NCBI RefSeq assembly: GCF_900101345.1
Contig: NZ_FMUX01000002.1
Span: forward strand, 124,001 to 188,000
DNA length: 64,000 nucleotides
From: Desulfoluna spongiiphila
Lineage (GTDB): Bacteria > Desulfobacterota > Desulfobacteria > Desulfobacterales > Desulfolunaceae
Reading direction: 5' to 3'
This document shows, piece after piece, positions 1-64,000 of the stretch. The notes under the pieces were generated by a model, which saw only the letters and a program-made list of their open reading frames with translations, searched no databases and had not been told where the DNA came from. Within the stretch, counting starts at the first letter, position 1, and the number at the start of each line of letters is the position of its first letter. The position numbers and the translations under genes are program-made.

Positions 1-261
1 GGCAGCGGCCACATTGCACTTTATCGATATCATGGGAGGGTGTTTGATTGCATCTTTGGGGACAGCTCGCAGGGCATCTCGACAAGGGGCGTTTTTTGCT
101 ACGCCTTTACGGGCTTGATTCATGATCATCTGTGCGTCTGTTCGCCGACGGGAGATCAACAAATTCATTCCCCGGAACAAGAGACACGGTGTTCTGGCCT
201 CGGGGGGATGCCGCCCCCCAAGGCCAGTGACGGCGAGGGCCCAGGGCCCTTGGGCTGGGTG
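1..261. other. left-edge noncoding segment with GC hairpin
   Basis: I see no convincing gene here. The stretch lies just downstream of the exporter gene that ends at 262 on the minus strand. It holds a strong imperfect hairpin at 195-226 (TGGCCT and six G paired with six C and AGGCCA) and a second GGGCCC-rich palindrome near 239-251. Neither is followed by a clear T-run, so I call them structured 3' flank rather than a classic intrinsic terminator. Confidence 0.4.
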
Positions 262-1260
262 TTACGATGCCTTCGTGTGGGCCAGCTTGCCTTCGGAACC
301 CTCAAGGGGTTCATTTGCATCTTCCCCGGTGGGTTTCTGGGCCAGGATCACAGCAATAAATGAGCCCGCCAGCATGACCGTCGCACCGGTCATCTGTATG
401 CCGCGTATGGATTCCCCCAAAAAAAGGATGGAGAAGAACGACCCGAAAAAGGGCACGGTAAACATCATGATGGTCGCTGTGGAGGCGCTCACCCGTTGCA
501 GCCCGTAATAGTATAACAGGTAGGCAATGGCCGTCGGGCCAACGCAGAGGTAAGCGATATTGTACCATGCCAGCCGTGAAACGGAGGACCAGTCAACCGC
601 CTGGACATGGGGTACTGCAAGTGCCATCAGTGCAAGGGCCCCACTTGCTGTGGCCCATGTGGTCGCCCTTAACGGGTCGATGTTTCCCTTGGACAGCAGG
701 GTTTTGGAGACAATGCTGTACAGCGCCCAGGAGCAGGCCCCGACCACGAAGAACAGATCTCCGGCCATTCTGGTTTTCAGCGATTCCGCTGTACCGGCCC
801 CAAATAGGAAGACGGCTGCGCCCACCAGCCCCAGGAAAAGGCCCAGAATCCTTGTGGCCGACGCTTTTTCGCGGCCCAGGGAGAGAAGGATCGCGGTGGT
901 GATGATGGGGCTGAGAACCGGCACAATGACGCTTCCGTCGATGGACGGGGCCAGAGAGAGCCCCCAGAAAAAGAACAGGTTGTAGGCAAACACCCCGAGC
1001 AGTCCGGCAAATGCCGCGGACATCGCCGCTCCCACACCGATGGGCTTTGATTTGATGTGCAATGCCATGGAAAGGACCATCAGCAGCACACCGCCACCCC
1101 CGAATCTCAGTGCCGCCGCAACCTCATGGGGCAACTCCCCCACGACGAACTTGGAACTTGCAAATGCACTTCCAAACATGACCATCGTAATCAGCAGGCT
1201 GAGATATGGCGAGGCATTGGAAAAGCGTTCAGACCGGCCTTGCGTCTTGTCAGTCAACAT
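262..1260 (-). CDS. DMT-superfamily (EamA) exporter of the biosynthetic operon
   Basis: A 332-residue polytopic inner-membrane protein with about ten hydrophobic segments arranged as two EamA repeats (roughly residues 16-145 and 165-300), typical of drug/metabolite transporters. The start is placed at 1260 because AAGGAGA lies about 9 bases upstream; a longer reading adds eight residues that include the ribosome binding site itself. It is the last gene of the minus-strand NRPS-like cluster, 121 bp after the PP-loop gene, with a long stem structure between them. By position it may export the cluster product or a precursor, which is inference; family members also carry amino acids and other metabolites. 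Confidence 0.85.
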   Translation of the reverse strand: MLTDKTQGRSERFSNASPYLSLLITMVMFGSAFASSKFVVGELPHEVAAALRFGGGGVLLMVLSMALHIKSKPIGVGAAMSAAFAGLLGVFAYNLFFFWGLSLAPSIDGSVIVPVLSPIITTAILLSLGREKASATRILGLFLGLVGAAVFLFGAGTAESLKTRMAGDLFFVVGACSWALYSIVSKTLLSKGNIDPLRATTWATASGALALMALAVPHVQAVDWSSVSRLAWYNIAYLCVGPTAIAYLLYYYGLQRVSASTATIMMFTVPFFGSFFSILFLGESIRGIQMTGATVMLAGSFIAVILAQKPTGEDANEPLEGSEGKLAHTKAS

Positions 1261-1302
1261 ACAACATGTTCTCCTTTCATCCATCTGTATTACCAGAAAT
1301 TA

Positions 1303-1376
1303 AGGCAGGTGGTTTGAGTGCCCGTTCCCCGGTGTCCGTGCCAGATGTTTCTGACGTCTGGGGAACCCACCTGCCT
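1303..1376 (-). other. long nested stem-loop between PP-loop and exporter genes
   Basis: A perfect 10-bp outer stem (AGGCAGGTGG at 1303-1312 with CCACCTGCCT at 1367-1376) encloses a 7-bp inner stem (GTTCCCC 1324-1330 with GGGGAAC 1360-1366) and a further small hairpin near 1340-1361. There is no T-run, so it is not a standard terminator. It could be an mRNA-processing or attenuation element separating exporter expression from the enzymes. Confidence 0.5.
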
Positions 1377-1381
1377 GATCT

Positions 1382-2857
1382 CTATCTTCCCGACACCCGG
1401 TCCATGACCGGCGCGTCGTCGTTTCCGAAATTTACCCGGATCAGCTTCTGGTTCGGGTCGCTTTTTGTGATGAAGGGCAACAGGCGGCCCTGCTCGCTGT
1501 CACTGCCCAGGGGGGACCACAGGGGGGCGCCGAAGAGTTGCCTCAAATCGGTGAGGCTCAGCCCGCTCAGCCTTTCCAGCTTGAAGGCCAGTCCCTGATC
1601 CTCAATGTGACCCGTCTCCAGGAGGGCGCAGATTTTGGCTTCCCGGGGCAGCAGGTCCGGCTGCTCGGCGGCCAGGTAATCGTGAAGACCGGCACACCCC
1701 CCTGCAAAAGGGGAAAAGACCATGCAGACCAATTGCTCGGTTTTCAGGCCAAAGGTCGTCCGGGCGTACGTTTCCATCAATCTGCGCATGGTCGCCACAC
1801 CACCTTCGGTGGCGTAGCGTTTCTTTATTGTGTCGATGAGGTGACCTGGAAAGTCCTTGTGCTTCATCAGGTCGATGGCGAAATCCGCGTACTGGTCGAT
1901 TCCTTCCCGGTAACTGCGCTTGTAGACCCGCTCGGTGCGAAGCCCGCGCAGATGGGCCATCATGGCCGGGTTGGCACAATCGGATTCGGTGAAGCTGAAG
2001 GCCAGGTCGTCGAAGACAAACCCCAGGAAATCGGTCAGGAGCGACCAGTGCGCTCCCGAGGCATAGTCTGTGTAATCGTAAATCGAGAAAAAGGAGAGGG
2101 TCTCGGACACGTCCCAGGTTACCCTGCGATCCGCCAGCCGGTCCGCATGGCTGGCGCCGTGGATCTCCGTGAAATAGGCGCGCGATATCCCGTCGAGGAC
2201 TTTAAGGGTGCCTTTAAACGAGGTGTCACCGGCCGGTTTCTGCCCGGTCTGGCGTGCGAGCTTGTGAATCCACTGGGCATAATCGCGCTGTTCGCTGGGG
2301 GAATCCCCGGTGACGATGAGGTCCACACCGCAATGACGGGCCGCCACGCCGAAGAAATTGGCCACGTTGAAATTGCAGGCATTGCAAAAGGACGTTCGCC
2401 CGTCTCCGTATGACTGATGGCCGGACATGAGAAGGTCGGTCCGGTTGAAGTTGATCAAGGTGTGGGGCATCGGCGCGTGCAGGTCGAAGGGTCGCACCTC
2501 CTCCCCTTCGATGAGGAGAAGCTCGGCCATGGGGTCGTCGTACACCCCGAGTGTGCGATAGGTCCGGTCGATGTTCTGCATCACGACGAAGGGCATGCCT
2601 GAGTGACGCATCGTAACGATAACAAGCCGGAACGTATCGCCGCCAAAGCGCTCTGCCATGGCCAGGTGAACGGCCCGCATGAAGGCGGTTGTGTACGCAC
2701 TGTCCTTGCCTCCGCCATAGGCCACCATCACCGTGTTTTTGCTCAGGTTCTCTTTGTGGGGCAATCTGTTGTGCAGATTTGTTACACATTGTTCAACGGC
2801 GTTTACATCATTATCGGGCAGGGCGTTTCGCAGCGCGCTCAGTATTTTCTTTTGCAT
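1382..2857 (-). CDS. PP-loop / adenine nucleotide alpha hydrolase-type ATPase
   Basis: A 491-residue protein with an N-type PP-loop at residues 47-53 (YGGGKDS) that binds ATP and adenylates a substrate, as in tRNA sulfurtransferases, GMP synthetase and amidotransferase partners. A CNAC pair (Cys158, Cys161) and a TGDSPSEQ motif near 183-190 lie in the same fold. Start ATG 2857 has AAAAGGA 8 bases upstream. Such enzymes can install sulfur or nitrogen on an activated carbonyl; in closthioamide biosynthesis an enzyme of this superfamily makes thioamides on carrier-bound intermediates. Whether this one does thioamidation, amidation or something else is unknown. Its neighbours (adenylation-carrier protein, AsnB, thioesterase) make a natural-product role likely. 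Confidence 0.75.
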   Translation of the reverse strand: MQKKILSALRNALPDNDVNAVEQCVTNLHNRLPHKENLSKNTVMVAYGGGKDSAYTTAFMRAVHLAMAERFGGDTFRLVIVTMRHSGMPFVVMQNIDRTYRTLGVYDDPMAELLLIEGEEVRPFDLHAPMPHTLINFNRTDLLMSGHQSYGDGRTSFCNACNFNVANFFGVAARHCGVDLIVTGDSPSEQRDYAQWIHKLARQTGQKPAGDTSFKGTLKVLDGISRAYFTEIHGASHADRLADRRVTWDVSETLSFFSIYDYTDYASGAHWSLLTDFLGFVFDDLAFSFTESDCANPAMMAHLRGLRTERVYKRSYREGIDQYADFAIDLMKHKDFPGHLIDTIKKRYATEGGVATMRRLMETYARTTFGLKTEQLVCMVFSPFAGGCAGLHDYLAAEQPDLLPREAKICALLETGHIEDQGLAFKLERLSGLSLTDLRQLFGAPLWSPLGSDSEQGRLLPFITKSDPNQKLIRVNFGNDDAPVMDRVSGR

Positions 2858-2950
2858 TCCAATTTCCTTTTCAGGTAATAATCAGGTAGTCACTAACGGC
2901 TGCTAATGCAGCACCATACATGGTCTTCGCTCGTGATACAACTTAATTGC

Positions 2951-3640
2951 TTAATGATGAGTAATCTCTTTGACCCATGTTATGAACTCATTTGTAGCCA
3001 GTAAATTCGTATGGCCGCCGCAAAATCGCCGGATGCTCATGCGCTCGGTGGTGTAGTCACCCCAGCCCGTCAGCCCGTTTTCCGTGACAAGGGGGTCCTC
3101 ATCCCCTGATGCCGCGAAAATCGGGCAGCACAGTCGCCCAAAATCCGAGGCATGGAAATCGCTCAGCATATTCAGCTCCTTGCGGGTCGTATCGATGAGT
3201 ATATCCTTCCATTCGTGGCTCGGCATGCGTTCAAACAGCCCCGGGTCGACCGTCGTCCAATAGGCCTCGATTTCTTCCGATGAACGCGGTAGTAAGGCCG
3301 ATCCATCGATGAGGTGGGGGGCATTGGCGCCCACAATGACCAGCCCACCGATTTGACAGCATGCCAGTTCCAGGGCGGCTGCAAGGGTGTAGGCCATGTA
3401 CGCGCCAAAGCTGTGCCCGAACAGGATCGGCTCTTTTTCCGAAATGTCCCGGAGTTGGGGTACAAAGGAGACGGCGGCGTCGTGAAAGGAGGGGGTGTCC
3501 GTGTGACTGGTCTGCTCGTAACGCCAGGGATAGCGGAGAATTCGAACGTTTGGCCTCAAGGTGCGCACCATCGGTTGAAACTCGCTGCCGAAAGATCCTG
3601 TTCCGGGAAAGATGATGACATCCCGTGTTGCATCGTCCAT
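2951..3640 (-). CDS. type II thioesterase-like alpha/beta hydrolase
   Basis: A 229-residue alpha/beta hydrolase of the thioesterase family that accompanies NRPS/PKS systems. The nucleophile elbow GHSFGAY places the catalytic Ser at residue 77; a candidate acid is in SGDEDP (about residue 177) and the histidine is His210 in GGHTN. The ATG at 3640 has AAAGGA about 10 bases upstream. It probably releases or edits acyl or aminoacyl groups from the carrier domain encoded two genes upstream. It lies 28 bp from the AsnB gene and 93 bp from the PP-loop gene, so it is almost certainly co-transcribed. Assignment to the family is firm; the substrate is not known. Confidence 0.85.
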   Translation of the reverse strand: MDDATRDVIIFPGTGSFGSEFQPMVRTLRPNVRILRYPWRYEQTSHTDTPSFHDAAVSFVPQLRDISEKEPILFGHSFGAYMAYTLAAALELACCQIGGLVIVGANAPHLIDGSALLPRSSEEIEAYWTTVDPGLFERMPSHEWKDILIDTTRKELNMLSDFHASDFGRLCCPIFAASGDEDPLVTENGLTGWGDYTTERMSIRRFCGGHTNLLATNEFITWVKEITHH

Positions 3641-3668
3641 GATGATTTGTCCTTTTGGTTTGTTCCAC

Positions 3669-5447
3669 TCAGCACCGCAGCCCCAGCTCGTCGACGATCA
3701 TCGATAAACTGATGGCTCCCAGGCGAAAATCCCACTTTTCCTTGAGATGTGCCGTGGAAGCCTCGGCCATGCATTCCACATTCAGGGCTCCCACCGACGC
3801 GACCATGTCGTGCCAGGTCCGCCACAAGGTATCGTCGACGATGGATTTCAGGTCGTAGGCGGTGAACCCGTGCTTGGCCCGGTTCGTTACCGTCTCCGGA
3901 ACGGTGTCGCGATACGCTGTTTTGAGGCATGCCTTGCCTTCGAAGTTGACGACCTTTTCCTGGTCCGGGACGCGCAGCGCCAGGGAGACAACCCCATTTC
4001 CAAGGAACGGGTAGCGGCCCTCGATGGAGTTGGCCATGACCATGGAATCTCCGTGGTCGCCCAGCAGGTGCCCGCCCAGCTGGACATAGACGTCGGCGAT
4101 GGAGCGCAGCTGCATGGGGGAAAGCCCTTTGAGTTCATCGTCTGAATACGGGATCAGCCGATGGCGCCAGAACTCCCGCCCGGTAATCTCCTGTCGCGCA
4201 CTTTCGGACAGGAAGTTTTGACGGCGTTTTTCCACACGGTCGTGGTCGACTTCCCAGCTGAAATCTGCCCGGCCCCATGCCTGCTCATTCTGGACGCACT
4301 CCATGCGTGGCCCGCGCTTGACACTGTCAAATGCGTAGGAATCGTATCCGAAGAACAGCTCATCTGCGCCTTCACCCGACACCACGCCCTTGATCCCTGC
4401 CCCATGCACATGCTCGGAGAGCATCATGGCAGACACATTGTAGGTCTCGCGCTGGGGGAAACAGCAATGGCGAACCATCTTCTCGAACCGCGCGGCAATG
4501 TCTTCAGGGAAGCATCGTATCTCATGGTGGACGCTGCCTGCCGTTGCCGCCACCGAGCGCTGAAAGCGCCCCTCGTCCAGCATCGGGTCGTTGAATGTCA
4601 CCGAAAAGGATTTCATGGTCTTTTTTGACATGGACGCCGCATCCATGAGAATTGCCGTGGAATCAAACCCGCCGCTCAGGTAGGCACCGATCTCTACATC
4701 GGAGTGGAGCCGCATGGAGATCGATTCCTTCATGGCTTCACGTAGTGCCTCTACGTCGACGGGCCCTTTCTCGGAAGAGAACATGCCGTAGCGCCAGTAT
4801 CGGAGGGTTTTACGTCCATTCTCATCGAACCGTACAGCGCATCCGGGCTCCACGCCAGAGACATGTTCCACGAGGGTTTTCGGAGCGACAACGTTGCCAA
4901 GGGAAAAATACTGGTCCACGGCGGTGTAATCCAGTCTCCACGGGTGACGGATCGCCTGGACAAGGGGTTTGAGTTCTGAGCAGAAATGGATGCAGTTCTC
5001 CACCTCACTGAAGAAGAGCGGGCAGATGCCAAAGCGATCCCGTGCCAGGTAGAGGGCGTTTTCCTTCCGGTCATAAATCACCGTTGCAAACTGACCGTCG
5101 ATTTTTTCCAGCCCTTTGATGCCGTGGCGAGCCACCAGCTCCGGGAGGATCGCCACATCAACCCCGTTGCCGCTTGGCCGGGGGATGCCCAGCTCTTCGA
5201 AAAGCCTGTCGGCATTGTATATTTCCCCATTGGTCAGCGCCACAAAACGGCCACTGGCCTCTTCCACCGGTTGCCAGCCGTCTTGCAGCCCGATCATGCC
5301 GAGTCTTGCGAGCTTCACCGAAAGGGACGCCGTGTTCAGGGAGTAGGCCTCGTCCGGCCCCCGGTGGGTCAGCCTGTTGTGCATGGCAACGCAGAGACTG
5401 CGATCCAGCCGACCATCCGGGGCAAATGTACCGCTTATACCGCACAT
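3669..5447 (-). CDS. asparagine synthase (glutamine-hydrolysing)-like amidotransferase
   Basis: A 592-residue class II amidotransferase. It starts MCGI, so the glutaminase nucleophile Cys2 is intact, and it has RLTHRGPD and NGEIYN in the glutaminase half. The synthetase half has the PP-loop SGGFDST (258-264) and SGEGADELFFGY. It would release ammonia from glutamine and transfer it to an adenylated carboxylate. The full domain set separates it from beta-lactam synthetases, which have lost the glutaminase Cys. The start has AAAGGAGG about 10 bases upstream and overlaps the end of the adenylation-carrier gene by 13 bp, indicating translational coupling. In this operon it may amidate a pathway intermediate rather than make free asparagine. 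Confidence 0.9.
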   Translation of the reverse strand: MCGISGTFAPDGRLDRSLCVAMHNRLTHRGPDEAYSLNTASLSVKLARLGMIGLQDGWQPVEEASGRFVALTNGEIYNADRLFEELGIPRPSGNGVDVAILPELVARHGIKGLEKIDGQFATVIYDRKENALYLARDRFGICPLFFSEVENCIHFCSELKPLVQAIRHPWRLDYTAVDQYFSLGNVVAPKTLVEHVSGVEPGCAVRFDENGRKTLRYWRYGMFSSEKGPVDVEALREAMKESISMRLHSDVEIGAYLSGGFDSTAILMDAASMSKKTMKSFSVTFNDPMLDEGRFQRSVAATAGSVHHEIRCFPEDIAARFEKMVRHCCFPQRETYNVSAMMLSEHVHGAGIKGVVSGEGADELFFGYDSYAFDSVKRGPRMECVQNEQAWGRADFSWEVDHDRVEKRRQNFLSESARQEITGREFWRHRLIPYSDDELKGLSPMQLRSIADVYVQLGGHLLGDHGDSMVMANSIEGRYPFLGNGVVSLALRVPDQEKVVNFEGKACLKTAYRDTVPETVTNRAKHGFTAYDLKSIVDDTLWRTWHDMVASVGALNVECMAEASTAHLKEKWDFRLGAISLSMIVDELGLRC

Positions 5448-7195
5448 AACCGTTCAGCCTCCTTTCCGGGGAACGCGTCAATCAGGTCTCCGAGTGTTGC
5501 TGCCCGAAGCACGTCACGCACACCGACATCGGTCCAACCCAGCTCCTTGAGTTTTCCCAGCAGGATGAGGGTCGAGGCCGAATCCCCGCCAATGTCGAAA
5601 AAATTGTCGTTCCGGTGGGCATCATCCAAGCCCGTGAGGCTTTGCACCAGGGACATAACCTGGGCTTCGACGGTTGCCGCTTCTCCAGCGATGGGGGTGC
5701 GGGTGGCCTGCAAGGCATGGCGATCGACCTTGCCGTTTCGGGTGTAGGGCATTATGTCCAGGCGTTTGAAAAGAGACGGCACCTTGTACGGATTGAGGTG
5801 CGCCTCAAGGTGCCGTCGCAGCATGCGGGGCCCGGCCGCACCCTGGTAATAGCAGACCAGGGCGTCGGTGGCTTCGGCGTCTTGGTCCACGGCGTGAGAT
5901 TCCGCCAAAACCACCGCTTCGACGACGGTGTCGAGACGGCAGGCCACGCTTTCCACCTCCCCGGGATCGATGCGGTAGCCCCTCACCTTGACCTGCCGGT
6001 CGCATCTTTCCACAAAGAAAAACTGGCCGTCTCGGACAGTGACGATGTCACCGGTGGGATACACCTGGGTGTCTGCTGGACCGGAAAAACGTTGCAGGCC
6101 ATCGTCGGTAAGGTAGCCGATGGCAACGCTTTTCCCTGTGATGACGAGCTCTCCGCATAGGTCCGAAGACAGTTCCGTGGCATGATCGGTTTTCTGCCGG
6201 GTAATTTTTACGCCGCATTCTCCGACCACATCTCCTAGGGGGACCCCGTCGCGGCACGCTTCGGGGCTCAGCCCATCGGTGAGAAGATTGCAGATTGTCG
6301 TCTCCGTGCAGCCATAGGCATTGTGGAAGGCGGCAATGCGCGCCCATTTTTCAACCACGGCGGGTCGGCAGGCACCGCCACCGTTTAGAACATGGCGCAA
6401 GTGCATGCCCGGTGTCGGCTCTGTTGCCGTTAAAGCAAACGGCGTGGTTTTCAGGTGCGTAATGGCATGGCGCGTAAGCGTGTCCTGCAACACCGCACCG
6501 GGCGTCAGCGCGCTTTCGTCCACCATCACAAGACGGGCTCCGGCACACAGTGTCCAGAAGATCTCGGTGAGGCACCCGTCGAAGGTGAGCTTTGCAAACT
6601 GGAGCGTCCGGCTTTGCGGCCCCACCTCCAGGCGGCGACGGTGATCCGTAATCACCCCGTTCAGTGAATCACGTGCCACGATGACGCATTTGGGTTCCCC
6701 CGTGGATCCCGAGGTGTGGATCGCATAGGCGATGTTGCCGTAAAATTCATGCAGGTCCTTGCGAGGTGTCAGCTGATTTGTGTCATGGCCTCTCCAGGGG
6801 GAAGGTGTTGGGACAAGCTCAACCTCTCCAGGGTTTGCTGTGCCCTGGGCGACCCTGTTGACCCGAAGCCGGGAGATCTTGCTGCGATTGGATTCTGCGC
6901 TGTCACGCGGGTCGATTACCACGAAGGGCCGGTGGGCCCGCAACAGGCCCACCATGGCCACAATCGTTGCCGCATTTCGCTGTCCCTCAATGCCGACAAA
7001 TTCACCGGGAACGGTCATGCGTTCTATGTGGGATACCAGCGACCTCGACTCTTTATCGAGGTCGCCATAGGTCAGCGATGCCGTGGGGGTCTCAATGGCT
7101 GTGTGCTCCGGATCCATGCGAACACAGTGGTCGATCATTTCGACAATGGACATGCTTTCTTTGACGTTGGTCTCTTCTTTGTTTATCCGATGCAT
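5435..7195 (-). CDS. free-standing NRPS adenylation domain fused to a peptidyl carrier domain
   Basis: A 586-residue A-PCP didomain. The adenylation domain has the A3 motif TSGSTGEPK (161-169) followed by Cys instead of the usual Gly, a YPTGD A7 motif, and RCDRQVKVRGYRIDPGEVE as A8; the A10 lysine motif is NGKVDRHA. The carrier domain has FFDIGGDS with the phosphopantetheine Ser at about residue 539. No condensation or thioesterase domain is attached, so it loads one amino or carboxylic acid for tailoring in trans. Start 7195 has a short GGAAAG just before ATG; a second in-frame Met is 14 codons on. Substrate specificity cannot be read reliably by eye. Confidence 0.9.
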   Translation of the reverse strand: MHRINKEETNVKESMSIVEMIDHCVRMDPEHTAIETPTASLTYGDLDKESRSLVSHIERMTVPGEFVGIEGQRNAATIVAMVGLLRAHRPFVVIDPRDSAESNRSKISRLRVNRVAQGTANPGEVELVPTPSPWRGHDTNQLTPRKDLHEFYGNIAYAIHTSGSTGEPKCVIVARDSLNGVITDHRRRLEVGPQSRTLQFAKLTFDGCLTEIFWTLCAGARLVMVDESALTPGAVLQDTLTRHAITHLKTTPFALTATEPTPGMHLRHVLNGGGACRPAVVEKWARIAAFHNAYGCTETTICNLLTDGLSPEACRDGVPLGDVVGECGVKITRQKTDHATELSSDLCGELVITGKSVAIGYLTDDGLQRFSGPADTQVYPTGDIVTVRDGQFFFVERCDRQVKVRGYRIDPGEVESVACRLDTVVEAVVLAESHAVDQDAEATDALVCYYQGAAGPRMLRRHLEAHLNPYKVPSLFKRLDIMPYTRNGKVDRHALQATRTPIAGEAATVEAQVMSLVQSLTGLDDAHRNDNFFDIGGDSASTLILLGKLKELGWTDVGVRDVLRAATLGDLIDAFPGKEAERLCAV

Positions 7196-7235
7196 ATCTT
7201 TCCATCTTTATAGCCGATCGCCTGTCTGGGGCGGT

Positions 7236-8075
7236 CTATTTTACATTGTGTGAAAGGTGCCCGACCTGCTCTACCATGGCCTCCACAGTGTCTCCTGCCT
7301 CAATGGCCGCCGCGCCCGGGGTTCCGGTGCAGATCACCGTGCCCGGCAGGAGCGTTCGGCCCGCTGAGAAATACTCCACCAGAAAGCCCAGGTCGTAACG
7401 CATCTCCGATACCTGTGCCGAGGCAATGGTTTCTCCGTTTCGCACGGTGGAAACGCGCAGGGTTTTAAGTTCATCCGGCGCGAAGGTGTCTATGGACACA
7501 AGGGCGGGGCCTATGCTGCAAAAGGTGTCAAAGCCTTTGGCCCATGGGATATAGCGAGGGTTTTCACGAATGACGTCTTCGGCGGTCATGTCCAGGACCG
7601 TTGTCACGGCCACCACGGCATCCCGCCAGTTCTCGCGGGCTACGTTCTTGCAACGCGTCCCGATGACAAGGCCAAGCTCCCCTTCCGCCGTGACGCGCTT
7701 GCTTTGCCGTGGCAGACGTATGTCCTCACCATTTGCAATAAGGCACCCGGTTGGCCTCAGGTACGACCCGGGCCCTGAAACCGGTTGGGCTGCGTCCAGG
7801 TCTTTGGCGTGTCCGCGGTAGTTTAAACCCGCGCCCCAGATATCTCCCCCCTCACCGGCCACCGAGGCTGCCGTGTCCAACCCGCTGGCCGGAACATCTG
7901 CCCGGGGCTGTTTTCTCAGCACCTCGTCAATGGCTTTTCTGTGCCCTTGCCCCAGAAGCTCCACAAGGCGAAGCGATTGGAATTCGTCCGGCAGGCAAAC
8001 CCACCGGTCTTCACCATTGCACGCGTGGATTTTTGCGCTGCCGCTGCGTGTTAATCGAGACAGTTTCACTCTCAT
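7236..8075 (-). CDS. fumarylacetoacetate hydrolase (FAH) family protein
   Basis: A 279-residue protein with the FAH catalytic domain from about residue 78. GLNYRGHAKD is followed by a metal-binding acidic set (AEGELGLVIG, with VLDMTAEDV downstream) and a C-terminal CTGTPG segment typical of acylpyruvase/2-keto-pentenoate hydratase-like members. Such enzymes hydrolyse, hydrate or decarboxylate 2-oxo/acylpyruvate compounds using a divalent metal. The ATG at 8075 directly abuts AAAGGAA; a GTG two codons downstream (8069) has better spacing and may be the true start. It lies 36-40 bp from its neighbours in the biosynthetic operon, next to a DRE-TIM aldolase, the pairing seen in catechol meta-cleavage (MhpD/MhpE-like) routes. 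Confidence 0.85.
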   Translation of the reverse strand: MRVKLSRLTRSGSAKIHACNGEDRWVCLPDEFQSLRLVELLGQGHRKAIDEVLRKQPRADVPASGLDTAASVAGEGGDIWGAGLNYRGHAKDLDAAQPVSGPGSYLRPTGCLIANGEDIRLPRQSKRVTAEGELGLVIGTRCKNVARENWRDAVVAVTTVLDMTAEDVIRENPRYIPWAKGFDTFCSIGPALVSIDTFAPDELKTLRVSTVRNGETIASAQVSEMRYDLGFLVEYFSAGRTLLPGTVICTGTPGAAAIEAGDTVEAMVEQVGHLSHNVK

Positions 8076-8111
8076 TTCCTTTCGAATCAGCTCTGTTAAA
8101 ACGAGACACCC

Positions 8112-9143
8112 TTATGCATACACTTGCTGTGACACGATTTCGGACGCTTTATAGATGTCGGATTCCTTTGGGTCGTATGTGGCAACGTTCAACGCCTCTT
8201 TCATGACGGCCATCTCGTCGATCATCTGCTCTGAGCACACCTTTTCGATCACCGGGAACAGGCTGGTATGCAAGCCGATGACCCCGCCCAGCACCTGCAG
8301 GTAGTGGCTTCCGGGTATGACCTTCATGTTCCGGTTGCACATCTCGGCCAGTTTCGCGAATTCGCGGTAGTCATAGGTGCCCTTGCCCATGTTGGACAGG
8401 ATGCCCGCCAGGGATTCTATGGCGGCGTTGCCGCTGCCTCGACCGATCCCGTGCAGGGTGCCGTCTACGATGGATGCCCCTGCAGAGATCGCGGCAAGGC
8501 TGTTGGCATTGGCCATGCCCAGGTTGTTGTGTCCGTGAAAACCGACCACCGGGAATATCTCCTTGACGGCACGGACATAGTTTTCAACATCTTCCGGCAG
8601 CATGGTTCCATAGGAATCGACGATATAGACACCGGCGACTTCAGAGGGCACATTACGCAGGAAATCCCGGAGCTTGGTGTGCGGAACCACGCTCGACTTC
8701 ATCAGGTTCAGGTAGACGTCATCACACTGCTGCAGGGCACTTTCGACGTAATCCAGGTTCTCTTCCACCCGATACGCCTCCAGGCCGACCCGCACAAAGG
8801 ACATCCCCTCGCTGCACAGCCAGGACAATGTGGAGAGCCGGCTGAATTTGGGTTGTGCGAACATCCCCCATTTCGACGACGTAAAATTCGCATTGGCTAT
8901 GTCACACCACTCCGTGAGGCTGATATTGCACTCTTTGTGACCTGCTCTTTCTGCTTCAAAACCAATCCCGTGCGCAATTTCTACCAGGCCGACAGAGACA
9001 TCGTTGAGTTTCTTTGCCAGATCAACAACGAAGGCCTTGTCAAATTGGAAATCAACCGCGTAAGAGCCGTCACGCAGAGTCGAGTCGAGCAACTTGATCT
9101 CACCGGTTGACCGAATCAAATTTTGTTCGATTTTTTCTCTCAT
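8112..9143 (-). CDS. DRE-TIM metallolyase (HMGL-like / 4-hydroxy-2-oxovalerate aldolase-like)
   Basis: A 343-residue TIM-barrel enzyme with the family signature DSTLRDG at 20-26, metal ligands in GFHGHNNLG (His203, His205), and GTLHGIGRGSGN downstream. The family includes homocitrate and isopropylmalate synthases, HMG-CoA lyase and 4-hydroxy-2-oxovalerate aldolase; overall length and the HGHNN loop suggest the aldolase/lyase branch. It could form or cleave a C-C bond with a 2-oxo acid or acyl thioester. It is the first gene of the biosynthetic operon, with AAGGGG about 10 bases before ATG. It probably provides an unusual 2-oxo acid building block together with the FAH enzyme, which is inference. 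Confidence 0.85.
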   Translation of the reverse strand: MREKIEQNLIRSTGEIKLLDSTLRDGSYAVDFQFDKAFVVDLAKKLNDVSVGLVEIAHGIGFEAERAGHKECNISLTEWCDIANANFTSSKWGMFAQPKFSRLSTLSWLCSEGMSFVRVGLEAYRVEENLDYVESALQQCDDVYLNLMKSSVVPHTKLRDFLRNVPSEVAGVYIVDSYGTMLPEDVENYVRAVKEIFPVVGFHGHNNLGMANANSLAAISAGASIVDGTLHGIGRGSGNAAIESLAGILSNMGKGTYDYREFAKLAEMCNRNMKVIPGSHYLQVLGGVIGLHTSLFPVIEKVCSEQMIDEMAVMKEALNVATYDPKESDIYKASEIVSQQVYA

Positions 9144-9921
9144 AATTCATGTCCCCTTAATATGTCATACAGATTAAAAGTCGTAACTCCCGGTAAAACC
9201 GGGCGCTTGAATCATTAACAGCTCACATGCGGTCTGCTTAACATGGCTTATCTTTCAGTGTGCGCAGGTGGTTGTGTGGGAAAAAACAGCTCATCGTCGT
9301 TATTGCTTGGCAGGCTGTGTCGATGCCGTGGTTTCGTTAAAAAATCAGCTCTGTTGTTGTACGATCGGTAAAATAAAAGGCCTGGGTGATGGCGTTTCAC
9401 GCATGAAACCGAGCCCTGGAAAGGACGGGGCGGTGCCCGATATGGTTCGTGCAGCCGATATACCCTACAGCACGTTTGCGAATACGGTGTCTCGGCAAAT
9501 GAGAATTTTAGTTTTGCGAAAATAAAGGTGTTGGTGACATGCCAGGAAGCATGGCCCATTGTTTATATATGAAAGATTTGTGATTGGGTTAATCTTACAA
9601 AATTTAATATAGTGGGGGATATTATTTATAAGTAGTTAATTCTGTCAAGCTAAAATTTTCAAATTTCGCGAATTCGTAAACGCGTTCGAGGTGGGGCTTT
9701 ATGGCAAGGCGATGCAACAGGTTGAATCGCCCGCGTATACGTGGTGCTGAACGGTTCGGCAGGCAAAAGACGGGCGCGACGGCACACATTCTTCAAGGAG
9801 GGTGCAGGGGGCACCTCTGGGGCGAATGTCCCTCTGCGCACCGGCGTAACCAATGGCGGTCTCCATGCCTTTGCCATGGAGATCCGAGGGGATTCACGCC
9901 ACGCCGCCGGCGTTGCTTCGG
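9144..9921. other. AT-rich upstream region of the biosynthetic operon; no confident gene
   Basis: This 778-bp gap separates the biosynthetic operon from the radical SAM gene. About 9150-9690 is clearly richer in A+T than the rest of the window and should hold the operon promoter for the minus strand; I could not fix a -35/-10 pair. A short plus-strand reading frame (9268-9525) has a C-terminal part that vaguely resembles a helix-turn-helix but has no ribosome binding site. There is a TTCGCGAA palindrome near 9666-9673 and a hairpin (CTCCATG/CATGGAG) at about 9865-9885, close to the 3' end of the radical SAM gene. Confidence 0.4.
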
Positions 9922-11007
9922 TTAAGGGTGCAGCCAATTGACCATCAGCCTCCCTGCGTGCCCGAAGTACCGGTTTTTAAGGCTCATGGAAAGGTAACGC
10001 CGGTTCACCGCGTCTGTGTAGATGTCGTAGCCCGCCTCTTTGAGCATGGCGCGGCAGGCAGAGGCGTCCCAGGCCCTTCCGGCTTCGGTCTCCATGTCGG
10101 TGTCCCGGGGATTGGTGCCCCGTTCCGCCACCAGGAAGTTGGCCCCGGCCGCCAGGCAGAGGGGGGAGGGTTCGTGGGCGGCCAGGGTGAAGATGGTGTT
10201 GCCGAAAAAGAGGCGGGTGACGGCGGTGATGCGGGCGAACTCTTCGTCGGAGATCTGGCCGTAGGGCTCAAGGGGGCTGCCGCACAGGGGGATGCGCTTC
10301 ATGGTGGCCATCCAGGAGATCTTGAGGGTGCGCATCAGGTCCAGAAGGTCGGCGATCTCCTCGTAGCTGTGTTCCGGGCCGATGGGCTCCAGGCAGGAGC
10401 CCACCAGCAGGCCTGCCCGGTGGGCGTTTTCAATGGTCTGCATGCGTTTGTAAGGGTCGATGAGGGTCACCGCTCCTTCGCCGAGCCTTAAGGCGTGGTA
10501 GCAGAAGGTGAAACCGGCTTTCTTTACGGCCCGGGCCTGGTCCGGGTCCAGGTCCCCCCAGTTGGCAAACAGGGGGATTCGTCCCTTGAGCCTTTTGTGG
10601 ACCAGTCTGCCCATGGAGAGGAAACGGTCAAATTCGTAATCGGCGGTGGACATCAGGGAGATGGACCCCACCTTCTGGGATTCAAAGGCCGCGGCATGGG
10701 CCAGGACCTCCTCTTCGCCGAGTCGGAACGGGTTGTCAAGGGAACTCCAGGTGTCGCTGAACATGCAGAACTGGCAGTCCTTGCTGCACCGCTCGCCGTT
10801 GAGGCCGATCTGGCCGTGCACCTCGCCCATGTTTCCGAACTGGCGGCGGGAGACGCCATCGGCAGCAGCCAAAAGGGCCTTGAAGTCGTCGCCCCGGGTG
10901 GGGATTCCGTGGAGCAATGCCAATGCCTCATGCCTGGTGAGGCCCTTTCCTCTTTTGCCTTTTTCAATGATGGTTCGGGTGCCGTGATCAACCGTTTCAT
11001 TTCGCAT
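9922..11007 (-). CDS. BioB-like radical SAM protein
   Basis: A 361-residue radical SAM enzyme. The [4Fe-4S] cysteines are CSKDCQFC (Cys74, Cys78, Cys81), the C-x3-C-x2-C pattern, preceded by GQIGLNGE as in biotin synthase and related HydE/PylB-type proteins. It is related to biotin synthase, but no other biotin gene is near. The start at 11007 is chosen because GAGG lies 9 bases upstream; the frame is open for 75 more codons, but these read through hairpin-rich noncoding sequence. It follows the DUF2156 and GNAT genes on the same strand but with a 378-bp gap, so co-transcription is uncertain. The substrate is unknown. Confidence 0.8.
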   Translation of the reverse strand: MRNETVDHGTRTIIEKGKRGKGLTRHEALALLHGIPTRGDDFKALLAAADGVSRRQFGNMGEVHGQIGLNGERCSKDCQFCMFSDTWSSLDNPFRLGEEEVLAHAAAFESQKVGSISLMSTADYEFDRFLSMGRLVHKRLKGRIPLFANWGDLDPDQARAVKKAGFTFCYHALRLGEGAVTLIDPYKRMQTIENAHRAGLLVGSCLEPIGPEHSYEEIADLLDLMRTLKISWMATMKRIPLCGSPLEPYGQISDEEFARITAVTRLFFGNTIFTLAAHEPSPLCLAAGANFLVAERGTNPRDTDMETEAGRAWDASACRAMLKEAGYDIYTDAVNRRYLSMSLKNRYFGHAGRLMVNWLHP

Positions 11008-11385
11008 ATTTTTAAACCTCATTTCGCAATTCTTCGAAAGCCGGTGCGACATGCCTGTGGCATTCTCTGGTCGGGCTGCGCAATGCAGGGGGCGTGGCCT
11101 GTCTGGGGTTGTCGGAGTGGCGGGCAGCATATGGGGCCGTAAAATCTGAGCCTCAGGCCGGGGAGGGTCTTGTTTTTTGATCTGTGGGGCCCCGGCGGGT
11201 TTCGTGATATGTGCCAGCCATTGACAGATCACCGTTAAACAAATAGCAAGGCATGTGCCAGCCGGGGGCCCTTGTCTCCTATATTTCTTTGGCGGATATT
11301 CGCCGGGCCTTGTTCCTGGCCCGGCGGGAAAAGGTCAACTCCGGAGGGGTGGGGTCCCCTCCGGAGAGGATGAGCGCACAGGCGA
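11008..11385. other. intergenic region with two strong GC hairpins
   Basis: No gene is seen. Two nearly perfect hairpins lie side by side: CGCCGGGCC/GGCCCGGCG (11301-11309 with 11318-11326) and an 11-bp stem CTCCGGAGGGG/CCCCTCCGGAG (11339-11349 with 11356-11366). Neither has a T-run. The second is 19 bp beyond the end of the DUF2156 gene and may terminate or stabilise its message. Confidence 0.5.
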
Positions 11386-12492
11386 TCAGAGGGAGGCGGT
11401 GAGGCCCTTCCAGAAGGTCACCAGGTTGCTTCGACTTGTTCTCCTGAACTCGCGCCACATGCCGGCAACGGTCATGCGGGTGGCAAACCAGGCGGTGTGG
11501 GCCAGCCCTTCAGGGAGAATACCGACCCCCATGAACGCCTTGGCTACGGGGTCCAGGGGAACCGATCCCCTTGTGATGCAGTAAGTGTCCCGAACCTCCA
11601 CCTGGTTCGGGTTCTGCTCAAAGGACTTTGGCCAGTATCCTTTCTTGGATTGAAAGATTCCCTTGTAGTTGTACCCGTCGTTTCCATATTTGTAGCTGAG
11701 GTCCGAAACCCGTTCCACCAGCCGGTTGGAAAAACCATGGTCGTTGTGCCTGCCCGCCATGGGGGCAAGGCCAAGGGAGAGTACTTTGAATCCGGGTTCG
11801 GCCTTGAAACACTCCAGGGCGACATCCACGATGGCATCAAAGATGGCGATGTTGCGGCTGTCGTCCCGGCGGTTGATGTTGGCGTACCACCCGATGGTCT
11901 GGTGATGATCGTACATGGCCTCGAAGGTGACGTAGCCCACGAGGGTGCCGTCCAGCCAGGCAAAGAAGGTGCGCTCGTCCGGTTCGTCCCGGAAGGTGGG
12001 CTCGCGAAGCAGAAGGTTCAGGGGGGTTTTGGTTTTGCGGGTTTGTCGCCATGCCTCGGAGATGGCCGTGGCCTGTTCTGGAAGGGAGGCGTCGGAGTCC
12101 CACCTTGCCTCGGTGACGGTGAGCCCTTTCTTGTGGGCTTTTCGGATGCGCCTTCCCACATTTTTTCCTTTGATGGACCAGTCGTTGAGGATCAGCGTTT
12201 CGACCCCCATGTGGGTGGCGTCAAACCCCTGGTCACTGAAAAGCCGGGCTGTGTCCAGGCTGCACTGCATGCCCACCAGGGGGCGACGGAGCAGGCGGCT
12301 CTCTTTGATAAAGGCGTTGATTACGGCTGGCGCATCGCACGTCCGGCAGAAGGGGTCGCCCACGAAAATGCGGACGCCGAGCCGGTCCTGATAGGCGATG
12401 GAGCCTTTCTCGTGGGAAAAGTGGGAGAAATGGGGGTCCGCTTTGATGGAGTATGCCATGGTGAATGAGCCGTACTTTCTGTAGTTTTCCAT
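11386..12492 (-). CDS. DUF2156 / phosphatidylglycerol lysyltransferase C-terminal-like protein
   Basis: A 368-residue soluble protein resembling the C-terminal catalytic (tandem GNAT-fold) domain of lysyl-phosphatidylglycerol synthases. Supporting segments are RRIRKAHKKGL, a central FFAWLDGTLVGYVTF strand, LSLGLAPMAG and the late YKGIFQSKKGYWPK block. It lacks the N-terminal membrane flippase domain of MprF, so it is a cytosolic acyl/aminoacyl-transferase-like protein. The start at 12492 has AAGGAAT about 10 bases upstream; 29 upstream codons in frame are not supported. It lies between a GNAT gene (121-bp gap) and the radical SAM gene. The aminoacyl donor and acceptor are unknown. Confidence 0.75.
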   Translation of the reverse strand: MENYRKYGSFTMAYSIKADPHFSHFSHEKGSIAYQDRLGVRIFVGDPFCRTCDAPAVINAFIKESRLLRRPLVGMQCSLDTARLFSDQGFDATHMGVETLILNDWSIKGKNVGRRIRKAHKKGLTVTEARWDSDASLPEQATAISEAWRQTRKTKTPLNLLLREPTFRDEPDERTFFAWLDGTLVGYVTFEAMYDHHQTIGWYANINRRDDSRNIAIFDAIVDVALECFKAEPGFKVLSLGLAPMAGRHNDHGFSNRLVERVSDLSYKYGNDGYNYKGIFQSKKGYWPKSFEQNPNQVEVRDTYCITRGSVPLDPVAKAFMGVGILPEGLAHTAWFATRMTVAGMWREFRRTSRSNLVTFWKGLTASL

Positions 12493-12613
12493 AACTCTGG
12501 TATTCCTTTTGTCGTTATTTATTTTGCTGTTTGCCTTCGCTGTATGCGTTGGGCATGTGATGTCGGATCGGTAAGACAATTGAGGGTAATGGGGTGGGAA
12601 TGGTGCGGGCGTA

Positions 12614-13228
12614 TCACAGGGGCTTTTTCATCCGGAACTGTGATGAGAACCCTGCTTTGGCGGCGATGGGGCCGTATGGCAGGAGGCCGCACTCGGTGAA
12701 CCCCAGCTTTTCGTAAAGCCTTTTTGCTCCGGGGTTGGTGTTGACGACCTCCAGGCGAACGCAGGAGAGGTTTTGCGTCCTGCCGAAGGTAAAGAGGGTT
12801 TCAAGGAGGCGATGGCCCACCCCGGTTCCTCGAAAGCCGTCGGCAACGGAGATGACCTGAACCCTGATCTCATCGTTGTCCAGGGGATGAATGTCTTTGA
12901 ATACGGAACCACTGAGTTTGCGGGTCACGCCCCCGAAGAAACCGAATTCCCGGTTTAAGGTGGCAAGGTTCAGGTGAATGAATTTCCGGTTTTGGTACTG
13001 GAGCCCGAGCATGCCGGTGACGCGTCCTTCGCAGAGGGCATAGATCCCCGAAGAGAAGTCGGCGCCGTCACGATAGACGCGTCGGGCCTGGCTTCGGTCC
13101 CGGGGTTTGAGCATGAGGTGGTCAATTTTCCTTTCGAACCCGTTGAGGAACACCTCAATGGCGGATTCCTCAAGCTCCTCGGGCAGCTGCCCAAGCAAAA
13201 TGGATGGGTTCTGACTCTTTTTCTTCAT
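12614..13228 (-). CDS. GNAT-family N-acetyltransferase
   Basis: A 204-residue protein with one GNAT fold. The acetyl-CoA loop is FRGTGVGHRL (Q/R-x-x-G-x-G/A pattern), followed by LEVVNTNPGAKRLYEKLGF, the usual C-terminal GNAT block. The start at 13228 follows AAAGGAG by 11 bases; an upstream extension of 30 codons is not supported. It precedes the DUF2156 gene on the same strand. The substrate is not predictable. Confidence 0.85.
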   Translation of the reverse strand: MKKKSQNPSILLGQLPEELEESAIEVFLNGFERKIDHLMLKPRDRSQARRVYRDGADFSSGIYALCEGRVTGMLGLQYQNRKFIHLNLATLNREFGFFGGVTRKLSGSVFKDIHPLDNDEIRVQVISVADGFRGTGVGHRLLETLFTFGRTQNLSCVRLEVVNTNPGAKRLYEKLGFTECGLLPYGPIAAKAGFSSQFRMKKPL

Positions 13229-13524
13229 GATGCAACACTCCTTTGGTAGGTAAGTAAAAATGACCGGAAAAGGCGGGGTCATGTCCACGATGAACCCCTC
13301 GCAGGGAGGGGTGAACATCTTGTGGCAATCTGTCCCGCGAAGACGGGTCAGTGATGAGTAAATTGTATGGAAGGATGAGATATTGGTACAGGAGTGTTTT
13401 TTACTCTTTGGAAAGGGGTATTGGAGAATTTTTGCAGGTGGGGTGTTCTCGTGTGTCCGGGGAGGCTGTGGGTGGTGAAAGTGCGCGATATTACGATGGT
13501 CTGTGATGCGGGGCTGCGGCCTGC

Positions 13525-14340
13525 TTACTCGGGGGCAGCTATTGTTTGCTCCATGATCCGCTCAATGTCTCCGTTTTTCTGCATGGCAGTGATGACGGCA
13601 TTGAAGGTTGCGATGAAGTCTTCCTTGAAATGGAACCGGCCGAAGTCCCGGTTCGTATACCCCAGATGGCCCCACTCGGTATTGATGACAAGGGCCTCCC
13701 GGAGCCGGGCATGCCTGGTCCCTTCATGGTAGAGGCCCTCTTGTTTGAGTTTGTTCAGTTCCCAGAGAATGGCAAGGCGGTCGTTGATGTAGCAGTCTGT
13801 TCGTCGGATGCCCAGCTTCAGGATGTTGACGCGATTGCTCCTTGCCTCATCGATGCGGATGTTGTTTTTCCTGACCTCCTCGAAGAAGGTTTTGCCTCCC
13901 AGGATAAACCCGTCATTGCTGCCGATGGTCAGGCCGTGAAAGTCATCGGGCCAGATGCGTCTTGGCGCGTCTTTCATGATGTCCTCCCGGCAGAGGAGCA
14001 CCACCTTTTCCTGCAGGATGGGCACCGAGTAAGGCCACATGAAGGGGCGTTCCTGGGGTCTGAAATAAGGGGGGCAGATCGCGAAGACCGTTCCGTTTTC
14101 GATGTCGTGGAGGCCTCTTTTCCAGGGGATGGGGAGGATGGTGACGCGGTAGTCTTCCATGCGTGCGAAGGCCTGGGTCAGGATGGCCGGGTAGATTCCC
14201 CGGGGCTGGCCGTTTATTGCATAGCTGTAGGGCGGGTAGTTATCGTCGCAGTAGACGATGACATTGGTTTCTGCGGTGCCTGTCCGCCATGCCGACAGGC
14301 AGGACAGCACCAGAAGTGCGATGCAGAGGCTTTTTTTCAT
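13525..14340 (-). CDS. periplasmic solute-binding protein, family 3-like
   Basis: A 271-residue protein with an N-terminal signal peptide (about residues 1-23, cleaved near GTAET) followed by a bilobed SBP_bac_3-like domain that opens with YCDDNYPPYSYAINGQPRG, the usual start of polar amino-acid-binding and related sensor proteins. No ABC permease or ATPase gene is adjacent, so it may be an orphan binding protein or a remote sensor. It is separated from the GNAT gene by about 296 bp without a recognisable gene. Confidence 0.8.
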   Translation of the reverse strand: MKKSLCIALLVLSCLSAWRTGTAETNVIVYCDDNYPPYSYAINGQPRGIYPAILTQAFARMEDYRVTILPIPWKRGLHDIENGTVFAICPPYFRPQERPFMWPYSVPILQEKVVLLCREDIMKDAPRRIWPDDFHGLTIGSNDGFILGGKTFFEEVRKNNIRIDEARSNRVNILKLGIRRTDCYINDRLAILWELNKLKQEGLYHEGTRHARLREALVINTEWGHLGYTNRDFGRFHFKEDFIATFNAVITAMQKNGDIERIMEQTIAAPE

Positions 14341-14532
14341 GCATCTGTCCGTGTGGGGGTTGATGTTGGTGCGTGGCTGAACTGGTCAGGGCGTTGCTGT
14401 GGCATTCTGTGCTGAATGGGAAAATTATATCAGAGCGGGAGGGCGGGGGGGAAGGTAAATGAGCGGAGGGGGTGCTTGCTGCGCCCGGCTTTATAACATC
14501 GGGCGTAACTGGTGAGTTGTAGAAAAACGGTC

Positions 14533-14715
14533 TCAGGCGGCAAGGTGTGCCACCTTGAAAGCAGGTTGCGGATGCGCTTTGCCCCACGTTCCTCGGGTCA
14601 AAGCGCATCCGCCGTTAAAGCTGAATTTAATTAAAGGCACGGTTAAAACCTGTTTGTTGCGCCGGTTTTTATGCAATGAGGCATGCCTTTAGCCCCCGGC
14701 AGGGCCGCCGGAGGC
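14533..14715. repeat. intergenic inverted-repeat element, copy 1 (near full length)
   Basis: The left end is degenerate (CAGGCGGC near 14535); the right end GCCGCCGGAGGC is 14704-14715. Inside are a small hairpin CAAGGTG/CACCTTG and a long stem GCGGATGCGCTTTG/CAAAGCGCATCCGC (about 14567-14612) whose loop contains the conserved ACGTTCCTCGGG. The right end lies 20 bp beyond the stop of the minus-strand dehydrogenase gene. Confidence 0.75.
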
Positions 14716-14735
14716 TGTTTTTTAAGGTCCGGTGG

Positions 14736-15635
14736 CTATGCCACGTTGTTGAGCTGTTTCAGGGCCTGCATGAGGGCCTGGGTGCCCATGCGGGCGCCGC
14801 CGTGGGCCAGGACGGCCTGGTAGAGCTGGTTCACAAGGGCGAGGCCGGGAAGGGCCAGGTTCATTCGCCCGGCCTCTTCAAGGGCGATGCCCATGTCCTT
14901 GACAAAGTGCTCCACAAAAAAGCCGGTGTCGAACTCGTTTTTCAAGATGCGGGGCGCCAGGTTGGAAAGGGACCAGCACGCGGCGGCACCGCCCGTGATG
15001 CTTGAGAGCATCACCTCAAGATCAAGCCCGGCCCGTTCTCCGTAGAGCAGGGACTCACACATGCCGATCATGGTGCCGGCAATGACGATTTGGTTGCACA
15101 TCTTGGTATGCTGGCCGGAACCGGAAGGGCCCTGATGGACGATCTGGGTGCCCATGATCTCGAAAAGGGGGGTGAGGGCATCCACGGCGTCCTTGTCGCC
15201 TCCCACCATGATGGAGAGGGTTGCGTTGCGCGCCCCCACGTCTCCGCCGGAGACGGGGGCGTCCACGGCGTGGACTCCCATGGCCTTGGCCTGGCTGTGG
15301 ATTCTCCGGGCCAGGCTGGGGGAGGTGGTGGTCATGTCCACCACCATGGAGCCGGGTTGTGCGCCTTTGAGGATGCCGGTCTCTCCCAGGTAGACCTCCT
15401 CCACATCTTTGGGGAAGCCCACGATGGTGAAGACGACATCCGAAACGGCGGCCACCTCTTCGGGGGTCTCTTTCCAGGTCGCTCCGAGGTCAATAAGGGG
15501 CTGGGCCTTGGCTTTGGTTCGGTTGGTGACGCTGGTTCGAAAGCCGTGGTCCATGAGGTGGCGGCACATCCACTGCCCCATCACCCCGGTTCCGATCCAT
15601 CCGATGCGCGTGTCGGTGTTGCTGATGTGAATCAC
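14736..15635 (-). CDS. beta-hydroxyacid dehydrogenase (3-hydroxyisobutyrate dehydrogenase family)
   Basis: A 299-residue NAD(P)-dependent oxidoreductase. It has a Rossmann [16 protein letters not shown] motif at about 12-27, the substrate loop [11 protein letters not shown], and GQHTKMCNQ carrying the catalytic lysine. The family reduces or oxidises short beta-hydroxyacids or semialdehydes (3-hydroxyisobutyrate, tartronate, glyoxylate/succinic semialdehyde). The start is a GTG at 15635 with AAGGA about 9 bases upstream. It lies 21 bp downstream of a glyoxalase gene, suggesting shared aldehyde/ketoaldehyde metabolism. Confidence 0.88.
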
Positions 15636-15656
15636 GATATCCGTCCTTCCTTTGAT

Positions 15657-16037
15657 TTATTTCATCATGCGTTCCGGGACCACCTCAATCCAGTAACCGT
15701 CGGGATCTTCCACAAAGTAGATGCCCATGGCCTCGTTTTCCCAGAGGCTGAGGCCCATCTCTTTGTGGCGGGCGTGCCAGGTGTCGTAGGCGTCGGTGGT
15801 GACGGCCAGGTGGATTTCGTTGTCGCCCAGGTTGTAGGGCTCCGTGCGCTCCTTGAGCCAGGTGAGCTCAAGCTGGTGGCCGCCGGTGCCGTCTCCCAGG
15901 TAGACGAGGACAAAGCTGCCGTCGGGGGCTTCATGGCGGCGAACGACCTCGAAGTCCAGGGCCTCGGTATAAAAGGCGAGGCTTTTATCAAGGTCGAATA
16001 CGGTGAAGTTGGTGTGTGCGATTTTCAAGGTGCCCAT
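15657..16037 (-). CDS. gloA: glyoxalase I-like VOC metalloenzyme
   Basis: A 126-residue vicinal-oxygen-chelate protein. The four expected metal ligands are visible: His in IAHTNF near the N terminus, Glu in QLELTW, His in NEIHLAV and Glu in WIEVVPE at the C terminus. It probably isomerises the methylglyoxal-thiol hemithioacetal. ATG 16037 has AGGAG 6 bases upstream; a longer frame is not supported. It forms a two-gene unit with the downstream dehydrogenase. The family is firm; the thiol cofactor in this organism is unknown. Confidence 0.85.
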   Translation of the reverse strand: MGTLKIAHTNFTVFDLDKSLAFYTEALDFEVVRRHEAPDGSFVLVYLGDGTGGHQLELTWLKERTEPYNLGDNEIHLAVTTDAYDTWHARHKEMGLSLWENEAMGIYFVEDPDGYWIEVVPERMMK

Positions 16038-16169
16038 GGGGTCTCCTGTGATGTTGGCTGAAAATGGGGAGGGGTGCACCGGTGGGGAGCGGTGCCTCCT
16101 TTGTCGGGGTGGCTCAGTATAGCGTTGTCGGTGACTGCGGGTCAACCGGGCGGGAAGGCGGCCGGAAAC

Positions 16170-16201
16170 AAAAAAAGGCCTGTCGAAGGGTTCGACAGGC
16201 C
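16170..16201 (-). terminator. intrinsic terminator after tRNA-Ala
   Basis: A perfect 11-bp stem (16177-16187 with 16191-16201, GGCCTGTCGAA/TTCGACAGGCC), tri-loop, followed on the minus strand by a run of T (A-tract 16170-16176 on plus). It sits 16 bp after the tRNA 3' end. Confidence 0.9.
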
Positions 16202-16217
16202 TTTGTATGTTTTATTA

Positions 16218-16293
16218 TGGTGGAGCTGAGGGGGATCGAACCCCTGACCTCATGACTGCCAGTCATGCGCTCTCCCAGCTGAGCTACAGCCCC
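16218..16293 (-). tRNA. tRNA-Ala(GGC)
   Basis: A 76-nt tRNA gene. The acceptor stem GGGGCTG pairs with CAGCTCC and includes the G3-U70 pair that is the alanine identity element. The anticodon loop CTGGCAG gives anticodon GGC (stem CATGA/TCATG). The T-loop GGTTCGATCC and an encoded CCA end are present. It is a single tRNA with its own terminator. Confidence 0.97.
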
Positions 16294-16712
16294 ACATAAT
16301 GGGTTTGCTGCGTCTTGAAGATCGTCAGCAACAAACGAGAGAGTATTTAGACCATCACCGCGCAGGTGTCAATGAAAAAAAAGATCCTTTTTGCGATGGG
16401 GGCCTGTGCGGAGGCGATAGGGCCCCGGACCCATTTGGAATACCGAGGCGCCCCGGGGTCCGGAAAATAAATTCTGTACTCTCAAAACAAGGGATGGTAA
16501 AGGTATTCGAGTTTTTTATATAACGGTGTGAACCCGTATGGGCGTCGGAAAATCGGACATGACACACCCTTGTTGCGGCCGCTCGGGCCAAATACCCGCC
16601 CCTCGGTCGGGTATCCCGCCAAGATGCGCATGCAACATCTTTACCGGTGGGTCCAGCCACGTTTTCCACACCCCGAATCCAACGACGACAATAAGAGTAC
16701 AGAGGTATATTG
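16294..16712. other. intergenic region upstream of ppiD-like gene
   Basis: No gene is seen. It contains a GC-rich inverted repeat between about 16422 and 16466 (GGCCCCGGACC...GGGGTCCGG) and should hold the divergent promoters of the tRNA and the foldase gene. Confidence 0.4.
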
Positions 16713-18608
16713 ATGCTACAAATGATGCGTGACAATGCCGGTTCCTGGATTATCAAGATACTGCTGGGCGTTATTGTCCTGGTATTTATTTTTCTCGGGC
16801 TCGGGCCGGACCGCAACAGCGGCAATTCCATTGTTGCAGAGGTAAACAAGACCGTCATCAGCTGGGACGACTATCGACTGGCCTACAATGAACTGGTGGA
16901 GGGATACCGGCGTCAGTTGGGCGGAAACCTGAGCGAAGAGATGATCAAGATGTTTCGCCTGCGGGAGCAGGCCCTGGAGAGCCTCATCACCAGCGAGCTG
17001 ATGATCCAGGAAGCCGATCGGTTAAAGCTCCGGGTAACCGACAAGGAGCTTGAACAGGCCATCACGGCCCTGCCTTATTTTAAAACAGACGGCGTCTTCG
17101 ACATGGCGCTTTATGAAGCCCTCCTTCGCCAGAACGGGCTCACCGTTCCCCAGTTTGAGGCACAGCAGCGAAAATCCATGCTCATCTCCAAGCTGCGGAG
17201 CATGGTGGAAAGCGGCGTGCTGGTCACCGACGGCGAAGTCCAGGAGCTTTACAAATACAAGAACACCGAAGCCTCGGTGCGCTATACCCTTTTTGATCCG
17301 GCGTCCTACGCGGACGTCACCGTGGATGATGCCTATGTCGCCGCGTACTTTGCAGAAAAGGGCGAGCAGTACAAAACCGATCCGGAGGCCAGGATCTCCT
17401 TTATGCGGTTCGGGCGGGATGATTTTGGCAAAGGGATTGCCATCACCGATGAAGAGCTCGCAGATGCCTACCAGGCCAACCTGGACCGATACCAGACCGC
17501 TGAAACCGTTGAGGCCAGCCATATCCTGATCAAGGTGGCCGAAGGGGCCACGGCAGAGGAAGAGGCAGAGGCCCGCAAGCGGGCCGACGAGGTGTATGCC
17601 AAGGCCAAAGCCGAAGGCAGTGACTTTGCCGAGCTGGCAAAGACTTTTTCCGAAGGGCCCTCGGCCAAGGACGGGGGGCGCCTGGGTGCCTTTGAGCGAA
17701 GCGCCATGGTCAAGCCCTTTGCCGACAAAGCCTTTGCCATGACCGAAGGGGAGGTCAGCGAGCCTGTCCGAACCCAGTTCGGCTGGCACGTCATCAAGCT
17801 TGCGAAGAAGAATCCCGCCACGGTCAAAAGCCTGGCCGAGGTCAAGGACGAGCTTCGAAAGAGCCTCGTGGACGAGCAGGCCGAGGCCGATGCCTACGCC
17901 GCCTCGGAGAATGCCTTTGACATGGTGCTCGGCAGCGATAACCTCAAAGAGGCCGGTGAGACCGCTGAGCTTCCGGTTATCGACAGCGCCTTTTTCACCC
18001 GCTGGAAAGGTCCCGAGGCCGTTGCCAGTGTGGATCGCATGCGTATCGCCAAGGACGCCTTTGAGCTTGAGGTCGGCGGTGTCAGCGACATCCTGGAATA
18101 CAACGGCACCTACTACATCGTTCAGCTCATTGAGAAGAAGGAGTCTGTGGTTCCCGAACTCGCCGACGTCAAAGAGCGTGTCCAGGCCGATGCCCTGACC
18201 CAGGCCAAGGCCGAAAAAGCCGAAGCCGAGGCAAGCGCCCTTCTGGCCCTTTTGAAAGAGGGCAAAGACTTTCCCGAGGGAACGAAGGTGACGGAGTCTC
18301 CCCTGTTTACCCGTGACGGCAAGGGGGCTGACGCCCTGGATCGCAAGGTTGTTGAGGCGGCCTTTGGCCTTAACGCAGCCAAGCCCGTGGCCGACGAGGT
18401 GATCAAGGGAAGCGGCGGCATGTATGTGGTGGCCCTGAAAGAGAAAAAGATCCCTAATCTGGATGGCTATGCCGAGGCCTCCGAAGCCCTCAAGGCCGAA
18501 CTCCTTTCCCAGAAACGCCGCGATGTGCTGTCCAAGTGGGTTGAAGAATTGAGAAACAACGCGGAGATTAAACGGGATCCCCGCTTCGCGGCAGGGGACA
18601 GCGAATAA
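16713..18608 (+). CDS. ppiD: SurA/PpiD-type membrane-anchored peptidyl-prolyl isomerase
   Basis: A 631-residue envelope foldase. A single N-terminal membrane helix (about 12-31) is followed by a SurA_N-like chaperone region and a parvulin domain (roughly 268-365) with the segments EASHILIKV, FAELAKTFSEGPSAKDGGRLG and QFGWHVIKL, then a long alpha-rich C-terminal part. It would fold outer-membrane and periplasmic proteins from the periplasmic face of the inner membrane. The ATG at 16713 has AGAGG 7 bases upstream; the preceding TTG codon is not needed. It is followed by a strong terminator, so it is monocistronic. Confidence 0.9.
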   Translation: MLQMMRDNAGSWIIKILLGVIVLVFIFLGLGPDRNSGNSIVAEVNKTVISWDDYRLAYNELVEGYRRQLGGNLSEEMIKMFRLREQALESLITSELMIQEADRLKLRVTDKELEQAITALPYFKTDGVFDMALYEALLRQNGLTVPQFEAQQRKSMLISKLRSMVESGVLVTDGEVQELYKYKNTEASVRYTLFDPASYADVTVDDAYVAAYFAEKGEQYKTDPEARISFMRFGRDDFGKGIAITDEELADAYQANLDRYQTAETVEASHILIKVAEGATAEEEAEARKRADEVYAKAKAEGSDFAELAKTFSEGPSAKDGGRLGAFERSAMVKPFADKAFAMTEGEVSEPVRTQFGWHVIKLAKKNPATVKSLAEVKDELRKSLVDEQAEADAYAASENAFDMVLGSDNLKEAGETAELPVIDSAFFTRWKGPEAVASVDRMRIAKDAFELEVGGVSDILEYNGTYYIVQLIEKKESVVPELADVKERVQADALTQAKAEKAEAEASALLALLKEGKDFPEGTKVTESPLFTRDGKGADALDRKVVEAAFGLNAAKPVADEVIKGSGGMYVVALKEKKIPNLDGYAEASEALKAELLSQKRRDVLSKWVEELRNNAEIKRDPRFAAGDSE

Positions 18609-18678
18609 GCCCCTGACGGCTTAACACCCGGACACCCCAGGGAATACCGGGTGTTGACCGGTGACTCCAAGAGATGAC

Positions 18679-18724
18679 AAACCTGCCGGGAACGCTTCAT
18701 TGGCTTGCCCGGCAGGTTTTTTTT
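18679..18724 (+). terminator. intrinsic terminator of ppiD-like gene
   Basis: Stem AAACCTGCCGGG (18679-18690) with CCCGGCAGGTTT (18708-18719), then a T-run. Confidence 0.9.
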
Positions 18725-18888
18725 ATGGTAGCATACAGAACTGTATTTTTTTAAGGGCTCACGTACTGTGAACCTGTTCAAATCACAGGTCCGCTGCACC
18801 CATGTGCCGCCAAGCAGAAGGCGGCCGGTTCCGTTCTTAACGGTAGACTTTTTTTGTTCGAGCCCAGACGCCCATCGACCACGCCACC

Positions 18889-18920
18889 ACACGATCACAC
18901 GATCACACGACCATACGACA
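18889..18920. repeat. degenerate 8-bp tandem repeat
   Basis: Four head-to-tail units of ACACGATC (two exact, then ACACGACC and ATACGACA). They lie 22 bp before the start of the small membrane protein gene. Confidence 0.7.
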
Positions 18921-18942
18921 ACCACTCAGCAGGAGATGGTGC

Positions 18943-19167
18943 ATGGGGAAAGCAAAAACCAAGCGGGTGTTCTCGTTCAAGAGGTGCCCCTACTGTTTTA
19001 CCAGCCTGTCACTGGCCGCCGAAACCTGCCAAAGTTGCCATAAGCGTGTGGGGACGGTGGACCGTTACGGCCTGGCCAAAAAGCCGATCAACTATATGGG
19101 ATACCTTGCCGCCGTGATGTGGGCAGGGATCTTTGTCGGGTACATCTGGTTTGCCTTTATCAGGTGA
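18943..19167 (+). CDS. small zinc-ribbon membrane protein
   Basis: A 74-residue protein with two CxxC pairs (CPYC near residue 15 and CQSC near residue 29), forming a likely zinc ribbon, followed by one hydrophobic helix near the C terminus (about 50-72). ATG 18943 has GGAG 7 bases upstream. It lies between ppiD and the M16 peptidase on the same strand. Family and role are not recognised; similar ribbon-plus-helix proteins are often membrane-anchored accessory factors. Confidence 0.7.
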   Translation: MGKAKTKRVFSFKRCPYCFTSLSLAAETCQSCHKRVGTVDRYGLAKKPINYMGYLAAVMWAGIFVGYIWFAFIR

Positions 19168-19251
19168 CCACAAGGACCAAACGACCGCTGCGAGGCCGGG
19201 AAGAACGCCATGACGTCTAACCGGCCTTTGTTATTTTTTTGGGGAGAAACC

Positions 19252-22092
19252 ATGACACGAAAACGATATCTGCGATGTATGCTTTACGGCATGTTTGCCG
19301 TGATGCTGGCTGTAACCGCCGCGTGTGTCAACCGCGATACCCGACCCGTTCCCGGCGACGAGCCGGTGCTTCCCCGGGATCCGGCTGTGGTGGAAGGCGT
19401 GCTGGACAACGGGATGAGTTACCTCATCATGAGGAACACCGAGCCCAGGGAGCGCGTAAGCATGCACCTGGCCATCAAGGCGGGCTCCATGTACGAGACG
19501 GAAGCGCAAAGGGGGGTGGCCCATTTCCTTGAACACATGCTGTTCAACGGGTCCGAGAATTTTCCACCCGGTGAGCTCATTAAGTATTTCCAGCGCATCG
19601 GCATGCGGTTCGGAGGGGACGCCAACGCCCACACCGGATTTTACGAGACCGTCTATGACGTGGTGCTGCCCGCAGGTGACACGAAGAGCCTGGCCGAGGG
19701 GCTTCTTGTCATGCACGACTACGCAGGCGGAGCCCTTCTCCTGGAGTCCGAGGTGGACCGGGAGCGCGGGGTGATCCTGGCGGAAAAGAGGGACCGGGAC
19801 TCCGAGTCCTATCGCAGTTTTGTGAAGAGCCTGGCCTTTCAGCTTCCGGGCATGCGGGTCAACGAGCGGCATCCCATCGGCCTGGAATCGGTCATCAAGG
19901 GGGCGGATTCGGCGCTTTTAAAGGGCTATTATGATGCCTGGTACCGGCCGGACAACATGGCCGTGGTGGTGGTGGGCGACGTGGACCCCGCCGAGGTGGC
20001 GGGGTTGATCCGGGACCGTTTTTCCTCCCTTGAGGCGCGCGCCCCAAAGGGGGTGATCCCCGATGACGGCACCTTTGCCCACATGGGCACCAAAACGTTT
20101 TACTCCCACAACCCCGAGGCGGGGGGCACCAGTGTCACCATAGAGGTGCTGCGCCATGTGGACCGGCAGCCCGATACCTTTGCCTCACGCCGGGAACAGC
20201 TGCTTTTTGATATGGCCAGTCGGATCCTTGACAACCGCCTGGAAGAGCGCATCGGCAAGCCGGGGACCCCTTTTACCTCGGCCGGTTCCGGTGCAGGGAC
20301 CTACCTGCGTCATGTCCGGTACGGTATCGTGGCGGCGGAGTGCCCCGCAGACAGCTGGGAAGAGAGCCTTGCCGTTGTGGACCAGGCCCTGCGAAGTGCC
20401 CTTGTTTACGGCTTCACCCCGGACGAGGTGGCGCGGGTGAAAAAAGAGATGAAAAACGCCTTGCTGCAGGCAGAGGAGAAGGCCTCCACCCGGAACAGCC
20501 GGAACCTTGCCGGTCTTCTGGTTCGGAGTTTCACCACGGACAAGGAGGTGGTCTCGCCTTCCGATGAGCGACGCCTCTTCGAGCCCGTGGTGGATGCGGC
20601 AACCCCCGAGGAGCTGCATCGGGTGCTGAAAGAGATCTGGAGCCCTGCCCACCGCCTGGTGATGGTGGAGGGCAATGTCCGCCTGGACAAGGGGGAGCAG
20701 AAACCCGAGGCCGTGCTTCTGGCCGCCTACGAGAAGAGCCTTCTCGTTTCGGCCACCCCGCCCGTTGCGAAGTCTGCGGCGGCGTTTCCCTACCTCCCGG
20801 CCCCCAAGGCTCCGGGGCAGATTGCCTCCCGGGTGACCCACGACGACCTCGGGATCACCGTGGTCACCTTCGACAACGGAGTGGTCCTGAACCTGAAACA
20901 AACGGACTTCAAGGCCAAGGAGGTGCTCTACACCCTGCGATTCGGCCTGGGGATCAAAGGAGCAAAGGGGCTCGTCCCCGGACTGGCTTCGGTTTCTGTC
21001 ATGGTGACCAACGAGAGCGGCCTGGGGCGCCTGGACCGTGACGAGACAGCGCGGGCCATGGCCGGGACCAACACCTCCTTTCGCTACGGGGCCGGTCAGG
21101 ACGGGTTTGCCCTCTCCGGCCGCACCACCCCCGGGGAACTTGAGCTGATGTTCCAGGTTCTCTTTACCCAGCTCACCGACACCCGCCTGAAAGAGGAGGC
21201 GTATCACCTCTCGGTTCAGCGCTACACCCAGGGGCTTGAGGAGATGGAAAGCACCGTGGACGGTGTGCTCCAGAAACAGGTGGAGGCCTTCCTCACCGGG
21301 GATGCGGCCCGCTTCGGATACCCGGACACCTCCCTTGAAGGCATCGACTTTGACGCGGTCAAAGGCTTTGTCATGCCCGCCCTTGGGGGAGCTCCCCTGG
21401 AGCTTTCCGTGGTGGGGGACATGGACGTGGAGGAGGTTGTCTCCCTGTGCGGCCAGTGGCTGGGGGCATTGCCCCGGCGAGCCCCGGAGGCGGCTTCGGA
21501 GCATGGCCTCACCTTTCCGGCCGGTGAGCGCCTTGACCTCTCCGTTGACAGCGCCATCGACAAGGCCGTGGTCACCGTGGCCTGGCCCACCACGGGCATG
21601 GGGGACATCCATACGGTGCGCCGCCTGTCCATTCTGGGGTCCCTTTTCTCCGAGCGCCTGCGGGAGATCGTGCGTGAAAACCTGGGCGCGGCGTATTCTC
21701 CCAGGGCCTGGAACAATTCCAGCAGGGCCTATCCGGAGTATGGTGCCCTCCGTGCCGTGATTACCGTGAGCCCCGGCCAGATGGCGGAGGTGGCGGCTGC
21801 CGTGGGAGAGATTGCCGAAGGGCTCCGCTCGGCTCCGGCCTCCGGGGACGAGGTCCGGCGCGTGGTGGACCCCGTGGTGAACCGTATCGCCGACTACCGC
21901 CGCACCAACGGCTACTGGCTCAACAGCGTGATGCAGGACTCCTCGCGGTATCCTGAAAAACTGGTCTGGCCCCTGGACATTCTGGAGGACTACGCTGCCG
22001 TCACCGCAGCCGATCTCCAGGACCTGGCCCGGACCTACCTCAAGGCTTCCGGCGCCGCGACCCTGACGGTGCGTCCCGTGCCTTCGACCTAG
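19252..22092 (+). CDS. M16 (pitrilysin-type) zinc metallopeptidase, two-repeat form
   Basis: A 946-residue secreted protease. The inverted zinc motif HFLEH is at 91-95 with the downstream acidic ligand in the ERGVILAEKRDRD segment, so the first M16 domain should be active; a second inactive M16 pair follows, giving the usual ~930-residue clam shell. The N terminus is a signal sequence ending ...TAAC, which could be a lipobox (Cys25) although Thr at -3 is unusual. The start at 19252 has GGGGAG 6 bases upstream, better than the ATG 14 codons earlier. It probably degrades peptides in the periplasm or at the outer membrane. Confidence 0.9.
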   Translation: MTRKRYLRCMLYGMFAVMLAVTAACVNRDTRPVPGDEPVLPRDPAVVEGVLDNGMSYLIMRNTEPRERVSMHLAIKAGSMYETEAQRGVAHFLEHMLFNGSENFPPGELIKYFQRIGMRFGGDANAHTGFYETVYDVVLPAGDTKSLAEGLLVMHDYAGGALLLESEVDRERGVILAEKRDRDSESYRSFVKSLAFQLPGMRVNERHPIGLESVIKGADSALLKGYYDAWYRPDNMAVVVVGDVDPAEVAGLIRDRFSSLEARAPKGVIPDDGTFAHMGTKTFYSHNPEAGGTSVTIEVLRHVDRQPDTFASRREQLLFDMASRILDNRLEERIGKPGTPFTSAGSGAGTYLRHVRYGIVAAECPADSWEESLAVVDQALRSALVYGFTPDEVARVKKEMKNALLQAEEKASTRNSRNLAGLLVRSFTTDKEVVSPSDERRLFEPVVDAATPEELHRVLKEIWSPAHRLVMVEGNVRLDKGEQKPEAVLLAAYEKSLLVSATPPVAKSAAAFPYLPAPKAPGQIASRVTHDDLGITVVTFDNGVVLNLKQTDFKAKEVLYTLRFGLGIKGAKGLVPGLASVSVMVTNESGLGRLDRDETARAMAGTNTSFRYGAGQDGFALSGRTTPGELELMFQVLFTQLTDTRLKEEAYHLSVQRYTQGLEEMESTVDGVLQKQVEAFLTGDAARFGYPDTSLEGIDFDAVKGFVMPALGGAPLELSVVGDMDVEEVVSLCGQWLGALPRRAPEAASEHGLTFPAGERLDLSVDSAIDKAVVTVAWPTTGMGDIHTVRRLSILGSLFSERLREIVRENLGAAYSPRAWNNSSRAYPEYGALRAVITVSPGQMAEVAAAVGEIAEGLRSAPASGDEVRRVVDPVVNRIADYRRTNGYWLNSVMQDSSRYPEKLVWPLDILEDYAAVTAADLQDLARTYLKASGAATLTVRPVPST

Positions 22093-22123
22093 CGCCTGCG
22101 CTCTGATAAAGAGACGACCATGG

Positions 22124-22152
22124 GCCGTCCCGGAAACGGGGCGGCTTTTTTT
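22124..22152 (+). terminator. intrinsic terminator after M16 peptidase gene
   Basis: Stem GCCGTCCC (22124-22131) with GGGGCGGC (22138-22145), then a T8 run. Confidence 0.85.
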
Positions 22153-22292
22153 TGTGGGCAGGCCGGGGGCCCCGGATGACATGTTTCCTGGAAAAGAACC
22201 TGTGGTTTGAGCGGGAATATGGTGTGGAAAGACAATGTATCCGGGGGGATAACATCGTCATGGCGGGCATTGACTTTGGGCGCGCAATGGTC

Positions 22293-22321
22293 TTGACTCC
22301 GCGGAAGTGATCATTTATATA
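22293..22321 (+). promoter_or_regulatory. sigma-70-type promoter for the Na/Pi cotransporter
   Basis: A TTGACT -35 box (22293-22298), a 17-bp spacer and a TATATA -10 box (22316-22321), about 95 bp upstream of the GTG start. Confidence 0.7.
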
Positions 22322-22415
22322 GTCCCCACAAACATTTACGACTCACGTGAGGTGCGCCTGCCGGGAGATAGAAACGGCGCGTCTGTATAATGTACTGTTA
22401 CTACAGGAGATTTAG

Positions 22416-24068
22416 GTGGAATCAGTTAACTGGTTGGCGCTTGTCTACGGTCTGGTCGGTGGGCTGGGGCTTTTTCTTTACGGCATGAAAATGATGTCCG
22501 AAGGCCTTCAGAAATCAGCGGGCAGCAGCCTGCGAAACATCCTTGAGAAACTTACCACCAATCGGGTCATCGGGACCTTCGTCGGTCTGGTGGTGACCGC
22601 AGTAATCCAGAGCAGCTCAGCCACGACAGTCATGGTGGTGGGCTTTGTCAACGCCGGACTCATGAACCTTGTCCAGGCCCTGAGTGTCGTTTTGGGGGCC
22701 AACGTCGGTACCACCGTCACGGCGCAGCTCATCGCGTTTAAAATCGGTAAACTTGCCCTGCCCGCCATCGGTATCGGCGTGTTTATGCGCATGTTTACCA
22801 GCAACAAGAAGTACCACTACTGGGGAGAGGTCATCATCGGGTTCGGCCTTCTCTTCCTGGGCCTCAAGATCATGAAAGACGGCTTTGTCCCCTTGCGGCA
22901 CAGCGAGTTCTTCCAGCAGGCCTTTATCACCTTTTCCCACCATCCCGTGCTGGCCGTTGCCGCAGGCGCGGTGCTGACCATGGTCGTCCAGAGTTCGTCG
23001 GCCACCATCGGTATCACCGTGGCCATGGCCTCCACCGGACTCATCGACTACTACGCCGCATGCGCCCTGGTCCTCGGGGAGAATATCGGTACCACCATCA
23101 CCGCCAACCTCGCGGCCATCGGGACCAACCCCACGGCGAGACGGGCCGCCTTCGGCCACTTTCTCATCAACGCCCTGGGGGTCTGCTACATGCTCATCTT
23201 CCTGAAGTTCTTTATGCAGGCCGTGGATGTGATGACACCGGGGGACCCGAACTTTGTCAACGCCGACGGCAACATGCCTTACATTGCCCGTCATATCGCC
23301 AACGTCCACACCGGATTTAACATCGTCAACCTCATTATTTTCGTGCCCGTGCTCCACATCCTTGCGCGCCTGTGCGAACGGATGATCCCGGGCAAGGGCA
23401 ACGGCCGGGACGACGGCCTGGTGTTCCTCGACGACTGCCTTATCGAGACGCCCGATTTTGCCGTTTCCCAGGCCAGGAAAGAGGTCAGCCGCATGTCGGG
23501 CCTGGCCCTTGAGATGCTCAAGTTGAGTCGGGACGCCTTTTTCTCCCGGGATACCAAGACCATCAACAAGGTCTACGAGCTCGAAAACACCGTGGACCTC
23601 CTGGAAAAGGACATCTCCACTTTCCTTGTCCGGTTGAACCAGGAGCAGATCAGCGCCGAGACCTCCCGGGAGCTCAACAGCATCCTGCATGTGCTCCACG
23701 ACCTGGAGAAGATCGGAGACTACGCGGAAAACATCGCCAATTACACGGAAAAGCTCATTGAGAGCGACATCCGGTTTTCCGATGAGGCCATGCTGGAGAT
23801 GGAAGAGATCTACGATGTGGCCATCCGGTTTACGGATAATGTTATCAAGGCTTACAACGCCGGTGGCCTTCCCAGGCCCATCGACACCGAGGATGAGAAC
23901 ACCATCGACAAGATGCGCAAGCAGTTTAAAAACCATCACCTCAAGCGCCTCCAGCAGGGCTCCTGCTCCGTTGAGACGGGGATTCTTTTTGTGGACATCC
24001 TCAACAACCTGGAGAAAACAGGGGACCAGGCCTTCAACATTGCCCAGGTGGTGATGGGCGACATGTAA
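22416..24068 (+). CDS. Na+/phosphate cotransporter fused to PhoU-like domain
   Basis: A 550-residue NptA/YjbB-type transporter. Two inverted Na_Pi_cotrans repeats each carry the QSSSA signature (65-69 and 192-196) within about eight membrane helices (to residue ~320). The C-terminal ~190 residues are a cytosolic PhoU-like helical bundle (LHDLEKIGDYAENIANY, LEKTGDQAFNIAQ). It should move phosphate with sodium, with the PhoU part sensing or regulating. The start is GTG preceded by CAGGAGA at 7-8 bases. Promoter and terminator flank it closely, so it is monocistronic. Confidence 0.92.
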   Translation: MESVNWLALVYGLVGGLGLFLYGMKMMSEGLQKSAGSSLRNILEKLTTNRVIGTFVGLVVTAVIQSSSATTVMVVGFVNAGLMNLVQALSVVLGANVGTTVTAQLIAFKIGKLALPAIGIGVFMRMFTSNKKYHYWGEVIIGFGLLFLGLKIMKDGFVPLRHSEFFQQAFITFSHHPVLAVAAGAVLTMVVQSSSATIGITVAMASTGLIDYYAACALVLGENIGTTITANLAAIGTNPTARRAAFGHFLINALGVCYMLIFLKFFMQAVDVMTPGDPNFVNADGNMPYIARHIANVHTGFNIVNLIIFVPVLHILARLCERMIPGKGNGRDDGLVFLDDCLIETPDFAVSQARKEVSRMSGLALEMLKLSRDAFFSRDTKTINKVYELENTVDLLEKDISTFLVRLNQEQISAETSRELNSILHVLHDLEKIGDYAENIANYTEKLIESDIRFSDEAMLEMEEIYDVAIRFTDNVIKAYNAGGLPRPIDTEDENTIDKMRKQFKNHHLKRLQQGSCSVETGILFVDILNNLEKTGDQAFNIAQVVMGDM

Positions 24069-24098
24069 GGGGTTTTCTTATTTCGTGGCAACCACGCA

Positions 24099-24130
24099 AG
24101 GCCGGGCAGGAAGACTGCCCGGCCTTTTTT
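24099..24130 (+). terminator. intrinsic terminator after Na/Pi cotransporter gene
   Basis: Stem AGGCCGGGCAG/CTGCCCGGCCT with a short GAAGA loop followed by T6. Confidence 0.92.
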
Positions 24131-24344
24131 GTGTGCGGGCTCTTTTGTGAGCCAGGTATGTGGCACACATGTGTATAGGGTTCTGATACGATTGACGTTG
24201 TTCCCGCACCTTCCGGTGTGGTATCATGCGCTGCCCGTTTGGGCCGTGCGGGAGAAGAGGTCGCCTCGATCTCTCCCTCCTTGGGCCTTCGGTTGTGACT
24301 TTTGACAAACGCATCATGGATCCATGGTGCGCCGAAAGGGATCT

Positions 24345-25739
24345 ATGAACACAAAACAAGTGGAAAAAGGGCTGGTGGATACCCTGTGGGGTGTCTTTTC
24401 ATCGGTTCGGCTTTCCGTTATCGTACTGACGCTTCTTGCGGTCACCTCCATCATCGGGACAGTCATTCCCCAGAATGCGTCCCCGGCCATCTACGTGGAC
24501 CGGTTCGGTGAGGCGGCCTACCGGGTGCTTTCATTCCTGGATATCTTCGATATGTACCACTCCTGGTGGTTTCAGCTTCTGCTGGTGCTCCTGGGGATCA
24601 ACCTGGTGGTCTGCTCCATGGACCGCCTGCCTGCCGTGCTGAAAATCATCGGGAAAACCCAGCGCCTCAACCCGGAGAACTACCGGCGTGCGGCCAATGG
24701 GGACCCCCTTGCCATGGCCAAGGCCCCCGGAGCGGTTGCAGAGGACCTTTCAGCGCGCCTGACATCTTCCATGGGGCGGTTTACCCGCGTGGACGAAGGG
24801 GAGGCGCGGTATCTTTTCGCCGAGAAGGGGCGCTGGACCCGGCTGGGGGTCTATGTGGTCCACGCCGGGGTTCTCCTGCTCCTTGTGGGCGGGCTTCTGG
24901 GCTCTCTGTTCGGATACGAAGGGGCCATGAACATCACTGAAGGGGAGACCAGCGGGGTGGTCCGGCTCAACGGGTCCAACGCCGCGTTGCCCCTCCCCTT
25001 TGAGCTCCGGTGCGATACCTTTTCCGTCTCCTTTTACGATACGGGCGCACCGAAAGAGTACCGCTCCGATCTCGTGGTGGTGGAAGGGGGCAGGGACGTG
25101 CTGTCCCGGAAAGTCGTGGTGAACGACCCCCTGCGCTACAAGGGGATCAGTTTTTACCAGGCCAGCTACGGCATGGTACCCCCGGAGTCCGCATCGTTTT
25201 CCTTCACCAGCAAGGCGAGCGGCATGAGCTACCCGGCAGAAGGGACCTTCGGAGAGCCCATCGACATCCCGGAAGGGCTCGGGACCTTTACCCCCTTGCA
25301 CTTCATGAACAACTACCGGTTCCGCAACCACTCAATCGGGGCCACGGTGCTGGGGCTTTTGAAGAAGGAAGGGGGGGAGACAGTCCGTCTGGCCCTGCCC
25401 GTCAAGTCACCGAACTTTGACCGCATGCGGCAGGGGGAGGTGGTGATTTCCGTGGCCAACTTTGAAAATCGTTACTACACAGGGCTCCAGGTCACCAAGG
25501 ACCCGGGGGTGTGGCTGGTGTATGCCGGGTTTCTTTTTCTCATCGCCGGGTGCTACATCACCTTTTTCATGAGCCACCGGGGTTTTATGGTGGAGGTGCT
25601 CCCCGGTCCGTCGGGATCTGCCGTGACCCTGTATGGGAACGCCAACAAAAACAGACTGGGCATGGAGATGGTGATTCGCCGTCTGACCGAGAAGCTTGAC
25701 CGAGAGACCCGCACCCCTGAAAGGCAGGTGGAGAAATGA
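24345..25739 (+). CDS. resB: cytochrome c biogenesis protein ResB (System II)
   Basis: A 464-residue membrane protein. Two N-terminal helices surround SIIGTVIPQN and the WWFQLLLVLLGINLVVCS segment; a third helix is at about 170-190, a large periplasmic beta-rich domain follows, and a last helix lies near 385-410 (GVWLVYAGFLFLIAGCY). With CcsA it forms the System II synthase that relays heme across the membrane and ligates it to CxxCH apocytochromes. The start at 24345 follows AAAGGG; an ATG seven codons upstream is also in frame. The stop overlaps the CcsA start by 4 bp (ATGA), showing coupling. Confidence 0.9.
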   Translation: MNTKQVEKGLVDTLWGVFSSVRLSVIVLTLLAVTSIIGTVIPQNASPAIYVDRFGEAAYRVLSFLDIFDMYHSWWFQLLLVLLGINLVVCSMDRLPAVLKIIGKTQRLNPENYRRAANGDPLAMAKAPGAVAEDLSARLTSSMGRFTRVDEGEARYLFAEKGRWTRLGVYVVHAGVLLLLVGGLLGSLFGYEGAMNITEGETSGVVRLNGSNAALPLPFELRCDTFSVSFYDTGAPKEYRSDLVVVEGGRDVLSRKVVVNDPLRYKGISFYQASYGMVPPESASFSFTSKASGMSYPAEGTFGEPIDIPEGLGTFTPLHFMNNYRFRNHSIGATVLGLLKKEGGETVRLALPVKSPNFDRMRQGEVVISVANFENRYYTGLQVTKDPGVWLVYAGFLFLIAGCYITFFMSHRGFMVEVLPGPSGSAVTLYGNANKNRLGMEMVIRRLTEKLDRETRTPERQVEK

Positions 25740-26578
25740 ACAACAGTTCCCTGATTCTTTCCATTGTGACATTTGTTTACGGATTTTCAGCCGTTTTGTA
25801 TATCTCTGCGTGGATTTTCGGAAAGGAGGCTCCGGCACGGAGCGCCCGCTACATCGGCATGGTGGGCATGGCGGGAAACCTGGCCGGGTTCGTGCTCCGG
25901 TGGGTGGAGTCCTACGGCCACGGGTACGGTCACATTCCGTTGTCCAACCTCTATGAGTCCCTGGTCTTTTTTGCCCTGACCATTGCCCTTATCTCCATCG
26001 TCATCGAGGTGCGTTACAGAAACTACATGATCAGCACCTTTGCCATGCCCCTGGCCTTTATCGCCCTGGCCTACGCCTCCCTGTCCCCGTCGGTGAACGA
26101 TAAGATCCAGCCGTTGATTCCGGCCCTGAAGAGCAACTGGCTCACCACCCACGTGGTGACCTGTTTTCTCGGATACGCCGGATTTGCCACCGCCTTCGGC
26201 ATCGGGGTCATGTACCTGGTCCGGGAGTCCATGACCGTGAAGAAGGGGGGGCTCATCTCCCGGCTCCCCGAAGGCTACATCCTGGATGAGCTGATCCAGA
26301 AAACCGTGATGTTCGGGTTCCTTTTTCTCACGGTGGGGATCATTACCGGGGCGGTCTGGGCCAACTCGGCCTGGGGGACCTACTGGAGCTGGGACCCCAA
26401 GGAGACCTGGTCCCTTATCACCTGGTTTGTTTACGCCATCATGCTTCACCTGCGCTACATGCGGGGGTGGGGCGGGGCCAAAATTGCCGCCATCTCCATC
26501 ATCGGGTTCATGGCGGTGATGTTTACCTATTTCGGGGTGAACTTCCTCCCCGGACTCCACAGCTACGGCAGCATGTAG
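25736..26578 (+). CDS. ccsA: cytochrome c biogenesis protein CcsA/ResC (System II)
   Basis: A 280-residue heme-handling membrane protein with about eight helices. The tryptophan-rich WWD-type signature WGTYWSWDPKE is at 213-223, and His residues flank it (TTHVVTCF, FVYAIMLHLRY). It transports or presents reduced heme to apocytochrome c together with ResB, whose gene it overlaps. Its position just upstream of multiheme cytochrome genes fits a housekeeping role for the Qrc and octaheme cytochromes. Confidence 0.93.
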   Translation: MNNSSLILSIVTFVYGFSAVLYISAWIFGKEAPARSARYIGMVGMAGNLAGFVLRWVESYGHGYGHIPLSNLYESLVFFALTIALISIVIEVRYRNYMISTFAMPLAFIALAYASLSPSVNDKIQPLIPALKSNWLTTHVVTCFLGYAGFATAFGIGVMYLVRESMTVKKGGLISRLPEGYILDELIQKTVMFGFLFLTVGIITGAVWANSAWGTYWSWDPKETWSLITWFVYAIMLHLRYMRGWGGAKIAAISIIGFMAVMFTYFGVNFLPGLHSYGSM

Positions 26579-26618
26579 AACAGGAGCCCCCAGGGGCGAC
26601 ATGTCGTGAATCGGCCCG

Positions 26619-26657
26619 GAGCCGCTTGTCCCGTACGGGGAGGAGCGGCTCTTTTTA
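26619..26657 (+). terminator. intrinsic terminator of resB-ccsA
   Basis: Stem GAGCCGCT (26619-26626) with AGCGGCTC (26644-26651), then TTTTTATT. Confidence 0.85.
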
Positions 26658-27325
26658 TTGGGGCGGACCGCCCGGGGAACCGGGCCCCCGGTTGCGGATC
26701 TTGCTTTGTGAAATGATAAGGATCTTTTTATTGACACGTGAGGCGTCGTTACTATAGAAAAGAGGCTAGCAATTTTTAGTGTTTGAAAATCTCATGCGCG
26801 TGAAATGGCAGTAAATCCGGATCGGCTGTCCCTCCTTGCTTTGTAGGAGAGCGAAGGGCCTGGGGCAGGGCATGCATGCCGGACCGGGCTGATGACCGAA
26901 AAGAAGGACCCGTGCTGTCAGGTCGTCTTTTTCCTTGTTTGAAATCCTTCTTGCTTTTGAGTCCGTGTGACTGTTTGAATCTGTTCCTTCTGCAGATGGT
27001 TAGGCGGAATGGGGCGTGTTTCGGGACAGGAATTTGAGGCATTGAACGTGGTTGCCATGGCTTGAAAAAGTACGCATGAACACGTATAAGAAACGCAAAC
27101 AAAAAGACCGGCGAAGGGGGATTGCCGGTTTGAAATACCTGGTGAGGCTGTTTGACAAAGCCGGTGCGCTGGACGCTCCGGCGGTGTGGCGGGCTCACCG
27201 TTCACAGGTTCGGAAAAAGCCGTTAGCACCCGGTACGAGCACAGGGGGCCAGGGGCTTTTTGTATGTCTGAACCACCCGGTGGTCGGGTATCTGGTGCTT
27301 AAAACAATTAACACGTGGAGTTTTC
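26658..27325. other. long leader region upstream of the qrc operon
   Basis: About 670 bp without a gene I can support. A short basic plus-strand frame begins at 27076 (MNTYKKRKQKDRRRG...) and runs into the qrcA start, but it lacks a ribosome binding site and its second half looks noncoding. The region should contain the qrc promoter. Confidence 0.35.
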
Positions 27326-27982
27326 ATGAGCCTAACTGGTGAAAAACAGACTGGTCGTGAGCAAACGGGGTCACCCGGTGGTCCGGTTAAAAAAGGGGAT
27401 TCGGGACTGGTGGCCCTCTTTTTTATCGTCGGCCTGGCCGCAAGCCTTGCCATAGGGTGGATCGTTTTCCCCAAGCTTCTCTATTCCAAGAGTGAGCAGC
27501 CTTTTGATTTCAGCCATGTCACCCACGCCGATGCGGTGGGAGACTGCGACAGCTGCCATTTCTTCCGAGAGGATGGAACCTATGCAGGGGTTCCCACCCT
27601 CGAGCAGTGCACGGAGTGCCACGAAGAGATGCAGGGCGAGAGCGAAGCCGAAGAGATCTTCGTCAACGAATATGTGGCCGAAGGAAAAGAGGTCCCCTGG
27701 AAAATCTATTCCAGGCAGCCCGACTGTGTCTTCTTCTCCCACGCCGCCCATGTGCAGGGGGCGGGGATGGAGTGCGCGGAGTGTCACGGAGACATCGGCG
27801 AGTCCGAGAGCCTGAAGCCTTACGAAGAGAACAGGATCACCGGGTACAGCCGGGACATCTGGGGCAAGAACATCGCAGGCATCAAGAAGAACAGCTGGGA
27901 TCGCATGAAGATGGACGACTGCGGCGCCTGTCACAAGGAAACCATGGGCAGCAAAGGGGCCTGTTTCCAGTGTCACAAGTAG
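27326..27982 (+). CDS. qrcA: QrcA-like multiheme cytochrome c
   Basis: A 218-residue membrane-anchored cytochrome: one N-terminal helix (about 28-48), then a periplasmic cytochrome c3/c7-like domain. I count five canonical CxxCH sites (CDSCH, CTECH, CAECH, CGACH, CFQCH) plus a CVFFSH segment where a further heme site could lie. Described QrcA is a hexaheme subunit that takes electrons from type I cytochrome c3 (periplasmic hydrogenase/formate dehydrogenase) and passes them towards menaquinone. The start has GTGGAG about 5 bases upstream. It is the first gene of a five-gene operon. Confidence 0.88.
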   Translation: MSLTGEKQTGREQTGSPGGPVKKGDSGLVALFFIVGLAASLAIGWIVFPKLLYSKSEQPFDFSHVTHADAVGDCDSCHFFREDGTYAGVPTLEQCTECHEEMQGESEAEEIFVNEYVAEGKEVPWKIYSRQPDCVFFSHAAHVQGAGMECAECHGDIGESESLKPYEENRITGYSRDIWGKNIAGIKKNSWDRMKMDDCGACHKETMGSKGACFQCHK

Positions 27983-28038
27983 GCTAGCTGTGTTGGCCTC
28001 AACGCGAACGATCAATCCTTTTAAGGGGTGATTCACAT

Positions 28039-30141
28039 ATGAAGATCAACAGGAGACATTTTCTCGCTTTGGGAATGGGAGCCACGGCCGGTACCATGCT
28101 CTCTCCCCTTCCCTGGAAGTTGACGGACGATGTGTCCATCTGGACCCAGAATTGGTCCTGGACGCCGGTTCCCGAGACCGGAGAGTACTATTACGTCGGT
28201 GGGGCGTGCACCCTCTGCCCCGGCGGCTGTAGCCTTGCGGTTCGCAAAGTGGGCGAGCGCGTGGTGAAAATCGAAGGGAGCCCTGAGAGCCCCGTGAACA
28301 GCGGCGATCTCTGCGGCGTGGGCATCTCGGCCAGCCAGCTCCTCTACGGCCCCTCACGCATTGAGGGCCCCATGGTGCGGGCCGGCAAGCGCGGTGAGGG
28401 CAAATGGACACGCCTCTCCTGGGAGGAGGCCGAAGCGCAGCTGGCGGAAAAGCTGGGCAGCCTCTCCGGGGGCAAGGGCGTTGCTGCCCTGTCCGCTTCC
28501 CGAACCGGCAGCGTGCCGGCTCTGTTCCAGCGCCTGCTGGACACCGTCGGGTCCGATCGGTTCCTGACCCTGCCGTCCGTCCATGACACCCTGGAGCAGG
28601 CCATGGCCCTGACCATGGGCCGGAACCCGGGCGAAGGGGTGGGCTTTGATACGGAAAACACCGACCTGATCCTGAGCCTCGGAAGCGCCGTGGCCGAAGG
28701 GTGGGGCGCTCCAGTGCGCATGGTCAAGGCCGCCGGTACCAAAAAGATGATCCAGGTGGAACCCTATCTTTCCACCACCGCCTCCATGGCCGACATGTGG
28801 GTGCCCGCCAAGCCCGGTACCGAAGGGGTTTTTGCCCTGTCCGTGGCCGCTTCCATGGTCCGGGAAAAGCTTTACGATCATATCTTCGTTTCGACGGCCA
28901 CCGAAGGCTTCGACGCCTTCAGCGCCTGGCTCCTCGAAAATTACACCCCAGAAAAAGCCGAAGCCGTCACAGGGGTCTCCCCTGCCATGGTCAAGAAGGT
29001 GGCCGTGGCCTTTGCCGGGGCACGCCGTCCTGTGGCCCTCTGCGGCCGTGGAAAAGGAGAGGCGCCTGTAAGCCTCGCCGAGGCCCTTGCCGTGTTTGCC
29101 TTGAACGCCCTGAAGGGCTCGGTCCAGCGTGACGGGGGCCTGGTCAAGGTGGGAGCCCTGCCTTACGCCGTGGCCACCGCCGAGACCGCCGACCTGGGGG
29201 CCAGGCTCGCAGAGCTCATGGAGCCGGGCAAGACAGAGCTGCTCATGGACTGGGGCACCAACCCCTTTTACACCCTGGCCACCTCGGCCAAGGCGACAGA
29301 GGCCCTGGCCTCCATCGGCACCATCGTCAGCTTCTCTCCCTACATGGACGAGACAGCGGCCATGGCCGACCTCATCCTGCCCGACCACACCCATCTGGAG
29401 AAACTCCAGGACGTGCCCGTGCGCGCCGGGTTGGAACGCCCCACCGTCACCCTGGCCCAGCCGGCCATCGAGCCGGTGATGGACACCAAGCACACCGGGG
29501 ACGTACTCATCAGCGTGGGCGGCCAGCTTGAGGGCGGCAGCGACGCCTTTGCCTGGGACGACTACGAAACCTACCTCGAAGAGAGCTGCGGGGATATGTG
29601 GGAGACCCTTTACGACGAGGGCCTCTGGCAGGGGGACATTGCTTGGAAAAAGGGGCTGGAACGCCTCCTTGGAACCTCCCAGCGGTTCACCTTTGTGGTT
29701 CCCGAAGGGCCCGTGGCCCTCACCGCCGACGGGGCGGCCTCCGGCCTTCCCCTGACCCTGGTGCCGAGATGGTCCCTTCGTATTTCCAGCGGCCCCGTTG
29801 CCGACGCACCCTTTACCATGAAGACCATCTCAGACCGGATGCTGACCAAAGGCGTCTCCCATGTGGAGGTTCATCCTTCCACGGCCAAAAAGGCGGGGCT
29901 CAGGGAGGGCGATACCGCCACCCTGACAACGCCCTTCGGCAGCGCAAAGGTCAACGTGACCCTCTTTGAAGGGGTGATGCCCGGTGTGGTGGCCCTTGCC
30001 GCCGGCCTGGGGCATACCGCCTTTGACGAGTACATCGGGGGAAAGGGAACAAGCTATACGGCCCTTTCCGGCAGCATGACCGATCCGGTCACCGGGCTCA
30101 ACTGCACCTGGGGGGCCCGGGCATCCCTTACCAAGGGGTAG
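28039..30141 (+). CDS. qrcB: QrcB-like molybdopterin-oxidoreductase-family subunit
   Basis: A 700-residue periplasmic protein of the CISM/molybdopterin oxidoreductase family. It starts with a Tat-type signal (NRRHFLALG, residues 4-12) and has the [4Fe-4S] set C57-x2-C60-x3-C64-x27-C92. In characterised Qrc complexes this subunit carries no molybdenum cofactor and serves as structural or electron-transfer core. It lies between qrcA and the iron-sulfur subunit with 56- and 59-bp gaps. Assignment rests mainly on gene order with the NrfD and FeS partners. Confidence 0.88.
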   Translation: MKINRRHFLALGMGATAGTMLSPLPWKLTDDVSIWTQNWSWTPVPETGEYYYVGGACTLCPGGCSLAVRKVGERVVKIEGSPESPVNSGDLCGVGISASQLLYGPSRIEGPMVRAGKRGEGKWTRLSWEEAEAQLAEKLGSLSGGKGVAALSASRTGSVPALFQRLLDTVGSDRFLTLPSVHDTLEQAMALTMGRNPGEGVGFDTENTDLILSLGSAVAEGWGAPVRMVKAAGTKKMIQVEPYLSTTASMADMWVPAKPGTEGVFALSVAASMVREKLYDHIFVSTATEGFDAFSAWLLENYTPEKAEAVTGVSPAMVKKVAVAFAGARRPVALCGRGKGEAPVSLAEALAVFALNALKGSVQRDGGLVKVGALPYAVATAETADLGARLAELMEPGKTELLMDWGTNPFYTLATSAKATEALASIGTIVSFSPYMDETAAMADLILPDHTHLEKLQDVPVRAGLERPTVTLAQPAIEPVMDTKHTGDVLISVGGQLEGGSDAFAWDDYETYLEESCGDMWETLYDEGLWQGDIAWKKGLERLLGTSQRFTFVVPEGPVALTADGAASGLPLTLVPRWSLRISSGPVADAPFTMKTISDRMLTKGVSHVEVHPSTAKKAGLREGDTATLTTPFGSAKVNVTLFEGVMPGVVALAAGLGHTAFDEYIGGKGTSYTALSGSMTDPVTGLNCTWGARASLTKG

Positions 30142-30200
30142 ACGAAGGCGGCAACGGCTCGTGAACAACTGACGAAAACCCATCTCACACGAGGTTTTTC

Positions 30201-31022
30201 ATGAATACGGAATCAAACGATACGAGGGCGAAGAAATTCGGCATGGTCATCGACCTCGACAAGTGCACCGGTTGCGGATCCTGCATGGTGGCTTGTTCGG
30301 CCGAGAACAACGTCCCCGTCAGGAAAGACGAAAGCGACAAGCTTTTGAGCACGACCTGGATCCGGGTCTACCGCATCACCAACGGCAAGGATTTTCCCGA
30401 CACCGAGATCTGCTATATTCCCCGCCCCTGCCAGCATTGCGGCGGCAAGCATGACGACGGCCACTCACCGTGTGTGTCGGTCTGCCCGGCCACGGCCACG
30501 GACTACGACCACTCAACGGGTATCGTGAGCCAGATCTACACCCGCTGCTTCGGTTGCCGGTACTGCATGGCGGCCTGCCCGTACCACGCCCGCTACTTCA
30601 ACTGGTGGGATCCGGTCTGGCCTGCAAAGGTGGAGGAGTCCCTCTCCCCGGATGTCTCCCCGCGCATGCGTGGGGTGGTGGAGAAGTGCAGCTTCTGTTT
30701 CCACCGTTACCAGCTGGCCCGGGACAAGGCCTACCTGGAGGAGCGTGAGGTTGAGGAGATGGAGTACCAGACCGCTTGCACCCAGGCGTGTCCCTCGGGC
30801 GCCATCACCTTCGGGGATTTGGACAACCCCGACCATGCCGTGTACACCCTGAAGAAAGACAAGCGCGCATTCAGGTTGCTGGAACGCCTGCACACCAACC
30901 CGAAGGTCTACTACCTCTCCAGCCGAGAGTGGGTTAGACGGGCCGGTGACAACTACCTGAGCAGCGAAGAGCCCACCGGAGCCCCGGGGGCCTATCGTCT
31001 CGAGGGCAAGGGCGGCCACTGA
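30201..31022 (+). CDS. qrcC: QrcC-like periplasmic iron-sulfur subunit
   Basis: A 273-residue ferredoxin-like protein with four cysteine groups for Fe-S clusters: CTGCGSCMVAC, CQHC...CVSVCP, CFGCRYCMAACP and CSFC...CTQACP. It relays electrons between the QrcA hemes and the membrane subunit. GAGG precedes the ATG. The C terminus ends EGKGGH, almost the same tail as the small protein encoded at the end of the operon (KEGKGGGH). Confidence 0.9.
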   Translation: MNTESNDTRAKKFGMVIDLDKCTGCGSCMVACSAENNVPVRKDESDKLLSTTWIRVYRITNGKDFPDTEICYIPRPCQHCGGKHDDGHSPCVSVCPATATDYDHSTGIVSQIYTRCFGCRYCMAACPYHARYFNWWDPVWPAKVEESLSPDVSPRMRGVVEKCSFCFHRYQLARDKAYLEEREVEEMEYQTACTQACPSGAITFGDLDNPDHAVYTLKKDKRAFRLLERLHTNPKVYYLSSREWVRRAGDNYLSSEEPTGAPGAYRLEGKGGH

Positions 31023-31132
31023 TCTGGCTCGCCTCTAACAGGACATGAACAGACGCCCAGCAGCCACGGGCGTTTAAAAAAATCTCTAAATAGCCGCCTG
31101 CATTCATTGGAGGCGGCGAGGGGTAAGGATTT

Positions 31133-32380
31133 ATGGACTCTGCTTTGATACCCGAAGGTGTTGAGCGTTGCTCTCTCAAGCGGTTTACCCTTGGTCTGGT
31201 CATTCCGGCGGCCCTGGTGATCTGGGGGCTTTACGCCGCCTATCTCTGCTGGTTCAAGGGCCTCAACCAGACCAATATGAACGATTCCTACGGGTTTGCC
31301 CTCTGGATCTGGGCCGACCTGGCGGTGATCGCCGTGGGCGGCGGTGCCTTCTTCACCGGCTTTCTCCGCTATGTGGTGGGAAAAGACGAGCTGAAGAACA
31401 TCATTAACTTTGCGGTCATCGTCGGCTTTTGCTGCTACTGCTCCGCCATGCTGATTCTGGCCATCGACATCGGCCAGCCCCTGCGCGGGTGGTTTATTTT
31501 CTGGCACGCCAACGTCCACTCCATGTTGACGGAGGTGGCTTTCTGTCTTTCTCTCTACCTGTCGGTGCTGGCCATTGAGTACCTGCCGCTGGTGCTGGAG
31601 AACCGAAAGATCGACCAGAACCCTTTTTTCCACAACCTGGGCCACCGCATGCACGAGATCATGGCGGTCTTTGCCGCCACCGGTGCCTTTCTCTCCTGTT
31701 TCCACCAGGGGTCCCTGGGCGGCGTCACCGGCGTGCTCTACGGACGCCCCTTTGGCCTGCGTGACGGGATCTTTATCTGGCCCTGGACCTTTTTTCTCTA
31801 CACCTGGTCTGCGGCGGCCTGCGGTCCCTGCTTTACCATGCTCTGCTGCAAGATCACCGAAAAGATCACCGGCAAGAAGCTGGTCAAAGACAACGTCTAC
31901 GACCTGCTGGCCAAGATCTCCGGGTGGATGCTGGGCACCTACATGGTGGCCAAGATCGCCGATACCATCTGGTGGGCCGTGGTGACTGTTCCCAAGACCG
32001 GGTTTTCCTTTATGGAGTTCTACACCAACTCCAACAACTACCACGGTTTCTGGATCCTGATCCTGGAACTGGTGATCTGCGGTATCGTGCCTGCGGCCAT
32101 TCTCCTTAAAAAAGAGTGGCGACAGAACAGCAAGCTTTTCATGGCCGCCGTGACCCTGGCCGTTATCGGGGTGTGCGTGAACCGCTGGGTTATGGTCATG
32201 CAGCCCATGGCCATGCCGGTCATGACCTTTGACTCGTGGGTTCTCTACTTTCCGTCCTGGCAGGAGTGGGCCACCACCATTCTGCCCGTTGCAGGGGCCA
32301 TCCTGATCATCGCCCTCTCGTATCGGTACCTGCCGGTGTTTCCCCAGGAGAAAGAGCTCAACCCCGTCGAGAAGCCGTAA
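31133..32380 (+). CDS. qrcD: QrcD-like NrfD/PsrC-family membrane subunit
   Basis: A 415-residue integral membrane protein with about ten helices, of the NrfD/PsrC family that binds menaquinone. Recognisable segments include FFTGFLRYVVGKDELKNI, a heme-free QPLRGWFIFWHANVHSMLTE and the ATGAFLSCFHQGSLGG block. It reduces menaquinone with electrons from QrcABC and may couple this to charge movement. AAGGA precedes the ATG at 31133. A short leader of about 110 bp separates it from qrcC. Confidence 0.92.
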   Translation: MDSALIPEGVERCSLKRFTLGLVIPAALVIWGLYAAYLCWFKGLNQTNMNDSYGFALWIWADLAVIAVGGGAFFTGFLRYVVGKDELKNIINFAVIVGFCCYCSAMLILAIDIGQPLRGWFIFWHANVHSMLTEVAFCLSLYLSVLAIEYLPLVLENRKIDQNPFFHNLGHRMHEIMAVFAATGAFLSCFHQGSLGGVTGVLYGRPFGLRDGIFIWPWTFFLYTWSAAACGPCFTMLCCKITEKITGKKLVKDNVYDLLAKISGWMLGTYMVAKIADTIWWAVVTVPKTGFSFMEFYTNSNNYHGFWILILELVICGIVPAAILLKKEWRQNSKLFMAAVTLAVIGVCVNRWVMVMQPMAMPVMTFDSWVLYFPSWQEWATTILPVAGAILIIALSYRYLPVFPQEKELNPVEKP

Positions 32381-32439
32381 ACGACCAACCGCCGGGCCCC
32401 TTGAAGAACTGAGGGGCGCGGCATGCAAAGGAGATTGCG

Positions 32440-32595
32440 ATGTTTCCATTTATCTGGGAATGGGTCTGGGACGCGGGCCACTACATGTTTTTCGGTGGGA
32501 TGTGGTACGTGCTGATCATTCTTACCGTGGGGCTTAACTGGTGTATTTTTAAGGCCCTTAAGGACACAAAAGAAGGGAAGGGCGGCGGCCACTGA
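32440..32595 (+). CDS. 51-residue membrane protein at the end of the qrc operon
   Basis: A short gene of 52 codons including stop, with an excellent ribosome binding site (AAAGGAG, 7 bases before ATG). The product begins MFPFIWEWVWDAGHYMFFGG, has one tryptophan-rich hydrophobic helix (about 4-36) and a hydrophilic tail KDTKEGKGGGH. It lies 59 bp after qrcD and just before the operon terminator, so it is co-transcribed. Size and topology fit a small accessory or assembly subunit of the Qrc complex. I do not know a named family; the shared GKGGH tail with QrcC supports a functional link. Confidence 0.8.
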   Translation: MFPFIWEWVWDAGHYMFFGGMWYVLIILTVGLNWCIFKALKDTKEGKGGGH

Positions 32596-32625
32596 TCCTT
32601 TTTTGAAATAAAGGTAAAGTATATT

Positions 32626-32665
32626 AAGGGGTTGATTTCTTGGCGGAAATCAGCCCCTTTTTTAT
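32626..32665 (+). terminator. intrinsic terminator of the qrc operon
   Basis: Long stem AAGGGGTTGATTT (32626-32638) with AAATCAGCCCCTT (32647-32659), then a T-run. Confidence 0.92.
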
Positions 32666-32835
32666 TGGTGTTTTGTGCTGAGCATATTTATATGCGCATT
32701 TTTCACCTTTTTTTTGCGGTGTGAAGCAGATCATACCTGATGCATCAGCCCTGTGGTAGCTTGCGAACCATCGATAGGAATGAAACCGGTCTCCTTCGAG
32801 GCCTGACGTACCATTATTTTTTAAGGAGTATGACG

Positions 32836-33414
32836 ATGAAAAAAGCAGTTCGAGCAGTTGCAGGGTTGGCCGTTGCAGTATGCATGATGATGACCGCAGG
32901 AAACGCCATGGCGGATGAGAGCGGGCCCAAGTTTAAGCTGGGGGTGGGGACTTACGCATTGATCATTGCCGACGACAGCTCACAGGTTAATTACAAAGAC
33001 GCAGAATTCTATGGCGGGGCCCTGGTGGGTACCGCTTGTTTTACCAAGCATGTGGCCCTTCGAGGGGCCTTTTACGCCGCAGAAAATGATGACAACTCCA
33101 AATGGGACGTAAGCGGCGGCGATCTCCAGCTGCTTCTGGGGACCAACTTCTATCAAGGGTTCAACGTGTTCGGGGGCATCGGGGTCTTTACTGAAACCTG
33201 GGAATACGATGGCGGATCCATCGGCGGCGTGAGCCTCAAAGCCGATAAGGATTTTTCCGGTGCCCAGGCCTCCTTCGGTATCGGGTACTCCTGGAGCAAG
33301 GTGTCCCTGGATTATGTGGTCAACGTCAGGGACACCAGTGACTACGAAGACTTCACAAAGGTCGACCATGACTACGCCGTCTCCGGCGGCATCAACCTCT
33401 CCTACATCTTCTAA
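32836..33414 (+). CDS. outer-membrane beta-barrel protein
   Basis: A 192-residue exported protein with a clear signal peptide ending NAMA-DES (cleavage near residue 27). The rest alternates hydrophobic and polar residues as in small 8-stranded barrels and ends in the aromatic SYIF typical of outer-membrane proteins. The ATG at 32836 has AAGGAG 7 bases upstream; the ATG at 32830 is too close. It has its own terminator. Porin-like or OmpW/OmpX-like function is possible, but no specific family is clear. Confidence 0.8.
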   Translation: MKKAVRAVAGLAVAVCMMMTAGNAMADESGPKFKLGVGTYALIIADDSSQVNYKDAEFYGGALVGTACFTKHVALRGAFYAAENDDNSKWDVSGGDLQLLLGTNFYQGFNVFGGIGVFTETWEYDGGSIGGVSLKADKDFSGAQASFGIGYSWSKVSLDYVVNVRDTSDYEDFTKVDHDYAVSGGINLSYIF

Positions 33415-33456
33415 GGGTTTCTCTTTTTCCCCACATTCAGGTCCCTGAAGGCCAGG

Positions 33457-33496
33457 CGCAGGCGGTATTCGTGTGAATACCGCCTGCGTTTTTTTT
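33457..33496 (+). terminator. intrinsic terminator after barrel gene
   Basis: A perfect 14-bp stem (33457-33470 with 33475-33488), GTGT loop and T8. Confidence 0.95.
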
Positions 33497-33716
33497 GTTG
33501 TTTTTCAAGGGGGAATCGAGGGAGGGGGCATGCTTTGCCCCCGGAAAGAAAGGAATAGAATGGGGCGCCACAGGTCTGTGATTGCATGGGCCGCGATAAA
33601 GAAAGCCGCGCTGGAGTGCGGCGTTCCATTTTGGCCGCTGCTTTTTAGCATGACGAATAGGAACACGTTTGAAGAAGGGCTCGTACAAAAAACAAATGCA
33701 CATTTTTTCCGAAAGA

Positions 33717-33800
33717 TGCCGTAGTGATTTGACCCGAGGAACGAGGGTTAAAGCGCTGCGGCAACCCGCTTTCAAGGCGGCTCACCTTGCCGCCGGAGGC
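33717..33800. repeat. intergenic inverted-repeat element, copy 2 (right half)
   Basis: It contains the imperfect hairpin with loop CCCGAGGAACGAGGG (about 33721-33766), a CAAGGCGG/CTCACCTTG segment and the right end GCCGCCGGAGGC at 33789-33800. It ends 8 bp from the stop codon of the minus-strand RNase H gene. Confidence 0.75.
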
Positions 33801-33808
33801 ATAGTTTT

Positions 33809-34534
33809 TTAGTTTTTGATGGCGGAGGTGGCCAGTTGGTCGGCTTTTTCGTTTTCGGGGAAGCCTGCGTGGCCTTTTACCTTGACGAAGACGAGGTTTG
33901 CAAATTTTCGGGTGAGGGCGCGGATCTCTTCCACCAGTTCCCGGTTGGCCTGGGCTTTCCAGCCCTTGGCGATGAGGCCCAGGGCGTAGCTGGAGTCAGT
34001 GTAGACTCGCACGGGCAGCTCCGGTTTTTTCACTTCGGAAAGGGCGGTGCGGATGGCTTCGAGTTCGGCGATGTTGTTGGTGCCCTGGCCGATGTTTCTG
34101 GAGATTTCCCGTTCGTGGGGTCCGTAGCGGAAGAAGACCCCGATGCCCGAAGGGCCCGGGTTGCCGGAGCTGGCCCCGTCGGTGAAGATGTGGATGACTC
34201 CGGGCTCCGTGGTGGAGAGGCCGTCTATGGGCACCTCCCGGACAAGGCCGGGCCGTGGGGGCGGGGGCACGCTTACCTCCCCTTTTTCCGGGGACGGTTG
34301 TTTCTCTTCGGCCTTTTTCTTTTTTGTGCCTTTTGGAATCAGGTTTTCCGGGGCGTCTGACTTGAGGGTGTCGGGGTAGACCTGGTACTCGTGGGTCTGT
34401 TTGAGGTTGTACTTGATGCGCACCCTGCCGCCGTCAAGGCGGAGCGCCTCGGTGTCGTCCACCTCCGCCCACACCTTGTTTCCCTTGAAGCTCATGCGTT
34501 TCCAAAGGGCCCCTGCGTCGTCTTGTGTCGGCAT
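33809..34534 (-). CDS. rnhA: ribonuclease H with N-terminal extension
   Basis: A 241-residue protein whose C-terminal ~140 residues form an RNase HI fold with all four catalytic acids: Asp in TDGASSGNPGP, Glu in NNIAELEA, Asp in YTDSSYAL and Asp in ENEKADQLA. It cleaves the RNA strand of RNA-DNA hybrids. The N-terminal ~100 residues are a separate basic domain plus a Lys/Pro-rich linker, not a standard RNase H hybrid-binding domain. The start has GGAG 8 bases upstream. It lies 23 bp after the NamZ-like gene. Confidence 0.9.
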   Translation of the reverse strand: MPTQDDAGALWKRMSFKGNKVWAEVDDTEALRLDGGRVRIKYNLKQTHEYQVYPDTLKSDAPENLIPKGTKKKKAEEKQPSPEKGEVSVPPPPRPGLVREVPIDGLSTTEPGVIHIFTDGASSGNPGPSGIGVFFRYGPHEREISRNIGQGTNNIAELEAIRTALSEVKKPELPVRVYTDSSYALGLIAKGWKAQANRELVEEIRALTRKFANLVFVKVKGHAGFPENEKADQLATSAIKN

Positions 34535-34557
34535 GTCTGCTGCTCCGTCCTTGGCTT

Positions 34558-35739
34558 TTATGGTGTGGGGTAGATCAGGAAAGGCTCCCTCTCCCTGTCA
34601 AATCCGTTGAGCTCATCCTGCCAGCCCTTTTCCAGCTCGTCAACGGGGACCCCATTTTCAAGGCATTCTCGCAGGTGTTTCGAGCCCAGGATCATGTCCA
34701 TGGGGCATTTTTCGTACTCGTATTCGTATGGGGGCTCTTTCCAGGAAAAGTCGTCGGGGTGGCACACGATGGCGGCCCGGACAATATCCAGGCTGAGGCG
34801 GTAGGGGGAGAAACGCTCCCGGTCGGTGACGTGGATCTGAAAACCACGGCATAGCTCGCCTTGCCATTTGCCGAAGGTGGGTTCAAAGCCGGTCTCTCGC
34901 AGGGTGCACCCGGCAAGGCTGGCAGGGGTCAGGCAGGCCAGGAGTTTTTCGGTGTCGAGGTAAGGGGCGCCGAAGAGCTCGAAGGGCCGGGTGGTGCCTC
35001 GACCTTCCGAGAGGTTGCACCCTTCCAGGATTACCTGGCCCGGGTAGACCAGGGCCGCCTCTTCGCAGGGCATGTTGGGGGAGGGCAGCACCCAGGGAAG
35101 GCCGGTGTCGCCAAAGTGCATGGACCGGGTCCAGCCCTTCATGGGCACCACGGTGAGGTCGCATCCGATGCCGAAGCGTTCGTTGAAGAAAAGGGCCAGC
35201 TCGCCCATGGTCATGCCGTGGCGCATGGGGATGGGGTAGCGTCCCACAAAGGAGGTGAACGCCGCCTCGGTGAGGTTGCCCTCGGTCTTGATGCCGCCGA
35301 TGGGGTTGGGCCGGTCAAGGATTGCCACGTGAAAGCCTTTTTCCGCAGCCGCCTCCATGATGTAGGTGAGGGTCCAGATAAAGGTGTAGACCCGTGTCCC
35401 CACGTCCTGGATGTCCACCACAACCGTGTCGATGCCGTCCAGCATCTCATCGGTGGGCCAGCGCGTTTCGCCGTAGAGGCTGAAGACCGGCACCCCGGTC
35501 ACCGGGTCGAGCCCGTGGCCCGACTCGATCATGTTGTCCTGCTTGTCGGCAAAAAAACCGTGCTGGGGAGAATAAAGAGCCCCCAGCCTTGACGGCAAGG
35601 CCTCGGAAATCAAGTCCCGTGCGTGGCGGTACGAAGGGCCCACTGACGCCGGGTTGGCCAAAAGGGCCAGCTTTCCTTGTCGCGCCCAGGCAGGCGGGGA
35701 TTCCAGAAGATGTTCAAGACCGGTACGAACGCGTGACAA
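34558..35739 (-). CDS. NamZ-like exo-beta-N-acetylmuramidase (DUF1343)
   Basis: A 393-residue protein of the DUF1343 family, whose founding characterised member NamZ removes N-acetylmuramic acid from peptidoglycan ends. Family blocks seen are LLANPASVG, YSPQHGFFADKQDNM, VFSLYGETR, DTVVVDIQDVGTRVYTF, DRPNPIGG and EGCNLSEGRGTTRPFE. I place the start at TTG 35739: it has GGGAG 6 bases upstream and gives MSRVRTGLE, matching the usual family N terminus. A GTG 18 codons upstream is in frame, but those codons lie inside an intergenic repeat. No signal peptide is seen, suggesting cytosolic recycling. Confidence 0.85.
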   Translation of the reverse strand: MSRVRTGLEHLLESPPAWARQGKLALLANPASVGPSYRHARDLISEALPSRLGALYSPQHGFFADKQDNMIESGHGLDPVTGVPVFSLYGETRWPTDEMLDGIDTVVVDIQDVGTRVYTFIWTLTYIMEAAAEKGFHVAILDRPNPIGGIKTEGNLTEAAFTSFVGRYPIPMRHGMTMGELALFFNERFGIGCDLTVVPMKGWTRSMHFGDTGLPWVLPSPNMPCEEAALVYPGQVILEGCNLSEGRGTTRPFELFGAPYLDTEKLLACLTPASLAGCTLRETGFEPTFGKWQGELCRGFQIHVTDRERFSPYRLSLDIVRAAIVCHPDDFSWKEPPYEYEYEKCPMDMILGSKHLRECLENGVPVDELEKGWQDELNGFDREREPFLIYPTP

Positions 35740-35748
35740 AACAGACTC

Positions 35749-35822
35749 CCAGGTTCGCGAATGCTCCCACCCCTCGTTCCTCGGGATGATCACATGCGCT
35801 GACGGGCTTTGCCCGGGAATCG
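35749..35822. repeat. intergenic repeat, copy 3 (second subfamily, hairpin part)
   Basis: It shares CCCAGGTTCGCGAATGCTCC, the CTCGTTCCTCGGG loop and GCTGACGGGCTT with the inverse of the copy at 53051-53150. It covers the region just upstream of the NamZ-like gene and lies in frame with it. Confidence 0.65.
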
Positions 35823-35937
35823 CGCTGAGGGTGACGCAGGTGGGGGTCGCAAAATGTGTGAAGGTTGCAGGCTTAGGCAGATCTGTTGTGCTCGGCGTCT
35901 TTCTGGTGATTGACGGAGCACAGCCAGTCCATGGTCA

Positions 35938-36873
35938 TTAGCCCTTTTTCCCCTTATAGATCTCCGTAACCTGCTCCTTGGAGAAGTGGTAGACGCTGTT
36001 GCAGTTGTGGCAGCAGAGTTCCACGGGGAAGGGGCCTTCGTTGGCAATGGAGGCCAGGTCTTTTTTGGGCAGCATGGCAAGGTGCCCGGCAAAGGCTTTT
36101 TCGGAGCAGCGGCAGAAGAACTCCACGCGGTGGCTTCCCAGGAGCTTGGGGGAGAGCTCGGAAAAGGCGGCTTCAATCACCTCTTCGGGGTTGTCGGCCC
36201 GTTCTGCGATGTCCCCGGGGGAGGGAAAGGAGGCCATGAGCTCCGCGATCTTTTTGTCGGTCTCTTCAGGGGCTCCGGGCATCACCTGGAGGAAGAGGCC
36301 GCCGGCACCCACCACTTCGCCTTCTTTGTTGAAGTTGATGCTGAGGTTGAAGACCGTGGGGGTCTGCTCCGAGGTGAAGCAGTAGTTGGCCAGGTCTTCG
36401 GCGATGTTGCCGTATTCCAGGGCCACCTGTCCGGTGTAGGGCTGCTTCATGCCTTCGAGTACCTTGGTGACGGTGAGCATGCCGGCACCCAGGAAAGGCG
36501 ACATGTTGAGGCTTTCCAGGGGGGCCTTGACGGGGATGGGGCTCTTTTTGAGGAACCCGCGCACTTCACCGTAGGCATTGGCTTCCACGGTGAGGCCCTT
36601 GGCCGGTCCGGTGCCGTCGATGGAAAGGGCGATGCGGTCCCGTCCTTTGAGGTTGGCGCTCATGAGGGTGCACCCCAGGTAGGCATGGCCGAGGATGTAG
36701 GTTTCCAGGATCCCCAGATCGAAGTTGCCGCGCATTTCGTTGATCATGCGGGTTCCATGGACAAAGACACCGCGGACGGTGTCGTCGGCCAGGAGGAAAC
36801 GGTACATTTTGTCCCGTGCACTGGCCTTGAGCTGCTCTTTGGCGTTGGCGCCGTATGGTTTTTTCTTGATCAT
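35938..36873 (-). CDS. hslO: Hsp33-type redox-regulated chaperone
   Basis: A 311-residue Hsp33 family protein. The N-terminal domain (RGVFVHGTRMINEMR, LGCTLMSANLKGRDRIALSIDG, VEANAYGEVRGF) is followed by the linker and a C-terminal zinc module with CRC (…FFCRCSEK) and CCHNC cysteines, the CxC/CxxC redox switch. On oxidation, zinc release would activate holdase activity, relevant to an anaerobe exposed to oxygen. Start: ATG 36873 is the conservative choice; a GTG eight codons upstream (36897) is possible, and neither has a strong ribosome binding site. Confidence 0.9.
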   Translation of the reverse strand: MIKKKPYGANAKEQLKASARDKMYRFLLADDTVRGVFVHGTRMINEMRGNFDLGILETYILGHAYLGCTLMSANLKGRDRIALSIDGTGPAKGLTVEANAYGEVRGFLKKSPIPVKAPLESLNMSPFLGAGMLTVTKVLEGMKQPYTGQVALEYGNIAEDLANYCFTSEQTPTVFNLSINFNKEGEVVGAGGLFLQVMPGAPEETDKKIAELMASFPSPGDIAERADNPEEVIEAAFSELSPKLLGSHRVEFFCRCSEKAFAGHLAMLPKKDLASIANEGPFPVELCCHNCNSVYHFSKEQVTEIYKGKKG

Positions 36874-37330
36874 CTCTTTTTCTATGGTATTTCGCACCGC
36901 CCGTCCAGGTCGAAGGGGATGCCGTGATTTATCTTTGTTGTTGAATTTCCATCCGAATTGCAGCCCGTTATATAATACAGCTGGATCGGGAATGCCACAT
37001 AAAAAGGTCCCGGGCGGGTGGTGCCGCCCTTTCGGCACCGGGAATGCGACGGACAGGCCCCTCGGGTACCGGCCGGAAAATCGATTAAACCTCTTTTGGG
37101 CAGTGGCCGATAGAATCCCTATCAGGGATATTTTCCATGTCATTCATATGGGAAAAATCTTGAGACATTCATGGAAACGACCCTGGGACGACGGGCGGCG
37201 TGAGTATGGGCAGGCCCAATCGTTTTCAGGGAGTTGGTGCCGTTCAAGGATGGAACACCACGGCAGCGCCCGGCCGACAAGCATGGCCGGGGCCGTGTAA
37301 AATTCCCCCTTCAGGGGAAAAGGAGCAAGG
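36874..37330. other. divergent intergenic region
   Basis: About 457 bp between the divergently oriented Hsp33 gene and the plus-strand small membrane protein gene. I see no gene; promoters for both sides are expected here. Confidence 0.4.
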
Positions 37331-37882
37331 ATGCTGATGAAGAGACGTATGTGTGTGATGGGTCGCAGGTGCCTGGTCTGGATGGTGTTGGTGGGCATGG
37401 TGCTGGGGGCTGCCGGTCCCGTGTCGGCGGGCTGGTATCAGACCCCTGATTACATGAAGCCGTCAGAGGACCTGTCCTACCCGGAAGACGCCGAGATGGA
37501 CCCTCAGCAGGAGAGATACACCACCCCTCTTTTTTACATGCCCGATGTCTACCAAACCCACCGAATCACAGGGTACGGGGCCGTGGCCCTGACCATCCTG
37601 GCCGTGGCCTCCGGGGATGACTCCACCCTCCATAAGGTCAGCGGGGCAAGCGCGGCCCTCTGCGGCGTGGCTGCCGGAACATCCGGCCATATGGCCTATG
37701 GCGGTGGGATCAATTTCAGGGAAGGGTGGACCCGGGAGAATATCCATGCGGGCGCCGGGTATCTGGCCACGGCGGCCCTGGTGCTGGCAGCAGGACTTGG
37801 TGCTGCCGACGAAGACCATAAAACCGTGGGCGGGATTGCCACGGCTGCCGCTGTTGTTCCGGTGGCGGTGTTCGTTTTTTAA
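37331..37882 (+). CDS. exported membrane protein of unknown function
   Basis: A 183-residue protein: signal sequence (about 1-34, ending VSAG), a hydrophilic segment rich in Tyr and Pro, then three hydrophobic helices separated by short His-containing loops (YQTHRITGYGAVAL, SGHMAYGGG, ENIHAGAGYLATAA). The paired His and Gly pattern recalls small cytochrome b561-like or heme-binding membrane proteins, but this is only a resemblance. AAAGGAG lies 5 bases before ATG 37331; ATG 37337 is an alternative. It stands alone. Confidence 0.7.
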   Translation: MLMKRRMCVMGRRCLVWMVLVGMVLGAAGPVSAGWYQTPDYMKPSEDLSYPEDAEMDPQQERYTTPLFYMPDVYQTHRITGYGAVALTILAVASGDDSTLHKVSGASAALCGVAAGTSGHMAYGGGINFREGWTRENIHAGAGYLATAALVLAAGLGAADEDHKTVGGIATAAAVVPVAVFVF

Positions 37883-37977
37883 CGTGTGGCCCACTATCAA
37901 CACGTATTCTGTTACTTCAAAGCTTGTGAACCTATCGCATAAACCGTTAGCCTTTATGTCGGGCGAAGCCCGAGTCT

Positions 37978-38063
37978 AAGGCCCTTGCGATTTGGCCCGA
38001 GGAACGAGGGACAAAGCGCAAGGGCAATCAGCTTTCGAGGTGGCTCACCTCGCCGCCGGAGGC
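37978..38063. repeat. intergenic inverted-repeat element, copy 4 (right half)
   Basis: Hairpin CCCTTGCGATTTG/CAAAGCGCAAGGG around the loop GCCCGAGGAACGAGGG, then CGAGGTGG/CTCACCTCG and the right end GCCGCCGGAGGC at 38052-38063. It ends 17 bp from the stop of the minus-strand anti-sigma gene. Confidence 0.8.
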
Positions 38064-38080
38064 ATTCTTTTTTCCGGCTC

Positions 38081-38362
38081 TCAGGGCAAATCGCTGCTGG
38101 TTTTGCCGTGGGGCATGTTGCTGAGGGCTTCCCTCAGCTTTTTGGAAAATCCTTGGGGGACGGGCTCGTCCCCCACCTCTTCACAGAATCCCACGGTCCG
38201 CTTCAGGGTCTCCAGGCAGGTGGTGCAGCAGGGACAGGCCTTCATGTGGGCCTGGATCGCCTCGCAGGTCACCTCATCTGTTTCCCCGTCTATGTATTCC
38301 GACAGCTTCGCAAAAAGCGCCAGGCACGCTTCGTGATCATGGTGAGTGTGGTTGGTTGTCAT
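38081..38362 (-). CDS. zf-HC2-type anti-sigma factor
   Basis: A 93-residue zinc-binding protein with the HxxxCxxC-type anti-sigma motif (EAIQAHMKACPCCTTC, about residues 34-49) and a long C-terminal helix. It should bind and hold the ECF sigma factor encoded just upstream, with which it overlaps by 26 bp. There is no membrane segment, so it is a cytosolic (possibly redox- or metal-responsive) anti-sigma. Confidence 0.85.
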   Translation of the reverse strand: MTTNHTHHDHEACLALFAKLSEYIDGETDEVTCEAIQAHMKACPCCTTCLETLKRTVGFCEEVGDEPVPQGFSKKLREALSNMPHGKTSSDLP

Positions 38363-38966
38363 GGAAATATCCCTTTAATTCTTCCCGCAGGAACAGGCGG
38401 GCGCGATGGAGCCTCACCTTGACGTTGGCGGGCGTGATGCCCAGGATCTCGGCTGCCTCGTCCGTTGAAAAACCCTCCATGTCCCGTAAGACCAGAACCA
38501 GCCGGTACTGGGGGGGCAGCTCTTTTACCGATGCCTTGAGGTGATCCCCGAGCTCCCGGTTCAGCACCTGGCGGATGGACATGGCCGCCCATTCCGGGAG
38601 CTCCGTGTCGATGTCGGCGTGGTCTGCGGGCAGGAATTCGTCCAGGGAGAGCTCCCGTTCCGGTGCGTATTTGGATCTGCGCCGCATGCGGTGGCAGACC
38701 CCGGTGGCGATGCGGTACATCCAGTTTTTAAACTTGGTCTCCTGCCGGAAGTCCTTCAGGTACCGGAAGATGTTGATGAAGGTTTCCTGGGCGAGGTCTT
38801 CGGCATCGGAGGCATCCTTGCAGATGCGAAGCCCGAAGTTGTAGAGTTTCCCCTCGTACCTCGTCACCAGTTCTTCAAACCTCTCCGCGGCCCCGCTTTG
38901 GATGGCCGTGACCAGCTCCGTGTCCTGATCCGTGACTTCAGGCACCCGGCTTGCGTCTCTTTCCAT
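38337..38966 (-). CDS. ECF-family RNA polymerase sigma factor
   Basis: A 209-residue sigma-70 family protein with region 2 (FEELVTRYEGKLYNFGLRIC, DAEDLAQETFINIFR, about 30-95) and region 4 (LPPQYRLVLVLRDMEGFST, ITPANVKVRLHRAR, about 145-200). It directs RNA polymerase to a small regulon. The start at 38966 has GGGGA 7 bases upstream; the frame extends 16 codons further without support. It forms a unit with an upstream 29-residue membrane peptide and the overlapping anti-sigma gene. Confidence 0.92.
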   Translation of the reverse strand: MERDASRVPEVTDQDTELVTAIQSGAAERFEELVTRYEGKLYNFGLRICKDASDAEDLAQETFINIFRYLKDFRQETKFKNWMYRIATGVCHRMRRRSKYAPERELSLDEFLPADHADIDTELPEWAAMSIRQVLNRELGDHLKASVKELPPQYRLVLVLRDMEGFSTDEAAEILGITPANVKVRLHRARLFLREELKGYFHDNQPHSP

Positions 38967-39021
38967 TGGTTTGTCCCCGGCCGTTTTTTTTCTTTCCTGC
39001 CACCTGGCAGGCATCGCTCAT

Positions 39022-39111
39022 TCAGGTATTGATTCCCATTTTGGGCAGGATCCAGGCCTGAAGGGCGACCCAGATGATAACGATAAGTCCCATGGCAAGC
39101 AGTGCATTCAT
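39022..39111 (-). CDS. 29-residue single-pass membrane peptide upstream of the sigma factor
   Basis: A short frame with a perfect ribosome binding site (AAAGGAG, 7 bases before ATG 39111). The peptide begins MNALLAMGLIVIIWVALQAW and is nearly all one membrane helix with a short basic/polar tail. It lies 55 bp upstream of the ECF sigma gene on the same strand and is probably co-transcribed. Function is unknown; it could be a membrane-stress sensor, a leader peptide or an effector of the sigma/anti-sigma pair. Confidence 0.65.
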   Translation of the reverse strand: MNALLAMGLIVIIWVALQAWILPKMGINT

Positions 39112-39244
39112 AACGATACTCCTTTGAGAGGGCAAAGAGCCCTTGTTGTTTCAGGTTCCAGACTATCGCAAAGCCCGGATGTTGGACAGTGAATAAGTAT
39201 GCCAGCATGCTTATGTCTTCTATGGTGAAAGTGCATGGAAGAAA

Positions 39245-39417
39245 GCCTCCGGCGGCGAGGTGTGCCACCTCGAAAGCAGGTAGCGAATGCGCTTTCCCCT
39301 TCGTTTTTCAGGGAAAATCACATTCGCCTTTCATTTCGGGTATATTGGGTGCCTCTTGTCAGGTACATGTTTGGCAACCATTTTAAAAGGTTCGCTCCCG
39401 GCAGAGCCGCCGGAGGC
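39245..39417. repeat. intergenic inverted-repeat element, copy 5 (full length)
   Basis: Complete 173-bp copy: left end GCCTCCGGCGGC (39245-39256), small hairpin CGAGGTG/CACCTCG, long hairpin GCGAATGCGCTTTCCC with GGGAAAATCACATTCGC (GU pairs), then a spacer and right end GCCGCCGGAGGC (39406-39417). The right end is 23 bp from the stop of the minus-strand cytochrome b gene. Confidence 0.85.
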
Positions 39418-39440
39418 ATCAGCTGAATGGTTACTGCACG

Positions 39441-39878
39441 TTAGCCTTTGATCCACCCCACGTCTCTGATGCCTGCGATGAGGGCGGTGATGCCCAGGGC
39501 AAAGGCCCCGAAAAGGTGAACGAGGTCCAGGGCGGTGATGGCCGTGGCCGGCATGGTGACCCCTTTGAGATTTTTGACAACGAGAATTGCCCCCGAGGCA
39601 ATGATGGCGATGGTCAGGCCGATTTTAACCCGGGCGGTGGAGGTGAACCCCTGGCCTTTTTTTTCAAGTGCCCAGGTGGTGGCCACCCAGGCGACCATGG
39701 CCAGGAAGAGGGCGGCGGTGACGTAGTGGATGGCCAGGGTGATCTGGAACTCCGCCAGCCAGCCGAGGCCGGGGATGTCGGCGATGTAGTACCGTTTGAA
39801 TATGGGCATGTGACCCACACCACTCAATGCAAGGAAGAACAGATTGACCCGGAAGAGGGTCTTAAACACAGGTGTCAT
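39441..39878 (-). CDS. four-helix membrane subunit, cytochrome b-like
   Basis: A 145-residue protein with four hydrophobic helices and several membrane-edge His residues (GVGHMPIF, LAIHYVTAAL, LDLVHLFGAF), suggesting a small heme b or quinone-binding membrane anchor. Its start overlaps the end of the FeS protein gene by 4 bp (ATGA), so the two are translated together. It probably links the periplasmic FeS protein to the quinone pool. Heme binding is inferred from the His placement only. Confidence 0.75.
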   Translation of the reverse strand: MTPVFKTLFRVNLFFLALSGVGHMPIFKRYYIADIPGLGWLAEFQITLAIHYVTAALFLAMVAWVATTWALEKKGQGFTSTARVKIGLTIAIIASGAILVVKNLKGVTMPATAITALDLVHLFGAFALGITALIAGIRDVGWIKG

Positions 39879-40852
39879 GAGGCGTTCTCCTGTTTTGCCG
39901 CTTTTTTGAGTTTGAAAAAGATGCGTCCGGCTGCAGCGGCAAAGCCTGCCAGGGGAGCCAGGAGCAGCGCCGCACCCATATTTTCGGCCATGGCCATGCT
40001 GTTGCCGTGGGGGGCGAGGTCGGGAAGGCCCGCGCCCTTTTCCACGGCACGGTTCAAGGTCTCAAAAGGCACGGGGGAGACGTAGAGGGTGTTGGTTCCC
40101 CCGTTTTCTTCCAGGCCGTAGATGTACCCGTTGGTCTCGGCTGCAAGGGCCTTGGCTTTTTCGATCATCTCGTCCCTCGGGCCGATGCTCTGGACCCCTT
40201 CGGGGCAGGCGTCGATGCAGGCGGGAAGCTCTCCGTCTTTCAGACGGTCATGGCACCGGTCGCATTTGTACATCACCCCGTTTCCGGCCAACGAGGGCAG
40301 GATATCCAGATAAAGGCCGACCCCGGTCTGTCGTTGCGGAATATGCCAGGGGCAGGCTTTGCGGCACTTGGCGCCTCCCAGGCAGAGGGCGTCGTTGATG
40401 CGGGAGAGCCCGTTTTTTTCCTGGACCGCCGCACCCCAGGGGCAGAGTTTTACGCAGGGCGGGTTGACGCAGTGCATGCAGCGCCTGGGGATATAAAGGG
40501 TGTACTCTTCGCCGTCCACGGAGACTTCGGCCTCCTGGATGGTGAGCCAGTTGTAGGGGGTAAGGCGTCCCTCCTCGTCCTTCTCATCGCTGAAATCCTC
40601 CACCGGTACCCGACTGGGCACCATGGCGGGGAAGGGCTTTTCAGGTCGGGGGAAATTTTTTTCGTGGGCCTCTTTGCAGGCGGTGACACACTCGCCGCAT
40701 CCCACGCACAGGGACAGGTCAAAGAGGGTGGTGAGGTAGCCGCCGGGGTCTGCGGCCTCGGCAGCACCGGGCAGGGCCGCGGCCGTCACCGCCGTGGCGG
40801 CGGTGGCAACGCCCCCTTTGAGAAACGCGCGTCGTGATAAGCTCGGGTTCAT
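39875..40852 (-). CDS. Tat-exported 4Fe-4S ferredoxin-type electron transfer protein
   Basis: A 325-residue protein. A Tat signal (SRRAFLKGG, residues 6-14) leads to a four-cluster ferredoxin domain like DmsB/HybA/FdhB: CVGCGECVTAC, CMHCVNPPCVKLCP, CLGGAKCRKACP and CDRC...CIDACP. A C-terminal hydrophobic helix (about 285-312) anchors it. It should carry electrons between a periplasmic partner and the cytochrome b-like protein encoded next. No catalytic subunit is adjacent, so the partner is unknown. The start has AAGGA 6 bases upstream; a longer frame is unsupported. Confidence 0.85.
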   Translation of the reverse strand: MNPSLSRRAFLKGGVATAATAVTAAALPGAAEAADPGGYLTTLFDLSLCVGCGECVTACKEAHEKNFPRPEKPFPAMVPSRVPVEDFSDEKDEEGRLTPYNWLTIQEAEVSVDGEEYTLYIPRRCMHCVNPPCVKLCPWGAAVQEKNGLSRINDALCLGGAKCRKACPWHIPQRQTGVGLYLDILPSLAGNGVMYKCDRCHDRLKDGELPACIDACPEGVQSIGPRDEMIEKAKALAAETNGYIYGLEENGGTNTLYVSPVPFETLNRAVEKGAGLPDLAPHGNSMAMAENMGAALLLAPLAGFAAAAGRIFFKLKKAAKQENAS

Positions 40853-41287
40853 AAGGGTCCTTCGTCGGGTCACGCTGGTTTTAGGCACAGAGGCCTCGAG
40901 AAAAAATCGCAATACGTTTAGGGCTGTGGTCCATACCCCTTAAGAGACGGGCGCAGGAAAAGGGTTACAAAAAAATAGCCTCCGGGAGCTGGCCTTCGCT
41001 TCCCTTTGACAGAGTCTTTCAGGCGTCGTACTATAGGTACAGGTGACACGGACATGGATGCGCCGCCTCACCCCCTGCATTCTTTCTCCATGAGTGCCTT
41101 TTCCCTTTCTCTCTCTTTTTCCGTTTGATTTCCGGCCGCGATGTTTTTTGCTGTCTTCCATGTCCGTCACCGGCCCATGACCAGGCCTCGCGGAGATACG
41201 ACGGCTTGCCGCCGGGTTTTTCCAGGGCCCTTGAGACCTCTGCTGACCGGGGGCTGTTGCCTCTGAGTACGGGAAAGGGGGAATGGA
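40853..41287. other. intergenic region, no gene seen
   Basis: About 435 bp upstream of the Tat FeS gene and before the small basic frame. It probably holds the minus-strand promoter of the FeS/cytochrome b pair; no other feature was recognised. Confidence 0.35.
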
Positions 41288-41476
41288 ATGAAGCACAAAC
41301 GGACGATGGTCAACCGCTCTGCCCAGGACAGGCGTTGTCAGGATTCCAAAGAGTGGAAGGGTGCGGAGCGAAGGACAAAAGAGGAGAAACGGGAGCAGTG
41401 GCAGCGCGCCGGCAAATGGCGCAGCAAGCACAAGCCGATCTCGAAGATCGACCTCTCCCACAATGCCTTGCTGTGA
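41288..41476 (+). CDS. putative 62-residue basic protein
   Basis: A short frame with GC-rich third positions like its neighbours and a GGGGGA 6 bases before ATG. The product is strongly charged (Lys/Arg/Glu-rich, e.g. RRTKEEKREQWQR) with no membrane segment. A bidirectional terminator lies about 100 bp downstream. Family unknown; it may be a chance frame. Confidence 0.4.
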   Translation: MKHKRTMVNRSAQDRRCQDSKEWKGAERRTKEEKREQWQRAGKWRSKHKPISKIDLSHNALL

Positions 41477-41576
41477 GCCCTGTGGCCCGATACGCCAAGG
41501 CCTTTCAACCCCATTTTTAAAACGACCTGTCGGGCTCCCGGGCGGGTGGCCCCAGGCGTTTGATGACCGTCGCAAC

Positions 41577-41613
41577 AAAAAACCGCCCTCCGACGAACGG
41601 GGGGCGGTTTTTT
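41577..41613. terminator. bidirectional intrinsic terminator
   Basis: AAAAAACCGCCC (41577-41588) pairs with GGGCGGTTTTTT (41602-41613). It serves the minus-strand NifS gene ending at 41643 and any plus-strand transcript. Confidence 0.9.
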
Positions 41614-41642
41614 ATGACGGGCGTTTTGTGGACACTCCCGTT

Positions 41643-42824
41643 TTATTCGGCGTTGGCTGCCATGGCTTCTGCCCAGAAGGGGGACATCTGGCGCAGGGTG
41701 TGGATGATGCCGGGCAGGCATTTGAGGACGGTGTCGATGTCCTCATCGGTGTTGTCGATGGACAGGGAGAACCGGATGGTGCCGTGGGCAGCGGTGAAGG
41801 GGATGCCCATGGCGCGCAGCACGTGGGAGGGCTCCAGGGAGCCCGAGGTGCAAGCGGATCCCGAGGAGGCGCAGATACCAAACTCGTTCATCATCAAGAG
41901 AATGGCTTCGCCTTCCACGTACTCGAAGCTGATGCTGCAGGTGTTGGGCAGTCGGTTATCAAGGTCCCCGTTGACAAAGCTGTTGGGGATGGTGTCAAGG
42001 AGCCCCTTTTCCAGCCGGTCCCGAAGGGCTTTGACCCGGGTGTTCTCCTCTTCCATCTTTTCTGCGGCAAGCTCGCAGGCACGGCCCAGGGCCACGATGG
42101 AGGAGTGGTTTTCCGTTCCGGCACGTCGCCCTTTTTCCTGGTGGCCGCCCATGAGGAAGGGGGCAAATTTGGTTCCCTTGCGGATGTAAAGAGCGCCCAC
42201 GCCCTTGGGGGCATGGAGCTTGTGCCCGGACAGGGAGAGCATGTCGATGGCCGAGTCGGCCATGTTGATGTCGATTTTACCCACGGCCTGCACCGCGTCG
42301 GTGTGGAAGACCGCGGCGCCCAGGGATTTTACCTTTTTGGCAATCTCTTCCACGGGGAAGATGGTGCCGGTCTCGTTGTTGGCCCACATGATGCTGACCA
42401 CGGCTGTCTCTTCGGAGACGGCGGCGTACAGGGCGTTGAGGTCAACGCGACCCTGCCTGTCAACGGGAACGAAGGTGGTGCGGTATCCCTTTTTCTCCAG
42501 GTCTTCGCAGTAGGTGAGCACCGCGGGGTGCTCCACCATGGTGGTGATGATGTGTTTTTTGTCGGGGTGGGCCGCCAGGGCTGCGTTGATGGCGGTGGAG
42601 TCGCTTTCGGTGCCGCAGCTGGTGAAGAGGATCTCTTCGGGCTGGGCGCCGAGAAGGCGGGCCACACGCTCCCGGGCACGGTTCAAGGGCTCGCCGGCTT
42701 CGGCGCCTTTGTGGTGCATGGACGAGGGGTTGCCGTACACGTCTCGCAGGCAGGGAATCATCTCGTCGAGAACTTCGTCCGCCACTCGGGTGGTTGCGTT
42801 GTTGTCAAGATATACGGTGCGCAT
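41643..42824 (-). CDS. nifS: NifS-type cysteine desulfurase
   Basis: A 393-residue PLP enzyme. The N terminus YLDNNATT is typical; Lys202 in SGHKLHAPKG forms the PLP aldimine, EHPA binds the cofactor, and the mobile-loop catalytic cysteine is Cys325 in SSGSACTSGSLEPSHV. It releases sulfane sulfur from cysteine for Fe-S assembly on the adjacent NifU. The gene starts at the very end of nifU. No nitrogenase gene is in the window, so this NIF-type pair likely serves general Fe-S synthesis, as is common in anaerobes. Confidence 0.95.
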   Translation of the reverse strand: MRTVYLDNNATTRVADEVLDEMIPCLRDVYGNPSSMHHKGAEAGEPLNRARERVARLLGAQPEEILFTSCGTESDSTAINAALAAHPDKKHIITTMVEHPAVLTYCEDLEKKGYRTTFVPVDRQGRVDLNALYAAVSEETAVVSIMWANNETGTIFPVEEIAKKVKSLGAAVFHTDAVQAVGKIDINMADSAIDMLSLSGHKLHAPKGVGALYIRKGTKFAPFLMGGHQEKGRRAGTENHSSIVALGRACELAAEKMEEENTRVKALRDRLEKGLLDTIPNSFVNGDLDNRLPNTCSISFEYVEGEAILLMMNEFGICASSGSACTSGSLEPSHVLRAMGIPFTAAHGTIRFSLSIDNTDEDIDTVLKCLPGIIHTLRQMSPFWAEAMAANAE

Positions 42825-43651
42825 TACTTCACCTCCTCAACCACGAGTTCGGAGGTCACCAGCTCGCGGAGTTTGGCTTCCACATGGTTCTTCAGGGTTA
42901 CCTGGGATTTGCTGCAGGAGGCGCAGGAGCCCTGGAGGCGGACGTAGACCTTGTCGCCCACGACGTCCACAAGTTCGATGTCGCCCCTGTCTTTCTGGAG
43001 GGTGGGTTTGATCTCACGCTCCAGCGTGCTTTCGATGAGCTTGATCTTCTGCATGTTGCTCATGCGCACGGGCTTGATGATCTCCATGGGCGCATCGCCC
43101 TTGACCTTATGGATGATGGCTTCGATGTCGTCATGGCACTTGCCGCATCCGCCACCTGCCTTCAGGTGGTTGATGACCTGATCGATGGTGGTGAGGCCGT
43201 CTTCTTTCACCGCGCGCTCGATTTCGAGGTCGGTGACGCCGAAGCATTCGCAGACGACGTTGCCCTGGGTCTCTTTCACCACCTCGCCGCGGTAGTCGGC
43301 AATGGCTCGTTCCAGGCCGTCCCGGCCCATGACGGAGCAGTGGATCTTTTCCTTGGGAAGGCCCCCTAAGAACTCGGCGATGTCGTCGTTGGTGATCTTG
43401 GTCGCTTCGTCCAGCGTCAGGCCCTTGACCATTTCGGTCAGTGCCGACGAGGAGGCAATGGCGCTTGCGCACCCGAAGGTCTGGAACTTGGCATCTTCAA
43501 TGATATCATTTTCGCCCACTCGAATGGTGAGTTTCAGTGCGTCGCCGCAGGAGAGGGACCCCACTTCGCCGACACCACTGGCGTTTTCAATCACACCGAC
43601 GTTTCTGGGGTTCAGAAAGTGCTCCCTGACCTTTTCCGTATAATCCCACAT
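42824..43651 (-). CDS. nifU: NifU-type Fe-S scaffold protein
   Basis: A 275-residue three-domain scaffold. The IscU-like domain has Cys35, Cys61 and Cys105; the central [2Fe-2S] BFD-like domain has CEC (134/136) and CGKC (169/172); the C-terminal Nfu domain has CASC (243/246). It builds clusters using sulfur from the co-encoded NifS and passes them to apoproteins such as the Qrc and ferredoxin-type subunits in this window. All expected ligands are present. Confidence 0.95.
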   Translation of the reverse strand: MWDYTEKVREHFLNPRNVGVIENASGVGEVGSLSCGDALKLTIRVGENDIIEDAKFQTFGCASAIASSSALTEMVKGLTLDEATKITNDDIAEFLGGLPKEKIHCSVMGRDGLERAIADYRGEVVKETQGNVVCECFGVTDLEIERAVKEDGLTTIDQVINHLKAGGGCGKCHDDIEAIIHKVKGDAPMEIIKPVRMSNMQKIKLIESTLEREIKPTLQKDRGDIELVDVVGDKVYVRLQGSCASCSKSQVTLKNHVEAKLRELVTSELVVEEVK

Positions 43652-44500
43652 GGTAATCTCCCGTTAAGCATAATATATGGCCTCGCATCCACCCGGCGGT
43701 TCGCGAATGCATGCAGCCGGGTGCTGCCGACATTTCGAAAGTCCATGATGTCCCGACGAGGCGTTGTTGCAATGAGCATTTTTCAGCATGCCGTCACAGG
43801 CCCTTAGGTTGGAGTTTTTGAAGGGCCGTATGATTTTTGGGGCTGCCGAACGTTTTTCAATGAAGATAAGAATCAACCACGATTGGTCAACCCTTTCAAG
43901 TATAAAATCATAAAAACGATTCCCTGTGCCTTAAAGACTGGGTTTTCGCCCGTTGTACCCAGGGAACAGGTGACGATACCGTGGGGCTCCTGTGTGTTAT
44001 CCCGCCCGGTAAAGGTGATGATTGCAACTTGCAACGGGCATGCCAGGTGAAACGCGGTGCTTCCATCCAGCTGTAAGCATACACCATTTGGGGCGTTGCC
44101 GTCCAAGGTCCCGGCGGGTACGGCCCATGGCAGGAGGTAACGTTCGAAACGTTAACCGTTGATGATAAATCGTTAACCGACTGCCCGGTGGCAACCGAAG
44201 GGTTGGTGCGGGTTGCCACGGCGTGTCCGAAAAAGGCCGGGGAGGGAAAAGGGAGCATGACCTTGACAGCCTTTCTCCCCCAAGGGATAGTAGATGGCAA
44301 AAACAGGCTTCTTTATCCCTGTTCCATGACGAAGCAAACCCAAAGGGCTCGGCCGGAAAATAATGACACACCGTGACGTGTTGGCCGTTTGAGCGATGCC
44401 GGGAATTCACCGAACGGTAAGGCTCATTGCGTGCTGTTTCATACGTCAATACGTGTATTTTTGCCGTTGCCCTAAGACCCCGTGCACGAAGGGAACGCCC
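43652..44500. other. long divergent intergenic region
   Basis: About 850 bp between nifU (minus) and the nucleoside phosphorylase (plus). I find no supported gene. It contains an AACGTTCGAAACGTT palindrome near 44139-44153 and a direct repeat CGTTAACCG at 44150-44158 and 44171-44179. Confidence 0.4.
44150..44179. promoter_or_regulatory. candidate operator: direct repeat CGTTAACCG x2
   Basis: Two identical 9-mers whose starts are 21 bp apart (two helical turns), next to the palindrome AACGTTCGAAACGTT. They lie about 320 bp upstream of the phosphorylase start. The assignment as a protein-binding site is inference. Confidence 0.3.
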
Positions 44501-45370
44501 ATGGATGAGAGCACCACACGCCTTGACAGGGCCGCGGAGTATATCCGAAGCCGCTGGTCCCGAAAACCCAAGATTCTGATCATGGCCGGTACAGGCCTGT
44601 CCGACTGCGCCGGATTTGTCTCCGAAGAGGCTTCCCTGATGTATGGTGAGATCCCCGGATTTCCCCTGTCCACCGTAGAGAGCCACACCGGGTGCCTTCT
44701 CTGCGGGGACGTTTCCGGCACCCCCGTGATGGTGATGCAGGGGCGTTTTCACCTGTACGAGGGGTACACAGCCCGGGAGGTGACCTTTCCCATCCGGGTG
44801 GCTCGGTTCCTTGGGGCCCGGACCCTTATCGTTACCAACGCCGCAGGGGGACTCAACCCTACCTTTAAAGAGGGCGGCATCATGGTGATTCAGGATCACC
44901 TGAACCTCACCGGAGAAAATCCCCTGGTGGGGCCCAACAACGATGACTGGGGCCTTCGCTTTCCCTCCATGATCCACGCCTACAATCGCGACCTCTCCGA
45001 TACGGCCTTTGCCGAAGCTCGAAACATGGGTGTTCCCGTTTGCCGGGGTGTCTACGGCGGCCTTAAAGGCCCCAGCCTTGAAACCCCTGCCGAGATGCGC
45101 TGGCTTCGAACCATCGGTGCGGACTGCGTGGGCTTTTCCACCGTCATGGAGGTGATCGCCGCAACCCATGCGGGGATGAATACCCTCGGCCTCTCCCTGA
45201 TCACCAACATCAATGATCCGGACAACCCGGAAGAGGCCACCGTGGAAAAGGTGCTGGCTGTGGCTGAGAAGGCGCGGCCGGGGTTTGAGAAGGTGTTGAA
45301 ACAGGTCATGGGTTATAGGGAAAACAGGGGGGCGCTTGAAGGCGTGGCGTTGCCGGTGAATAGGGGGTAG
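44501..45370 (+). CDS. family I purine nucleoside phosphorylase (possibly methylthioinosine phosphorylase)
   Basis: A 289-residue trimeric-type phosphorylase. Motifs are GTGLSD (phosphate loop), RFHLYEGY, NAAGGLNP, GLKGPSLETPAEMR and a TNINDP base-recognition segment whose Asn favours 6-oxopurines. It splits a (deoxy)nucleoside with phosphate into base and ribose-1-phosphate. The next gene encodes an MTA/SAH deaminase, so one plausible substrate is methylthioinosine. The start at 44501 has AGGGA 7 bases upstream; an upstream extension of 35 codons is not supported. Confidence 0.88.
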   Translation: MDESTTRLDRAAEYIRSRWSRKPKILIMAGTGLSDCAGFVSEEASLMYGEIPGFPLSTVESHTGCLLCGDVSGTPVMVMQGRFHLYEGYTAREVTFPIRVARFLGARTLIVTNAAGGLNPTFKEGGIMVIQDHLNLTGENPLVGPNNDDWGLRFPSMIHAYNRDLSDTAFAEARNMGVPVCRGVYGGLKGPSLETPAEMRWLRTIGADCVGFSTVMEVIAATHAGMNTLGLSLITNINDPDNPEEATVEKVLAVAEKARPGFEKVLKQVMGYRENRGALEGVALPVNRG

Positions 45371-45443
45371 GACGTGGTGAGGGCATAACGGCTGGTATGC
45401 CGTTTGATCATAGAAGAGATTCTTTTTTGAAAGGGGCGGAGCG

Positions 45444-46748
45444 ATGACCAGAGGGACGACGTTGATCAATGGCGGGTGGGTGATTCCCATGACGGACCGG
45501 GAGGTTTACGAAGGGGGCGCCGTGCTGGTGAAAGATGGGGTGGTTGGGGCTGTGTTCCGGGCGGAGGACGAGCTCCCCGAGGTGGAGACGGTGGTGGATG
45601 CCGCAGGGTGCGTGGTGATGCCCGGTCTTGTGAACACCCATTGCCACAGCCCCATGTCCCTGTTCCGGGGGCTTGCCGACGACATGCCCCTGGCCTCCTG
45701 GCTCAACGAGCATATCTTTCCGGCCGAGGCCGCCCACATCAACCCGGAGACGGTGAGGGCAGGGGCCCTGCTCTCCTGTGTGGAGATGCTGTTGTCCGGC
45801 ACCACCACGGTGTGCGACGGATACTTTTATGAAGGGGAGGTGGCCGAGGCCGTGGTGGAGACGGGGATGCGGGGGGTGCTGGCCCACGGCGTCATCGACT
45901 TTCCCGCACCGGGGGTGCCCGACCCGTCGGAGAACGTTGAAAAAGCCGCAGCCTTTGTGGAGGCGTGGAAGGACCGCTGGCCCCTTGTCACCCCGTCCAT
46001 TTTCTGCCACACCCCCTACACCTGCAGCGAGAAGACCCTGGCTGTAGCCAAGGAAGCCTGCCGTCGCCTTGGCGTGCTGTTTCAGATCCATGTGGCGGAA
46101 ACCGAAGACGAGGTGCAGCGCCTCAAGGAGGAGCGGGGGATTTCTCCGTACCAGCTCCTTGATGACCTTCACATTTTGGACGAGACCACCCTGCTGATCC
46201 ACAACGTCTGGATGAGCAGCCGGGACATGGATCTTGTTGCCCGGCGAGGCACCACCGCCTCCCACAACCCGGGCAGCAACACCAAACTTGCCTCGGGGCT
46301 CTGTCCGGCCTCCGCCCTTATGGAAAAGGGCATCCACGTGGGCCTTGGAACCGACGGCGCGGCCAGCAACAACAATCTGGACCTTTTTAACGACATGCAG
46401 CTTACGGCCAAGCTCCACAAGGCCTACAGCCTGGATCCCGTGGCCATGGACGCCTGGACGGTCCTGGAGATGGCCACCCTGGAGGGCGCAAAAGCCATCG
46501 GGCTGGGGGGGAGCATCGGCAGCCTCCTGCCCGGCAAGCGCGCGGACATCATCCTGGTGGACATGAACAAACCCCACCTCACCCCCACCCACAACCCCGT
46601 TTCTCATCTGGTGTACGCCGCCACAGGGGCCGATGTCCGGGACGTCTTTGTGGAGGGCAGGCAGGTTGTCAAAGGGGGGCGGCTCCTCACCGTGGACGTG
46701 GGCTCCGTCATGGCCGAGGTAAACCGTATTGCCGCGTTCATGGGGTGA
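45444..46748 (+). CDS. mtaD: MTA/SAH deaminase-type amidohydrolase
   Basis: A 434-residue metal-dependent amidohydrolase. NTHCHSPMSLFRG carries the HxH ligands; QIHVAETEDEV, IHNVWMS and GLGTDGAASNNNLD give the further His, Glu and Asp positions typical of 5'-methylthioadenosine/S-adenosylhomocysteine deaminases. The reaction is deamination of MTA or SAH to the inosine analogue. The gene lies 73 bp after the phosphorylase, so the two could form a deaminate-then-phosphorolyse salvage route. A chlorohydrolase-type substrate cannot be excluded. Confidence 0.85.
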   Translation: MTRGTTLINGGWVIPMTDREVYEGGAVLVKDGVVGAVFRAEDELPEVETVVDAAGCVVMPGLVNTHCHSPMSLFRGLADDMPLASWLNEHIFPAEAAHINPETVRAGALLSCVEMLLSGTTTVCDGYFYEGEVAEAVVETGMRGVLAHGVIDFPAPGVPDPSENVEKAAAFVEAWKDRWPLVTPSIFCHTPYTCSEKTLAVAKEACRRLGVLFQIHVAETEDEVQRLKEERGISPYQLLDDLHILDETTLLIHNVWMSSRDMDLVARRGTTASHNPGSNTKLASGLCPASALMEKGIHVGLGTDGAASNNNLDLFNDMQLTAKLHKAYSLDPVAMDAWTVLEMATLEGAKAIGLGGSIGSLLPGKRADIILVDMNKPHLTPTHNPVSHLVYAATGADVRDVFVEGRQVVKGGRLLTVDVGSVMAEVNRIAAFMG

Positions 46749-46825
46749 TGTGTCTGTGGAGCGCATGATTTGGCCGATTGATCCGTTGTTTCTGCAACAG
46801 GAACAATTTACGAGAAAGGTGGGCC

Positions 46826-47398
46826 ATGAAGAGACTCTGTATTTTTTTGTTCGTGATGGTGTTGACCGTTGGGTGCGCGTCCCTGTCCGGAAACGAGCCG
46901 CGGACCGTCAGCAAGCTGGTGACGGGTGACCTGAGCCTTGTGGAGCCTCCGGCACGTCGTTTTGCCATCTACCCGGTGGTCAACGGCTCGTACCTCGCCG
47001 AAGGCCCTGACCGCGACTTGATTATCGGTACGACGCGGGATGAGATCCGTGAGATCATGGTCGGCAAGGGCTACGTGCCTGTGTCGCTGGCCGAGGAGCC
47101 CGATTTTATCATCGGCTTCGGGCTTGGGGTGGAGTCCCGGATTACCGATGAAGAAATTTTCAAGAAAACCGGCCTGGTGGCAGGGCTCTCCACCGAAGGG
47201 ATCAACCAGGCGGCGTTTCAAAAAGGCTCGATCTTGGTGGCCCTGTTCAAGCCGGGAGCCAAAGAGCCTGCATGGCGGGTCCTCGCCCAGGGGATGGCTG
47301 AGATGAAAAAATCGGAGGCATCCCGGAAACAGGCGATCCACGAGTTGCTGGCCGTCATGCTCAGTCCTGTTCCTCCGGCGGGCAAGGGGATTCCTTAA
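46826..47398 (+). CDS. DUF4136-like lipoprotein
   Basis: A 190-residue exported lipoprotein: signal peptide ending LTVGC (lipobox, Cys17). The mature part has the DUF4136 style (RFAIYPVV, ADFIIGFG-like EEPDFIIGFGLGV, ...HELLAVML). The ATG at 46826 follows AAAGGTGGG. Function of this family is unknown. It is probably transcribed with, or just after, the deaminase gene (gap 77 bp). Confidence 0.75.
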   Translation: MKRLCIFLFVMVLTVGCASLSGNEPRTVSKLVTGDLSLVEPPARRFAIYPVVNGSYLAEGPDRDLIIGTTRDEIREIMVGKGYVPVSLAEEPDFIIGFGLGVESRITDEEIFKKTGLVAGLSTEGINQAAFQKGSILVALFKPGAKEPAWRVLAQGMAEMKKSEASRKQAIHELLAVMLSPVPPAGKGIP

Positions 47399-47520
47399 GG
47401 TGGAAGGGGCCATGAAGAGACATGGCCTCTTCGGCAAGAAGGCTCCGGGGTAGCACGTGGTTTCGTTGGCGTAATTTTGGCTAAGGGGCACGTAAAAATT
47501 AAATTGTCGATCCCATAAGA

Positions 47521-47595
47521 ATGCCGCTGTGGTTTAACCCGAAGAACGAGGGGTAAACCACAGCGGCATTTAACTTTCAAGTCCGGCGGAGGCAA
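47521..47595. repeat. intergenic repeat, copy 6a (hairpin part)
   Basis: Near-perfect 18-bp-plus stem AATGCCGCTGTGGTTTA.../...TAAACCACAGCGGCATT (47522-47572) around the loop CCCGAAGAACGAGGGG, then a degenerate right end TCCGGCGGAGGC (about 47581-47592). Confidence 0.75.
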
Positions 47596-47607
47596 CCCGG
47601 TAAAAGA

Positions 47608-47752
47608 TGCCTTCGGCGACCCTGACGGGGGCCAAGCTTTCGAAAAGTTTGATAAACAGGTTTTAAAAACAGATTCTGTTTAGTCTGAATCAAAGGTGAA
47701 TGTGATTTTCCCTGAGGAACGAAGGGGAAAGCGCATTCGCAGCCTGCTTTTT
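47608..47752. repeat. intergenic repeat, copy 6b (right end lost)
   Basis: Degenerate left end TGCCTTCGGCGAC, the CAAGCTTTCGAAAAGTTTG stem, a spacer with CAGATTCTGTTTAGTCTGAATC, and the hairpin GTGAATGTGATTTTCCC with GGGGAAAGCGCATTCGC around TGAGGAACGAA. It lies just beyond the stop of the minus-strand NhaC gene (47764). Confidence 0.75.
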
Positions 47753-47763
47753 TGCTTTCTCTC

Positions 47764-49323
47764 TTAATCCTGGGCCACGGAAGGCTCTGCGCTGAGCTGT
47801 TCCACATCCTCAACGGTGGTGTTGGGGATATGGACGCCGTTTCGTTTGGAGAGGATCACCAGGGAGACGACGAGGGTGGCGATGGCCAGGAGCAGGCAGA
47901 GGGCGCTGCCCGTGATGCCGGCAAGCAGGTAGGCCAAAAGGCTCACGGTGCCGTTGAGCAGGGCGTAGGGCAGCTGGGTCTCCACGTGGTCGATGTGATC
48001 GCATCCGGCCCCGGTGGAAGAGAGGATGGTGGTGTCGGAGATGGGCGAGCAGTGGTCTCCGAAGAGCCCGCCGGAGAGAACCGCCCCGATGCAGGCGTGC
48101 AGGGGGGCGCCCAGGGTTTCCGACATGGGGATGACCAAGGGCATGAGGATGGCGAAGGTCCCCCAGGACGAGCCCGTTGCAAAGGACATGATCCCCCCGA
48201 TTAAAAAGACCACGGCGGGCACGCCCCAGGCGGGCAGGGTACCGTGGGTCACCTCAATGATGTAGTTGGCTGTTCCCATGTGTTTGCCCACGGCGCCCAG
48301 GGACCAGGCCAGCACGAGAATCACCGCCACGTTCATCATTTTATTCATCCCGGAAAAATAGATATCGAAGCTTTCACCGAGGGTTTTCACCTTGTGGAAG
48401 ACCATCAGCGAGATGATGGTGACGGCGGCAAAGAGGTACCCGGTGCTCAGGGCGGTGCGAAACGTGCTTCCCGGGACTTTTTTCAAGGGAAATCCCAAGG
48501 GCCCTAAGATACCGAAGAGGGTGACGAACAGGACGATGAGGGGAAGCCAGATGAGAATGGCCTTGCTGTTGGCGTTTCGTTCATCGTTGGCGTGTCTCAG
48601 GGGCTTGGAGTGGGGCCAGTATCGCTCGCCGGTGTCGATGGTGCGCTTTTCGGCCCGGGCCATGGCGCTGAACTCATAGCCTGTGAACGCCACCACCGGC
48701 ACCATGATGACCGCAAGGATCGGATAGAACTGGAATGGAATGGCCTTGATAAAGGCGGCCCAGTCTGTTTCGGCGATGCCCAGGGCTGAAAACTCCTTCT
48801 GGATGAGCCCCATGACGTAGACCCCCCAGCCGATGAACGGGACGAGCACGGCAATGGGGGAGGCTGTGGAGTCGATGATCCAGGCCAGTTTTTCCCGGGA
48901 GACTCTCAGCTTGTCGAAGAGGGGCTCGGAGATGGGGCCCACGATGAGGGGCGTGCCGAGATCCGAGAAAAAGACGATGATTCCCCCCAGCCATGCGGAG
49001 AGCTGCACCTTGAACCGGTTGTTGACGATCTCGGTCATCTTCAGGGCAAAGGCGGCGGCCCCGCCCGATTTTTCCATGAGCCCCACAAATCCCCCGATAA
49101 AAACAAGGAGAATCAGGACCCCCGCGTTGTAGCTGTCGGCGACCTGGGCAAAGAGATAGGATTTGATCATGGTGGTGACAGCCGTGACGGGATGGCCCCC
49201 TGAGAGGATGAGAACCCCTGAGAGGACCCCTGCAAAGAGTGCCGGAATGACGTTTTTCAGCTTGATTGCGATGATGATTGCCAGCACAACCGGCAGGATC
49301 GAGACGATACCCATGTGTTCCAT
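47764..49323 (-). CDS. nhaC: NhaC-family Na+/H+ antiporter
   Basis: A 519-residue polytopic membrane protein with about 12 helices. Characteristic segments are FIGGFVGLMEKSGGAAAF, FFSDLGTPLIVGPISEPLFD, DSTASPIAVLVPFIGWG, SFATGSSWGTFAILMPL and LSGGLFGDHCSPISDTTILSS, typical of the NhaC group. It should exchange sodium for protons or, in some members, lactate/malate. AAGGAT lies about 6 bases before ATG 49323. Monocistronic. Confidence 0.92.
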   Translation of the reverse strand: MEHMGIVSILPVVLAIIIAIKLKNVIPALFAGVLSGVLILSGGHPVTAVTTMIKSYLFAQVADSYNAGVLILLVFIGGFVGLMEKSGGAAAFALKMTEIVNNRFKVQLSAWLGGIIVFFSDLGTPLIVGPISEPLFDKLRVSREKLAWIIDSTASPIAVLVPFIGWGVYVMGLIQKEFSALGIAETDWAAFIKAIPFQFYPILAVIMVPVVAFTGYEFSAMARAEKRTIDTGERYWPHSKPLRHANDERNANSKAILIWLPLIVLFVTLFGILGPLGFPLKKVPGSTFRTALSTGYLFAAVTIISLMVFHKVKTLGESFDIYFSGMNKMMNVAVILVLAWSLGAVGKHMGTANYIIEVTHGTLPAWGVPAVVFLIGGIMSFATGSSWGTFAILMPLVIPMSETLGAPLHACIGAVLSGGLFGDHCSPISDTTILSSTGAGCDHIDHVETQLPYALLNGTVSLLAYLLAGITGSALCLLLAIATLVVSLVILSKRNGVHIPNTTVEDVEQLSAEPSVAQD

Positions 49324-49449
49324 AGAAAAATCCTTAAAAGACTGTCAGTGAATAATTTTAACTTATTTTCAGTGTGCAGATAGGAGGAATTCTATGGGTT
49401 GTCAAGTGCCAAGGCCATGAAAGACGGAGCTGTAGGTACCCAGCGGTAA

Positions 49450-49485
49450 CCTGCTTTCAAGGTTGCACACCTTGCCGCCGGAGGC
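49450..49485. repeat. intergenic repeat, copy 7 (right end only)
   Basis: CCTGCTTTCAAGGTTGCACACCTT followed by the right end GCCGCCGGAGGC (49474-49485); it ends 16 bp from the stop of the minus-strand Sel1-type gene. Confidence 0.7.
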
Positions 49486-49501
49486 TTTTTATCATGAAAT
49501 T

Positions 49502-50464
49502 TTACTCCCCTAACGTGTTGATGGCTCTTTTTGCCTCTGCTTCCATGGCAGGAAGATCCTCTTCAGGCAGTTTTTGAGTGATTTTCGCAAGCAGCTCCGG
49601 TGCGGAGGGATAGCCATTCATGGTGGCTGCCATGGCCCAGAGATAGGCATTTTGGTAATCCCCGATGCCCTTGGCATGCTGATACAGGATCCCCGCGTAT
49701 TTCATCTGGGCCTCGGGATGATTTTTTTCTGCTGCGTACTCATAGGCTTTTTTGGCCATGGAGATGCTTGCCTCGGCAGAGTCCGGGGCGGCCCATCGGT
49801 CCCCCAGGCCCACCAGGGCTTGGAGTGAACCGCTTTTTCGGGTGCTGTATAACAGGCTGTCCATGGCGGACTGCTTCTCTTGAGCTTCGGGGTCCATGGC
49901 TTTGAGGCGAGCGATCTCTGTTTCAATTTCCTGTCTGGTGATTTTTCGGGGGCTGATCTCAAAGGCGCGGAATACCGTTGCCTGCCCCGGGGGCAGGTCT
50001 TTCAGGAGGCCTCCATACAAACCGATGGCGCGGTTGAGGCACTGCCGGAAACGGGTGTCGCAGTTGTGTGGGAAGCTGTAGTACCTCGCCAGGTCGTATT
50101 GTGCTTTTCGGTCCCCTTTATCCACCAGTTTTTTTGCAAGGGGAAGCCATTTTGTCGACCATTCCGGGGGAGCGTCGTCGAGGGGGAAAAGATAGATGCT
50201 TGCCAGGGCCTTTTGTGACGGGGTGTGCCCTTTTTCAGCGGCCTTTTCGTACCAGTGAACCGCTTTTTTCAGGAGTTCGATATCCTGATCGAAAAGATCG
50301 TGGATGCCTGCCTCTTCGGCATAGGTTTCCGCCAACGTGTACTGGGCCGTTGTGTCTCCTTCAACGGCGGCTTCCAGCAGGGCGAGTTTGTCTTCCGAGC
50401 CCGTTGCCCATGTCGCCCCTGCCCATAAAAACAACACCGAAAAACCAGCTATGAACCGTTTCAT
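49502..50464 (-). CDS. exported Sel1/TPR-repeat protein
   Basis: A 320-residue periplasmic protein with a signal peptide (ends ATWATGS, about residue 22) and several Sel1-like helical repeats (AQYTLAETYAEEAGI, AVHWYEKAAEKGHTPSQKAL, AQYDLARYY, AYEYAAEKNHPEAQMKYAGILYQ). Such repeats mediate protein-protein contacts, often in envelope or secretion systems. CAGGAG lies 6 bases before ATG 50464. No partner is apparent nearby. Confidence 0.82.
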   Translation of the reverse strand: MKRFIAGFSVLFLWAGATWATGSEDKLALLEAAVEGDTTAQYTLAETYAEEAGIHDLFDQDIELLKKAVHWYEKAAEKGHTPSQKALASIYLFPLDDAPPEWSTKWLPLAKKLVDKGDRKAQYDLARYYSFPHNCDTRFRQCLNRAIGLYGGLLKDLPPGQATVFRAFEISPRKITRQEIETEIARLKAMDPEAQEKQSAMDSLLYSTRKSGSLQALVGLGDRWAAPDSAEASISMAKKAYEYAAEKNHPEAQMKYAGILYQHAKGIGDYQNAYLWAMAATMNGYPSAPELLAKITQKLPEEDLPAMEAEAKRAINTLGE

Positions 50465-50653
50465 GCAGACTCCTGTTTTTTTGAGATCATGATGTGCGGG
50501 TGACCCTCGCAAAAAATGCGTGCAGCAATGGGCCGTCTGACTGTCTCAGCGGTCTTGCTGCTATGGGAAGTCATAAATGATTCGCAGGGGATAAGATAGA
50601 AAAAATGCCGTTGTGAGGGAACAAAGGCGAGCCGTACATTGCTAACACAGGGG

Positions 50654-51397
50654 TCACTCCGTGGTTTCCGGAGACATTCGCTTGTAATATTTTTTGTGAT
50701 ACCAGCTCCCGTCACCGGGGGAGCAGCCGAGTTTTCTCCTGACGAGATAGACGAAAAAGAGGAAGAGGACCCGGGCGACCCCCTGGGAGAAGGGCGTGGA
50801 TTCCCATCGTCTGGGGGAGACGGTGACCCGTTGGGGAAGAATTACCGGTTTTGCTGTGCGTTTCATGATGAGGGAGAGCTCCACATCCTCCATGAGCTTC
50901 ATGGGGGGAAATCCCCCTGAGGAATCGAGGACGGAGCGCCTCACGAACTGGCACTGGTCGCCGAAGCTGATGCCGGTTATGTGGCAGCGCAGGTGGTTTA
51001 ACCCTGTGATGAGGCGGGTTCGGGCCGTGGCGGGGGAGAACCCCATGGAAAAGGCACCGCCGGGAACGGTGCTGTGGGCAAGGGCTCCTTGGATGGCCGC
51101 TGCCCCGTGGGCCGGAAAGCGGGCGTCGGCATGGAGCACCACCAGGACATCCCCCCGGCAGGTGGCCCACGCTTCGGCGATCTGTAACCCCCGCCCCTTG
51201 CGTGTGCACTGCACCACCCGGGCCCCGGCGGCCTCTGCAAGGGAGCAGGTGGCGTCCGTGGATCCTGCGTCGGCCACCACGATCTCAAGGAAGGGGGCGC
51301 CCATGGCAAGGCTTCCCACGGCTTCGGCGATTCCTGCCTCTTCGTTCAATGTGGGGATGACAGCGCTCAGGGTCGGAAAGGGCGGGTGAGTGTTCAT
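50654..51397 (-). CDS. GT2-family glycosyltransferase (TIGR04283-like)
   Basis: A 247-residue GT-A fold transferase. LSAVIPTLNEEAGI is the nucleotide-sugar start, ADAGSTDAT follows, HADARFP carries the DxD-like metal site, and GDQCQFVRRSVLDSSGGFP is the acceptor-side block seen in the TIGR04283 group. A hydrophobic C-terminal patch (VARVLFLFFVYLV) may bind the membrane. The start could be ATG 51397 or TTG 51403; neither has a good ribosome binding site. The sugar and acceptor are unknown. Confidence 0.8.
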   Translation of the reverse strand: MNTHPPFPTLSAVIPTLNEEAGIAEAVGSLAMGAPFLEIVVADAGSTDATCSLAEAAGARVVQCTRKGRGLQIAEAWATCRGDVLVVLHADARFPAHGAAAIQGALAHSTVPGGAFSMGFSPATARTRLITGLNHLRCHITGISFGDQCQFVRRSVLDSSGGFPPMKLMEDVELSLIMKRTAKPVILPQRVTVSPRRWESTPFSQGVARVLFLFFVYLVRRKLGCSPGDGSWYHKKYYKRMSPETTE

Positions 51398-51592
51398 GGG
51401 CAAAGTGTGCCATAGATGGCCGGTGAGTGCCAGCTTGGGTTTTGCTCTGGTGCCGCGGCAGGGACCTATTGATATGGTAAATGGCTTGTTCGTACTGCAT
51501 CAATACAAACGATTGGTTTTTTTACTTGCTCCCCGATATATGCATCACCAATGAAATCGGTGGCGAAAGCGCGGGGGATGGCGGAGGTAACC

Positions 51593-52075
51593 ATGACATT
51601 TTTCTTAAAAAACAGATGGGTCTACAGGGGGCTTCGGCTTTTTGTGGCCGGTATTTTTCTCTGGTCGGGTGTGGGTAAGCTCATGGATCCGGCTGCTTTT
51701 GCCGTGGTGATCGACGCCTTCGGCATCCTGCCCGAGGGTTTTTCCGGCCTGGTGGCCGTGGTGCTGCCCGTGGTGGAAGTGGCGGCGGGCCTGGCCCTGG
51801 TCTTTGACCTGCGGGGGGCCTTGGGGACCCTTTTTGTGCTCATGCTGTGTTTCATGGCGATCCTCGGGTATGGCATTTACCTTGGCCTGGATATCGACTG
51901 CGGCTGTTTCGGACCGGAAGATCCGGAGTCGCGGGCCTTTGGCGGGCTTCGTACGGCTTTGTACCGGGATGTTGTTTTTTGCGGGTTCATGGGCCTTGTG
52001 GCCCTGAGCCGTCGCTTGAGGCGCGGGGCGGAACAAAGCGTCGATGTGCAGAGGCTTGACCCCCGAATGGTATGA
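51593..52075 (+). CDS. MauE/DoxX-family membrane protein
   Basis: A 160-residue protein with four membrane helices: GLRLFVAGIFLWSGVGKLMDP is the DoxX/MauE opening, and a CGCFGPE motif follows helix 3, as in MauE-type thiol/disulfide-linked proteins. GGAGG lies 5 bases before ATG 51593. A periplasmic rhodanese follows about 100 bp downstream, so the pair probably works in sulfur or disulfide transfer outside the cytoplasm. Confidence 0.78.
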   Translation: MTFFLKNRWVYRGLRLFVAGIFLWSGVGKLMDPAAFAVVIDAFGILPEGFSGLVAVVLPVVEVAAGLALVFDLRGALGTLFVLMLCFMAILGYGIYLGLDIDCGCFGPEDPESRAFGGLRTALYRDVVFCGFMGLVALSRRLRRGAEQSVDVQRLDPRMV

Positions 52076-52173
52076 CAGGAAATCCCGTCGGTTGACTTGC
52101 GGGTTGAATAGCCCTTTTTGTGTGTTTGGTTTTATGCGGTTTTTTGAAACGGATTTATTTAAGGAGAACAACG

Positions 52174-52698
52174 ATGAAACGATTTTCTGCGGTGATTGCG
52201 GTGGGCCTGACCCTTCTTCTGGCCGGCAATGTGTTCGCGTTTGGCAAGAGCAAGTTTGAAAAAGAGGTGGAGAAAGAGACCGGCGCGGTCAAGCTCGTGC
52301 GTGAGATTCAGCGCGGCGGCTACGACCTGGTGACCACCGCCGAATTGAAGAAGATGATCGATGAGAACAAGGAGATGATCATCGTCGACACCATGCCCTA
52401 TGACGCCAGCTACAAAAAGGCCCACGTCCCCGGTGCTGTGCAGTTTCTTTTTCCCATTCCCGACATGACGGCCTGGAACGACGCCGAGACCGCCGGAAAA
52501 ACCCAGGCCGAGTACGAGGCCCTCCTCGGCGCGGACAAAGAGAAACTCATCATTGTCTACTGCGGCTTCGTGAAGTGCACGAGAAGCCACAACGGCGCGG
52601 TGTGGGCCAAAAAACTGGGCTACAAGAACGTCTATCGCTACAGCGGTGGCATCTACGCCTGGAAAGGCGCAGGCCATAAGGCCGAGAAAGTCGATTAA
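52174..52698 (+). CDS. periplasmic rhodanese-like sulfurtransferase
   Basis: A 174-residue protein: signal peptide (ends NVFAFGK, about residue 22) and one rhodanese domain with IIVDTMPYDASYKKAHVPGAV and the active-site loop VYCGFVKCTRSHN. The first Cys is at the usual active position (YCGF), the second three residues on (KC). AAGGAG is 7 bases before ATG. It would carry persulfide sulfur in the periplasm, in line with a sulfate-reducer lifestyle; the exact partner is probably the MauE-like protein. Confidence 0.85.
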   Translation: MKRFSAVIAVGLTLLLAGNVFAFGKSKFEKEVEKETGAVKLVREIQRGGYDLVTTAELKKMIDENKEMIIVDTMPYDASYKKAHVPGAVQFLFPIPDMTAWNDAETAGKTQAEYEALLGADKEKLIIVYCGFVKCTRSHNGAVWAKKLGYKNVYRYSGGIYAWKGAGHKAEKVD

Positions 52699-52735
52699 AC
52701 TCGCCTGACCCCCTTTCTTCCATATCCTCCATCTG

Positions 52736-52776
52736 AAACACCCCTGAACCGCTCCAGCCGGTCCAGGGGTGTTTTG
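52736..52776 (+). terminator. intrinsic terminator of the rhodanese gene
   Basis: Stem AAACACCCCTG (52736-52746) with CAGGGGTGTTT (52764-52774) plus an inner ACCG/CGGT, followed by TTGGTTT. Confidence 0.8.
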
Positions 52777-53050
52777 GTTTGGCATGGGCCGAACCCAAAA
52801 AAGCAAAGCTTCCGACGGGCAGGTGGGGGCCCCTGCAAACCCTCTGGCGAATGCATGAAGTCTGTCGTGACGTCTTGCTCTGTCAGGGTATTCGCGTGAT
52901 GGGTGACCCAAGGCGCCCCATTTCGAGAAGAGACCTGTATTACTGCTTCTATACGTGGGCCGACCGAATCATACGCTCGATTCCAGGCTTTGCCTCCATG
53001 TGTGATGTTGCCAGAACCTGTGTCGTGTGCCACCCAAGGTCCGGTTGAGT
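52777..53050. other. intergenic region, no gene seen
   Basis: About 275 bp between the rhodanese terminator and the repeat copy beside the aminopeptidase gene; nothing recognised. Confidence 0.35.
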
Positions 53051-53150
53051 CACGGGCGAAGCCCGTCAGCGAATGTGAGGGGGCGAGGTACGAGCCCCGG
53101 AGCATTCGCGAACCTGGGGTCAAGGGGCTTAGCCCCTTGCCGCCGGAGGC
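53051..53150. repeat. intergenic repeat, copy 8 (second subfamily), overlapping a gene end
   Basis: It contains CGGGCGAAGCCCGT, a hairpin GCGAATGTGAGGGGGC/GCCCCGGAGCATTCGC around the loop GAGGTACGA, then CAAGGGGC/GCCCCTTG and the right end GCCGCCGGAGGC (53139-53150). The right end lies inside the 3' end of the minus-strand aminopeptidase gene and supplies its last codons and stop. Confidence 0.75.
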
Positions 53151-53968
53151 TGTCGTTTTCTTGTCCACTCCTCCATGCGGCAGCGGGTGCGGAGGATAAA
53201 GAGAAGGAGGGGGATACCTGCGTCCGGGGCGAAGCCCAGGGCCGTGTCGGCCAGGAGGCGGCGGAAGGTCGTGGTTGCCGACGGGGAGGTCCAGGTTCGG
53301 GTTTCGTCGGGAAAGGTGGCGGTGACCTCGTGGGGGCCCCACACCAGTGGCGTCGTGTTGCTGCCGGAGGCGACCTGCCGCACCTCGTCCGTGAGGCGGG
53401 CGCGGAGGGTGTTGATCTCGGTTTGGCTGATGGGGCGCTTGGGGACGTCGAATCGATGAATCCATGGCATGTTGCCCTGGATGCGGTCACAGGCCACGGC
53501 CTCGGCGCTGACAAAGGAGACGGGGATGCCGTGCTCGCCCAGCACGGCGGAGAAGAGCTCCACCTCGGTGACGGGGCTGCCGTTGATGCAGAGCTTGCGC
53601 AAGGTTTTCTGAAAAATGTGGGGGCTGAAGCCTTCCTGGTCCGGTGCGGCGTGCCAGCCGACCATCACGGCGCAGTCTGCTTCGGGCATGGTGCCGATAA
53701 GGGGCACGGGATGCCAGCGGTGGCCCTGGACGCAGCGGACCTCGGCCATGAGTTTCTCAGGGAGGATGTTAAAGCCCGTGCCGTGCATATCCCCGACGGT
53801 GATGGCATGGTAACCGGCATCAAGAAGGCCCCGGGCCGCGGCGTTGACATCGTCGGTGAGAAGGTGTCTGGCCTGGCGCCATGCATCTGCACCGGGCGTG
53901 CACTGGGCCTTGTCGTAAACGCCGATGATGCCTTCGATGTCGGCCAGGATGAGGGCGTGTCTGGTCAT
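53129..53968 (-). CDS. DppA-like D-aminopeptidase (peptidase family M55)
   Basis: A 279-residue protein with the M55 start LILADIEGIIG (metal ligands Asp10, Glu12), GDMHG (His62), and MVGWHA further on, the zinc set of DppA. It hydrolyses D-amino-acid-containing dipeptides or related peptides in the cytosol. The C-terminal tail (RQPPAARG and stop) is encoded by an intergenic repeat, so the normal stop codon has probably been replaced. The gene stands alone on the minus strand. Confidence 0.85.
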   Translation of the reverse strand: MTRHALILADIEGIIGVYDKAQCTPGADAWRQARHLLTDDVNAAARGLLDAGYHAITVGDMHGTGFNILPEKLMAEVRCVQGHRWHPVPLIGTMPEADCAVMVGWHAAPDQEGFSPHIFQKTLRKLCINGSPVTEVELFSAVLGEHGIPVSFVSAEAVACDRIQGNMPWIHRFDVPKRPISQTEINTLRARLTDEVRQVASGSNTTPLVWGPHEVTATFPDETRTWTSPSATTTFRRLLADTALGFAPDAGIPLLLFILRTRCRMEEWTRKRQPPAARG

Positions 53969-54136
53969 GGGGATGTCCGAAAGTGCCTATTTATATGATG
54001 AGAGCCATTGTGGGAGCTTTGGTGATTAAGTATTTATGATGAACGTGAAAATTGCAAGTAAACCCTGCGAGATGAAGTCGGCCAAGTGTCAGCGGTGTTG
54101 ATTTGCTGACCTTATTCAGGTGACACCGGGGCAGGG

Positions 54137-54170
54137 AAAAGGCCCTGAGATAGCTCTCAGGGCCTTTTTT
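54137..54170. terminator. bidirectional intrinsic terminator
   Basis: GGCCCTGAGA (54141-54150) pairs with TCTCAGGGCC (54155-54164); A4 on the left and T6 on the right. It serves the minus-strand cytochrome b gene ending at 54209. Confidence 0.92.
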
Positions 54171-54208
54171 ATTGTATCATCCATGGGCCCATGGCCTGTC
54201 ACCCGCTC

Positions 54209-54796
54209 TTATTTCTCCCACCCCGTGATCATCGTCTTCAAGTGAGAAAACACCGTCGGCCCGGTCGTGACCATGTAAACGTGCATGATGACAAAGGCAA
54301 GGACCAGCAGGGCACCGACGGTGTGAAAAACAGCGATGGCTTTCAGACTCACGTCCGCCATGACGTCGGTGCGGGTGTTGACGGTGTAGTAGAGAAATCC
54401 GGTGATCATCTGGCTCGGGAGGAGAAGGGCCGAGAAGAGGAGGTAGACGATCCGCTGCAGGGGGTTGTGTTTGGCCCGTTCCGTGGCAGGGACGGGGTGG
54501 GGCTCGCCTTTGAAGATGCCCACGGCGTAGTGACGGATCACCAGGGCCATTTTTCGGGTGGTGGGGATGTAGTGTTTCCATTCACCGGTGGTGGCGATCC
54601 AGAATGCAAAGAAGGCGAAAGCAACGGCCCAGGCGATGCCGGATATGTTGTGGACTCGGGCGGCGGTTTCAAATCCCATGAGGGAAAAGGAGCCGTGAAC
54701 TTCCAGGCCCGTGACGATGAGAAGGGTGATGATCACCACCTGGAACCAGTGCCAGAGGCGCTCGTAGCGGGTGAAAAGGTAGAGTGGTTGGTTCAT
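54209..54796 (-). CDS. cytochrome b561-type membrane subunit
   Basis: A 195-residue membrane protein with four helices and His residues at both membrane sides (RLWHWFQ, ARVHNISGIAWA, FHTVGALLVLAFVIMHVYMV), as in the HydC/FdnI-like cytochrome b family. It would carry electrons between quinone and the octaheme cytochrome whose gene lies just upstream on the same strand. A repeat copy interrupts the 229-bp spacer between the two. Confidence 0.85.
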   Translation of the reverse strand: MNQPLYLFTRYERLWHWFQVVIITLLIVTGLEVHGSFSLMGFETAARVHNISGIAWAVAFAFFAFWIATTGEWKHYIPTTRKMALVIRHYAVGIFKGEPHPVPATERAKHNPLQRIVYLLFSALLLPSQMITGFLYYTVNTRTDVMADVSLKAIAVFHTVGALLVLAFVIMHVYMVTTGPTVFSHLKTMITGWEK

Positions 54797-54942
54797 GGGA
54801 TATCCTTATAAAAAAAGCGGGCGAAGGGCCAATGGCTAAAAGCGAAAGGCCGTGGAGTCGCTTCGCCCCGGTCATTTAAGTGAATAGCGGTGGTGCCGCT
54901 TTGCCTTGCCTTATTGATAAAACCGCCTGCATCCCTACTCCC

Positions 54943-54999
54943 TTGCGACACTTGTGATGGCAATCTGCTTTCGAGACGGCTCACCTCGTCGCCGGAGGC
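54943..54999. repeat. intergenic repeat, copy 9 (right end)
   Basis: CAATCTGCTTTCGAGACGG, CTCACCTCG and a one-base variant right end GTCGCCGGAGGC (54988-54999). It ends 26 bp beyond the stop of the octaheme cytochrome gene, inside the operon. Confidence 0.65.
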
Positions 55000-55025
55000 G
55001 GGCTTCTTTCGTAGAGGGCTGGTTT

Positions 55026-56648
55026 TCATCGTTTTTGCCTTGCCAGTATGCGAATCGTCCCGTGAATAACGACACCGAAAAAACTTGCCAGGACCAGGGC
55101 CCAGCCCGAGGCTTCCAGGGGGCCTCCGGTGTCGCGGCCCGGCATGTAGAAACCTCCCAGGTTGGCGGCGCTCATGCGGCCGCCTTCCCGGGTGTGGCAT
55201 TCGGCACAGGCCACGGTGTCCTCTTTGGGGGCCACCATGTGGGTGATGGGGAAGACGTAGCTGGTCTCGGCAAAGGCCAGGTCACCGCTGAAAGGAAGGC
55301 CGGCGTGCTCCATGCCGCTGGCCACGGCACGGTTCCAGTCGTAGGTTTTCCAGTAGGCGTCGCTTCCCTTTTTCCCGAAGAGGTGGGGGATGACGAGGTT
55401 TTTCGCCTGGGCATCCATGGGCTGCCTGGCCCGGTGGACTTTGAAGGGGAAGATGCGGGCATTGGGGTCGTCTCGTTCACCAAGGGGCCTGTTCACGGCG
55501 ATTTCTGCCGACGGGTCCACCGTGTCCCGGGCCGTGAGGGTCTCGATGCTGCCGTTGAACCAGAAGTACTCGGGTGTTACGTTTTTCTCCCAGCGCATGT
55601 CCCCCTTCTTGGTCATGTAGACAGGCTTGCCGTAGGGACCGTTTTCCACGTATGGCTTTCCCTCTTTTTTGACGCCGGCCTTTGACCAGTCCCACCACAT
55701 CTTGGTGGGCTTTTCCCGTGCAAAGGTGGGGATGTGGCAGGTCTGGCAAGCCACCGTGTCGGTGTGGTCGTTGGGCTTGGAACCCTTCTGGTGGGGGGTT
55801 GCCGTGTGGCAGGACTCACAGGATATTTTATGGGCCAGGTCGTCTTCCACGAGGCTTGTGCGGGTCTCAAAGGCCGGGGTGCGGTAGGAGCGGCCTGCAA
55901 TGTCATGGGCCACCGTGGTGTGGCAGCGCACGCAGTCGAAGTTTTTCCCCCTGGCATCCATGTGCACATCCAGGGCGTTGTCGGGCATGAAGAGGGAGGA
56001 GTCGAGGTCGCCGTGTTTAACCCCATCGCCACCGCCACCGAAGAAGTGGCAGGTCCCGCAGTTTTTTCGCGTGGGGCGTGCCACGCTCTGGGCCACGGTG
56101 TTCCACTCCGGCGGGGTGAAGGTCTTTTTCCCGAATTTTTTTGGCTTGTCCACGGGCAGTCCGGCCATGGTGGGGAACTTTTTGTAGGTGCCTGTCTGCT
56201 CATGGCAGACGAGGCAATCGATCTTCGTCTCGTCGGTGAAATCAAAGCTTTTATCTTTCCAGCCGTATCCCGCGTGGCAGGAGGTGCATCGGGGCTCGTT
56301 GCCGTGGATGCTGATGCAGAAGTTGTTCAAGGTGAGGCCTGCCTTGCCGATTTTCTCCTCCTCCGGGCTGTCGGGGTCCCGCCAGGTCCAGTGGATGGTC
56401 TGCATCACCTGGCTGCCTGCCTCGTTGTGGCAGGTGAGGCAGGCTTTGGTTACCTCGCTTCCCGAGGTGAAATTCTGCTTTAAGATGTCATGGTCGGCAT
56501 GGTTCGTGGTGATCCAGGGTGTGGTGTCAGCCGTGGCCTGTCTTGCCATGGCGCGTCCCGGTGCTTCTTCCGCCCGTGCACTTTCAAGTCCGAAGCAGGC
56601 CAGGCACGCCATGACCAGGCCCAGTGTTCGCATCCTTTTTCCTCCCAT
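55026..56648 (-). CDS. octaheme cytochrome c, tetrathionate reductase family
   Basis: A 540-residue exported cytochrome with eight CxxCH sites (CLTCH, CTSCH, CLVCH, CGTCH, CVRCH, CESCH, CQTCH, CAECH), a signal peptide (about 1-25 of MGGKRMRTLGLVM...), and a C-terminal hydrophobic helix (ALVLASFFGVVIHGTIRIL). It belongs to the Otr family, which reduces tetrathionate, nitrite or hydroxylamine. The start is ATG 56648 with GGGAG 5 bases upstream; ATG 56633 is also possible. It is expressed from a clear sigma-54 promoter and followed by a cytochrome b gene. Confidence 0.9.
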   Translation of the reverse strand: MGGKRMRTLGLVMACLACFGLESARAEEAPGRAMARQATADTTPWITTNHADHDILKQNFTSGSEVTKACLTCHNEAGSQVMQTIHWTWRDPDSPEEEKIGKAGLTLNNFCISIHGNEPRCTSCHAGYGWKDKSFDFTDETKIDCLVCHEQTGTYKKFPTMAGLPVDKPKKFGKKTFTPPEWNTVAQSVARPTRKNCGTCHFFGGGGDGVKHGDLDSSLFMPDNALDVHMDARGKNFDCVRCHTTVAHDIAGRSYRTPAFETRTSLVEDDLAHKISCESCHTATPHQKGSKPNDHTDTVACQTCHIPTFAREKPTKMWWDWSKAGVKKEGKPYVENGPYGKPVYMTKKGDMRWEKNVTPEYFWFNGSIETLTARDTVDPSAEIAVNRPLGERDDPNARIFPFKVHRARQPMDAQAKNLVIPHLFGKKGSDAYWKTYDWNRAVASGMEHAGLPFSGDLAFAETSYVFPITHMVAPKEDTVACAECHTREGGRMSAANLGGFYMPGRDTGGPLEASGWALVLASFFGVVIHGTIRILARQKR

Positions 56649-56715
56649 AACGTCTCCCTTCGATGTGTAAAAAAACAGCTTTCGTCCCTTGTGCTCATCA
56701 TCCTTAACGGTTAAG

Positions 56716-56731
56716 AGCAAAGGGCGTGCCA
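56716..56731 (-). promoter_or_regulatory. sigma-54 (-24/-12) promoter for the octaheme cytochrome
   Basis: On the minus strand TGGCACGCCCTTTGCT matches the sigma-54 consensus exactly, with GG and GC ten bases apart. It lies about 70 bp before the start codon and faces away from a divergent sigma-54 activator gene. Confidence 0.85.
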
Positions 56732-56792
56732 GAGATCGATATTGATAAGGCTCTGAAATGGTGAAACAATATTGCGGTGGCGTTTATGGTGT

Positions 56793-56830
56793 GTTAATAA
56801 GTTAACGTGTTGTGCTTAACGAATGTTAAC
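56793..56830. promoter_or_regulatory. candidate upstream activator sites (GTTAAC palindromes)
   Basis: GTTAAC palindromes at 56801-56806 and 56825-56830 with GTTAATAA and CTTAAC half-sites between and beside them. They lie 60-115 bp upstream of the sigma-54 promoter, the usual range for enhancer-binding proteins. The assignment is inference. Confidence 0.45.
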
Positions 56831-56860
56831 TCCCATTAGCATCATCCGACGAGGTGACCC

Positions 56861-58192
56861 ATGGAACAACTGATTTCTTATATTTTTGACACCCTTGCCG
56901 ACGGTGTTCTCGTGGTGAACAGCAAAGGGCGGATCCTTGATGCCAACCGGGCCGCCGAGGAGCTGACGGGTTTTTCCCGCCAGGAGTTGAAAGGGGGGCC
57001 GTGTCACATATTAAACTGTTCGGGCTGCAAGCGGTTCGAAGAGGGAGGGGACCAGCCCCACTGCAGCCTCTTTGCCTCAGGGGGGGAGAAGGTGGTGCGC
57101 TGCACCATCAAATGCCGGAGCGGTGAGACCATTCCGGTGTTGAAGCGGGCCCGGGTGATGAACGACGAGGCCGGTGAAACCATGGGGGCCGTTGAGATCC
57201 TGACGGACATGCGAAAACTTGTGGCCCTGGAGAACCGGGTGGACGACTTGGCACGGGAGGTCGCAGGAAGCCGGGAGCATCATGGCATCGAAGGAGAATC
57301 GGCGGCGATCCGCCGGCTTCTGGCCTTTATCGACAGCGTGGTCACCTCCACGGCCCCGGTGCTGATCCAAGGGGAGAGCGGCACGGGCAAGGAGCTGGTT
57401 GCCCAGGCCATTCATGGGGGCAGCATGGGGGCAGGGGCGCCCTTTATCAAGGTGAACTGTGCAGCCTTAAACGAAAACCTTTTGGAGAGCGAGCTCTTCG
57501 GGCATGTGAAGGGTGCGTTTACAGGGGCCTCCCGGGATCGGGTGGGACGCTTTGAGGCGGCCCACGGCGGAACCCTTTTTTTAGATGAGATTGGGGATAT
57601 GCCGGCTTCTATCCAGGTGAAGCTGCTGCGGGTTCTTGAGGAAAAGGTGATCGAAAAGGTGGGGGACCACACCCCGGTGCCGGTGGACGTCCGGATTATT
57701 ACCGCCACCCACAGGGACCTGGCCACCCTTGTTGAAAGGGGTGATTTTCGCGAGGATCTCTATTTCCGCATCAACGTCATTCCGGTGATCTGCCCGCCGC
57801 TGCGTGAGCGTGACGGTGACGTGCTGATTCTGGCCAACCGGTTTCTTACGCGGTTTGCCCTGCGGGATGGAAAGCCCATGACCGGGATTTCTCCTGGGGC
57901 CGCAGCCGTGCTTGCGGTCTATCCCTGGCCGGGAAATATCCGGGAGCTGCGAAACGCCATGGAGTACGCCATGGTCCTCAGCCGTAACGGACGGGTGGAG
58001 GTGGAGCACCTGCCCGCCCATGTGGGGGCTGCACAGGAAGCCGTTTCTTTTCAGGGGGGGCGGCCAGGGGTGACGAGGGCCGATGTGGAGGCCGCCCTTT
58101 GCCGGGCAGGGGGCGTGAAAACCGAAGCCGCCAGGTTGCTGGGGGTGAGCAGGGTTACCTTGTGGAAATGGATGAAAAAAATGGGGCTCTGA
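56861..58192 (+). CDS. PAS-containing sigma-54-dependent transcriptional activator
   Basis: A 443-residue enhancer-binding protein: PAS sensor (about 1-115), AAA+ domain with GESGTGKE (171-178), GAFTGA (218-223) and LFLDEIGDMP, and a Fis-type helix-turn-helix at the C terminus (VKTEAARLLGVSRVTLWKWM). The PAS region has several Cys (48, 53, 56, 68, 81, 85) that could hold a metal or respond to redox or sulfur signals. It is divergent from the octaheme cytochrome operon, whose promoter is sigma-54 type, so it most probably controls that operon. Confidence 0.93.
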   Translation: MEQLISYIFDTLADGVLVVNSKGRILDANRAAEELTGFSRQELKGGPCHILNCSGCKRFEEGGDQPHCSLFASGGEKVVRCTIKCRSGETIPVLKRARVMNDEAGETMGAVEILTDMRKLVALENRVDDLAREVAGSREHHGIEGESAAIRRLLAFIDSVVTSTAPVLIQGESGTGKELVAQAIHGGSMGAGAPFIKVNCAALNENLLESELFGHVKGAFTGASRDRVGRFEAAHGGTLFLDEIGDMPASIQVKLLRVLEEKVIEKVGDHTPVPVDVRIITATHRDLATLVERGDFREDLYFRINVIPVICPPLRERDGDVLILANRFLTRFALRDGKPMTGISPGAAAVLAVYPWPGNIRELRNAMEYAMVLSRNGRVEVEHLPAHVGAAQEAVSFQGGRPGVTRADVEAALCRAGGVKTEAARLLGVSRVTLWKWMKKMGL

Positions 58193-58340
58193 ATGAAAAG
58201 CCTGCAGGGATTCGGAACGCCTCTCTTTGCAGGGCTACCACCAGCCAGGAATGTAACTGTTCAGTTCAAAAAACAGCCTTCTATGGTTAAAGTCTGATGA
58301 ATCACAGGGCCAAGAGGGCTCATGAAAAAACAAAAGCAAT

Positions 58341-58497
58341 GCCTCCGGCGGCGAGGTGAGCCACCTCGAAAGCAGGTTGCGAATGCGCTTTCCCCTTCGT
58401 TCCTCAGGGAAAATCACATTCGCCTATGGTTCAGATTAGACTGAACCTGTTTATCAAACTTTTCAAAAGTTTGGCCCCCGGCAGGGCCGCCGGAGGC
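58341..58497. repeat. intergenic inverted-repeat element, copy 10 (full length)
   Basis: Complete 157-bp copy with left end GCCTCCGGCGGC (58341-58352) and right end GCCGCCGGAGGC (58486-58497). It has CGAGGTG/CCACCTCG, the GCGAATGCGCTTTCCCC hairpin, TTCAGATTAGACTGAAC and CAAACTTTTCAAAAGTTTG palindromes, and GCCCCCGGC/GCCGGAGGC at the right. It lies 5 bp from the stop of the minus-strand Cys-rich protein gene. Confidence 0.9.
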
Positions 58498-58502
58498 CTG
58501 TT

Positions 58503-59045
58503 TTATTCCAGCGTCCCTTTCATTTCATCTTCAATCTCCCTGTCCAGCTCCTCCATGCTCGCCTGCTCTTTGGGCTTGGTGAAGGCCTCTTCTGCAAAGG
58601 GGTTTCCATCTTTGCTCACCCAGCCGGTGCTGTCCCAGAGGTTGGCGCGTTCGTCCATGGCCCCCTGCCAGGTGTAGGTGCCCCACGGGGTCTTGAGGGC
58701 CTCTCCTTTTTTCCCCTCCATGCGTTCACCATCCTTGTACAGGAGCCCGTGGTAGCCCTGGCTTCGACTGCCTGGCTGGAGGATGTGGACCACCAGCTTC
58801 CAGCCGTCCTCTTCTTTGACCATCACCTTGGGTGAGGTGCGGCCGCAGGTGGGGCGCTTTTCCATTTGGGCAACGCAGGTTTTGTGCTTTACAGGGCAGG
58901 TCGCTGGGGTTGAGTCACCGGTGACGCGGGGGCATTTCATGGATGCCGTGCCCGTTTTTCCGGGACAGGTGGAGGGCGTGGCCCAGGCAGTGGGGACCAT
59001 GGCAAGTACGGCAGCAAGGAGCAGGGGCATGCAGATGCGTTTCAT
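58503..59045 (-). CDS. Cys-rich periplasmic protein of unknown function
   Basis: A 180-residue protein with a signal peptide (ends AWATPS, about residue 22). The mature N terminus is Cys-rich (STCPGK, MKCPR, TCPVKHKTC, PTCGR), followed by a beta-rich domain (GWKLVVHIL, YHGLLYKDGERM, TPWGTYTWQG). AAGGA lies 9 bases before ATG. I do not recognise the family. It lies between two full repeat copies and stands alone. Confidence 0.65.
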   Translation of the reverse strand: MKRICMPLLLAAVLAMVPTAWATPSTCPGKTGTASMKCPRVTGDSTPATCPVKHKTCVAQMEKRPTCGRTSPKVMVKEEDGWKLVVHILQPGSRSQGYHGLLYKDGERMEGKKGEALKTPWGTYTWQGAMDERANLWDSTGWVSKDGNPFAEEAFTKPKEQASMEELDREIEDEMKGTLE

Positions 59046-59215
59046 GTCGTTTTGTCCTTTTTAGTCAGTGTGTTCAAAGGCGTTGGAGACGGTGCGCCCA
59101 TGACAGGGGCTGGGATTTCTATCTTTGCGGATGATGGTGGAGAGGTCAAGGGGGAAAGGTTAAAGGGTTAATAGGGTAAAAGGCGAGTAACTATTCAGAT
59201 CATAATAACGTAAGC

Positions 59216-59387
59216 GCCTCCGGCGGCCCTGCCGGGGGCTAAACTTTTAAAAAGTTTAACAAAATAGGTTTTTAAAAAAAGATTCAGTCCAGCCTTGGTG
59301 AAAGGCGGATGTGATTTTCCCCGAGGAACGAGGGGAAAAACGCATCCGTAACCTGCTTTCAAGGTGGCACACCTTGCCGCCGGAGGC
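59216..59387. repeat. intergenic inverted-repeat element, copy 11 (full length, opposite arrangement)
   Basis: Left end GCCTCCGGCGGC (59216-59227) followed by CCTGCCGGGGGC, then an AAACTTTTAAAAAGTTT stem, the hairpin GGATGTGATTTTCCCC/GGGGAAAAACGCATCC around GAGGAACGA, CAAGGTGGCACACCTTG, and right end GCCGCCGGAGGC (59376-59387). Confidence 0.9.
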
Positions 59388-59577
59388 ACGCTTTTTTGAG
59401 CTGAATAGTTACAAAGGCGAAAGGCCAAAGGGCAAAGGGCGAGATGGGGGAGGGCAGCTTTTCCGGCTTGCGCAGGGCAAAGGGATCCGGCTAAAGTGAT
59501 TTTTTAGGTTTCATATTCGTTAAGTCTCATGCAGCCTGTAAACCAAGCTGCTTAATAAGACAAAACAGCTCTTAAAG

Positions 59578-59628
59578 CCTGTTTGTCAGACTTTTAAAAG
59601 TCCGGCCCCCGGCAGGGCCGCCGGAGGC
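59578..59628. repeat. intergenic repeat, copy 12 (right end)
   Basis: CAGACTTTTAAAAGTCCGG, GCCCCCGGCAGG and the right end GCCGCCGGAGGC (59617-59628). It lies 61 bp upstream of the large regulator gene. Confidence 0.75.
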
Positions 59629-59689
59629 CGCTGCAGGCTGAGTCGTTACCTTTTTTGTTTGAAGTATTTTTTCTCATCAGGACGTACCC

Positions 59690-62600
59690 ATGAGCCATTC
59701 AGATCCGGTCATCCGTCACGACGCCCTCTCCCATTGCCGAATGCTGTTTTCCGGTGACTTTCGCCTGCTGGTCATGGCGGCCAGGGCCGGGCAGGGCAAG
59801 ACCACCCTGGCAAGGCAGTTCATGGCCTCGGCCCCCTTCTTTTGGCACGCCTGTTCCCCATCCCAGAGCGATTCTTCGGTCTTTATGGAGAGTCTGACCC
59901 ACAGCCTGAAGCTGCCCTCCCTGCCCGAGGGTGGCTCACCGGATAATCGCTGGGAACAGTCCCTGGCGCGTCTTTTGAAAGCAGCCCCTGACCTGGGACC
60001 CGGGCTGCTGATCGTGGATGATTATCACCTTGTCATGGACACCCCGCCAAACCGCCACTGCCTTCAGCAGCTCCTTGCCCACAGCCCGCTGCGCCTGGTG
60101 ATCCTTACCCGGGAGTACCCGGAGCACGCGGTCCTGGCCCCATTGGGGGACACCCTTTTTATCGACAACGACCTCTTGGCCCTGAGCCTGGATGAAACCG
60201 CCCAGGTGGTGCAGGCTGCCGATGGAGTCCCTGTTGCTGCCTCCACCATTCGGGATATCCATGCCCTCACCGAAGGGTGGCCCGGGGGCGTGCGGTTGCT
60301 TTTGGAGCACGGGCGACTAAACGGCAGCACCCTTAACCGTCAGCTGCCTGAGCTCTCCGGCAACCGGATCCTTCAGGCCATGGGTCTTTTGTGGGCCGAT
60401 GCGTCTCCCAAAATGGCCCTTTTGGCGGATCTGGAGCGTATTCCCGGGTGTCTTCTGGGTGGGGGCACCCCATGGCGGGCCGAAGGAGAGCTGCTGGCAT
60501 CCCTGGCCGACAGGGCGTGTTTTGTGCGTATCCAGAAAGACAGGGACGGGGAGTGGGTCATTTTGCATCACCTGTTGAGGGACGCCTTTGCGGCACGTAA
60601 GTCCAGCCTGACCCCTGAGTTTCGCCGTCACTGGGCCGAGGTACTGGGCACCGATTGCCTTGCACAGGGCCTTGTGGAGGAGGGCTTGCTCTGCCTGAGC
60701 CGGGAAGGGTGCCTCGACAGCCTGGGGGACGAGTTGAGCCGCCACGGGCTGGCACTGCTGGGCAGGGGGCGGTTCTCTCTGGTGGGCTCTCTGCTGGATG
60801 CCTTGCCATCCCGGACGGTGGAGAGCTTTCCCTGGTTGAGCCTCCATCGGGGCATAATCCTGCTTACCGCCGATCCGGTCTCGGCCAGGCCGTGGCTGGA
60901 ACAGAGCCTTTCCGGCATGCGGGAAACACGGGACAAAGCCGGGGAGCTTCATGCCATCGGGCGCCTGGTGGAATATGAAGTGCTCCACGGCGGGGCTTAC
61001 GGCAGGCTTGCACCGGATATTCGTCGGGGAAGTGCGCTTATTGCCGACATCCCCCTGGCTGTTCATCACCGGCGGCATATCCTCGCTGCCCTGACCCTGG
61101 GGGCGTGCTACGCCCTGGACGGGACGGCAGCCCATGGGCTTCTTTGTCAGCTGGAGCCGGAACTTACCGCAGAAGGTGCCGACCACCTGGACCTGTTCAG
61201 TCTCCTGGTTCCCTGTTTGCATGCTATCCTGCGAACCGATGTGCCCCGTGCCCTTGCCGAACTCGATGCCAGGGTGGTGCCGGAGCACATGGACGGGCTG
61301 AGCCCGTCGAGTCGTTTTGCCGTCCACTTTTGCCTTTTAAATATCCTGCGTATCCGTGGCCGGAGCGATGATTTTTCCCTTGCAGGGGCCCATGTGAGAA
61401 CCCGCTTCGCGTCTTTTCTGACGTCGCCCTATCTGGTGAAGATGACCCGTACCTGGGAGGCCCTGGCGGCGTTGCGGAATGGTTGGGCAGGCGAGGCCCT
61501 GGGCATTTTCGAGGAGGTGCTCAAAACCACCGGGGGCCAAGACAACATCCACGCCGTGACCTTGAGCTGGAAGGCCCTGTGCCTGGCTCACCTGGGCCGG
61601 CATGACGAGGCCCGGGATCTTTCTGCAGAGGTCGGACCGGTGGGGGACCTCAATTGCGGGCATTACTACGCACGCCATTGCGCCGTGATCCTTGGGTGCA
61701 GCCGAAGCCTGGACCCGGCCGACGACGGTGCGGTGCCCCTCCTGACCCGCCACATTTCCTCCTATACCCTCTTTGACGATGCTTCCATTCAGGCCCTGGG
61801 CCTTGGGTACCTGGCCAGGCGACACCTGGCAGACGGCGCAGGCAGCACCGCCATGGGGTATGTCACGCACATGCTCGCCATCATGGAGACCGTGGATTGC
61901 CTCAATTTTGCGGGATTTGAGCCGCGCATCTTTGCGCCGTTGTTTTCGGCTTCCGTGGCAGATGGAGCCGAAAGCTCGCGGGCATGCATGGCCGCCCGGC
62001 GGATGCTCGGCGTGGACCTCCTCAGCCATGGACGTGCCGTGCCCGTGCTGGATATCCGCCCCGCACCGGGGGGACGGCTGGAGGTTTTTTGTCCGGTTAC
62101 GGGAAAGAGAGCCACCGTTCGCGCGGCACAGCAGATTCAGCTGATGATCCTCCTGCTCCGGCAGCCCGGGGCATGCCTGGCAGCCGACAGGCTCGCTTCC
62201 CTTCTCTGGCCGGGCAAGGACCCGTTGGGCTTGCGGGGCCGCCTGGACAACCTGATGAAACGCCTGCGACAGGTGCTGGCCGAAGCCGCGGGGCCTGAGT
62301 CCCCTCGGCATTATCTGGGCATTGAGGCGGGCACGGCCGTGCTTCGCCATGTCCGGTGCGAGGCGGCCCGCCTGGATACCCTGCTGGCAGAGGGCCGCTT
62401 GCTGCTGGAAAAAAAACGCCCCTGGACCGCATCCATCCCCCTGACCCGCGCCTTTTCTCTCCTGAATGATCCCGCCCCTTTTTCCCCCGACCCGGAACAG
62501 GTCAGGCGCGCCGCCCTGGCCTGGTGTCCGGTTCTGGCCCGGACCCACGGCACGGATCGGGCCCTTGACGCCGCCCGCTGTGCCCTCTCCCTTCACCCCT

Positions 62601-62758
62601 TGTCTCCCTCCCTCAATCGCCTCGTCCATGACCTCTGCCTCGACGCAGATCAGCCCCAGCAGGCCCTGGAACAGGTGGATTGCCTTCGCCGCGGGCTTCG
62701 CCAGGCAGGCCACAGCATCGAAGAGCAGGACGCCGTCATGGAGAGCTTCTGGGGATAG
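59690..62758 (+). CDS. large STAND-ATPase transcriptional regulator with SARP/BTAD-like C terminus
   Basis: A 1022-residue MalT-like protein. A P-loop (ARAGQGKTTLA, about 31-41) and Walker B (GLLIVDDYHL, about 105-114) form the STAND ATPase; helical repeats fill the middle (about 250-780). The C terminus has a winged-helix-like part (LLLRQPGACLAADRLASLLWPG, about 817-840; RGRLDNLMKRLRQVL) and then a BTAD-like helical domain. Such proteins integrate a ligand and ATP to switch transcription. No LuxR-type helix-turn-helix is seen, so DNA binding by the winged helix is inferred. The target is unknown. Confidence 0.75.
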   Translation: MSHSDPVIRHDALSHCRMLFSGDFRLLVMAARAGQGKTTLARQFMASAPFFWHACSPSQSDSSVFMESLTHSLKLPSLPEGGSPDNRWEQSLARLLKAAPDLGPGLLIVDDYHLVMDTPPNRHCLQQLLAHSPLRLVILTREYPEHAVLAPLGDTLFIDNDLLALSLDETAQVVQAADGVPVAASTIRDIHALTEGWPGGVRLLLEHGRLNGSTLNRQLPELSGNRILQAMGLLWADASPKMALLADLERIPGCLLGGGTPWRAEGELLASLADRACFVRIQKDRDGEWVILHHLLRDAFAARKSSLTPEFRRHWAEVLGTDCLAQGLVEEGLLCLSREGCLDSLGDELSRHGLALLGRGRFSLVGSLLDALPSRTVESFPWLSLHRGIILLTADPVSARPWLEQSLSGMRETRDKAGELHAIGRLVEYEVLHGGAYGRLAPDIRRGSALIADIPLAVHHRRHILAALTLGACYALDGTAAHGLLCQLEPELTAEGADHLDLFSLLVPCLHAILRTDVPRALAELDARVVPEHMDGLSPSSRFAVHFCLLNILRIRGRSDDFSLAGAHVRTRFASFLTSPYLVKMTRTWEALAALRNGWAGEALGIFEEVLKTTGGQDNIHAVTLSWKALCLAHLGRHDEARDLSAEVGPVGDLNCGHYYARHCAVILGCSRSLDPADDGAVPLLTRHISSYTLFDDASIQALGLGYLARRHLADGAGSTAMGYVTHMLAIMETVDCLNFAGFEPRIFAPLFSASVADGAESSRACMAARRMLGVDLLSHGRAVPVLDIRPAPGGRLEVFCPVTGKRATVRAAQQIQLMILLLRQPGACLAADRLASLLWPGKDPLGLRGRLDNLMKRLRQVLAEAAGPESPRHYLGIEAGTAVLRHVRCEAARLDTLLAEGRLLLEKKRPWTASIPLTRAFSLLNDPAPFSPDPEQVRRAALAWCPVLARTHGTDRALDAARCALSLHPLSPSLNRLVHDLCLDADQPQQALEQVDCLRRGLRQAGHSIEEQDAVMESFWG

Positions 62759-62934
62759 ATGTTCTGTCCCGACGGATTTTTCTCGTTTTAGGTGGGTTAG
62801 GTTAAAACGACAGGTTTCTGACAGGCCTGCGCTCACCTGGCGGTATACTTTTGCCGATCAGTGGTTTACTTCCTTCAGTCAACATCCGGAACGGACCGGA
62901 TAAGCTGAATTAAGGAATCACCGAAAGGCTCTCC

Positions 62935-63636
62935 ATGCACTCTCCGAGACATCGAATCGTATGTTTGTTTTTTTTACTCTGCATGCTGCTGACCTCCCCG
63001 CTGCATGCCCTGGATATTCCATCCCCTGAGCCTACGGGCGTTGCAGATCACACACCGGAACAAAACGGTGGCTTTTCCCAATCAAAAAAAACGTCCCCAT
63101 GGTCCTGGGGGATCGGTGTGGACGTTTCCGGGTATAGGGCCGAATCCACCTCAACATACGGGGGCGAGGCCTACGATCTGAGCGTTCGCCACGGCATCAG
63201 CCCCATGGTGCAGGTGGCGTATCGCATGAACGGGAACTGGGATCTGGAAGGCGGCGTGCGGCACGACTGGATGCGCTGGAAGCTCTCCCCCTCCCTGGGG
63301 CCCGATGACGGCTCTGTGCGGGCGTTGACCCTGGCCCTGGGCGCGGCCCGGCACGGGGCAGAGCGCACGGTGCCCGTCCTAGGGGCCATCCGCCCCTTAA
63401 GCTCGGCAGCCCTGCTGTGGCGTTTCATCGACGCCGATCTGGACGGCCCTGCCATGGATTACCGATCCGGGCCCGGAGTGGAATTTGCCGCAGGCTTTAC
63501 CCGGGACTATTGGGGGCTCCGCGCGGGTCTCTCCTACACCCACCACGACGTTTCCGATGTGATTGCCGGAGCAACGGCCGAAGACCTGGACCTGCTGGGG
63601 GCGTTCGTGCGTTTTACCCTTTTTCTCGGTCGTTAA
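62935..63636 (+). CDS. outer-membrane beta-barrel protein
   Basis: A 233-residue exported protein: signal peptide (ends PLHALDI, about residue 25), then alternating strands (SWGIGVDVSGYRA, VQVAYRMNGNWDLEGGVRHDW, LRAGLSYTHHDVSDV, LLGAFVRFTLFLGR) typical of an 8-12-stranded barrel. It follows the large regulator by about 175 bp and precedes a Tat-signal gene on the same strand. No specific family recognised. Confidence 0.72.
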   Translation: MHSPRHRIVCLFFLLCMLLTSPLHALDIPSPEPTGVADHTPEQNGGFSQSKKTSPWSWGIGVDVSGYRAESTSTYGGEAYDLSVRHGISPMVQVAYRMNGNWDLEGGVRHDWMRWKLSPSLGPDDGSVRALTLALGAARHGAERTVPVLGAIRPLSSAALLWRFIDADLDGPAMDYRSGPGVEFAAGFTRDYWGLRAGLSYTHHDVSDVIAGATAEDLDLLGAFVRFTLFLGR

Positions 63637-63735
63637 GGTGGGAAACCTGCGGGGGCCGGGTTGGGGGCTTTCAGTTGCGTCGATGCACCTGACCGCGCCC
63701 AACCCGGTTTTGCCTTTCCCGGGCTCCCTCACCCC

Positions 63736-64000
63736 ATGGATGGTTTTGTGATGAAAGACCCTGACATCAGCCGGCGTACCCTTCTCAAGGGCATGGCCGT
63801 GGCCTCCCTTGTGATGGCAGGCTTCGGAATGAGCCGTATTTTTCGGCCCGGCCGCGCCTCGGCCAGGGCCGGGGTGCCCCTTGGGGTTGCCCATGAGTGG
63901 GGAACCCTCAAAGAGGCCCTTGTGGGATCGCCGCATGTGAAGATCCCCGAGACCCTGCCCCCGGAGATGCGCCGGTGGTTTCCCCGAAAATGGCAGGCGT
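63736..64000 (+). CDS. Tat-exported amidinotransferase-like protein (cut by window end)
   Basis: Only the first ~88 codons are in the window. A Tat signal (SRRTLLKGMAVASL) is followed by GVAHEWGTLKEALVGSPH, which matches the N-terminal block of amidinotransferase/guanidino-modifying enzymes (EWxxLKEVLVG). Those enzymes are usually cytosolic, so export would be unusual. Start: ATG 63736, or 63751; no strong ribosome binding site. The frame is open to the end of the window. Confidence 0.55.
   Translation, partial: MDGFVMKDPDISRRTLLKGMAVASLVMAGFGMSRIFRPGRASARAGVPLGVAHEWGTLKEALVGSPHVKIPETLPPEMRRWFPRKWQA

Follow-up and report, generated by a model that had tools for sequence, protein, structure and literature searches.

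The window analysed here is a 64,000-nucleotide stretch of the Desulfoluna spongiiphila contig NZ_FMUX01000002.1. Seven open reading frames lie on its minus strand between positions 262 and 9143, each at the place and on the strand given by an initial annotation. In operon order, they are ALD (8112..9143), a DRE-TIM aldolase resembling 4-hydroxy-2-oxovalerate aldolase; FAH (7236..8075), a fumarylacetoacetate-hydrolase-family enzyme; A-PCP (5435..7195), a free-standing didomain of adenylation and carrier domains; ASN (3669..5447), a glutamine-hydrolysing amidotransferase of the AsnB type; TE (2951..3640), a type II thioesterase; PPL (1382..2857), a PP-loop ATP pyrophosphatase of an unnamed family; and DMT (262..1284), a predicted EamA-type exporter. 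Intergenic gaps are 36, 40, −13, 28, 93, and 97 nt in this order, bearing out the description of a compact operon. The families named earlier are supported by Pfam or NCBIfam for ALD (PF00682, E = 3.5e-28), FAH (PF01557, E = 6.1e-46), A-PCP (PF00501, PF13193, and PF00550), ASN (TIGR01536), TE (PF00975, E = 2e-17), and DMT (PF00892, E = 3.5e-37), and for PPL by the directly read GGGKDS motif.

All seven genes are real, but the list is incomplete. DMT is the last operon gene within the window, and the operon extends past the window edge with two more genes on the same strand. The nearer one, LRSED (window positions −1478 to −30, contig positions 122522-123970), encodes a LeuRS-like editing protein of 482 aa and ends 31 nt to the left of the window's first base. 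Beyond it lies SDR (window positions −2320 to −1508, contig positions 121680-122492). No transaminase gene is present in the operon. Upstream of ALD on the minus strand, a promoter-like site is found at 9619..9648 (TTGACA, a 16- or 18-nt spacer, and AATAAT or TAATAT), as a consensus match only, with three such sites seen in the stretch versus 1.2 expected (sd 0.9).

By profile scores, ALD is related to 4-hydroxy-2-oxovalerate aldolase and is not an equivalog. Its best NCBIfam entries, PRK08195 and TIGR03217, are both under cut-off (137.7 bits for TIGR03217, with a cut-off of 286). The HxH metal motif of ALD is retained in all 14 aligned rows, and at the positions that we take to match His21 and Tyr291, the same rows have Tyr and His instead. 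Likewise in 14/14 rows, FAH retains the ExE...D metal residues and WAKGFDTF, and TE retains GHS[FY]G. SDR lacks the usual Tyr/Lys pair and has Ser/Arg there in 12/12 rows. The glutaminase of ASN is intact as claimed, with a TIGR01536 score of 318.1 bits (cut-off 267.1) and both MCG and SGGFDS in the window protein; SGGFDS is found in 14/14 rows and Cys2 in 11/14, the remaining three having unresolved starts.

A-PCP has both PF00501 and PF00550 above cut-off, and its phosphopantetheine-serine motif GGDSAS is kept in 14/14 rows. Its adenylation code was read via motif anchors with what we take to be GrsA numbering. The window protein has DGTKLGAICK, and the code check proposed in the initial annotation found the same code, D G T K [ILV] G A [IV] C K, in all 14 rows. 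This code presumably resembles those for Asp and Asn. Asp235 and Lys278 of the code, kept in 14/14, indicate an alpha-amino acid bearing an acidic side chain as the probable A-PCP substrate, rather than the derived acid that had been envisaged. Carrier-bound chemistry, nitrogen addition by ASN, thioesterase release, and export by DMT are what would be expected from these families, and to this extent the initial model of one biosynthetic operon is supported.

PPL of the window has no Pfam family at E 0.001 and no NCBIfam match, and the 99% identical record P0001 has no Pfam family at E 10 with the HMMER filters applied. Among six profile sets compared by hhalign, the nearest to PPL is the amide-to-amidine N-acetyl sugar amidotransferase-like (WbuX-like) proteins, favoured by about four orders of magnitude over sulfur enzymes of the TtuA/TtcA/NcsA type (7e-5 to 1e-4 for TtcA and 2e-4 for TtuA). 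In profile, PPL thus looks more like the amidotransferases that activate amides, with sulfur chemistry a less likely possibility. Of the earlier idea that the AsnB and PP-loop enzymes add nitrogen or sulfur, the better supported part is nitrogen addition by the AsnB family.

N-acetyl sugar amidotransferases (NASAT, WbpG/WbuX, 8wex) have the motif CxxCXn[GN]xCxxC with an N-terminal tetracysteine zinc site, according to PMC10607449. In contrast, PPL has no tetracysteine motif before GGGKDS, carries GGGKDS in place of SGGxDS, gives no match with TIGR03573 at E 1, and sits in biosynthetic operons, not in LPS loci. It may nevertheless act like such an amidotransferase.

We considered that PPL could instead insert sulfur, making the operon product a thioamide or thiocarboxylate amino acid. 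Cys158, Cys161, and Cys294 of PPL are invariant in 25/25 aligned rows, and in the alignment the TtuA CxxC falls on Cys158-x2-Cys161, so that three cysteines would be present as in [4Fe-4S] PP-loop thiolases. Foldseek alone places the thiolase NcsA (6scy) first for PPL (E = 3e-3) and TtuA at ranks 5-7. However, it gives no match at E 0.001 or better; such structure match lists cannot prove a fold absent, and no claim is built here on such absence. Cys294 is not placed on the third TtuA cysteine by the alignment, their correspondence being by eye. Moreover, the operon has a glutaminase-bearing AsnB but neither a cysteine desulfurase nor a sulfur carrier. With the hhalign preference also speaking against it, we give sulfur insertion a low probability.

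Dehydration by PPL of an AsnB-made amide to a nitrile, yielding a cyano amino acid, is an alternative to which we give a similarly low probability. The ATP-dependent nitrile synthetases QueC, ArtA/NitB, and PesC resemble the proposed PPL chemistry in that a PP-loop ATP pyrophosphatase activates a carboxylate or amide. However, PPL lacks the QueC family match (PF06508), QueC reaches only 0.02-0.03 in hhalign, and no known nitrile synthetase is nearest to PPL, ArtA being outside the profile comparison. According to PMC13060819, ArtA is argininosuccinate-synthetase-like and PesC is AsnB-like. Membership of PPL in the QueC, TilS, or AsnB families is not supported by hhalign.

Recurrence was examined in loci collected with a PPL query, and gene association with PPL is therefore seen from the PPL side only. 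The loci are the best 80 of 129 confirmed, namely the best-scoring 13 of clade A and 67 others. Clade A refers to the loci whose PPL groups with that of the window, from Desulfoluna, Pseudoalteromonas, and Actinomycetota; the PPL tree holds 65 of the 67 others, two being outside the length filter. ALD, FAH, A-PCP, ASN, TE, and PPL occur together in 13/13 clade-A loci by tblastn, where the scattering in relatives that would have spoken against a functional set is not seen. The six-gene set is absent from the 67 other loci examined, several of which are on short contigs (5-16 kb). The expectation that all seven genes recur together holds for these six, but DMT is found in 7/13. The divergences of the other five core genes follow that of PPL (r = 0.92-0.97), and thus the core stays together as one pathway. 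The gene set, its order, and its recurrence with joint divergence in distant phyla are direct observations, and the recurrence of the six genes is more than chance adjacency.

Among the 67 other loci, isolated weak matches were seen for A-PCP, TE, and ASN in L036 (26-34%), for the aldolase in L043 (27%), and for A-PCP in L037, L038, and L041 (25-31%). One ORF of L029 clusters with the FAH family, gene families (f0-f92) being built by single-linkage clustering, which may merge distant proteins. The glutaminase family is missing in 34/67 of these loci, so that PPL chemistry other than ammonia transfer is possible. Eight of the 13 clade-A loci add to the core a one-module NRPS, an ATP-grasp ligase, or a ThiF enzyme, by which the amino acid would be attached to a further component.

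LRSED was characterized with its D. butyratoxydans ortholog, which matches PF13603. Its AlphaFold model (pLDDT 87.6) is that of a LeuRS cut down to some 480 residues, in which the editing domain fits at about 2 Å. LRSED has the marks of a LeuRS CP1 editing domain, namely PF13603, the editing fold, and the catalytic Asp (D345 in E. coli), which is present in 30/30 sequences. On the other hand, KMSKS is found in 0/30 and a HIGH-like motif in 1/30, and the copy in the D. spongiiphila genome has neither, so it lacks the pair that a functional leucyl-tRNA synthetase would carry. Because the editing Asp is kept while the charging motifs are lost, LRSED fits hydrolysis, not tRNA charging, and it likely shields the producer from its own product by predicted trans-editing. 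Its threonine-rich loop reads TDWSP in place of TRPDT of LeuRS, suggesting that the substrate may not be leucine-like. The editing-motif pattern, derived from LRSED, has no match in the genome's LeuRS-length ORF and is hence uninformative on that ORF.

LRSED is absent from 5/13 clade-A loci (L013, L014, L015, L017, and L022), and its divergence correlates moderately with that of PPL (r = 0.56), so it may be accessory. L017 is cut near a contig end, and a relative, P0247, is encoded on another contig of the same species. That the core supplies a larger peptide or siderophore with an ordinary building block, with LRSED an unrelated neighbour or in another role such as aminoacyl supply from tRNA, is improbable: those five absences and the C-A-PCP module, TE, and MFS exporter added in three actinobacterial loci (Pfam verified on L018 only) are consistent with it, but no further assembly line lies beside the core in the available DNA of the D. 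butyratoxydans and Pseudoalteromonas loci, where only the DMT exporter is added, and the motifs of LRSED fit hydrolysis.

The gutted LeuRS and SDR in the operon shift the reading to an amino-acid antimetabolite with trans-editing self-protection. Our preferred reading, tentative at slightly less than an even chance, is that this conserved operon builds and exports a small, likely toxic non-protein amino acid that is likely mistaken for leucine in protein synthesis, with LRSED likely giving protection. In the proposed course, ALD, FAH, and perhaps SDR, whose roles are guesses, would make an unusual 2-oxo diacid, and a housekeeping transaminase would convert it to an Asp/Glu-like amino acid; this first step is the least certain. 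Second, A-PCP would activate this amino acid and bind it via the alpha-carboxyl. Third, ASN would convert the side-chain carboxylate to an amide with glutamine nitrogen. Fourth, PPL would adenylate the amide carbonyl and ammonia would displace AMP to give an amidine, a nitrile or thioamide being alternative outcomes. Fifth, TE would free the amino acid and the DMT protein would export it. Sixth, LRSED would hydrolyse tRNA mischarged with the product. A more specific version is possible but doubtful: the product would be an antibiotic amino acid of leucine-like shape, an undescribed PP-loop family would convert its side-chain amide to an amidine or nitrile, and the producer would survive because a charging-dead LeuRS, acting only in proofreading, strips the antibiotic from tRNA-Leu in trans.

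The statement that no described pathway has this gene set holds for the open-access literature, where none was found, most subscription journals being outside that scope. Furanomycin was tried as a candidate product, and the open-access search gave no link to these genes. A rhizocticin-type pathway may be a precedent for pairing an aldolase with an FAH enzyme, for which nothing relevant was found in the same literature. In coronamic-acid-type logic, an amino acid loaded by a free-standing A-PCP is modified by tailoring enzymes and then freed by a type II TE. The operon is alike in A-PCP loading, tailoring on the carrier, and TE release, but here the tailoring would be by an AsnB and an unnamed PP-loop family, and an aldolase and FAH accompany them in 13/13 clade-A loci.

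For LRSED, AgnB2 (5ah5), a full LeuRS for agrocin 84 self-immunity, is alike as a LeuRS relative serving the producer of a toxic compound, whereas LRSED has lost KMSKS in 30/30 sequences and HIGH in 29/30. The fluorothreonyl-tRNA deacylase FthB gives trans-editing self-resistance in an amino-acid antimetabolite cluster. Canavanyl-tRNA deacylase (PMC10018355) is a further trans-editing example in such a context. Like these two deacylases, LRSED would act as a free-standing editing protein that removes a toxic amino acid from mischarged tRNA, but it differs in being a shrunken LeuRS of about 480 residues without charging motifs.

If the preferred reading of an exported leucine mimic is true, the operon would stand for amino acid antimetabolites of a new class spread over distant phyla, PPL for an ATP-dependent carbonyl-activating enzyme family named by neither Pfam nor NCBIfam, and the editing-only LeuRS for a self-resistance device pointing to the molecular target. 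The product would be testable without a known structure, because the amino acid that LRSED removes from tRNA can be sought.

The source name 'PqqD family protein' on PPL homologues raised the possibility of a hidden RiPP precursor, which found no support, no PqqD domain being reported in nine PPL proteins at E 10. TAL-effector matches to one PPL homologue (E down to 6e-6) were judged spurious; its single stretches failed individually. On plasmids, one distant PPL homologue was found, from Methylobacter, with 39% identity.

The seven minus-strand genes described in the initial annotation as an NRPS-like operon with unrecognised product are present as described. They read from a DRE-TIM aldolase (ALD, 8112-9143) through a fumarylacetoacetate-hydrolase-family enzyme (FAH, 7236-8075), an adenylation-carrier didomain (A-PCP, 5435-7195), an AsnB-type amidotransferase (ASN, 3669-5447), a type II thioesterase (TE, 2951-3640) and a PP-loop ATP pyrophosphatase (PPL, 1382-2857) to an EamA-type exporter (DMT, 262-1284), with intergenic gaps of 36, 40, -13, 28, 93 and 97 nt. 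In the 6.5-Mb source genome, where the window spans G000:C16:124001-188000, the next genes past its left edge extend the set: LRSED, a LeuRS-like editing protein without charging motifs (C16:122522-123970, 291 nt past DMT), and SDR (C16:121680-122492, 29 nt past LRSED). We infer that all nine form a single transcript. Upstream lie a radical SAM protein (9922-11232, minus), BioB/PylB-like but far under curated cut-offs, and nearby an LPG_synthase_C-domain protein (PF09924; 11386-12579, minus), whose fold uses aminoacyl-tRNA in MprF.

To examine recurrence, a PPL alignment was searched against a genome set in which each species has a single representative, and the best 80 of 129 confirmed loci were kept. 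Thirteen of these (L011-L023) and the window form a single group (14/14, support 1.0), here clade A, in a 79-sequence PPL phylogeny that includes 65 of the 67 other loci. ALD, FAH, A-PCP, ASN, TE and PPL are all present in 13/13 clade-A loci, so that six of the seven genes do recur together; in one locus (L023) TE lies ~3.7 kb past PPL. SDR is found in 11/13, LRSED in 8/13 and DMT in 7/13; L015 has a different SDR-like ORF behind DMT, judged by eye. The hosts are Desulfoluna, Pseudoalteromonas, Streptomyces, Micromonospora, Nocardiopsis, Sphaerimonospora and actinobacterial MAGs. The closest named relative among the best 80 loci, Desulfoluna butyratoxydans, has identical nine-gene content and order, with PPL 84-85% and the other operon proteins 68-85% identical. 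The gene set is absent from the 67 other loci (PPL identity 38-49%), which gave isolated weak matches only, several of their contigs being short.

When pairwise distances were compared with those of PPL, leaving aside the Desulfoluna pair, r was 0.92-0.97 for ALD, FAH, A-PCP, ASN, TE and SDR (Mantel p 0.0005), 0.96 for DMT (p 0.015) and 0.56 for LRSED (p 0.005). Of 395 genomes sampled from the phylum, only the one that holds the window gave a PPL match at E 1e-20. Therefore, the pathway seems to move between phyla as a block.

The A-domain code, a check proposed in the initial annotation, was read from motif anchors with GrsA numbering, and is DGTK[ILV]GA[IV]CK in 14/14. Asp235 is the usual anchor of the alpha-amino group, Thr239 together with Lys278 resembles Asp/Asn codes, and Gly236, replacing Leu of Asp codes, would leave room for a larger acid. 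ASN has SGGFDS in 14/14 rows and Cys2 in 11/14, the remaining three having unresolved starts.

We propose the following course. First, ALD, FAH and perhaps SDR would partly furnish an Asp/Glu-like amino acid, as suggested by family names alone. Second, A-PCP would load it and ASN would amidate it on the carrier, as family function and conserved motifs indicate. Third, PPL, judging from remote relatedness, would convert the amide, most likely to an amidine, possibly to a nitrile or thioamide. TE would then release the product for export, and LRSED would edit it off tRNA. The earlier model is partly right: carrier loading and nitrogen addition by ASN stand by families and motifs, and LRSED and SDR had been missed. 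Our model places the system with amino-acid antimetabolite pathways, combining carrier-bound tailoring with trans-editing self-protection; its unusual parts are the unnamed PP-loop family and the editing-only LeuRS.

ALD carries Tyr and His in 14/14 rows, apparently swapped, at the positions of the catalytic His21 and Tyr291 of 4-hydroxy-2-oxovalerate aldolases. In SDR, Ser and Arg replace Tyr and Lys in 12/12 rows. Chemistry may therefore be altered in both.

PPL also occurs in other neighborhoods. In Pantoea rwandensis (L052:9944-15663; conserved in Pantoea/Erwinia/Enterobacter), its neighbors by Pfam include a WelO5-like oxygenase, a YbaK-type tRNA_edit protein and a class-II glutaminase (GATase_4) that stands alone; such loci also have an ATP-grasp-family protein, typed via its cluster, and by eye an EamA-like exporter. 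Among the 67 other loci, the glutaminase occurs in 33, oxygenase in 36, tRNA_edit in 34 and exporter in 34. The L052 operon thus has the look of an amino-acid antimetabolite pathway in its own right. In Kribbella catacumbae (L024:8594-14756), the Pfam neighbors are a Lys/Orn N-hydroxylase, a cupin, a MetRS-like protein and a DAO enzyme, a set resembling hydrazine-forming pathways, and no glutaminase family was seen in loci of this type. Streptomyces griseofuscus-type loci pair PPL with glutamate-mutase-like proteins, judged by eye. Contexts lacking a glutaminase weaken a reading of PPL as transferring ammonia. Because PPL elsewhere pairs with amino-acid chemistry, to which Pantoea adds a tRNA-editing protein and exporter, these contexts support a likely amino-acid product of the window operon too.

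Genes added around the core were typed by clustering, with Pfam run on L018, L019 and L020 only. L016, L018 and L023 add a C-A-PCP module, second TE and MFS exporter, the modules (3/3) having the common code DMGCMG[CV]V with one position unresolved; L014, L020 and L021 add an ATP-grasp and an FAD protein, and L017 and L019 a ThiF protein. This variety would be explained if the core yields a single building block that Desulfoluna and Pseudoalteromonas export in free form and that several actinomycetes join to a further component.

The genome has a second NRPS(-PKS) cluster, whose first gene encodes a WbuX-like PP-loop protein (L010:190-1272, plus; G000:C16:432189-433271). In addition to its N-terminal cysteines, this protein has a CxxC behind the PP-loop and, 87 residues later, one more Cys, which most of its relatives keep. 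Since it scores below the TIGR03573 cut-off, it may represent a further carbonyl-activating enzyme that has gone unrecognised. Many LRSED-like proteins (P0253-P0310) at 34-55% identity, mostly metagenomic and one from Sorangium, suggest that editing-only LeuRS proteins may be spread wider than window-type operons.
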